Positions 1-31,652 of a stretch of DNA of 31,652 bases are shown in pieces. Numbering within the stretch: the stretch's first letter is position 1; each line of letters opens with the position of its first letter. Where the stretch lies: NCBI GenBank assembly GCA_023269935.1, contig JAGDXC010000007.1:1-31652 (forward strand), written 5' to 3'. The position numbers and the translations under genes were made by a program. The notes beneath the pieces were generated by a model. It was not told where the DNA came from, searched no databases, and saw only the letters and a program-made list of their open reading frames with translations. Origin of the DNA: Thermocladium sp. GTDB taxonomy: Archaea > Thermoproteota > Thermoprotei > Thermoproteales > Thermocladiaceae.

Positions 1-20
1 AAGTTAAAAACTTTTTTTAC

Positions 21-44
21 CCCGCCTTAAAAGGCGAGGTTTGT
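21..44 (+). repeat. GC hairpin resembling an IS200/IS605-type end (relic)
   Basis: A perfect 6-bp stem (CGCCTT 23-28 / AAGGCG 31-36) is followed by a T-rich stretch at 51-57. The 17 bases at 28-44 recur exactly at 6895-6911. Similar GC hairpins lie at 23848-23869 and 29562-29576. Hairpins of this look often mark the ends of IS605/tnpB-family elements in archaea, but no intact tnpA or tnpB is nearby, so this is read as a relic. The IS assignment is inference. Confidence 0.35.
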
Positions 45-59
45 CGTTCCTTTTTTTAT

Positions 60-1042
60 CAACGATACGGATTTGATGGGACAACATAAGCATTGCCTTT
101 CAAGCAGGTAATGATTCAGCTTCACACGCCTTTCCTATATGCTCCTCAATCTTTGGCGAGCGAAATTTCTGGTCTATTTCCCACCTTGACGAGAGAGCAT
201 TACAGGATCTTTTGGAGCCACACACCCTTATAGAGGAGGGCCAAGTCTTCCCTCCATCCTAATCGAGTTACCAGTGGAACTGAAAGCTTCTAAACCAGAT
301 AAATCCTACAGCTAATGACATAATCCCTAGAACTAGAGTGTTTGGCTTACCTTCCTGAATATTATTGGTGGTTCCTCAGTGAGTGCCTTCTGGACTATTG
401 TCTATGATGCCCTACTGGATGTTGCCTATGCCATCTAATTCGCCATTGCTCTTCACTTGGCTAGGCTTATTGATGCTGTTGCCTTTAGGCTTCTTGAGGC
501 TACTGCCTAGAGCATTAAGGTCATGAAAACAGGCTCGCTAGCGATTATTGAGCTAGGACAATGCGCCCATGCCCATTTTAATACCATACTTCGCAAATCT
601 TGTTTTAGATCACGCCAATTACCCGGAGCACGCACTTAGAGAAATCGATGACACATACGGCCGATGATCACGCAGCCGAAGTATAGGGAGGTCGTTAATG
701 TGTATTGAGTAAGGCGTTGCCTGGGCTTGATGGTGTTGAGGCTAGGGGCTTCACGCAATGGTGATGTATTGTGCCAGTGAGCCCCATTGCATGGTACCTA
801 ACAATAATGAAGCCGGTAATCATTTCGAGCCGAGGAGCTCATTGGCGAGCTTCAGGAAAGTCATCGAAATAATAACAATGCATTGACGAGGTGGGTGAAG
901 GCATTGCTAACGGGATCAATAAGCCCAACCTATGCAAAGCCAAACCCAACCCCACTCACACACCCTTCAAGAACACCCGAACTAGAGGCCATGCTGAAAC
1001 CCATATAAGGGTTCACCATTTTTGAAGTCGTCAATAAGCAAT
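60..1042. pseudogene. about 1 kb without an intact gene; decayed coding remnants
   Basis: No reading frame of useful length covers this stretch. On the plus strand, 355-510 reads as a hydrophobic, Ala/Leu-rich peptide broken by one stop, with a segment FAIALHLARLIDAVAFRLLE before a second stop. A frame ending at the stop at 1006-1008 reads about 64 codons (from about 814) of protein-like sequence including ALTRWVKALL and a Pro/Thr-rich tail. On the minus strand, 70-270 also has a protein-like frame containing the run RVCGSKRSCNALSSRWE. Together with the hairpin at 21-44 this suggests one or more decayed genes, perhaps an old mobile element. I do not recognise a family and the remnants may be chance. 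Confidence 0.3.
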
Positions 1043-1687
1043 TTAGCTTTTAAACCATTTAGTCTTTTCTTCTGGTCCATGTTGTAGAGGTGCTGGGTAG
1101 TATCCGCATTGTGGGTATGGCACAAAGTCCGTGAGTAATACGGCTGTAGTTGGCCTTAGTATCTTCACGAGTACTGGCTTAGTTATGCTTGGGCCATATA
1201 TCGCGATTACGAATGCGTAGGCTCCAGGGCCTATGGTTATGTTAAGCCACGTTGGCCCATTACCAGTAACGCACTTTATATAACCATAACCATTTCTGGG
1301 GATGAATGTTTTATTCAAGGCGCCGGCGGCTAAAAATTCCCACGTAACCTCGGGGGTTACGCACACGTACACCCCAGGTTCTAGGTAGAACTCACTGGTT
1401 ATGTCGTAGGTACCGTTGAGGTGGAACTCGGCTACCTGAGCCACTCCAATGCCAGGTATGTTAGGTGGGGCCAGCCATTCCTCATTACCCGGTATTGGGT
1501 AGAGGGTGAGGTTTTTAGGGAGTAACGGTGCCCTGCAGGGTATGTAACCAAGCGCCCTTATTAAATTATTCATATAGTAGGTGCTCACACCGTAGGCCGC
1601 TAAACCAATTATAGCAGCGGCACCAAGTAAGATAACTATGAAGAGGGAAAAGTCAAACTCTATTTTAACAACACGGGTCATAGCCAT
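1043..1687 (-). CDS. membrane-anchored exported protein of unknown function (214 aa)
   Basis: I do not recognise a family. The N-terminus has a short charged segment followed by one strong hydrophobic helix (about residues 12-36, rich in Ile, Leu and Ala), which looks like an uncleaved signal anchor. The remaining ~175 residues are beta-rich, with Gly/Pro turns, four cysteines and NGT/NKT/NIT sequons, so this part probably lies outside the membrane and is glycosylated. It starts 7 bases after the stop of the 282-residue exported protein gene, with GGTAG just before the ATG, so the two are probably co-transcribed. The motif PGAYAF near its C-terminus resembles GPAYAF near the C-terminus of the upstream protein, hinting that the two share a fold or assemble together. 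Function is unknown. Confidence 0.75.
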   Translation of the reverse strand: MAMTRVVKIEFDFSLFIVILLGAAAIIGLAAYGVSTYYMNNLIRALGYIPCRAPLLPKNLTLYPIPGNEEWLAPPNIPGIGVAQVAEFHLNGTYDITSEFYLEPGVYVCVTPEVTWEFLAAGALNKTFIPRNGYGYIKCVTGNGPTWLNITIGPGAYAFVIAIYGPSITKPVLVKILRPTTAVLLTDFVPYPQCGYYPAPLQHGPEEKTKWFKS

Positions 1688-1694
1688 CTACCAA

Positions 1695-2543
1695 CTAACT
1701 GGGGCATGTCTGAATCTCAAAGGCGTATGCCGGCCCTTGACCTCCCGCATATGATATGTAATATATGTAGCCTGGTGATAATGTGTAGGACCACGCGTTT
1801 GTGGCTGTTGTTTGAATAGTGGCGGAGCCGCTACTGCTGTAACCATCTACAGAGACGCCAACGCTGGTGGTTAATAGGGTTGTCGATGATTGTGAAACAG
1901 ACATAGTCATTAGTTGCGTAGCGCTACACATATCTAGTATTGATTCTATACTGTTAAACCCATTATTAAAGTCTATTGAGTAGAAGTCTTCAATGGTTCC
2001 ATTGGGGAAGACGGCAGTTGCATATACCTGGTTTGGTTCATTTTCATCTGAGGTCGTGCCTGATGGCAATATTGGTATTACTTTAAAGTACTGGGCACCA
2101 TCTACTGGGACCGGCCCAAGGTCCTTGGCTACATATGGTTGAGTGCATGGTTCATACCCAACTATGACCGGTACCAATTTTGTGCTGTAAATTGCCCACT
2201 CATCAAGTCTAAAGAGCCCGATGGCCTCACCATCATTTGCATTAATAGTAAATGATGAAGTCCATAATGCTTGGCTAGTCAACGTGGCGGGACCTGAATT
2301 GAATGTGAAGGTTGCTGTATATGTGAGGCTCTGCATGGCGCTTGCAGAGCCTGCATATGGTGAGTTCAGTAATATTATTGGGGTCCAGTAAATGCCCTCC
2401 GCTACCTCGGAGCCGATTCCACACTCATAGCCACCGAGATTAGGTGAGGGGGATGCAGTGGCCACGGTTGTATGCAATAACACTAACATGATTGCAATAA
2501 CTATAATTGGCAATAATCTAATTATATATATTTTTGCTTTCAT
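1695..2543 (-). CDS. secreted protein of unknown function (282 aa)
   Basis: Residues 1-30 form a classic signal peptide: a Lys/Arg start, a long Ile/Leu/Val core and a TATASP-type end. The mature part is rich in Ser, Thr, Tyr and Asn with few charges, typical of secreted crenarchaeal proteins. It has four or more cysteines (GYECG, YEPC, DMC, QTCPS) that could form disulfides, and a Ser/Thr-rich stretch around residues 213-250. No catalytic motif is visible. A TATA-like box (2563-2573) lies 25 bases upstream of the ATG, so the mRNA is probably leaderless. It is the first gene of a two-gene unit with the anchored 214-residue protein. A surface or extracellular complex is a reasonable inference; no enzyme activity can be assigned. 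Confidence 0.75.
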   Translation of the reverse strand: MKAKIYIIRLLPIIVIAIMLVLLHTTVATASPSPNLGGYECGIGSEVAEGIYWTPIILLNSPYAGSASAMQSLTYTATFTFNSGPATLTSQALWTSSFTINANDGEAIGLFRLDEWAIYSTKLVPVIVGYEPCTQPYVAKDLGPVPVDGAQYFKVIPILPSGTTSDENEPNQVYATAVFPNGTIEDFYSIDFNNGFNSIESILDMCSATQLMTMSVSQSSTTLLTTSVGVSVDGYSSSGSATIQTTATNAWSYTLSPGYIYYISYAGGQGPAYAFEIQTCPS

Positions 2544-2562
2544 AATAATATAAATGCTTAGT

Positions 2563-2573
2563 TATTTTTAAAT
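2563..2573 (-). promoter_or_regulatory. TATA-like promoter for the two exported proteins
   Basis: An A/T-rich box (TTTAAAAAT on the minus strand) is centred about 25 bases before the ATG at 2543, the spacing expected for a leaderless crenarchaeal transcript. Confidence 0.5.
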
Positions 2574-2928
2574 ATGGGGGGAAGTTTGTTTTGCAGACCT
2601 GCGCTTTATAATTAATTACCATCTTCATGGGTATCTCTATCTCGTGGAGGCGTTTTCTACTCCTCAGATCCCCTTCGCTAGAGGCGAGGAAGTTCTCTAC
2701 GTGCTTCTCAGCAACTAACAGCATGATGAAGCCCGAGGAAGGTGCATAGCCACTTTGATGGGATCTATATGATGCGCTATGAATTTTGTTTCTTTACTGA
2801 GGAAACAATATCCACAGAGGTGCTTGAAGCGCAATTCAAATGTGGATGAGGCTTATCATATGTATGGCCAAGCATCCATACGCTATGAATCTACGGTATT
2901 AGAACAAAAATAAGAACCCCATTGGTGA

Positions 2929-3013
2929 TGCGGGGGGTGGGATTTGAACCCACGCAGGCCTACGCCAACGGGACCTAAACCCGCCCCCTTTGACCATGCT
3001 CGGGTACCCCCGC
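2929..3013 (-). tRNA. tRNA-Leu(UAG)
   Basis: The minus strand folds as a class II tRNA. The acceptor GCGGGGG (3013-3007) pairs with CCCCCGC (2936-2930) and the discriminator is A2929. The T arm is GTGGG-TTCAAAT-CCCAC. The anticodon stem GCGGG/CCCGT encloses the loop TTTAGGT, giving anticodon UAG. A long variable arm is present, as expected for leucine. CCA is not encoded and no intron is needed. A TATA-like box at 3037-3046 lies about 28 bases upstream of the 5' end, and an A/T run at 2904-2912 (T-run on the transcript) may end transcription. Confidence 0.95.
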
Positions 3014-3036
3014 TCATGATCCTTGCCCAGCAATCC

Positions 3037-3046
3037 ATTTAAATTT
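3037..3046 (-). promoter_or_regulatory. TATA-like promoter of tRNA-Leu
   Basis: The near-palindromic box ATTTAAATTT is centred about 28 bases upstream of the tRNA 5' end at 3013. Confidence 0.5.
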
Positions 3047-3111
3047 TACCGTTGCTGGATATCTATATAGGGAAATAATGGGTCTCGCCTAAAGCTTTGC
3101 TTAAGAATGGT

Positions 3112-3288
3112 TCAGTGGGGAATTAATTCGGATCCATCTATTGCGCATTTTCCCCGTAGTTTCTTTGCGCAGATGGGGCAATACATGGTGCCACATTTAG
3201 AGCAAGTATAGTAATCGTCCGCTCTATAAATCCTCCTGCCGCATCTCCAACACCTGCCAAGCATTAGTGTCTTTGGTACGTATGCCAT
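3112..3288 (-). CDS. small zinc-ribbon protein (58 aa)
   Basis: This short gene reads ATG (3288) to TGA (3112). The protein carries paired cysteine motifs: CWRC (residues 13-16), CSKC (29-32), CPIC (37-40) and one more Cys at 48, a treble-clef or double zinc-ribbon pattern. The rest is basic and small. Such proteins in archaea are often nucleic-acid or ribosome associated, but I cannot name the family. A TATA-like box at 3312-3319 is about 27 bases upstream of the ATG, supporting expression and this start. It lies alone between two tRNA-type genes. Coding is supported by the ordered cysteine spacing over the full frame. Confidence 0.8.
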   Translation of the reverse strand: MAYVPKTLMLGRCWRCGRRIYRADDYYTCSKCGTMYCPICAKKLRGKCAIDGSELIPH

Positions 3289-3311
3289 ATGTGGGGCCCT
3301 ACTTTAACTGG

Positions 3312-3319
3312 ATTTTAAA
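3312..3319 (-). promoter_or_regulatory. TATA-like promoter of the zinc-ribbon gene
   Basis: TTTAAAAT on the minus strand, centred about 27 bases before the ATG at 3288. Confidence 0.45.
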
Positions 3320-3429
3320 GATTATCGTTAATATTCCTTAAATGCGAGTCACTTTGTTTTCAGGACAAGGTTTTTAGCTCCTCCCCCTTGAACCCTTGAG
3401 CTGATTATGGCTGAATTCTCTAGGATAAA

Positions 3430-3440
3430 AAATAAAAATA
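3430..3440 (+). promoter_or_regulatory. TATA-like promoter of the tRNA-Pro-like gene
   Basis: An A-rich TATA-like box centred about 26 bases before position 3462, the first base of the tRNA-like acceptor stem. It suggests the fragment is transcribed from its own promoter. Confidence 0.45.
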
Positions 3441-3461
3441 CACGAGGCAATGCTTGATCGG

Positions 3462-3518
3462 GGGGCCGTAGTCTAGCTTGGTTAGGGGGTTCAACCCGAC
3501 TAAGACGCACGGCTCGGG
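3462..3518 (+). tRNA. tRNA-Pro(CGG)-like 5' half with a D-loop insertion; no 3' half seen
   Basis: The sequence follows tRNA positions 1-37 exactly if about 18 bases are removed. The acceptor GGGGCCG is 3462-3468, T8-A9 are 3469-3470, the D stem GTCT (3471-3474) pairs with AGAC (3503-3506), and the D loop AGCTTGGTTA holds G18-G19. The insertion at about 3485-3502 contains a GGG...CCC hairpin and splits position 21/22, like a non-canonical archaeal intron. Base 26 is G3507, the stem is CACGG (3508-3512), and the loop CTCGGG has anticodon CGG at 3515-3517. After G37 the expected partner CCGTG, a T arm and CGGCCCC are not found downstream or anywhere nearby. Instead a GC-rich segment follows, including GGCGGG (3526-3531) pairing with CCCGCC (3558-3563). 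This resembles the 5' half of a split tRNA. A tRNA with several introns that I failed to parse, or a broken tRNA, are alternatives. Confidence 0.55.
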
Positions 3519-3549
3519 CCTACATGGCGGGAACTGGGCAGCTGCTCCA

Positions 3550-4041
3550 CTAGAATCCCCGCCCCTCATCTACATTGACATCAATCTCCTCGCTGAGTGA
3601 CTTAATCATTTCTTTCTCCTCCATGGTTATTCCCATAACCTCCATATCCACTAACATCCTGGCTAACTCAACTGCTATGTCCCGTATTGATACTATGCCC
3701 TCAAGGAAACCATTTTCATCCACCACCGGTAGATGCCGTATTTGATGCTTAGCCATGATGTGGACTGCCTTTAGAATGCTGGCATCCCTTGTTATGGTTA
3801 TTGGGGATCTAGTCATTACTGACCCAACCTTAAGTGACTGAAGAGAATCAGGACTGGAATTAACTGCCTTAACTATATCTCTCTCAGTAAGTATGCCTAT
3901 GGGAGTCTCAGTCTCATCAGTAACCAACACGACACTTATTTTATTTTCCATCATTAACTTCACGGCAAGCAATAGAGAATCAGACTCACTTGCGGTGACG
4001 GTTATTTCACGCATTACATCACTGACTCGAGATAACTCCAC
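3550..4041 (-). CDS. CBS-pair domain protein
   Basis: Two CBS domains fill the protein: DVMREITVTASESDSLLLA to TPIGILTERDIV (about residues 6-60) and SVMTRSPITITRDASILKA to GIVSIRDIAVELA (about 70-130). They are followed by a short acidic tail. Stand-alone CBS pairs bind adenine nucleotides and sense energy state; the partner is not known here. I place the start at GTG 4041 because a TATA-like box (4061-4069) lies 25 bases upstream; TTG at 4050 would add three residues. The 3' end overlaps the GC-rich segment after the tRNA-Pro-like sequence on the other strand. Confidence 0.85.
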   Translation of the reverse strand: MELSRVSDVMREITVTASESDSLLLAVKLMMENKISVVLVTDETETPIGILTERDIVKAVNSSPDSLQSLKVGSVMTRSPITITRDASILKAVHIMAKHQIRHLPVVDENGFLEGIVSIRDIAVELARMLVDMEVMGITMEEKEMIKSLSEEIDVNVDEGRGF

Positions 4042-4327
4042 ATATTTCAATAATAATAGTTATTTTTAATCTTTTCTAGAACCATTTTTCTCTGCTGGGA
4101 CTAATGCCCAATGCTCTCCATCGCTTATCTCCCATCTAAATTATCTCCATTGCCTTGCCCACTTTATAACTAAAGTTCATACTTTCTAGGAAGTCATAAA
4201 TGGATTGGAGATGCCACTAGTTATATAATCATAGGGATGCAAGGCATTAACTCAAGCATAAGGTGAATCATGGGAAGCTATTTGCTGCAGCTGAAAGTAT
4301 CTAATTAATTATCTCCATTAGTAATAA

Positions 4328-6790
4328 TCAACCTATCTCTACTATTGCGAACTTGCCTCCTATTCTAAATGCTGTAAATGGCGTTCCAAGCCCTTCAAAG
4401 AACTTCGAGAACATTTCATAATAGTGAAGCCTTAGTCCTTGAATGAATGTTAAGAAGCCCTCGCCTAGAGCAATTAGGAGATTTAATGCCACGAATACAA
4501 TGAAGCCGGCTGGATTAGTTAAACCACCAAGTGTATCCACTAGACCTATGGACATAGCCGTTAAAAGGGAGTGAACCAAGGCAACTATGCCGAGTCTCAT
4601 GAATGATATTACATTAGCCAATGCCGCTAGTATACCCTCAATCGCGAATGCTATTATCAATTCGCCCATATCTAGCTTCTCATGCCTATATTTATACTTA
4701 ACATAACCTATTGATGCACCGAACATAACTAGGCCAATAATGAAGAGGGAAATATCCACCGTGTATATTGATCTTATATAACTGTAAATCGGTTGATAAA
4801 GTATCGGAACTAGGCCGACCGACATGAATGTCAAGGCTGCACCTATGAATGCTATGATTGTGGAGGTTAATATTATTCCATCTAATGTATGTCCTAACCT
4901 AACCTTGTTTATCACAGTTAGTATCAAGGCAAATGTTAAAATTATTAATCCAAATAATATGGCAGCGGTGAATGTATAATCTATCCAATCCATGGATGGA
5001 GATAGACCGGCTCCTGCCGTTAATTCTATTATATGAAGACCTGTAAGCGTCGGTATAAGATCAAGCCCAAAGAATTCCCCCGAATATATCACCGAGAATA
5101 AGATAGCCATTATGCCCATTAGCATAAAGATCAAGCCCCAAGTACTATATTTACCGCCGAATATGCCTCGCATAAATGAGTTGCTTCCCCTATACCTATA
5201 CTTATACAACGCCAACCCCATTAACAGCACTAATAATCCATGACCTGCATCTGGAAACATCCAGCCAAAGAATATTGGGAAGAAGAATGCGGCAATCGGG
5301 ACCGGGCTCACCTCTCTATATTCTGGGACGCCATACATGTATACAATGTTCTTAAACGAGTCCACTATTGATGGGTATGATTCGCTAGTCGGAGCCTCCC
5401 TTGTATTAACTGTGGTTAATTGCATTACTTTAGAGAATTTCCTAACCTTCGCATCAATGGCCAGTATTGAGAATATCTTGAATAAGGCATCATCGAATTT
5501 ATCGGCGTTCCGCTTCACCACATATCCCCTCAATGTAACTACTCTACCACTACGTATTTCCCTGGCCTTATCAACCCCGAAATTCGATACTTGATTATAT
5601 GAATCAACAATCCGCTGGAGCTCCCCACTTAGCTCCTCCAGCTTTCGTTGGGCCTCCTCCTTCTGCTTCTCTATAACCTTAATGCCATCATCCACATTAG
5701 CCAATAAATCAATGGGCACCTCTATCGCATTTATCTTAAGCTGGTCAGGCGGATTAACTGCAACATATGCGTAGCGACCGCCCATATTTATGTCGTATCC
5801 CGGCAATCTCTCTAGCTCGGGCGGGATTTCATCCTTGGCCAGGAAGACTTTGTACCTGATGGCGCCTAGCTTAATTGAGTTAATATTATTCCTCTTCAAT
5901 TCATTCAGAAACTCGATTATCTGGCTTAATTCATCTACTCGCTTCCTTAATTCACTTATTGACTCCTTCATCATATCTATCCTGGACAGAAATTCACCGC
6001 CCTCCTCAAAGGCGTTGCTTGTATATGTCTTATATATATCTGATATTGATGATGCTAACTCTATTAGAGAGGCAGCACGAATTGCTTCTTGCCCTATGAA
6101 CTCCTTTAACGCCGCCTCAGCAGCCTCCTTCTCTCTCCTTAATTTAACCATGGATTCATTGGCCTTAGTTGGATCTATGTTGATGAAGTCATATACCTCA
6201 GCATTAAATAGTCTTAGCGAATTGCTCACAGATGAGGCTAACCAACTTGGATAAAGCACCACTAAGCTCGCACGTCCTTGATCCTGGGCGATCACCGTGG
6301 TTATTACATTAATGGCGGATAATGCCTTCTCTACCTCGCCTAGATCCTTTATTGAGATCCTGGCTATGGTTGCCGAGAAGTGCTTTAAATTGCTTGGTAG
6401 CGATTTTAAGACGTTAGATGCAGCCAGTATTATAGAATACTTATCTATCTCTATCGATGCATGGGTAATCTGGTCCTGGAACTGCTTTATTCTAAGCATG
6501 AAGTTACTTAGGTCTTCATATACCCTGATCAACATATCGCTAAATGACTTGAACCTATATTGACTAGCGGATATAGGCTCTACTTCCGGGAGTAATTGCT
6601 TTAGCTCCCTTGATGCTTCCTCCACATACTTTACCTTATCGTAGATGTCCTGAGGTATAGGTGGAGACGGCATCTCAGGAGGTCGAGGCATGAACATGAA
6701 AACCCCAACCTCGCCAATCTTGGCAATGACATCAAGCGCGGACTCAAATGGCACAGATATCCTGTACTCAATTACCCGCTCAATAGGCAT
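4328..6790 (-). CDS. atpI: V/A-type ATP synthase subunit I (a subunit)
   Basis: This is the membrane stator and proton-channel subunit of the archaeal A-type ATP synthase. The N-terminal ~430 residues are soluble with long charged helices (coiled-coil arm of the peripheral stalk). The C-terminal part holds about seven membrane helices beginning near AAFFFPIFFGWMFPDAGHG, a segment conserved in this family, and includes the region ISFMRLGIVALVHS with the essential arginine that faces the rotor ring. Its 820 residues are somewhat longer than the usual 650-750. A TATA-like box at 6815-6823 lies about 29 bases upstream of the ATG. No other ATP synthase genes flank it, so they must lie elsewhere. 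Confidence 0.93.
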   Translation of the reverse strand: MPIERVIEYRISVPFESALDVIAKIGEVGVFMFMPRPPEMPSPPIPQDIYDKVKYVEEASRELKQLLPEVEPISASQYRFKSFSDMLIRVYEDLSNFMLRIKQFQDQITHASIEIDKYSIILAASNVLKSLPSNLKHFSATIARISIKDLGEVEKALSAINVITTVIAQDQGRASLVVLYPSWLASSVSNSLRLFNAEVYDFINIDPTKANESMVKLRREKEAAEAALKEFIGQEAIRAASLIELASSISDIYKTYTSNAFEEGGEFLSRIDMMKESISELRKRVDELSQIIEFLNELKRNNINSIKLGAIRYKVFLAKDEIPPELERLPGYDINMGGRYAYVAVNPPDQLKINAIEVPIDLLANVDDGIKVIEKQKEEAQRKLEELSGELQRIVDSYNQVSNFGVDKAREIRSGRVVTLRGYVVKRNADKFDDALFKIFSILAIDAKVRKFSKVMQLTTVNTREAPTSESYPSIVDSFKNIVYMYGVPEYREVSPVPIAAFFFPIFFGWMFPDAGHGLLVLLMGLALYKYRYRGSNSFMRGIFGGKYSTWGLIFMLMGIMAILFSVIYSGEFFGLDLIPTLTGLHIIELTAGAGLSPSMDWIDYTFTAAILFGLIILTFALILTVINKVRLGHTLDGIILTSTIIAFIGAALTFMSVGLVPILYQPIYSYIRSIYTVDISLFIIGLVMFGASIGYVKYKYRHEKLDMGELIIAFAIEGILAALANVISFMRLGIVALVHSLLTAMSIGLVDTLGGLTNPAGFIVFVALNLLIALGEGFLTFIQGLRLHYYEMFSKFFEGLGTPFTAFRIGGKFAIVEIG

Positions 6791-6814
6791 ATGCTTCTCT
6801 CAATAGTTAAGGGG

Positions 6815-6823
6815 GTTTTTAAG
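6815..6823 (-). promoter_or_regulatory. TATA-like promoter of atpI
   Basis: CTTAAAAAC on the minus strand, about 29 bases before the ATG at 6790. Confidence 0.45.
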
Positions 6824-6890
6824 ATTAATCCATGTAAAGTAAACGTCACGCTAAGCCAAGTTAAAACAGCATATCACTGATCTCTTCCCC

Positions 6891-6911
6891 ATCCTAAAAG
6901 GCGAGGTTTGT
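6891..6911 (+). repeat. decayed copy of the GC hairpin found at 21-44
   Basis: Bases 6895-6911 repeat 28-44 exactly (17 bases). The left arm of the stem is reduced to ATCCT. It sits in the 320-base gap between atpI and etfB, which otherwise holds only the two promoters and a 6-bp inverted repeat, GATGAG/CTCATC, at 6936-6953. It is interpreted as a solo end left by an IS605-type element; that is inference. Confidence 0.35.
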
Positions 6912-7076
6912 TATTTGATCATTATTGTCTACTGATGAGGGTCGACTCATCATGAAGAAATATGATTTCTAGGGGTAGAATAGGTTGTCTAATGCTCGAT
7001 TCTAGTATCAATTCTACACTAATAAAACGATTTTAAATTAAGCAATACAAGAGCTTCTAAAAGTCGTAAAGGCAAA

Positions 7077-7086
7077 TTTTATAAAT
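7077..7086 (+). promoter_or_regulatory. TATA-like promoter of the etf operon
   Basis: TTTTATAAAT centred about 30 bases before the ATG at 7111, predicting a leader of only a few bases for etfB-etfA and the gene after them. Confidence 0.55.
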
Positions 7087-7110
7087 GCCCATTTTCTGGT
7101 TATTCTACAT

Positions 7111-7914
7111 ATGAATATAGTGGTTCTAGTAAAGCCCGCTCTAGATACAAGTAACTTGAGGACTACCGCTAATAAAATAATGGTTGAAGACACTCCCTTA
7201 AAGATCAGCGATATAGATAGGAATGCAGCTGAGGAAGCCATTAGAATAAAGGAGAAGACCAAAGGCGGAAAAACCATTGCAATAATGGTATCTAAGTATC
7301 CACCTACTGCAAAGAGAGCGGGAGAGGTTGAAAACCTTGGACGGGAAGTACTTGCGATGGGAATCGATGAAGCTATTGTGGTGATTGATGATGGATTAAT
7401 AGGTTCAGACCAAGCCGCTACTGCGAAGACCATAAGCGAGGTACTTAAAAGGAGAATAGGGCAATTCGATTTAATAATTGGGGGAGAAGCCACAATAGAT
7501 GGCTACAGCAGCCAAGTGCCTGCACGGGTTGCCGCTGAATTAGGGATACCAATAGTGACTTACGTGAGGGAAATAACGCAAATAGGCAATGATAACATAA
7601 CAGTAAAGAGGGACCTAGAGGATGAGGTTCAAGTCATAAACATAAAGTTGCCTGCCGTGATTACTGTGACCAGGGAAATAAATACCCCCCGAATACCGCC
7701 GCTGCTCCAGATAAGGATGGCCATGAAGAAGCCATTGACCAAGCTATCACTGGGGGATCTAGGGCTCTCGATTCAGTCCAGAATTAGAACTACATCGCTG
7801 AAACCTCTTCAGATTCAACGCAAGAAGATAATAATAGAGAATGGCACTATCGATGAGAAGGCAGACAAATTAATTCAGTACTTGGCGCAAGAAGGAATAC
7901 TAACGCCAAGGTGA
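7111..7914 (+). CDS. etfB: electron transfer flavoprotein beta subunit
   Basis: EtfB pairs with EtfA to form the soluble FAD (and AMP or second FAD) carrier that takes electrons from acyl-CoA or other dehydrogenases and passes them on. The start MNIVVLVKPALD is the family's usual N-terminus. The segments DRNAAEEAIRIKE, LIIGGEATIDGYSSQVPARVAAELG and LPAVITVTREINTPR are all conserved family signatures. The length of 267 residues is normal. It begins at a leaderless-type promoter and its stop is immediately followed by etfA. A bifurcating role with NADH, as known for some crenarchaeal EtfAB-FixCX systems, is possible, but no fixC or fixX is in the window. Confidence 0.95.
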   Translation: MNIVVLVKPALDTSNLRTTANKIMVEDTPLKISDIDRNAAEEAIRIKEKTKGGKTIAIMVSKYPPTAKRAGEVENLGREVLAMGIDEAIVVIDDGLIGSDQAATAKTISEVLKRRIGQFDLIIGGEATIDGYSSQVPARVAAELGIPIVTYVREITQIGNDNITVKRDLEDEVQVINIKLPAVITVTREINTPRIPPLLQIRMAMKKPLTKLSLGDLGLSIQSRIRTTSLKPLQIQRKKIIIENGTIDEKADKLIQYLAQEGILTPR

Positions 7915-7919
7915 TCAAA

Positions 7920-8819
7920 GTGATAGGAGTATTCTCATTCTCATCAACCCTAGACATAATCGGATTAGCCCAGAGGCTTAATGATGAGGTAACGGTATTC
8001 TTGTTAAATGGAGATGAGGGGGCAATTAGCCAAGCTGGAAAATACGGGGCAAGCAGGATAATTAATATAGGATGTGGATTAATCTGTGATCCAGCAGCTC
8101 TTTATCAGGTAGTGTCTGGGGATTTAAGCAATATAAGATACTTAATATTCCCAGCGACTAAGGATGGAAAAACAATCGCAGCATACATTGCAGGTAAGCT
8201 GGGGATACCTAATGTGGTCGATGTAGTTGATGTAATTGGTCCCGGCAAGTTTTCTAAGTACTCCATGGGGAATAGGGGGGCCGAGGAAGTTGAGGTTGAA
8301 GGTACGGCCGTCCTCGTCGTTCAGCCCAAGAGGTTCCAACCAAGCGAGAAACCAACTCAGCCAAGCGTGGAAAAGAGGGAAACAAAGCCCATAATCAACC
8401 TAGTGGGCAAGGAAGAGAAACCAAAGGGATCACTTAAGATAGAGGATGCAGAATTAATAGTGTCAGTTGGCCGCGGCTTTAAGAAGCAAGACGATCTCAA
8501 GATGGCCTTTGAGCTAGCTGAGGTGCTTGGTGCTCAGGTGGGATGCTCTAGACCAATAGCAGCCGATCTGAAGTGGTTATCGGAGGATCATTGGGTTGGC
8601 TTAAGTGGCCACAAGGTTAGGCCGAAAATGTACATGGCCATAGGGATATCCGGTCAGCCACAGCACATAGCTGGTATGCTTGAGTCCAGAATAGTTGTGG
8701 CAATTAATAGCGATAAAAATGCGCCCATATTCCAATATGCCGATTATGGAGTTGTTGAGGACTTATATAAATTCGTGCCTGTACTCAAGGAGAAGCTTCG
8801 CAAGGCGTTGGGCAAGTAA
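7920..8819 (+). CDS. etfA: electron transfer flavoprotein alpha subunit
   Basis: EtfA holds the main FAD. The C-terminal domain shows the FAD-binding signature almost complete: ADLKWLSEDHWVGLSGHKV, then YMAIGISGQPQHIAGM, then VVAINSDKNAPIFQYADYG. The N-terminal Rossmann-like half and a charged linker (around residues 140-175) are also as expected. GTG at 7911 overlaps the etfB stop, but AGGTGATC (7909-7916) is a strong SD for GTG at 7920, which I prefer; the two differ by three residues. It is co-transcribed with etfB and the following cysteine-cluster gene. Confidence 0.94.
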   Translation: MIGVFSFSSTLDIIGLAQRLNDEVTVFLLNGDEGAISQAGKYGASRIINIGCGLICDPAALYQVVSGDLSNIRYLIFPATKDGKTIAAYIAGKLGIPNVVDVVDVIGPGKFSKYSMGNRGAEEVEVEGTAVLVVQPKRFQPSEKPTQPSVEKRETKPIINLVGKEEKPKGSLKIEDAELIVSVGRGFKKQDDLKMAFELAEVLGAQVGCSRPIAADLKWLSEDHWVGLSGHKVRPKMYMAIGISGQPQHIAGMLESRIVVAINSDKNAPIFQYADYGVVEDLYKFVPVLKEKLRKALGK

Positions 8820-9412
8820 TGATTAAATTCATGGGTCCAAAAATCAGGTTTAACTGCGTCCTTTGCGGTGAGTGCTGTAGGCGTTACTGGATAACCGTTA
8901 CATTAGATGATTTGGTGGATATTTATCTTAATCTAGGCCTGCTGCCCAGTAGTGTTTCTGCGCTTTATCCTAAGGCCGTGGCGGGGGATTGGGGTTATCC
9001 GGCAATTAAACTATGTGATGGACGTGAATACTACTTGGTCCTGCGCAAGAAACTTGATGGGTCATGTATCTTCACTAAATGGGTGAATGGGGGATTGATC
9101 TGTTCCATACATAATTATAAGCCGCTTACTTGCAGGTATTATCCCTATATCTATAGGCCTGGTTCTGTGGTGACTATGGAGTTGTATGATGGCGCAATTG
9201 GTTACTGTCCTGGGATAGGCAAGGGGAATTATTATGACTTAAGCAGAGAAGCAGCTACTGTAGCCTTATCAATTAGCTCCAAAAAGAGGCTAGAGGAGTT
9301 CGTAAGCAAGTGGAATAAGGAGGATGCAGAGCAAGGTGATTTATCCACATTCATGAAAAGATTAGATGAAGAAGTAATGAGGCTAGCCGCGTCTAGGGCT
9401 TCTTCTTCGTGA
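8819..9412 (+). CDS. YkgJ-type cysteine-cluster (Fe-S or zinc) protein
   Basis: The N-terminus has CVLCGECCRRYW (cysteines 13, 16, 19, 20). A second group follows near residues 80-105 (GSCIF, LICSIH, PLTCRYYP). This arrangement is the signature of the YkgJ / UPF0153 family, predicted to bind a metal, probably an iron-sulfur cluster. The ATG overlaps the etfA stop by one base, so it is translationally coupled to the ETF genes. A role in ETF electron flow or maturation is inferred from position only. Its last 20 bases overlap the 3' end of the convergent surface-protein gene. Confidence 0.8.
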   Translation: MIKFMGPKIRFNCVLCGECCRRYWITVTLDDLVDIYLNLGLLPSSVSALYPKAVAGDWGYPAIKLCDGREYYLVLRKKLDGSCIFTKWVNGGLICSIHNYKPLTCRYYPYIYRPGSVVTMELYDGAIGYCPGIGKGNYYDLSREAATVALSISSKKRLEEFVSKWNKEDAEQGDLSTFMKRLDEEVMRLAASRASSS

Positions 9413-11843
9413 GGAATTTTTCCGCCACTATGGCTGTCATTAATCCAAGAAGCAACATGATGGGATATACTATAAAGGAGTAAATTGGTACTCCCCCTAG
9501 TCCCGGTATAACGTTTATAGTTACTGGCCCTCCCTGCGCTTCTCCAAAGTATTCATTACCTAAATAATTCAGCGAAATCGTCATTGATTTGTTTAGCAGC
9601 AATTGTATTGCGGATCCATTATTAACAATGAGAGTCTTCTTGATTGTATTATTTCCATTCCTAATCACTAGAACCGCCGCTGCATTTGTTGGAAGCGATG
9701 TATTGCTTCTAATTAATATATCCAGGGTCATGTATTGCCCAGCAACGCCATAATACACAGATGGCTTTAATTCTATTACGGGCATTGCCTTATATATCTT
9801 AATTATCTCAGTTGAGTAGCATGGATTATAGTTTGGATTTCCTTGCCAAGATGCATTAATTAAGTAATTCCCAGGCAGCCTAGGCATGAATGATATGCTG
9901 AATGAACCGCTCGTCCTGACCGCACCCAGGTAAGAGCCATTGATGGTTACCTCTAGAGTCGCTGTTATATTTGGTTTAATAAATCCCCGCACATTAAGTG
10001 GGGACCCAACAATGCCAGTGGCGCCTATTAACGAAACATGACAATTGGCCTTCTCCACATGCACCGCTGCTTGGGCTATTGATGGGGAGTAATTGGTGTT
10101 GCCTAGGTACTGGGCAACTACCATGTAATTACCAGTGGAGGGCGGAGTAAAGAGTAGGGATAATTTAGTTCCATTTCTACTCAAAAATAGAGTATTATTG
10201 ATGAATAGATTAATTACTCCGGCAGCGAGAGGTGGCGATAGTGTTGCGTTTATTAGCATGGATTCCCCATACATTATATTGGTGGAGTTAATCCAAATAT
10301 GAAGAATAGGCGCTGCTTGTTGAACAAGGAATGTGGTAGAGTTCTGTATTGGTATTGGAGCCAATGATACGAATTTCGCGGTAACCATGTAAATGCCGGT
10401 CGAGTTAGGCGTTAAACTAAGCGATAATATACCTTCAACATTGGTTTTCCCCAAGTAATTAATCAATGTTTTGCCTCCTTTAGTCACCATTATCTGTATC
10501 TCGGCTGATTTAATGGGCTTACCCATGAATGTTAAGCCGATAGTTAAGTTCTCCTTTTCTCCAAAAGCTATTGGTTGGCTATTTATAATTATGCTGGGCA
10601 CAGTTGAATTAATTATTATCGATGAATTATAAGGTCCATAAGTATAACCACCGTAATCCACAGCTTGGTAGGTTAATGATATGGATCCTGCGCCTATCGA
10701 GTATGGAGTTGCATTTAATGGCATGATTCCCGGATACTTAAGTATATAGTTGACTAATGGAACTGTAACTCCGATCCCACCGGTGGGTCTAATTAGGACA
10801 TACTTTATTAATGATTGATTGAATGATATTGCGATGCCCATGGTCGACGCAATGCCAACTGGTAAAGTATAATTTATTGGAGCCAATTTAATTAGAGGGG
10901 GAACCGCTACCACTGAAAAGCTAATAGTGTTTATACTGCATGATCCATACATAAATGTTATACGACCCATATATTTACCTGGATTAGAAAATAAGGCTGT
11001 GACCCCCTCCTCACCGTTACTGTATGTAACTATGGATCTAATGCCGGGAATCTGAGGATTAATCACGTAATTAATATGTATGGGGTGCATTGTAGATGCA
11101 ACTATCTGAGTATAATTGGATAACATTTCTGTATAATTACCGTAACTATATGATATGGTTATGCTTGGCGTCCTTCTAATCACAAATGAATCATAGGAAG
11201 CTAATGATTCACCATTATAAACCACATAGATCGCAACTGTATTATTATAATTACTTAGTTGAACCACACGGCTAACCTGTAGTGTATCATTTATGATATA
11301 ATGTAATGTCTGTGACTGACCATTTACTAATACCATTATTGTTGCATTAAGTGGCGCCACGGTGGAAACAGTGAAGTTAAGAACCCCAATTGAATATAAA
11401 GTAGTGGCAGGAAGCGGCTGTATTACACCGCAAGTGGATAATGATATGTTGATTATGGATGGCGGAACCAACGATAAAGTGAAGTTACTGGAGGCCAATG
11501 CAATGTTTCCCTCATAAACAGATACAGAGGCGGCATATGATCCAAATGGCAATGAGACCGACAAATTAACAGTCGTAGAGCTATTAATGATTACCCCTTG
11601 ACTTATTGAAACATTACCGGCCTTGAAGATGAGCGTCGCATTAAGCGGAATAGATGAATTAAGCGGTACCCTTAATGTGAAATTATTAACCGGGATAATT
11701 AGTTCACTTGAATGTTCAAGTATATTGAATGAACCATAATGGGCAGAGACACTGCCTATATGCACAACCCTAGGCGATGTAGCATGCATAGTTAGTGCGA
11801 CAGCGATCATGATCAGCATTAACCAAATAAGGCTAATTCGCAT
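9393..11843 (-). CDS. large cell-surface protein with Ig-like repeats
   Basis: An 816-residue exported protein: signal peptide at 1-22, a long extracellular region, one membrane helix near residues 783-806 (IVYPIMLLLGLMTAIVAEKF) and a short KKKP cytoplasmic tail. The middle repeats an Ig-like/Big pattern with the phrase TLSPPLAAGVINLFINNT, then GNYMVVAQYLGNTNYSPS; a related GNYLINASWQGNPNYNPC follows about 80 residues later. It carries many N-x-S/T sequons, so it is probably heavily glycosylated. It may be an S-layer-associated or adhesion protein. A TATA-like box at 11864-11875 lies 26 bases upstream. It is convergent with, and overlaps by 20 bases, the YkgJ-type gene. Confidence 0.85.
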   Translation of the reverse strand: MRISLIWLMLIMIAVALTMHATSPRVVHIGSVSAHYGSFNILEHSSELIIPVNNFTLRVPLNSSIPLNATLIFKAGNVSISQGVIINSSTTVNLSVSLPFGSYAASVSVYEGNIALASSNFTLSLVPPSIINISLSTCGVIQPLPATTLYSIGVLNFTVSTVAPLNATIMVLVNGQSQTLHYIINDTLQVSRVVQLSNYNNTVAIYVVYNGESLASYDSFVIRRTPSITISYSYGNYTEMLSNYTQIVASTMHPIHINYVINPQIPGIRSIVTYSNGEEGVTALFSNPGKYMGRITFMYGSCSINTISFSVVAVPPLIKLAPINYTLPVGIASTMGIAISFNQSLIKYVLIRPTGGIGVTVPLVNYILKYPGIMPLNATPYSIGAGSISLTYQAVDYGGYTYGPYNSSIIINSTVPSIIINSQPIAFGEKENLTIGLTFMGKPIKSAEIQIMVTKGGKTLINYLGKTNVEGILSLSLTPNSTGIYMVTAKFVSLAPIPIQNSTTFLVQQAAPILHIWINSTNIMYGESMLINATLSPPLAAGVINLFINNTLFLSRNGTKLSLLFTPPSTGNYMVVAQYLGNTNYSPSIAQAAVHVEKANCHVSLIGATGIVGSPLNVRGFIKPNITATLEVTINGSYLGAVRTSGSFSISFMPRLPGNYLINASWQGNPNYNPCYSTEIIKIYKAMPVIELKPSVYYGVAGQYMTLDILIRSNTSLPTNAAAVLVIRNGNNTIKKTLIVNNGSAIQLLLNKSMTISLNYLGNEYFGEAQGGPVTINVIPGLGGVPIYSFIVYPIMLLLGLMTAIVAEKFLTKKKP

Positions 11844-11863
11844 GTGAATCGACTATATAACAT

Positions 11864-11875
11864 AATATTAAAACC
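11864..11875 (-). promoter_or_regulatory. TATA-like promoter of the surface protein
   Basis: GGTTTTAATATT on the minus strand, centred 26 bases before the ATG at 11843. Confidence 0.5.
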
Positions 11876-11953
11876 TTGCTCACATCGACCCAATTAAATT
11901 CCATGAAGGGAAAGGTATTTAATTCATTGTATTAGTTCACTTAGCAATTAAAA

Positions 11954-12667
11954 ATGAGTGAGCTAAAGGAAACAATAAAGGCACTACTTAAGGAGGATCC
12001 TACTATAATACTGGATGCTCTAGTCAGCAATCCGAATATAATTTATGAAGCGCTAGTCAAATTAATGCCTTGGCAAAACCTAGCGACTAAGGATGATATC
12101 AAAGAAATAAAAGAAACAATGGCAACAAAAGAAGACCTCCAGAAAGAAATCAAAGAAATAAAAGAAACAATGGCAACAAAAGAAGACCTAAAGAATCTGG
12201 CTACTAGAGATGAAGTAGAGAGACTTAGAGATGAGGTCTGGAAGGAGCTGAAGACACTGAGAATAATGCTGGATTCACTTGGAGCTAGGTGGGGCATAGT
12301 GAATGAGGATTCTGTTAGGAACGGAGTAAGGGAATTACTGGCAAGTGCTGGATATAAGGTGGATAAATGGATATATTATGATGCTGATGGTTACGTATAT
12401 GGATATGCCTCGGAGATCGACGTGGATATAGTGATTAAGAATGGCTTAACCATGATGGTAGAGATAACAGCTGCCTTAAAGCGTGGAGATCTACCATTCA
12501 TTAAGCGTAAAGCCGAGCTTTATGAGAAGGCAACAGGAGTAAAGCCTAATAAAGTAATAGTAATAACAGCATTCATACACGATAAGAATCCCGACCTAAT
12601 CATAGCAAGAGCAGAGACTCTTGGAGTAACTATACTCAAACCTGGGGAAGACATTTCAAATAATTAA
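11954..12667 (+). CDS. DUF3782-type protein: coiled coil plus PD-(D/E)XK nuclease-like domain
   Basis: Residues 1-40 are helical. Residues 40-105 form a coiled coil built from repeated (A)TKEDL/IKEIKET units. The C-terminal half starts at LGARWGIVNEDSVRNG and continues with YASEIDVDIVIKNG and TMMVEITAALKRGD, giving a D...E-x-T/K layout like the PD-(D/E)XK nuclease fold. This architecture matches archaeal DUF3782-like proteins, which often occur in many copies in Thermoproteales and Sulfolobales. Whether it cuts DNA is unknown. It stands alone, with its own A/T-rich upstream region. A 41-base perfect repeat inside the coiled coil indicates a recent in-frame duplication. Confidence 0.75.
   Translation: MSELKETIKALLKEDPTIILDALVSNPNIIYEALVKLMPWQNLATKDDIKEIKETMATKEDLQKEIKEIKETMATKEDLKNLATRDEVERLRDEVWKELKTLRIMLDSLGARWGIVNEDSVRNGVRELLASAGYKVDKWIYYDADGYVYGYASEIDVDIVIKNGLTMMVEITAALKRGDLPFIKRKAELYEKATGVKPNKVIVITAFIHDKNPDLIIARAETLGVTILKPGEDISNN
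12098..12189 (+). repeat. two perfect 41-base direct repeats, period 51
   Basis: Copies at 12098-12138 and 12149-12189 are identical and spaced by exactly 17 codons, adding one IKEIKETMATKEDL unit to the coiled coil. Identity at synonymous positions indicates a recent duplication. Confidence 0.9.
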
Positions 12668-12789
12668 GCACTTTAAATTTCATTAATTACATGATATTTA
12701 TATCTTAATCCTATAGAGGAAACTCATCAATATTTTTATTAATAAAATATGCTAAAAACGTTTATTAACTATTATTCCAAATTATAGCT

Positions 12790-12972
12790 ATGGCTGGATA
12801 TAAATTCAGGTGTAGGGATATAGGAATGCAATGTGACTTTGAAGTTAAGGGGGTTTCCTCAGAGCAGGAAATGATGGAAATAGTTGCCGCACATGCTAAG
12901 CATGCCCATGGCTTCACAACAATACCGCAAAATACGTTAAATGCCGTCAAAAGTGCAATAAAGAAGGAGTAA
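12790..12972 (+). CDS. DUF1059 small metal-binding-type protein (60 aa)
   Basis: The whole protein matches the DUF1059 pattern. It opens with YKFRCRDIGMQCDFEVKG and follows with an SEQEMMEIVAAHAKHAHG segment rich in His. The two cysteines and the AHAKHAHG histidines are the probable metal ligands. The family is small, widespread and of unknown function. A TATA-like box (TTTATTAA around 12761-12768) is 26 bases upstream of the ATG, so it is expressed alone. Confidence 0.85.
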   Translation: MAGYKFRCRDIGMQCDFEVKGVSSEQEMMEIVAAHAKHAHGFTTIPQNTLNAVKSAIKKE

Positions 12973-13045
12973 TTAACTACCTCTGCTAAAAGCAAAATAA
13001 ATATATTTTATTTCTATTTTCTATTAATCTAGCTCGACGGAGATC

Positions 13046-13057
13046 GTTAAAAAGTTT
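13046..13057 (+). promoter_or_regulatory. TATA-like promoter of the MFS transporter
   Basis: GTTAAAAAGTTT centred about 25 bases before the ATG at 13075. Confidence 0.45.
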
Positions 13058-13074
13058 ATTTTCTTGTTCCTCCA

Positions 13075-14187
13075 ATGAGGAAGTGGCTAATAATACTGCA
13101 GGGACTAGTGCCGATGCTTTTAGTTGGTACTTATCAATATAGTTGGAATCTTTTCATGAAGCCCCTAGCAATAAGCTTCGACGTTGGCCTACCTATTATA
13201 CAGACAGCTTACTCTTTATTTGTGCTTTTTTCAACTACGTTCCAAGTACTGGGAGGCTTCATAGCTGATCGATGGGGTCCAGCAATAATTGGAGCATTGG
13301 GAAGCATAATGGCGGGTATTGGCATGATTGCTGCACCATTTACTAAGTCGATATACATATTTTATCTAGTATGGTCGTTAGGAAGCATAGGGGTCGGTTT
13401 TGTCTATGCAATTTCCATTAATTTAGGCGTTAAGTGGTTCGGCAAATCAAGGGGATTGGCGACCGGTCTCATAAATATGGGGTTCGGCCTTGGCTCCACG
13501 TTTTTTAACCCATTCATATCTCCATTTATAAAAAGCGGAAATTTGCAGGTACCAATGATTATAATAGGAACTGCCTTACTTACTGCATCCACGGCCTTAA
13601 TGGCCATGAGTAAGTACCCCGAAATAAAGGTCAATAAGGCAAGATCAATGGTTCCGGGAATGGGTTTCTGGTTTGCCTTTCTATCATTTTCCATGGCATC
13701 GATACCGCTTCAGCTATACTCATCAAGTCTAACCATAATGGGCGGTAAATATGATTACCTTACCATTACAATTGCTGCCACAATTTTACCATTATTTAGC
13801 GGTATTGGTCGTCCAATAATGGGATTCATATCTGATTCTTGGGGGAGAAGCCGGGCTATAATCGCTGAATCCACGATATTAACCCTTGTAGTGCCATTAG
13901 GCGTGATTGGAGTAGGGCCTCTCTACATTGCAGCGGCTGGCCTTGTTGGCTTTCTAGGTGGAGCAATGATGACTCTATATGCATCCTATATAGGAGATAA
14001 GTATGGTATATCTGCATCTACGTTCCTCTTTGGCATAGTTTATAATGGTAAGTTCATAGCGGCTGTATTAAGTAGCGTCGTATTTGCTTACTTGACGTAT
14101 TATCTAGGCTTACCAATGGCCGTTTTATTGGAGACCGTATTAACGGCAATTTCAATTCCATTATTCCTAATTGCCAAAGCACGGTAA
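13075..14187 (+). CDS. MFS transporter, oxalate/formate antiporter (OFA)-like
   Basis: A 370-residue carrier with about 12 membrane helices. The helix 2-3 loop GGFIADRWGP and the second-half equivalent GFISDSWGRSR are the MFS signature. KWFGKSRGLATGLINMGFGLGS is typical of the OFA and monocarboxylate branch, so the substrate is probably a small organic acid anion. That substrate is inference. Its 3' end is 12 bases from the convergent ModE-like regulator, and it has its own leaderless-type promoter. Confidence 0.85.
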   Translation: MRKWLIILQGLVPMLLVGTYQYSWNLFMKPLAISFDVGLPIIQTAYSLFVLFSTTFQVLGGFIADRWGPAIIGALGSIMAGIGMIAAPFTKSIYIFYLVWSLGSIGVGFVYAISINLGVKWFGKSRGLATGLINMGFGLGSTFFNPFISPFIKSGNLQVPMIIIGTALLTASTALMAMSKYPEIKVNKARSMVPGMGFWFAFLSFSMASIPLQLYSSSLTIMGGKYDYLTITIAATILPLFSGIGRPIMGFISDSWGRSRAIIAESTILTLVVPLGVIGVGPLYIAAAGLVGFLGGAMMTLYASYIGDKYGISASTFLFGIVYNGKFIAAVLSSVVFAYLTYYLGLPMAVLLETVLTAISIPLFLIAKAR

Positions 14188-14199
14188 ACCATGAAAACC

Positions 14200-15129
14200 T
14201 TAATGTAAGCTATATCCGGGCATATTATTTATTGTTTCTCTAATTTGATCAGATTCAAGGAGCGACTCTAATTTCCTTATTATTGGTTTATTGTTTCCAC
14301 GAAGATAAATCAAGTCGAAACTCTCCACGGTTAATCTAGTGAATCGCAGCCCGCTCTTAATAGCGGCGTATTCTATTGCTGCACCCACATCGGCTTCTCC
14401 CGAGCGTATCGACTCAACTATTTCCGAATGAGTATAAGCCACCGAAGGAGAAGCACGGGCATTTATAGGATCAATGCCATTATCTTGCATAAATCTATCC
14501 ATTAACATACGAGTGCCGGAACCCAGGTTCCTGTTCTTGACTTTTAATTTGCCTCCTCGTATGCCCTCTATTATTTCCTTCATAGTTAAGTCAGTCCGTG
14601 TGACTAATCCAATACTTCTCTTATATCCACGTATCAGCTTAATGTCTCTAGATAATCCCATCTCATCAATGATCTCTTCATTTCCACCTAGAAAGTGTAT
14701 GCCGGCGACATCTGTCTCCATCATGAGAACCCTGGATAATCCATTTAATGACCCTATCCATTCATTTTTGATCCTTGCACTTATTCCTTTTATTATTAGA
14801 TTTAGGGCTTCATCATTGCTTCCCGCGATCGATAGATCAATTCTATTACTAATTATGCCCTCAATCCGATCCAGGAACTCCTCGCCCTTATTAGTTAGCT
14901 TGGTTCCCCCTCCATTAATGCCTCCCCTCTTCTTCTCAATTAATCTATAACCTAATTGAACCTCTAACCTATGTATCCACTCCCATGCCGATGCATAGGG
15001 TACATTAATGCGTAGAGCAGCTGCATTTAGTGAACCTAACTCTTTCACTTGCCTAAGAAGTTCAATAACTCGAGAATCCAACTTAATGCCATTATCAATT
15101 ATCAATTCATCCCTAGATTTAATTATCAT
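14200..15129 (-). CDS. ModE-like winged helix fused to a PBP-like (molybdate/tungstate-type) sensor domain
   Basis: Residues about 15-85 form a LysR/ModE-type winged helix: VKELGSLNAAALRINVPYAS, then WIHRLEVQLGYRLIEKKRGG, then GGGTKLTNKGEEFL. Residues about 105-300 match the periplasmic-binding-protein-like domain found in molybdate regulators and MoeA fusions. The motifs are GSLNGL (127-132), AGIHFLGG (142-149), NLGSGTRMLMD (201-211) and SGEADVGAAIEYAA. This is a cytoplasmic one-component sensor that probably responds to molybdate, tungstate or molybdenum cofactor. It is divergent from tatA-tatC. Since many molybdo- and tungsto-enzymes are Tat substrates, and a molybdenum hydroxylase operon starts at 30067, such targets are likely; that is inference. 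Confidence 0.88.
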   Translation of the reverse strand: MIIKSRDELIIDNGIKLDSRVIELLRQVKELGSLNAAALRINVPYASAWEWIHRLEVQLGYRLIEKKRGGINGGGTKLTNKGEEFLDRIEGIISNRIDLSIAGSNDEALNLIIKGISARIKNEWIGSLNGLSRVLMMETDVAGIHFLGGNEEIIDEMGLSRDIKLIRGYKRSIGLVTRTDLTMKEIIEGIRGGKLKVKNRNLGSGTRMLMDRFMQDNGIDPINARASPSVAYTHSEIVESIRSGEADVGAAIEYAAIKSGLRFTRLTVESFDLIYLRGNNKPIIRKLESLLESDQIRETINNMPGYSLH

Positions 15130-15205
15130 TTATTATCCCGCATAGTGTATTACTTTGCGAAAGTTAAACTTATCCTTGATTAATTCACTTGTAATAGGCG
15201 AGTTA

Positions 15206-15215
15206 AGTATATATA
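15206..15215 (+). promoter_or_regulatory. TATA-like promoter of tatA-tatC
   Basis: The palindromic box GTATATATAC is centred 27-28 bases before ATG 15238 and only 12 before ATG 15223, which favours the later start for tatA. Confidence 0.55.
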
Positions 15216-15237
15216 CTATTCGATGCAGCATAAACAC

Positions 15238-15531
15238 ATGCCTGGAAGCATATGGGACTGGATAATATTAATCGCAGTTGTGTTAGTGCTATTTGGTGGG
15301 GCTGGTAAGTTGCCGGAGATCTTTAGATCGCTCGGTAGAGCAGTGGGAGAATTTAAGAAGGGGCAGATAGAAGTCGAGAATGAATTAAAGCAATTAACTC
15401 AAGCCAATCCCGCCCAGGAAACCAATAATACGCAGGAGAAGAAACCAGAGCAGGGAGGAAATGTAGAGGAATTACAGAAGAAGATTGAGGAATTACAGAG
15501 ACAATTAGATGAGTTGAAGAAGGGTAAGTAA
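15238..15531 (+). CDS. tatA: Sec-independent translocase protein TatA
   Basis: TatA forms the pore-like component that moves folded proteins across the membrane. The short N-terminus MPGSIWDW is followed by one membrane helix (IILIAVVLVLFGGAGKLPEI), then the amphipathic helix FRSLGRAVGEFKKG, then a long charged, Gln/Glu/Lys-rich coiled tail. The FGxxKLPE-like hinge is the family signature. I chose ATG 15238 because the promoter box would place transcription start there; ATG 15223 would add MQHKH. Its stop overlaps the tatC start codon. Confidence 0.92.
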   Translation: MPGSIWDWIILIAVVLVLFGGAGKLPEIFRSLGRAVGEFKKGQIEVENELKQLTQANPAQETNNTQEKKPEQGGNVEELQKKIEELQRQLDELKKGK

Positions 15532-16328
15532 TGGCGGGGGAGGAATTAGTCTCCCACTTATCAGAATTAACAGCTAGGCTTCGTCGAGCGCTAATCTCTA
15601 TAGTTATAGCCTTTATCTTCTCATTTGGATTCGGAATCAAAATTATTAAGATAGGGCGCGATCCATATATTCCAATCCCTTATCCTTCAATAGATAATAG
15701 CATATCCACAATGTTGGTGAATAAATTCATGAATGTTCTACTTCCACATCAAATCAAGTTAATTTCCATCGGTTTATTCGACCCCCTTTATGCCTCTATA
15801 GAGGTATCCCTCCTAATTGCGGTTGCGGTATCACTGCCCATATTTCTCTGGGAGCTATGGGGCTTCGTTGCGCCAGGCCTATATGAACATGAAAAGAGGT
15901 TAATCAAGGCATCCATAATTCCATCAATGATTCTATTCATTGCCGGAGCAGCATTTGCTTACCTAGTAATTATTCCAGTAATGTTGAAGTTCTTCTTGAT
16001 ATATGATGAGGCACTGGGCGTTGAGCCGACTCTGAGCATTAAGTCATTCATAGGCACAGTTGTGTCATTCATGGCAGCTATGGGACTTGGCTTTCAGCTA
16101 CCTCTAGTAATGGCTGGATTAACTAGGATAAGGGCTGTGGCAGCCAATACATGGAGAAGAAACTGGAGATGGGGGGTCCTAATCTCATTCGTATTTGCAT
16201 TAATAGTATCGCCGGGAACCACGGGAGGCATCATAGAAACTACAATAGGGATAACTCTCTCTCTACTTTACGTGATCGGCATGTTAATAGCGAAGGCAAT
16301 TGAACCAAAGCCACGCGAGAAAATTTAA
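15531..16328 (+). CDS. tatC: Sec-independent translocase protein TatC
   Basis: TatC recognises the twin-arginine signal peptide. The protein has about six membrane helices, starts with the family motif LVSHLSELTARLRRALI, and contains the conserved FVAPGLYEHEKRL cytoplasmic loop and LGFQLPLVMAGL. The ATG overlaps the tatA stop by one base, so the two subunits are made together. The last bases also hold the promoter of the L24e gene. Confidence 0.95.
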   Translation: MAGEELVSHLSELTARLRRALISIVIAFIFSFGFGIKIIKIGRDPYIPIPYPSIDNSISTMLVNKFMNVLLPHQIKLISIGLFDPLYASIEVSLLIAVAVSLPIFLWELWGFVAPGLYEHEKRLIKASIIPSMILFIAGAAFAYLVIIPVMLKFFLIYDEALGVEPTLSIKSFIGTVVSFMAAMGLGFQLPLVMAGLTRIRAVAANTWRRNWRWGVLISFVFALIVSPGTTGGIIETTIGITLSLLYVIGMLIAKAIEPKPREKI

Positions 16329-16330
16329 AA
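16321..16330 (+). promoter_or_regulatory. TATA-like promoter of rpl24e inside the tatC end
   Basis: AAATTTAAAA overlaps the tatC stop and is centred about 28 bases before the ATG at 16354. Confidence 0.5.
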
Positions 16331-16353
16331 ACAATAATTGACCCCGTCTAGCC

Positions 16354-16527
16354 ATGAGGATATATAATTGCAGCTACTGTGGAAGACCCATTGCGCCGGG
16401 CACCGGATTCATGTATGTGAAGAGCGATGGAACTGTAATGAGGTTTTGCAGCAGGAAGTGCTTTATCAGCATGAAGCTTGGGCGGAATCCTAGACGCCTT
16501 GCTTGGATCAGAAAGGCCCAGAAATAA
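16354..16527 (+). CDS. rpl24e: 50S ribosomal protein L24e (57 aa)
   Basis: This short gene reads ATG to TAA. The protein begins [20 protein letters not shown] and continues [15 protein letters not shown]. CxxC (residues 6-9) and CxxxC (32-36) are the zinc ligands of L24e, and the [13 protein letters not shown] tail is typical of the family, at the usual length of about 60 residues. It lies 63 bases before aIF5B, a neighbourhood of translation genes common in crenarchaea. Confidence 0.95.
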
Positions 16528-16560
16528 TCATTCTCGGCAATATCTATTTTCGAGGCAATG

Positions 16561-16570
16561 ATTTTTAAAC
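16561..16570 (+). promoter_or_regulatory. TATA-like promoter of aIF5B
   Basis: ATTTTTAAAC centred about 25 bases before ATG 16591, supporting that start over TTG 16576. Confidence 0.5.
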
Positions 16571-16590
16571 ACTAATTGCATCGACTCTCC

Positions 16591-18372
16591 ATGACTGAGT
16601 ATAGGGCGCCTATAGTGGTAGTGGTGGGCCATGTTGATGTAGGAAAGACATTGCTGCTAGATAAGATACGGAATACCGCCGTCGCTTATAGGGAGCCCGG
16701 CATGATAACACAACACATAGGCTTATCCTATCTTCCTTGGACAGCCATAGAGAAGTACGCCTCAGATCTTCTGGATAAGTTTAGACTCAAGGGAAAGATC
16801 TGGGTCAAGGGATTCTTAATGGTTGATACTCCGGGACATGCTGCATTCTCTAATCTTAGACGAAGAGGGGGATCTGTTGCTGATCTAGCTATACTAGTCA
16901 TTGATATCCTGGAGGGCATGGAAGAACAAACCAAGGAGAGCCTTTTTCTATTGAAGTCAAGAAATATACCGTTTGTGGTTGCTGCGAATAAAGTGGATAA
17001 AGTCTATGGATGGCAAGCCCATCCCAATTCCGCATTCATAGATTCATATAATGCACAAGATGAAGCAACTCAGGGGCGAGTTGAGGAGATGATAGCTAAG
17101 ATAGTGGGGGAATTAGCTGAGAACGGTATAGAGGCGGATAGATACGATAGAGTAATGGATTATGCTAGACAGGTGCCCATAGTTCCAACTAGCGCAGTGA
17201 CTGGAGAGGGGATCGCCGATCTTCTTGTAGTTCTCGCTGGCTTAACGCAGCGACTCGTTAAGGATAAGTTAATCGTGCATGATGGACCTGGAAGGGGGGT
17301 CATAATGGAGATAAAGGAGGAGAAGGGGTGGGGTACCACGGCTGATGCAATAATATATGATGGATTGATAAATAAGGGAGATAAGATAGCGGCGCTGGGG
17401 CTTGATGGGCCGTTTTATACTTCTGTAAGGATGCTTGTGATGCCGAAGCCGCTTGATGAGATGCGGGATCCAGAAGATAAATATATGTTGGTTAACTCCG
17501 TTAAGGCTGCTGCTGGAGTTAGAATAGTTGGTGAGGAACTACAACGAGCCGTGCCTGGTTCCCCTCTAATAGTTATTAAGAGCGAGTCACAGTTACGGGA
17601 TGCCCTTGACGAGCTACGGGCCGAGGCATCGTCCATAAGGATAGAGGTGGATAGGAGCGGCGTAGTGGCTAAGGCCGATACCCTGGGTACCTTGGAGAGC
17701 ATGGTGCTTTATCTACGAAGCCAGAATATACCGGTTAGGAGAGCTGATATAGGACCCGTCATAAGGAGGGACATTATTGAAGCTTCAGTCGTGAAGCGGA
17801 GGGACCCCCTTTATGCAGTGATTCTAGCGTTTAATGTTAAGGTGACCCAAGAAGCAGATCTAGAGGCGCAACAGCATGGAATCAAGATATTCCAGAACAA
17901 TATACTGTACCGCTTAGTGGATGAGTTCCTTAATTGGCACAGGGAGCAAAGGAGCAGATCTATTGAGGATGAATTGAGTAAGGTCACTAGACCCGGTAAA
18001 GTAAAGATAATGCCTGGCTATGTCTTTAGGCGCAGCAACCCAATAATAGTAGGAGTTAAGGTATTGGAGGGACAGGTAAGGCCTGGCTATCGACTAAGGA
18101 GGAGGGAGGATGGTAGAATCATTGGCACCATAATGCAGATGCAGAACAACGGCAAACCTGTTCAATTAGCGAAAAAAGGAGAGGAGGTGGCAATATCAAT
18201 ACAGGGAAATGCCATGGTTGGCAGGCACGTGAGGGAGGGAGATGAACTGTATGTTGATATTCCTGAGGAACACTTAGTGAAGCTATTAATGGATTTCAGG
18301 GAGTACTTAGAGCCAGGAGAGATCGATTTAATTCATGAGTATCAAGCCGCTAGGAAACAGTGGAGCAGTTAA
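16591..18372 (+). CDS. infB: translation initiation factor aIF5B (IF2 homologue)
   Basis: A GTPase that joins ribosomal subunits and positions initiator tRNA. All G motifs are visible: GHVDVGKT (G1, near residue 13), DTPGHAAF (G3), NKVD (G4) and TSAVTGEGI (G5). Domain II, the alpha-beta-alpha domain III and the C-terminal barrel (from about residue 465) follow, giving the normal archaeal length of about 590. The TTG at 16576 is a possible earlier start, but the ATG at 16591 gives the standard MTEYRAPIVVVVGH and fits the promoter spacing. It is followed by the S6e gene. Confidence 0.96.
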   Translation: MTEYRAPIVVVVGHVDVGKTLLLDKIRNTAVAYREPGMITQHIGLSYLPWTAIEKYASDLLDKFRLKGKIWVKGFLMVDTPGHAAFSNLRRRGGSVADLAILVIDILEGMEEQTKESLFLLKSRNIPFVVAANKVDKVYGWQAHPNSAFIDSYNAQDEATQGRVEEMIAKIVGELAENGIEADRYDRVMDYARQVPIVPTSAVTGEGIADLLVVLAGLTQRLVKDKLIVHDGPGRGVIMEIKEEKGWGTTADAIIYDGLINKGDKIAALGLDGPFYTSVRMLVMPKPLDEMRDPEDKYMLVNSVKAAAGVRIVGEELQRAVPGSPLIVIKSESQLRDALDELRAEASSIRIEVDRSGVVAKADTLGTLESMVLYLRSQNIPVRRADIGPVIRRDIIEASVVKRRDPLYAVILAFNVKVTQEADLEAQQHGIKIFQNNILYRLVDEFLNWHREQRSRSIEDELSKVTRPGKVKIMPGYVFRRSNPIIVGVKVLEGQVRPGYRLRRREDGRIIGTIMQMQNNGKPVQLAKKGEEVAISIQGNAMVGRHVREGDELYVDIPEEHLVKLLMDFREYLEPGEIDLIHEYQAARKQWSS

Positions 18373-18379
18373 GGGGCAA

Positions 18380-18389
18380 AATTTAAATA
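18380..18389 (+). promoter_or_regulatory. TATA-like promoter of rps6e
   Basis: AATTTAAATA centred 26 bases before the ATG at 18411. Confidence 0.5.
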
Positions 18390-18410
18390 AGATATAAGCA
18401 AGGCTCCTCA

Positions 18411-18845
18411 ATGCCTACATTTAAGTTAGTGGTGTCGGATCCCTTAAGCGGGAAGGCTAGGCAAGTGGAGGTCAAGGATCAAGATGCAGAGAGGCTAATT
18501 GGGCTGCGGATTGGGGAGGTCATTGATTCGAAGTTGATTGGAAGCGCTATTCAGCTACCTGCAGAAGTAAAGCTACGAATAACGGGAGGAAGCGGGTTTG
18601 AGGGTGCGCCCATGCTTCCATATCTACAAGGGCCGGTGAAGCGATACATATTGCTCTCAGGCCCACCGGGTTTTAAGCCTAGAGAGGACGGAATGAGGAA
18701 GAGAAAGCTAGTTCGCGGCAATGTAATAAATGACCAAACAACTCAAGTAAACATGGTCATAATTTACCCAAGTGATTGGAAGGGGGAACCACTGATTAAG
18801 GAAGAACCAAAGGAGAAGGAGGAGAACCAACAAGCATCACAGTAA
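18411..18845 (+). CDS. rps6e: 30S ribosomal protein S6e
   Basis: The family start MPTFKLVVSDPLSGKARQVE is followed by the S6e core: LIGLRIGEVIDSKLIG, then LRITGGSGFEGAPMLP, and then a GPPGFKPREDGMRKRKLVRG segment. A short acidic Lys/Glu/Gln tail ends the protein. At 144 residues it is a normal archaeal S6e, lacking the long eukaryotic extension. It has its own promoter downstream of aIF5B. Confidence 0.96.
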   Translation: MPTFKLVVSDPLSGKARQVEVKDQDAERLIGLRIGEVIDSKLIGSAIQLPAEVKLRITGGSGFEGAPMLPYLQGPVKRYILLSGPPGFKPREDGMRKRKLVRGNVINDQTTQVNMVIIYPSDWKGEPLIKEEPKEKEENQQASQ

Positions 18846-18879
18846 GGTAATTTAAAAGGGGGAACCCTTCTCCTAACTA

Positions 18880-19425
18880 GTGAACAAGTTCCATTTAGCT
18901 ACATTAACAAGCTTAAGCGCTGGCATAGTAATCCTATTGATCCTAATACTTACGGCCTTTGTCCCGCTACAGTCACTATTCCAAAAACCATTAGTGTTTA
19001 TCCTATGGTTTCTCTGGATACTTGGGATAGCCGCATACAAGTTATTCAGCAGCTCTGGGCTACGTTCCTCCACCTACATAAAGAGATACACGCCTTACTC
19101 GCTGGGCTTCACATTCATGTTCATAATAATGGGAATCTTACATCAATTCATTCTCATGGGACTATTCTTAATGGCTGGATACTCGTTTGAATTGGTGGCC
19201 GGATTCATTCTTTATAATGATTTTAAGGAAATTAGTGGACGAGGAAATGCAATTCTTTTCTTGGTTGGGATAACATTATTCATTTTATCATTGCCACTCG
19301 CAATTGTGCGAATATCATGGCCAGCGATAATTGGTGTCGTTCTTAAGACCATTAGCATATCTAGAGTCGTTATGAAGACCGAACCAGGAACGCCAATAAG
19401 GCAGAAACCTAGAAATACACGCTAG
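18880..19425 (+). CDS. integral membrane protein of unknown function (181 aa)
   Basis: I do not recognise a family. About five hydrophobic helices are visible (near residues 8-30, 37-55, 72-90, 92-112 and 123-150), followed by a basic C-terminal tail (PIRQKPRNTR). No catalytic residues stand out. The start is GTG 18880, supported by a TATA-like box (TTTAAAAG, 18851-18858) 26 bases upstream. A T-rich stretch after the gene, T6 at 19495-19500, may end transcription. Confidence 0.7.
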   Translation: MNKFHLATLTSLSAGIVILLILILTAFVPLQSLFQKPLVFILWFLWILGIAAYKLFSSSGLRSSTYIKRYTPYSLGFTFMFIIMGILHQFILMGLFLMAGYSFELVAGFILYNDFKEISGRGNAILFLVGITLFILSLPLAIVRISWPAIIGVVLKTISISRVVMKTEPGTPIRQKPRNTR

Positions 19426-19486
19426 CACTCAGCATGATGTATTTGTTATATGACAAGGCACAAGTAAAGCCAGCCCTTCATTTAAG

Positions 19487-19500
19487 TATTTCTATTTTTT
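19487..19500 (+). terminator. T-rich probable terminator
   Basis: A pyrimidine run ending in TTTTTT follows the membrane-protein gene by about 60 bases. Archaeal polymerase terminates at such U-tracts; no hairpin is needed. Confidence 0.4.
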
Positions 19501-19706
19501 ATAAAAATCAATACTTTAAGATTAATATTTGTGCCGATAATTATTAATTCCTAAAAATGATGAAAACAGTTGAGATACGTGGAGAAAACAATCATGAGAA
19601 ATTAAAATAACGCCGGCAATAACGATAAAAGAGACAAAAATCAGTCCTTCAAGTCAAGGAGAATAGCAACCTAGTATTATTAAAGAAGCGGAGAAGAGGA
19701 GGATGC

Positions 19707-20372
19707 GTGATGCGTGATTTAATTATTATGGAGTTATCGAGACTAGGTCTAGATCCGGAGAGGTTCGTAGCATGGAAAGTAATGCTGAATGGCGGTACTA
19801 TATTTGAGGCTTTAGTAGCTACAGTATTAACGCAGAACACGAGCGATATAAATGCTGGAAGAGCATTTGAGGCCCTTAAAAGAAGAATTAAGATCTCGCC
19901 GAGCGAGGTTCTTTCCCTAGGTGAAGAGGAATTAGCTGAAGTGATTAGGCCTGCGGGCATGTATATGAGGAGAGCAAGGCAACTAATTGAGCTAGCTAGG
20001 GCTATTTTAGAGAGGTACGGAAATGATCTAGAATTTATCAGAAACATGAGTGTCGAGGAGTCGCGGCAACTCTTAATGTCATTGCCGGGCATTGGACCAA
20101 AAACAGCAGATGTTATTTTAGTTAATCTAGGTAAACCAGCATTTCCCGTTGATACCCATATATTGAGAATCAGTAAAAGGATTGGGTTAGCCTCCACATA
20201 CGATTCTGCAAGTAAGGCATGGATGAGGATATTCCAGCCTAATGAGTACTTGTGGGGGCACTTATCACTAATAGAGTTCGGGAGAAGAATATGCAGGGCA
20301 CGAAATCCCAAGTGCAATCAGTGTGGTTTGCAAAGTATTTGCAAATATTACAAGGATCAACGAAACCGCTGA
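19707..20372 (+). CDS. nth: endonuclease III (DNA glycosylase/AP lyase)
   Basis: A base-excision repair enzyme for oxidised pyrimidines. It has the helix-hairpin-helix LPGIGPKTADVILV (from about residue 116) with the catalytic Lys, and the catalytic Asp in FPVDTHILRISKRIGL. The C-terminal 4Fe-4S cluster has the spacing C-x6-C-x2-C-x5-C (CRARNPKCNQCGLQSIC). The length is normal. The start is GTG 19707 or ATG 19710, next to each other; a TATA-like box at 19675-19685 is about 26 bases upstream of both, and GAGGAGG lies just before. The upstream 280-base gap holds only the terminator and A/T-rich sequence. Confidence 0.95.
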   Translation: MMRDLIIMELSRLGLDPERFVAWKVMLNGGTIFEALVATVLTQNTSDINAGRAFEALKRRIKISPSEVLSLGEEELAEVIRPAGMYMRRARQLIELARAILERYGNDLEFIRNMSVEESRQLLMSLPGIGPKTADVILVNLGKPAFPVDTHILRISKRIGLASTYDSASKAWMRIFQPNEYLWGHLSLIEFGRRICRARNPKCNQCGLQSICKYYKDQRNR

Positions 20373-20474
20373 AATTCGCTCCTTTGTTTACAAATAATCA
20401 TTCTTAATCTATTCCCTATTAAGCATTCATCCTTTTCTTAGGAGATTTTCAGAGCCTATCAAAATCATTGATTA

Positions 20475-22364
20475 TCAAGTAACTCCAAGTATTGATGGCT
20501 TCTCACTAGCTACTTTAGCAAATAATGCTATGACATGCTCACACGGCATTAATGCATTGCCGCACTTGCTGCAGGACCAGGTCCGTTCCTTTAGATTGAT
20601 CTCGACCGATGCATCGTCTATATAACCAGAGATTATTGCTCCTCTTTGATTAAATTTATCCACTGGAAGCAGTACTGATGCAGAGACCAATTCAGGGGAT
20701 GGAACTAGGCGACCGATCGCTTTGCGCCAGGAGTCTCTAGTCTTAGTGATAATCTCTGAGTCATTAACTCCCCAATACTTGTCGAGATCTATGTCTCCAC
20801 CACCATACTCCAGCTTCCTCTCACGAAGCCTTAGTAGGAGCGGGGCTGGAGCGAGCGGGCCCACAAGTAAGACCTCGCCCTTATTTAGTCCACCGATCAC
20901 CTTAACTAATTCATCGCTAATGGCCTCGCTTGACTCAATTATTGCCTCTCTATCAAGGGGATTTACTATCTTCAGTATTGCATGATTTTGGCATTGGCTT
21001 AATATGTCTTGATCAATTTTGGATGGTCTCTGGGTTATCACAATTAGATAGACGCCGAATTTCCTGCCTTCGGCGGCTATCCTATTAATTATTGAGTGAG
21101 TTAGAGTCGATTTAGTAGGAGGCGCAAATCTATGGGCCTCCTCCACTATTACCACGACCGGATAAGGATACTTGGGGTTACCTAGATCCCTCACATAATT
21201 TATCCTAGATGCTAGTACTCGGCTTAACACATGATAGGTTATATGATCTTGAACTTCATCATTTACGCCGGCCAAGTTGATTATGGATACGTGTTTAGGC
21301 TTTAATATATCCGTCAAGGGAGTTGTGTGTCCTCTATAAACTCCAGTTCTAGCTAGTCTCCTCAGGTAGACTCTAGCGCTCACTAACGCGCTTCTCTGGC
21401 GTGAATCATTAACTATTGATCGTAATTCATTCAGTAATTGCCTAAATCGTTCTGGCTCCGTTATATTATCGTCTCCAATTGGTTGCTGTATATTAAGGGC
21501 TCGTTGAATATCAGCGGGTCCAATGGGTCTAGTTAATACCGCATCAATTATTCTTATCATTCCTTTAACGGAACCGGACTCGCCGCTGCCGTTTGTAGTG
21601 CGTGATACTATTTTCATTAAGGAGTGAAGTAAGTATATTATGTGACGTATTCTAGATGCTCCGCTGGGAACTCCAGCAATGGTGGCCAATTGGTCTGGAT
21701 CCACCTTTAATATATTCATTGAGTATCTTTTATCGCCGATATGATGCCTTGATGCTTTAATCACGGTAACCCCTATATTGCCTAATTTTGAGGCTGATTT
21801 CTGTATTGATACGTATTCACCATGAGGATCCAGCACCACCACTGTGGCTCCCAACTTTGTTAGTTCCTCTATCATTAATACGGAGAGCCATGTTTTTCCA
21901 CTTCCTGTTGCAGCTATTATCGCCATGTGCCTTGTTAAGCCTTTCTCATCCAAGCAAACCGAGACGTCTTGTGAAGCAAGTGATCCAATGCATAATCTGC
22001 CTTTTAATCCAAGGTAATCCCTTATTAATTGAGAATCAGCACGGTGAACCGGGGTTCCTATTGGGGGAGGCGTTCGGGGAAGCCTTAGGCCGGAATCCTT
22101 ATAGCCTAGTAGGATTACCGTGGCTATTATAGTTTCTATCAGAGATACGCCTATATCACTGCTTAACGCATCAGCAGCCAAGTCCTCACCTATCTTATAG
22201 GGTTCTCGGCTTATATTCACAATATACCCTAGCACCACTTTATCCAAGTGCTTATACGTGACATACTCGAATAACTGAACTTTATCTGCTTGATCAGTCT
22301 TTATGGCTACTCTAATCTCGCTGGAACCAGCATTACCTATTATGAATCCTATCTCATCCCCCAT
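20475..22364 (-). CDS. herA: HerA-type ATPase/helicase with a C-terminal SWIM-like zinc finger
   Basis: HerA is a hexameric DNA translocase that works with NurA in end resection. An N-terminal HAS beta-barrel-like region comes first. Walker A is AATGSGKTW (residues 151-159), and PHGEYVSI and Walker B VVVIVEEAHRFAPP follow. Arg/Gln sensor motifs appear in RIAAEGRKFGVYLIVITQRP, and LSQCQNHAILKIVNP is also typical. After the usual end (about residue 520) there are about 110 extra residues that finish with CSKCGNALMPCEH (598-610), close to the SWIM zinc-finger pattern. Classical herA sits with nurA, mre11 and rad50; none is here, so this may be a paralogue. A TATA-like box lies near 22391. Confidence 0.88.
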   Translation of the reverse strand: MGDEIGFIIGNAGSSEIRVAIKTDQADKVQLFEYVTYKHLDKVVLGYIVNISREPYKIGEDLAADALSSDIGVSLIETIIATVILLGYKDSGLRLPRTPPPIGTPVHRADSQLIRDYLGLKGRLCIGSLASQDVSVCLDEKGLTRHMAIIAATGSGKTWLSVLMIEELTKLGATVVVLDPHGEYVSIQKSASKLGNIGVTVIKASRHHIGDKRYSMNILKVDPDQLATIAGVPSGASRIRHIIYLLHSLMKIVSRTTNGSGESGSVKGMIRIIDAVLTRPIGPADIQRALNIQQPIGDDNITEPERFRQLLNELRSIVNDSRQRSALVSARVYLRRLARTGVYRGHTTPLTDILKPKHVSIINLAGVNDEVQDHITYHVLSRVLASRINYVRDLGNPKYPYPVVVIVEEAHRFAPPTKSTLTHSIINRIAAEGRKFGVYLIVITQRPSKIDQDILSQCQNHAILKIVNPLDREAIIESSEAISDELVKVIGGLNKGEVLLVGPLAPAPLLLRLRERKLEYGGGDIDLDKYWGVNDSEIITKTRDSWRKAIGRLVPSPELVSASVLLPVDKFNQRGAIISGYIDDASVEINLKERTWSCSKCGNALMPCEHVIALFAKVASEKPSILGVT

Positions 22365-22464
22365 TTAGCCGCCATCTTCATTCAATGATATTAACAATTA
22401 CGCTTATAATGGATACAGTCTCCATAATGAAACTTTCAGTTAATCCTAAGATACGTGAACGGTA

Positions 22465-22474
22465 ACTTAAAAAG
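22465..22474 (+). promoter_or_regulatory. TATA-like promoter of hemL
   Basis: ACTTAAAAAG centred 26 bases before the ATG at 22496. Confidence 0.5.
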
Positions 22475-22495
22475 GCAATAAACAGCCTGAGACCA

Positions 22496-23776
22496 ATGTC
22501 CAGCGACTTATTTGCCTTGGCCTCAACCATATTTCCAGGAGGCGTCAACAGCCCGGCTAGGGCTATGAAGCACTTGCCACATCCTTTCTACGTTAAATCA
22601 GCACAAGGCCCTTACCTGATTACGGAGGATGGAGAAAAATTGATCGATTACTGTATGGGATTTGGCCCCCTAATACTTGGGCATGGACACCCAGCCACCA
22701 GACATGCAGTGGAGGAAGCATTAAGCAAGGGTTGGCTATATGGCGCACCAACACGTATAGAGATAGAGGAGGGGCAGAAGGTGATGAATCATGTTAAATC
22801 TATCGAAATGATTAGATTCGTTAGTACGGGAACCGAGGCCACCATGAATGCCATAAGGCTGGCCAGAGGATTCACAGGTAGGAAACTAATTATAAAGTTT
22901 GAGGGGAATTTCCATGGCAGTCACGATTATGTGCTAGTAAAGGCTGGCAGTGGGGCGGCTACATGGGGAACCCCAACCAGCGCAGGAATCCCGGAGGAAG
23001 CCGCTAGGCTAACCATCGTGCTCCCATATAATGATTTGGAAGCACTAGAGAGAACAATGAGGGAAAAAGGAAACGAGGTCGCCGCCATTATCATGGAACC
23101 CATAGCCGCTAATTATGGATTAATACTGCCTAGGGATGGATTTGTTCAGGAAGCCAGGCAATTAACGCAAGAATATGGAGCCCTCCTTATATTCGATGAA
23201 GTGGTGACCGGCTTTAGAGTGGGGCTTGAGGGAGCCCAAGGCATGCTAAATATAGTGCCTGACCTAACTACTCTCGGTAAAATAATTGGTGGAGGCTTTC
23301 CCATAGGCGCATTCGGAGGACCGCGAAAAATAATGCGATTAATTAGTCCCTCGGGCCCGGTCTATAATGCCGGAACATTTAATGCTCATCCAATATCAAT
23401 GGTTGCTGGCTTAGCTACCATTAGTGAACTTGAGAAAGGAGAGGCGTATATCATAGCTAATGAAGCAGCTAGACGGATAAGTGATGCGTTAATTGATATA
23501 GGGAGTAGATTAGGCATTGACATTACAGTAAACAGGATGGCATCTATGTTTCAGTTTTATTTCACCGATAAACCGGTTGAGACCACTAATGACGTTGCTA
23601 GAAGCAATGAAAAAATGTATTTACAAGTACATGCTGAAGCACTAAAGAGGGGGGTTTACCTTGCACCAAGCCAATTCGAGGTTAACTTTACATCTGCTGC
23701 ACACACGAAGGACATAGTTGATGAAACCATAAGGATACTCGAGGAATCAATAAAGGCCAGCAAGGCCTCGCAGTGA
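22496..23776 (+). CDS. hemL: glutamate-1-semialdehyde 2,1-aminomutase
   Basis: A PLP enzyme that makes 5-aminolevulinate for tetrapyrrole synthesis. The start motif FPGGVNSPARAM, the cofactor region VSTGTEATMNAIRLARG, the LLIFDEVVTGFRVG segment and the Schiff-base lysine in TTLGKIIGGGFPIGAFGG are all present. THNAHP is replaced by the related TFNAHP. At 426 residues it is full length. No other haem genes are adjacent. The gene stands alone with a leaderless-type promoter. Confidence 0.96.
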   Translation: MSSDLFALASTIFPGGVNSPARAMKHLPHPFYVKSAQGPYLITEDGEKLIDYCMGFGPLILGHGHPATRHAVEEALSKGWLYGAPTRIEIEEGQKVMNHVKSIEMIRFVSTGTEATMNAIRLARGFTGRKLIIKFEGNFHGSHDYVLVKAGSGAATWGTPTSAGIPEEAARLTIVLPYNDLEALERTMREKGNEVAAIIMEPIAANYGLILPRDGFVQEARQLTQEYGALLIFDEVVTGFRVGLEGAQGMLNIVPDLTTLGKIIGGGFPIGAFGGPRKIMRLISPSGPVYNAGTFNAHPISMVAGLATISELEKGEAYIIANEAARRISDALIDIGSRLGIDITVNRMASMFQFYFTDKPVETTNDVARSNEKMYLQVHAEALKRGVYLAPSQFEVNFTSAAHTKDIVDETIRILEESIKASKASQ

Positions 23777-23847
23777 GACTTAACCATTATTTAACTCCCA
23801 TTTCGTTATTCAATTAAAGCGAAGTACCTCACCAATGAAACTAAGGG

Positions 23848-23869
23848 TCCTCGCCCTTTAAGATGAGGA
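23848..23869. repeat. GC hairpin resembling an IS605-type end (relic)
   Basis: TCCTC (23848-23852) pairs with GAGGA (23865-23869) around a CCCTTTAA core. On the minus strand it reads TTAAAGGGCGAGGA, close to the repeats at 21-44 and 6891-6911. It lies in the 122-base gap between hemL and the convergent kinase-like gene. The mobile-element origin is inference. Confidence 0.3.
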
Positions 23870-23898
23870 ACCGTCAGCCTTTGATGGATAGAGCTTCA

Positions 23899-24585
23899 CT
23901 AACCATAAAGACTCACCATGAGGCCAGGCGCAAAGAAGTGCCCCAATATTAATGTTATCGCCGCAACTAGGGGGATAGCAATATTGTCATCAATTACGGG
24001 TTGTTTCTCAGATAATGTGGCTAGTACTGCCGATAATACACCAACATAGCCAAGCACTGCCCCTATAGGTATACTCACCATTAACATTGCGAGGGAACCC
24101 TCCCACCCCTTCACCCTTCTCCTGTACCTTAAGTTCCTAATTATGCCGGTTACCCCATCACCCCAAGACATATAGAGAAGCGGCACTGTCGCTAACCAGT
24201 AAGTGGGATCCATGAACCAAAGAATGAATGCTATTATTCCCCAAGCTAACGTGAAATGTACCTCATACATGTTCTCTGGATCCTGGAACCAATGATATAA
24301 TTTTCCAGTACGGTGAGGTATATATACAGCAATTGTTAATATTATAGCCATCAATAAAGGTAGAATCGGCTCCTTGAAGACAAATGGTAATAGAACTGCA
24401 ACTACACCCCCGCCGAGTATATGAATGACCTTCCTTCCAAAATATGTGCCTGACCGTTCTGGGTAGCCTCTCCTTATAGCAGCCTCATATGCTTTCTTAG
24501 CTAGGTAGAACGAAACGAATATCACCCACAAAAGAAGTACTGCAGCATATGGAGCATCGTGAATTACTGCGGCCTTAATCAACAC
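23899..24585 (-). CDS. dolichol/phytol-kinase-like membrane protein (CTP-dependent lipid kinase family)
   Basis: About seven membrane helices in 228 residues. GTYFGRKVIHILGGG near residue 50, and LYMSWGDGVTGIIRN followed by RRVKGWEGSLAM near residue 145, are the characteristic motifs of the SEC59/DGK1/VTE5 group. These enzymes use CTP to phosphorylate polyprenols, phytol or diacylglycerol. In an archaeon a polyprenol or geranylgeraniol substrate for lipid or glycan-carrier metabolism is likely (inference). The GTG start at 24585 fits a TATA-like box (GATTTAAAAG, 24605-24614) 25 bases upstream. Confidence 0.78.
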   Translation of the reverse strand: MLIKAAVIHDAPYAAVLLLWVIFVSFYLAKKAYEAAIRRGYPERSGTYFGRKVIHILGGGVVAVLLPFVFKEPILPLLMAIILTIAVYIPHRTGKLYHWFQDPENMYEVHFTLAWGIIAFILWFMDPTYWLATVPLLYMSWGDGVTGIIRNLRYRRRVKGWEGSLAMLMVSIPIGAVLGYVGVLSAVLATLSEKQPVIDDNIAIPLVAAITLILGHFFAPGLMVSLYG

Positions 24586-24691
24586 GAGGAGAACAGAACG
24601 AACAGATTTAAAAGCATTGCTTTAGCTATTATATTTGAGATATTAAGATGCCGAGCACTTATTGCATATAAATGGGGATGCTATAGTAAAC

Positions 24692-24700
24692 CTTAAAAAT
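24692..24700 (+). promoter_or_regulatory. TATA-like promoter of tRNA-Lys
   Basis: CTTAAAAAT centred about 28 bases before the tRNA 5' end at 24724. Confidence 0.5.
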
Positions 24701-24723
24701 GATTTCCAGCAAGACTTCATTAA

Positions 24724-24835
24724 GGGCCCGTAGCTCAGCATGGTAGAGCGGCGGTCCTGGTTAATCGGGAGGCCGAGGCTTTTAACCTATGGGGAAGACA
24801 CCCGTAGGCCGTGGGTTCAAATCCCACCGGGCCCG
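24724..24835 (+). tRNA. tRNA-Lys(UUU) with two introns
   Basis: The acceptor GGGCCCG (24724-24730) pairs with CGGGCCC (24828-24834) and the discriminator is G24835. The D arm is GCTC...GAGC and the T arm GTGGG-TTCAAAT-CCCAC (24811-24827). The loop CTTTTAA (24779-24785) gives anticodon UUU. To form the stem GCGGG/CCCGT two segments must be removed: about 24755-24777 (23 bases, position 30/31) and about 24786-24800 (15 bases, position 38/39); exact splice points may shift by one or two bases. Multiple introns at non-canonical positions are a hallmark of Thermoproteales. CCA is not encoded. Confidence 0.93.
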
Positions 24836-24840
24836 TCAAT

Positions 24841-24850
24841 CCTTTTAAAC
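24841..24850 (+). promoter_or_regulatory. TATA-like promoter of the C/D-box sRNA
   Basis: CCTTTTAAAC, just after the tRNA-Lys 3' end and about 25 bases before the C box, suggests independent transcription; co-transcription with the tRNA is also possible. Confidence 0.4.
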
Positions 24851-24867
24851 CAGCAACTACATAGAGT

Positions 24868-24923
24868 AACGTGATGATTACCCAGGGCCTGATCAAGTGA
24901 TGGTTACTGACCTTCGCTGATTC
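24868..24923 (+). ncRNA. C/D-box guide sRNA
   Basis: All four boxes are present in order with typical spacing: C GTGATGA (24871-24877), D' CTGA (24889-24892), C' GTGATGG (24897-24903) and D CTGA (24917-24920). The D'-guide is TTACCCAGGGC (11 bases) and the D-guide TTACTGACCTTCG (13 bases). By the N+5 rule they would direct 2'-O-methylation at a U in GCCCTGGGTAA and at a G in CGAAGGTCAGTAA (written as DNA). A TATA-like box at 24841-24850 sits 25 bases before the C box. The RNA target cannot be named from this window; rRNA or tRNA is expected. Confidence 0.88.
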
Positions 24924-24956
24924 TCGTTAATATGACCAGAGCACATTAGCTAACAG

Positions 24957-24966
24957 TACTTAAAAG
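24957..24966 (+). promoter_or_regulatory. TATA-like promoter of the GH15 gene
   Basis: GTACTTAAAAGG-type box centred about 27 bases before the ATG at 24989. Confidence 0.45.
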
Positions 24967-24988
24967 GCGCATTATTTCGACCTACTTA

Positions 24989-26722
24989 ATGCAATTATTA
25001 ATATCGAGAACAGCCATGATAAGTAACATGATTACGAGCGCATTAATTAATGATCTTGACATAGTATGGTTCCCTGCGCCTCGGCTAGATTCGCCTTCCG
25101 TCTTCGCGAGGATATTGGATGAGAAGAGAGGTGGTCACTGGAACATAACTTTTCAAGAACCGGTCTCAAGCATATCATCTAAATACATAGAGGGAACTAA
25201 TGTGCTTCAAACAATTGTAAAGTCTGAGAAAGGCGAGATAAACGTGATTGACTTCATGCCGATAGGGATGCCGGCGATAATGAGGATAATAAATGCTCCT
25301 GGCTACATAGAATATAGAACGGAATTTAAGCCGGTTATGAATTATGGCTTGGTGGAGCCGTACATGTTGGTGATGAGAAATGGCGCTCAATTCATTAATC
25401 CACTAGATGGCGGTTTAATGGAATTAATAATACTAGAGGGCAATTGTTCCAAGTTAAGTGACGATACATGGAAGTGCATTGGTCCAGCAAAATTGCTTGG
25501 GCACTATGCAAGAAGCATTAAGACAAGTATACTGGGAGGGGGAAAGAATGTTGTTTACTCAATGATTGGAGAAGCTCTTGATAAGGTGATGCAGTACTGG
25601 AGTAATAAGAATGTCAAGAAAGATAATGGACTTTACTCATCATCGTTAATTTTCTTGCTCTCTATGGTACATAGATTCACTGGAGGAATAGCGGCTTCAC
25701 CCACCACATCTCTTCCAGAGATAGTTGGAGAGAGCCGTAACTGGGATTATAGATTCGTCTGGGTACGGGATTCCTCACTTGCCGCCAAGGCGTTGATAGA
25801 GGAGGGGTACATAGTAGATGGTAGGGGGGCGTTGAACTTCCTATTAAGTGTTGTTGAACCTACTGCTAAGCCATTTGATCACCCATTTTATGGAGTTGAT
25901 GGATCACCTCCAGGAGATGAGGAGGAGATACCTTGGTTGAGCGGTTATGGCGGCAGTAGACCTGTGAGAATTGGTAATGCAGCATCCACGCAACTACAGT
26001 TAGATGTTGAAGGGTGGTTCATGGATGCATTATACGCTTATTACGCAGCGACGAGGGATGATGTCTATATTCGTAATTATTGGTGGGTAATCGAGGCAAC
26101 TGTAGAGTGGTGCTCTAAGTCATATATGCTGCCCGATGCCGGAATGTGGGAGGAACGCGGCGAGGCGAGGCACTATACTCATTCTAAGGTGATGATGTGG
26201 GTAGCATTGGATAGAGCCGCTAGGTTGGCTATTGCATTGGGTTTTAAGGATGAAGGTAGCGAGTGGCATGAGAAATCCATTGAAGTGAGGAAGTATATAT
26301 TAAGTAATCAGCCTGATATGTTCACTAAATACTTTGGCTCTAGAGATGTGGATTCGGCATTACTTGCGCTTCCGCTATATGGTTTTATAGATCCAACAGA
26401 CAATAGGTTCATAGCTACCCTACAAGGAATAGAGAAGGAATTAATGAAGGATGGGCTTGTGCTTAGGTATGCACGGGATTTCCTAGGCCCTGTGAGGCAT
26501 CCCTTCATACTTACCAGTGAATGGTTGGCTATGGTGTATGGATTAATGGGCAGAAAAACCGAGGGAACCAATATAATTAGAAAAATAGAGAAATGTAGAT
26601 CCGTGGTTAACCTGTTGGGGGAGCACCTAGATACTGAAACCTGTGAACCAAGAGGTAATTACCCACACATATTTAGCCATGCAGGTTACTTAATGGCAAG
26701 GAAAAGCCTAGGACTAGCCTAA
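24989..26722 (+). CDS. glycoside hydrolase family 15 (glucoamylase- or trehalase-type)
   Basis: Inverting alpha-glucosidase of 577 residues without a signal peptide, so cytoplasmic. The N-terminal beta-sandwich (about 1-200) is followed by the (alpha/alpha)6 barrel. The segment SLPEIVGESRNWDYRFVWVR is a hallmark of archaeal/bacterial GH15. The probable catalytic general acid is in GMWEERGEARHYTHSKVMMW. The second catalytic region appears as GNYPHIFSHAGYLMA, slightly altered from the usual FPQAFSH. Both glucoamylase and trehalase activities occur in this family, so the substrate (maltooligosaccharides, glycogen or trehalose) stays open. It is convergent with a HAD phosphatase, with 8 bases between stops. 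Confidence 0.88.
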   Translation: MQLLISRTAMISNMITSALINDLDIVWFPAPRLDSPSVFARILDEKRGGHWNITFQEPVSSISSKYIEGTNVLQTIVKSEKGEINVIDFMPIGMPAIMRIINAPGYIEYRTEFKPVMNYGLVEPYMLVMRNGAQFINPLDGGLMELIILEGNCSKLSDDTWKCIGPAKLLGHYARSIKTSILGGGKNVVYSMIGEALDKVMQYWSNKNVKKDNGLYSSSLIFLLSMVHRFTGGIAASPTTSLPEIVGESRNWDYRFVWVRDSSLAAKALIEEGYIVDGRGALNFLLSVVEPTAKPFDHPFYGVDGSPPGDEEEIPWLSGYGGSRPVRIGNAASTQLQLDVEGWFMDALYAYYAATRDDVYIRNYWWVIEATVEWCSKSYMLPDAGMWEERGEARHYTHSKVMMWVALDRAARLAIALGFKDEGSEWHEKSIEVRKYILSNQPDMFTKYFGSRDVDSALLALPLYGFIDPTDNRFIATLQGIEKELMKDGLVLRYARDFLGPVRHPFILTSEWLAMVYGLMGRKTEGTNIIRKIEKCRSVVNLLGEHLDTETCEPRGNYPHIFSHAGYLMARKSLGLA

Positions 26723-26730
26723 TTAGATAA

Positions 26731-27360
26731 TCATGACTCAATATAAGCATGGATGACATTAATCGCTTCACAAAGATCCTTTACATGCATCGCTCCATTT
26801 ATTGGATTAAGTGACATCACTAGGCCAAGGCCTGCTGCCCTATATGCTTCCACATCATATATGGTATCGCCGATGCCATAGGCTTGTTTAGGCTCCACAT
26901 TAAATCTATCCAGCGCTAATTGAATTGGAAGTGGATCTGGTTTTCCCTTTTCCACATCGTCGCCAGCCACTACGTAATCCACTTTCTCCAATAACCTAGT
27001 TGCTTTTAATACGGCTAATGCTGATGAACGACTAGATGATGTGACAACTGCAGCTCTCATTCCAAATTCATGGGTTGAATCAAGTAGCTCCATGGCACAT
27101 GGGAACGGCTCCAATCCATTTCTAAGCAGCTCCAAGTAATACATTGTTTTCAATCTCACTAATCGCCATGCTTGAGGACCATCGCCCACCAGAGCGGTAG
27201 CTATATCAATGGCTCTTCTACCTAATAAATACTCAATGCTAATGCTCCGTACCTCATCTAGAAGACCCAGATCTATTAAGGCATATTGCCAAGCCCTTAG
27301 GTGAAGTATGGCAGTATTAGTTAATGTACCATCTAGGTCTAGAACCCCTAATTTAAGCAT
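26731..27360 (-). CDS. HAD-superfamily hydrolase (phosphoglycolate phosphatase / beta-phosphoglucomutase-like)
   Basis: Motif I is GVLDLDGTLTNT (residues 4-15), motif II Thr/Ser is in VVTSSSRSS, motif III Lys is in EKGKPDP and motif IV is GIGDTIYDVEA, with a four-helix cap between I and II. This is a soluble sugar- or small-metabolite phosphatase or mutase; the substrate is not predictable. I use ATG 27360, two bases after the acdB stop; GTG 27369 overlaps that stop and would add three residues. It is the third gene of the acd unit. Confidence 0.85.
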   Translation of the reverse strand: MLKLGVLDLDGTLTNTAILHLRAWQYALIDLGLLDEVRSISIEYLLGRRAIDIATALVGDGPQAWRLVRLKTMYYLELLRNGLEPFPCAMELLDSTHEFGMRAAVVTSSSRSSALAVLKATRLLEKVDYVVAGDDVEKGKPDPLPIQLALDRFNVEPKQAYGIGDTIYDVEAYRAAGLGLVMSLNPINGAMHVKDLCEAINVIHAYIES

Positions 27361-27362
27361 AA

Positions 27363-28067
27363 TTAACACTTTAACACGAACCTAGCATCAGCGGCATATG
27401 CTCCTCTTCCCTCCTCTAATACTATTACTGGATTAAGATCGGCCTCCATTATTTCATCGTTCTCCTCAATTAATCGAGAGAACTTGATCAAGGCAGCAAC
27501 TAACGCTTCTGAGTCCCTCCTGCTCATGCCGCGGAAGCCATTTAGCAAAATAGAGGCACGGGTCTCCATAATCATTGCCCTAGCATCATCCTCCCCTATA
27601 GGCGCTATGCGGAGCGCAATATCCCTAAGCACCTCAGTGAAGACGCCGCCCAAACCAAATGCAATAACTCCACCGAACATATCATCCCTAGTGGCTCCAA
27701 TTATCGTCTCTAATCCATTAGGCACCATCCATTGAACCAAAACCCCAGAAACCCTGGCATATGGAGCCCTCGCCTTTATATTGCCCATTAATTCATTAAA
27801 GCCCCTCTCCACGGCATCCTCATTTTGTAGCCCTAAGATGACGCCGCCAACATCGCTCTTATGAAGTATATCAAGCGAAACTACCTTAAGTGCAACAGGA
27901 AAACCAATCCTGTGGGCAGCATCAATTGCCTCTGCAGCACTATTTACAAACGCATGAGGAGGCTCCGGTATACCGTAAGCCTCAAGTAAATCCAACGCCT
28001 CGTGCTCCAGCAGCTTCGTTCTTCCTTCACTGCAAGCTTTCTTGATAATATTCCTTGCATCACTCAT
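27363..28067 (-). CDS. acdB: ADP-forming acetyl/acyl-CoA synthetase, beta (ATP-grasp) subunit
   Basis: The ATP-grasp subunit couples acyl-phosphate formation to ADP phosphorylation. Conserved pieces are LLEHEALDLLEAYGIPEPPHA, FPVALKVVSLDILHKSDVGGV and VLVQWMVPNGLETIIGATRD, then GFRGMSRRD and DLNPVIVLEEG. The length of about 234 is normal for separate beta subunits. ATG 28067 overlaps the acdA stop (ATGAGTGA) and has GGGTGA 5 bases upstream, so it is translationally coupled; GTG 28076 is less likely. Confidence 0.93.
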   Translation of the reverse strand: MSDARNIIKKACSEGRTKLLEHEALDLLEAYGIPEPPHAFVNSAAEAIDAAHRIGFPVALKVVSLDILHKSDVGGVILGLQNEDAVERGFNELMGNIKARAPYARVSGVLVQWMVPNGLETIIGATRDDMFGGVIAFGLGGVFTEVLRDIALRIAPIGEDDARAMIMETRASILLNGFRGMSRRDSEALVAALIKFSRLIEENDEIMEADLNPVIVLEEGRGAYAADARFVLKC

Positions 28068-29460
28068 GGATCTCACCCACTATCTTTGCATACTCAGTTA
28101 GGGCCCATAAAGCCTTAGCTGCCCTATCGGGCGTGGCATAAACCGGTATCCCACCCTTATCCAATGCATCATTAAACCTAGACATGAACTCATTCCCACC
28201 AAATGAAACTGCAATCACTGGCTTACCATATTTCTTAGCTTCTATTATATAATTCGCTAAATTAACTGTAAGGCCTGGCAACTGCATTAGGGCTATGACC
28301 ATGGCCATATCCACTGAATCCGTTGGCAAAACCTCGTCTAGAACCGACTTATACATCTCGTCAGTAGCGCTTCCAGTTAAGTCAATCGGGTTACCAACAG
28401 CAGCTAGGGGAGGCAGCATCTTTCTGAGACGCTCTCTCTGGACATCAGGGAGCTCAGGAACCATGAGCCCCAGCGGCTCCAGCGAATCAGTTGCTTGAAC
28501 TCCCATTCCGCCGCTATCCGTCAATATAAGTACCTTCTTGCCTCTTGGCAATGGTTGCGTAGCAAGCGCCTTAGCCATATCAAACATATCCCTGAGACTC
28601 GATGATTCTATCAAACCGGCTTGCTTAAATGCGGCGCTATATATCTCATAGTTCCCAGCAAGGGCAGCAGTATGGCTCGCCACTGCCCTTCTGGATGCCC
28701 TTGATCTTCCTGCCTTATATATTATTATTGGCTTGCTCTTGCTAACCTCCTTTGCTGCCTCCATGAATCGCTTTCCTTCTCCAGGATACTTGAGCCCCTC
28801 CATATACATAGTGATTACCTTTACTGATGGATCGGATGCAAGGAACCTCATTAAATCAGTCTCAGTCACGTCAAGCTTATTACCATAATTAACCGCGACC
28901 CCTATGCCGAGATTTCTTCGAGCAGCCCAATCAAGAATTGATCCAGCTACAGCGCCTGATTGACTTATTAATGCAAGGGGTCCAGGCCGTGGTCTCCCCA
29001 TTCGTTCCTCCGGTAGAAAGAATGTATCTAGGCCCATTGATGCATTATAAATCCCTATGCAGTTAGGGCCAAGTATCCTTACCTTGCCGGCAGCCTTCTT
29101 AACCTCCTCCTCTAACCGTGCGCCCTCTTCTCCCACCTCACTAAAGCCTCCACTTATTATTATTGCAGCCTTGGTCCCGGCCTCGGAGACCTCCCTCATA
29201 ACCGAGGGAACGAGGGGGGCTGGAACCACTATTATTGCTAAATCAATGGAGTCCCCTATTTCCTTTATTGATGGATATACCTTTATTCCATTAATATCTG
29301 TATATTTTGGATTAACAAGATAGAGCTTACCCTTGTACTTCTTGGCTAAGTTAATGGTTATTATGTTGCCTATACTATCCCGCCGCGGTGTAGCTCCTAT
29401 AACAGCCACGGAGGAGGGATTAATCAAGGCATTAATGTTGTCCTCATCGCTTAATGGCAT
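28060..29460 (-). CDS. acdA: ADP-forming acetyl/acyl-CoA synthetase, alpha (CoA-binding) subunit
   Basis: This enzyme converts acyl-CoA + ADP + Pi to acid + CoA + ATP, the main substrate-level ATP step of many archaea. The protein shows the CoA-binding Rossmann domain (NPSSVAVIGATPRRDSIGN), then ILGPNCIGIYN and LALISQSGAVAGSILDWA. The region KAGRSRASRRAVASHTAALAG carries the conserved His and the C-terminal domain follows. I start at ATG 29460 because a TATA-like box at 29481-29490 is centred 26 bases upstream; the 17 residues further upstream lack support. Alpha and beta are separate genes, as in Pyrococcus, here followed by a HAD gene. Confidence 0.94.
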   Translation of the reverse strand: MPLSDEDNINALINPSSVAVIGATPRRDSIGNIITINLAKKYKGKLYLVNPKYTDINGIKVYPSIKEIGDSIDLAIIVVPAPLVPSVMREVSEAGTKAAIIISGGFSEVGEEGARLEEEVKKAAGKVRILGPNCIGIYNASMGLDTFFLPEERMGRPRPGPLALISQSGAVAGSILDWAARRNLGIGVAVNYGNKLDVTETDLMRFLASDPSVKVITMYMEGLKYPGEGKRFMEAAKEVSKSKPIIIYKAGRSRASRRAVASHTAALAGNYEIYSAAFKQAGLIESSSLRDMFDMAKALATQPLPRGKKVLILTDSGGMGVQATDSLEPLGLMVPELPDVQRERLRKMLPPLAAVGNPIDLTGSATDEMYKSVLDEVLPTDSVDMAMVIALMQLPGLTVNLANYIIEAKKYGKPVIAVSFGGNEFMSRFNDALDKGGIPVYATPDRAAKALWALTEYAKIVGEIHE

Positions 29461-29480
29461 ATATAAGGGGGGAGAAAAGC

Positions 29481-29490
29481 CCTTAAAACT
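29481..29490 (-). promoter_or_regulatory. TATA-like promoter of acdA-acdB
   Basis: AGTTTTAAGG on the minus strand, centred 26 bases before ATG 29460; it settles the start of acdA. Confidence 0.5.
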
Positions 29491-29540
29491 ATTATTACAA
29501 CAATAATTCATTAATGGCCGTGTTGCATTTGACTTGGAAT

Positions 29541-29760
29541 TATCTCTGCTTTTACTGGACGTCCTCGCGGCGAGGATTTCTTGCTTCCAGTGGTTTCAAT
29601 TCCTATTCACATATAATGGAGGCCTTGTCGAACTTCTTTGAGTCCAGCACAGGAATTACATATAACTATCCACAGGCATGAACCCTCGGTTCCCAGAGTA
29701 CGACCCAGCTCCATAAGCCAAAGTCTAAGCACTATATACCTTACCATAGGAACCCCTCCA
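29541..29760 (-). pseudogene. possible tnpB (IS605-type) tail remnant with terminal hairpin
   Basis: The 560-base gap between acdA and coxM has no convincing gene. On the minus strand the end of this stretch reads, in different frames, protein-like pieces such as CNSCAGLKE and TTGSKKSSPRGRP, which recall the cysteine motif and basic tail of archaeal TnpB proteins but are broken by stops and frame shifts. The perfect hairpin TCCTCG/CGAGGA (29562-29567/29571-29576) lies inside it. Together they suggest a decayed element; the similarity was judged by eye only. Confidence 0.25.
29562..29576. repeat. perfect GC hairpin, fourth of its type
   Basis: TCCTCG (29562-29567) pairs with CGAGGA (29571-29576) around CGG. 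It resembles the hairpins at 21-44, 6891-6911 and 23848-23869. Confidence 0.45.
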
Positions 29761-30035
29761 TAAGGGAAACACCGCTCCCTCAAATATTACCAACTTAAGT
29801 TTGGCCATTATCGTAGTTGATTATTGTTTTCTATTGGCTACTTGGTTTCATAGATTTCTCACTAAAATCATTAGAAGAAGAGCGATTCCTCACCTCGCAG
29901 CCACTTATGATAACGGAACGGCGAACTTAATCATTCGCTGTGGAGAAAAGGCGAGAGACTTTATACATTTTTTAAGCCCCCAATTAACGGAGTTAAGCTG
30001 AAACTCGATAAGGGGCTATTGCATGATTCGCCAAA

Positions 30036-30045
30036 GTTTAAATAT
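30036..30045 (+). promoter_or_regulatory. TATA-like promoter of the molybdenum hydroxylase operon
   Basis: GTTTAAATAT centred 26 bases before ATG 30067. It lies inside the longer frame that begins at TTG 30019, so it argues for the later start. Confidence 0.55.
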
Positions 30046-30066
30046 AGCGGAAGATTCCGTGGCTGC

Positions 30067-30909
30067 ATGTATCCACCTCCTTTTGGTTACATTAAGGTCT
30101 CCAACGTGGGGGATGCGATCAATGCTTTAAGCAGTAATGAGGATGCAAAGATCCTGGCCGGCGGTCAAAGCCTTATACCGTTACTTAAGCTAAGGCTGGC
30201 GAGACCATCATATATAATCGATATAAATGGCATAAAATCGTTGTCGTATATAAAGATACAGAATAATGAGGCACGAATAGGGGCATTAACTAGGCATCAT
30301 GAGATAGAGGTAAATGAGAAGCTATGGAGCATGTGCCCGTCGTTGCCCGAGGCAGCCGCTCAGATAGGTGATCCCCAGATAAGAAATATGGGTACCATTG
30401 CTGGATCCCTCGCCCACGGCGATCCCTCTGCTGATTGGCCTATCGTTCTTGCTTCTCTTAATGCCATGGCAGTGATAATTGGTTCCAGCGGCGAGAGAAC
30501 TGAGTATATTGATTCATTATTGGTGGGACCATTCATGACCACCCTGAGGAGAGATGAAATAATTAGAGAGATAATTGTTCCACTTAATCGTAAATCTGCC
30601 TATGTTAAGCTGGAGAGAAAGGCCGGAGATTTTGCGGTGGTCTCTGTAGCTGTATCCATTAAGGTTGATGCAGCGGGCTCCATAAGTGATGCAAGAGTGA
30701 TGGCTTTATCATCAGGCTCCATGCCTATCAGATCAAGATCCGCTGAGGAAGCATTAATACATGGTGGATCCGAGGCCGTGGATGAGGCCGTTAATAATTT
30801 GGTAAAGGACACCAAGTTCGTGGATGATATACGGGGATCCGTAGCCTATAAGCGAAGCGTAATAACTATAGTGGCGCGGAAGGCTATTCAAAGAGCACTC
30901 TCGAGGTGA
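30067..30909 (+). CDS. coxM: FAD-binding (medium) subunit of a CO dehydrogenase / aldehyde oxidoreductase-type molybdenum hydroxylase
   Basis: This subunit carries FAD and passes electrons from the Fe-S subunit to the acceptor. [17 protein letters not shown] is the first FAD motif, and [17 protein letters not shown] is the second. [16 protein letters not shown] belongs to the C-terminal domain. With [18 protein letters not shown] at the start, it is the standard length (about 280). The substrate (CO, aldehyde or N-heterocycle) depends on the large subunit, which is not in the window. First gene of coxM-coxS-coxG. Confidence 0.93.
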
Positions 30910-30914
30910 GCGGC

Positions 30915-31421
30915 GTGGCAATTAAGGTAGAGCCCAATCAATCAGTGAAGATTAGGGTAAAGATAAACGGGGAGTGGCGTGAGGGGTTGGTTGAACCGAG
31001 GAAATTACTTGTTCACTTCTTGAGGGATCTAGGCTTCACCAGCGTCCATATTGGTTGCGATACATCCCACTGCGGTGCCTGCACTGTATTAATGAATGGA
31101 GTGAGCGTTAAGTCATGCACAGTGCTGGCCATTCAAGCGGATGGAGCTGAAATAGTTACTTTGGAGGGGCTTGCTAATGGCAAAGGGCTTCATGTGATCC
31201 AAGAGGCTTTCTGGGAAAAGCATGCGGCGCAATGTGGTTACTGTACGCCAGGCATGATTATGCAGACCAGCTTTTTGTTGAAAGAGAACCCGGAGCCAAG
31301 CGAAGAGGATATACGCAAGGGATTATCGGGGGTTCTATGTAGATGCACGGGGTACCAGAACATAGTGGATGCAGTGAAACTAGCAGCAACCAGATTAAGG
31401 GAATTAAAGGGGCAACACTAA
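30915..31421 (+). CDS. coxS: 2Fe-2S (small) subunit of the molybdenum hydroxylase
   Basis: The N-terminal plant-type cluster has [16 protein letters not shown] plus a later Cys in KSCTVLA. The C-terminal alpha-helical cluster has CGYCTPGM and CRCTGYQNI. This pattern is diagnostic of the small subunit of xanthine oxidase family enzymes. The frame can begin at GTG 30906, overlapping the coxM stop. GAGGTGA (30903-30909) spaced 5 bases before GTG 30915 makes the latter more likely. Confidence 0.95.
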
Positions 31422-31446
31422 TTAATAAGCTTTAGTGGAGCGAGCC

Positions 31447-31652
31447 ATGGCTAAGATTCATTATTCCGGTTCATTCAATGTAGAGAAACCTGCCGAGACC
31501 ATTTATGAGTTCATAACTAATCCAGGTAAGGCAGCAACCATTCTTCCTGGTGTTCAATCCGTTGATGTAGTAAGCAATGATGAGTTCATGGTTAAAATGA
31601 TGATTGGCGTGGGCCACATGAAGGGCCTAATCACTGCTAGAGTTAAAATAAC
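31447..31652 (+). CDS. coxG: CoxG-like SRPBCC protein (partial, runs off the window)
   Basis: The frame starts MAKIHYSGSFNVEKPAETIY and continues with FITNPGKAATILPGVQSVD through the window end, 68 codons without a stop. This is the CoxG family, START-like proteins found with CO dehydrogenase and related molybdenum hydroxylases and thought to help recruit or mature them at the membrane. GGAG lies 6 bases before the ATG. It extends the coxM-coxS operon. Confidence 0.88.
   Translation, partial: MAKIHYSGSFNVEKPAETIYEFITNPGKAATILPGVQSVDVVSNDEFMVKMMIGVGHMKGLITARVKI

Follow-up and report, generated by a model that had tools for sequence, protein, structure and literature searches.

A predicted split tRNA-Pro in Thermocladium with cis introns in both halves and one 3' half for two isoacceptors

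Introduction

Split tRNAs and shared 3' halves are already known. In the excerpts of the open-access literature that name them, split tRNAs comprise tRNA-His, tRNA-Glu, and tRNA-Lys(CUU) of N. equitans, tRNA-Gly, tRNA-Ala, and tRNA-Glu of C. maquilingensis, and tRNA-Asp(GUC) and tRNA-Lys(CUU) of Desulfurococcales (PMC4033280, PMC3218864, PMC4390854, PMC3978253, PMC11782384, PMC8450103, PMC10714607, PMC4090602). The total for N. equitans is given as six, which these excerpts name only in part, and no tRNA-Pro is among the split tRNAs that they do name.

Several of these systems resemble the locus described below. In N. equitans, split tRNA-Glu(UUC) and tRNA-Glu(CUC) are also built from two 5' halves and one 3' half with a complementary tail and leader, but the host is a tiny symbiont, the amino acid is a different one, and the passage concerned does not mention cis introns in the halves (PMC4090602). 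The split and tri-split tRNA-Gly, tRNA-Ala, and tRNA-Glu of C. maquilingensis are described from a related host, with pieces common to isoacceptors and splits mostly at 37/38 (PMC4090602); these isoacceptors are contiguous in Thermocladium modestius, with Gly (GCC, TCC, CCC), Ala (CGC, TGC), and Glu (TTC) genes at L143, L144, L149, L152, L153, and L154. Another split tRNA is likewise divided at 37/38 and has a bulge-helix-bulge followed by a 14-bp G+C-rich stem, although its halves are adjacent on the genome and the passage describing it mentions neither a shared 3' half nor added cis introns (PMC3218864). The tRNA-Pro(UGG) of Pyrobaculum islandicum is reported with three cis introns in the D-arm, at 37/38, and in the T-arm (25/26, canonical, and 56/57), yet as one contiguous gene without trans-splicing (PMC4090602). 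The permuted tRNAs of Thermofilum pendens with a canonical intron are rearranged genes that also need ordinary intron removal, described as one permuted transcript rather than two separate halves (PMC3218864).

Here, we analyze a stretch of 31,652 nucleotides from Thermocladium sp. (GenBank assembly GCA_023269935.1, contig JAGDXC010000007.1, positions 1 to 31,652 of the forward strand), referred to as the window, and compare it with 25 genomes of the family. Three of these belong to Thermocladium: T. modestius JCM 10088 (G001), Thermocladium sp. UBA166 (G002), and a third and closer draft, G013, with 86-88% DNA identity over the compared stretch. What is apparently new is proline as a split tRNA, the genus Thermocladium, and cis introns in both halves together with a shared 3' half; a nested junction possibly adds to these. 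Excerpts of the open-access literature contained no split tRNA with cis introns in both halves and no nested trans/cis junction, and 'split tRNA' does not occur together with 'Thermocladium' in open-access full texts.

The 5' Half Gene

Direct reading of positions 3462-3518 gives nucleotides 1-37 of tRNA-Pro(CGG) once an 18-nt insertion in the D-arm is removed. The order is GGGGCCG (3462-3468), TA, D-stem GTCT, D-loop AGCTTGGTTA, the insertion, and GACG-CACGG-CT-CGG-G to 3518. The parts of the locus and its neighbors are as follows (slashes between bases mark predicted cut sites).

2929 to 3013, minus strand: complete tRNA-Leu, upstream of the 5' half.
3423 to 3438, plus strand: TATA-like element GGATAAAAAATAAAAA, a putative promoter that lies about 30 nt before nt 1; identical in all four aligned sequences, with variable neighboring bases.
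3462 to 3485, plus strand: exon a of the tRNA-Pro(CGG) 5' half, nt 1-22, with acceptor GGGGCCG, TA, D-stem, and D-loop; read directly, invariant in all four sequences.
3486 to 3503, plus strand: D-arm cis intron of 18 nt at position 22/23, with a bulge-helix-bulge; the boundary slides by 1-2 nt.
3504 to 3518, plus strand: exon b of the 5' half, nt 23-37, with D-stem, G26, anticodon stem CACGG, and loop CTCGGG; read directly, anticodon CGG at 3515-3517.
3519 to 3533, plus strand: 15-nt segment, a putative nested cis intron at 37/38 whose removal would come after trans-splicing.
3523 to 3534, plus strand: 5' strand of the putative trans bulge-helix-bulge, with CATGG (3523-3527), CGGG (3528-3531), and bulge AA/C (3532-3534).
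3535 to 3548, plus strand: tail TGGGCAGCTGCTCC, predicted to hybridize with the 3'-half leader, as judged by pairing with the G013 leader.
3550 to 4050, minus strand: CBS-domain protein gene, named by reading, running towards the 5' half.

An earlier note on this DNA had described the same nt 1-37 with anticodon CGG ending at 37/38, and our reading agrees. Its extra 18-nt insertion in the D-loop also stands, with a changed placement: boundaries at 3485-3502 are possible but gave no good bulge-helix-bulge by hand, and 3486-3503 is preferred because it fits a bulge-helix-bulge and yields the GGTTAGGAC D-arm of contiguous relatives. The end that the note gave to the feature, 3563, lies too far downstream, where the sequence from 3550 onwards is the stop and C-terminal codons of the CBS-domain gene on the opposite strand.

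Neither ARAGORN nor Rfam reported a tRNA at this site, and an Rfam search of 3400-3700 at a permissive E-value was also empty; both ARAGORN and the Rfam tRNA model thus overlook the split tRNA-Pro(CGG), as they do the split tRNA-Pro(TGG) described below. A sequence descriptor for the 5' half of an archaeal tRNA-Pro, composed after the site had already been seen, matched only at 3462 (four overlapping starts, one site) and had no match in 200 first-order Markov resamples. The 3' end pattern TTCRA-N7-CGGCCCC has no match on either strand of the 31.6-kb window, in line with the note's remark that the partner pieces are missing downstream. Taken with the comparisons below, the sequence indicates that 3462-3549 very probably encodes the 5' half of a tRNA-Pro(CGG) that is split and assembled by trans-splicing.

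Elsewhere in the window, 24724-24835 gives a full-length Rfam tRNA match over 112 nt that ARAGORN does not list; this tRNA probably holds one or more introns.

Conservation and Genomic Setting

The 88 bases 3462-3549 are 99, 97, and 96% identical in the three Thermocladium genomes. Some match to the 5'-half query occurs in 22 of the 25 family genomes, and the full 88 bases occur in only three, the Thermocladium genomes. The aligned blocks that include the 5' half are 86-88% identical in G013 and 75-76% in L001/L002, figures from which the tRNA-Leu is exempt (97 and 88%). In an alignment of the four sequences, 3462-3542 is invariant except for two bases, one in the loop of the D-arm intron and one at 3522. 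That loop varies between species, G013 reading N and UBA166 having an extra A nearby, and the tail differs at 3543-3544.

The 5' half is flanked by the CBS-domain gene on one side and by a small ORF and then the tRNA-Leu on the other, and L001, L002, and L036 share this arrangement of CBS gene, 5' half, and tRNA-Leu. A neighboring gene, named by reading as V-ATPase subunit I, is 77% identical to that of UBA166 and 73% identical to that of T. modestius.

The 3' Half in Sister Genomes

A search for the T arm followed by CGGCCCC returned two exact sites each in T. modestius and UBA166. In both genomes one site is a complete tRNA-Pro(GGG) gene with an intron at 37/38, and the other is a 3' half holding GGAGTTAGCTGCCCA-CCCGAT-C-CCGTG-AGGTC, which is also present in G013. 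By the earlier note's prediction, a 3' half should contain CCGTG, a T arm, and CGGCCCC and follow a complement of about 3519-3550; one such gene was found in each Thermocladium genome, and its leader pairs with 3535-3548. Near full-length 3' halves occur once in each of the three Thermocladium genomes (95-100% identity) and in none of the other 22; some match to the 3'-half query is found in all 25, since the query includes the T arm. Each 3' half has, by eye, an A+T-rich element upstream. The two halves of tRNA-Pro(CGG) stand at separate loci, on different contigs in T. modestius, UBA166, and the G013 draft. We infer that the window's own genome carries a 3' half; the nearest one seen lies in the sister genome about 86-88% identical in DNA.

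Exact tRNA-Pro 5' ends and exact 3' ends stand at 3:2 in T. modestius, 3:2 in UBA166, and 2:1 in G013. The tRNA-Pro(GGG) gene is absent from the G013 draft, presumably through an assembly gap. A complete tRNA-Pro(CGG) was found by pattern and similarity search in none of the three Thermocladium genomes; these are draft assemblies (G002 has 1.3 Mb), and the absence is strong but not absolute. T. modestius has 41 Rfam tRNA matches, and the one Pro gene that ARAGORN names has anticodon GGG; at three of the 41 (L171, L174, L177) ARAGORN names nothing, and no Pro anticodon arm is visible by eye. A 3' half without a complete tRNA-Pro(CGG) gene means that both cis and trans splicing would be needed, as the note had anticipated from the 5' half with its D-arm intron.

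Other candidate pieces were discarded. The leader core GCTGCCCACCCG recurs exactly in G001 (C23) and G013 (C84) with no tRNA part after it, two GGGGCCGTGG starts (L178, L179) have, by eye, no tRNA after them, and a whole-genome listing of GGCTCGGG was uninformative, the motif being too short. Two fragments were seen in passing. L177 (G001:C44:10191-10235) is a 45-nt tRNA match below the cut-off, a 3' part with loop CACTTAA and acceptor CGGGCCC and with no recognizable 5' part; it is a fragment or perhaps another half. L060 (G015:C6:89780-89810) is a tRNA 3' part ending in CGGCCCC with an apparent long intron in the T-arm, from a genome in which the 5'-half query has no match.

Two other readings of the locus can be weighed against these data. 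The site holds only half a tRNA, and partial tRNA fragments are on record in archaea (PMC3218864), so the 5' half might be a dead fragment, left for example when a mobile element inserted itself into a tRNA gene. This is very improbable, given the near-invariance over four species, promoter and tail included, the presence in all three searchable genomes of a 3' half that matches and has a complementary leader, and the lack of any other CGG gene in them. Still less credit can be given to several cis introns within a single contiguous or permuted gene. Thermoproteales do stand out for tRNA genes with multiple introns (PMC4033280), and the contiguous CGG genes of relatives have none, one, or two introns, but the 3' part is on neither strand of the window, which removes both a contiguous gene with a long intron and, with nothing just upstream of the 5' part, a permuted one. 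In T. modestius, moreover, the halves lie on different contigs and the 3' half has its own A+T-rich element.

A Probable Shared 3' Half for Two Isoacceptors

All three Thermocladium genomes also encode a second 5' half, whose anticodon is TGG. The tail of this half, TGGGCAGCTAACTCC in T. modestius and UBA166, complements the leader exactly in those two genomes, and the G013 tail pairs with wobbles; in T. modestius and UBA166 the TGG half lies on the same contig as the 3' half, about 46-47 kb away. The leader GGAGTTAGCTGCCCA forms 15 bp without a bulge with the TGG tails and 14-16 bp with one bulge with the CGG tails. Pairing between tail and leader amounts to -24 to -31 kcal/mol, and at most 1 in 5000 shuffled leaders was as stable; for the window tail 3535-3548 against the G013 leader it was none of 5000.

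Joined in silico, all seven combinations (four CGG, three TGG) were recognized by ARAGORN as tRNA-Pro with the expected anticodon, the window 5' half with a sister 3' half being called tRNA-Pro(cgg). A single 3' half thus appears to be common to the CGG and TGG 5' halves, so that three genes would supply two isoacceptors; we hold this with high confidence as part of the split reading as a whole.

Predicted Cis Introns in Both Halves

A cis intron was recognized by a 4-bp helix between two 3-nt bulges, each cut after its second base. The D-arm intron has the central helix GGTT:GACT with two wobbles, bulges AG/G and AA/G, and inner helix GGGT:ACCC. The 3' half has an intron at 52/53 in the T-arm, 22-23 nt long (26 nt as assembled in T. 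modestius), with TCCC:GGGA, bulges GG/T and AG/G, and a 5-bp inner helix. With boundaries chosen by us, the 4-bp central helix forms in all four D-arm versions of the Thermocladium type, where CGG has two wobbles, and in both T-arm versions.

In the T. modestius JCM 10088 assembly, G/C homopolymers are seemingly inflated, with runs of about 7 against 4 in the sisters (L002, L006, L008, L078). Such inflation would change intron lengths and put reading frames out of register. Another T. modestius tRNA with loop CTGAC (L174, G001:C41:11360-11540; also L009), by eye a tRNA-Val GAC, carries an intron nearly identical to the T-arm intron of the Pro 3' half, and matches to the 3' half at 90-91% lie on G002:C14, G013:C4, and G001:C41. 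On these similarities, the T-arm intron looks as if it has been copied between tRNAs.

The Junction of the Two Halves

In the proposed pathway, the 5' half would be transcribed from its own promoter and its tail would pair with the leader of the 3'-half RNA, a transcript of its own. Once paired, the junction would be cut by the tRNA splicing endonuclease and the pieces would be ligated, the D-arm intron of the 5' half and the T-arm intron of the 3' half being removed in cis. More tentatively, two steps are proposed at the junction. Trans-splicing would first link C38 to the 5' half at 3533/3534 and leave a 15-nt remnant, giving a joined intermediate that would read CTCGGG-CCTGCATGGCGGGAA-CCCGTG. 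The new AA/C junction would complete a second bulge-helix-bulge, and removal of the remnant would produce the mature CTCGGGC.

The best trans motif for CGG pairs CATGG-CGGG-AA/C-TGGGCAGC on the 5' side with GCTGCCCA-CCCG-AT/C-CCGTG on the 3' side; it lies 15 nt beyond nt 37 and is fully paired in all four CGG halves. The second motif, in the joined RNA, is CACGG-CTCG-GG/C...CGGG-AA/C-CCGTG, with the 4-bp helix CTCG:CGGG and the anticodon stem CACGG:CCGTG. Both 4-bp helices are in register in four of four CGG halves, as against 0.12-0.19% of linker plus leader shuffles for two CGG variants; the motifs in the shuffle tests were noticed first and tested afterwards. The TGG halves have 18- and 20-nt equivalents of the 15-nt segment. 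In all seven halves, the base at position 34 (C or T) has a pairing partner in the remnant (G or A), and the cis pairing holds throughout, CTTG pairing in the TGG halves with CAGG (T. modestius, UBA166) or CGGG (G013). The trans helix is complete in five of the seven, with an A.C mismatch in CAGG:CCCG of the T. modestius and UBA166 TGG halves; only two of the five outer trans pairs are kept in all three TGG halves, of which one has the full central trans helix and none the full outer helix.

The folds are mixed as well. Without constraints at 37 C, nt 33-36 or 33-37 lie against the leader in all four pairs tested, and at 75 C they still do so in two (UBA166 CGG and TGG); the minimum-energy fold at this higher temperature is the trans motif for the window CGG and G013 TGG pairs and not for UBA166 CGG or TGG. 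In none of four ligated intermediates was the second bulge-helix-bulge the minimum-energy fold.

The endonuclease might instead act in a single step on a three-way junction, cutting the 5' half at G37/C and the 3' half at AT/C38, so that the 15-nt segment leaves with the tail. The GG/C site would then sit in a 3-nt bulge beside CTCG:CGGG or CTTG:CAGG, the pairing kept in every half, and the mismatched trans helices of two halves speak in the same direction. In the constrained folds, the trans form loses to the three-way form for UBA166 TGG at both temperatures (at 37 C, -40.0 for three-way vs -37.4 and -38.1 kcal/mol for two trans bulge-helix-bulge forms). It is nevertheless favored by 3.5-5.4 kcal/mol for window CGG, UBA166 CGG, and G013 TGG, the anticodon stem being taken as the outer helix in the last. 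Single-step cutting would also place the 3' cut outside any bulge-helix-bulge and leave the leader CCCG and the exact AA/C and AT/C spacing without a role. In view of these mixed pairing and folding results, the two-step junction, trans and then cis at 37/38, is put at about an even chance, and single-step cutting is regarded as possible though somewhat doubtful. The complete scheme is held just short of even: four splicing events from two RNAs (D-arm cis, T-arm cis, trans, then cis at the same 37/38 site), in which trans ligation would create the final 3' splice site, the split would fall within the inner of two nested introns, and a single 3' half would feed two isoacceptors.

The splicing-endonuclease family PF01974 has two matches in G001 and two in G013, of which the second scores below the cut-off of the family in both, and one in the smaller G002 assembly. 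Two endonuclease-like genes would fit an alpha-beta enzyme, a type linked to relaxed motifs in the relevant part of PMC4090602.

Relatives, Origin, and Significance

A contiguous tRNA-Pro(CGG) gene is present in 15 of the 25 family genomes, with a D-arm intron in ten of them and none in five, by eye. This census covers the family genomes except G008, G009, G012, G015, G019, G024, and G025, drops L069, which reads TGG, and counts the G003 gene, identical to L039. Contiguous Pro(CGG) and Pro(TGG) genes were both observed in G003, which we take to be C. maquilingensis. By eye, the Caldivirga-type contiguous Pro(TGG) and Pro(CGG) genes (L075, L085, L048, L049) contain a long intron close to 37/38; it has a strong hairpin and is similar from one isoacceptor to the other.

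As most of the relatives examined have contiguous genes, many with a D-arm intron, the tRNA-Pro split looks derived within Thermocladium. It also looks independent of the Gly, Ala, and Glu splits of Caldivirga. Split tRNAs bear on the question of whether tRNA genes originated as halves or came apart late, and the order of splicing proposed here would be testable in T. modestius, which has the culture-collection number JCM 10088.
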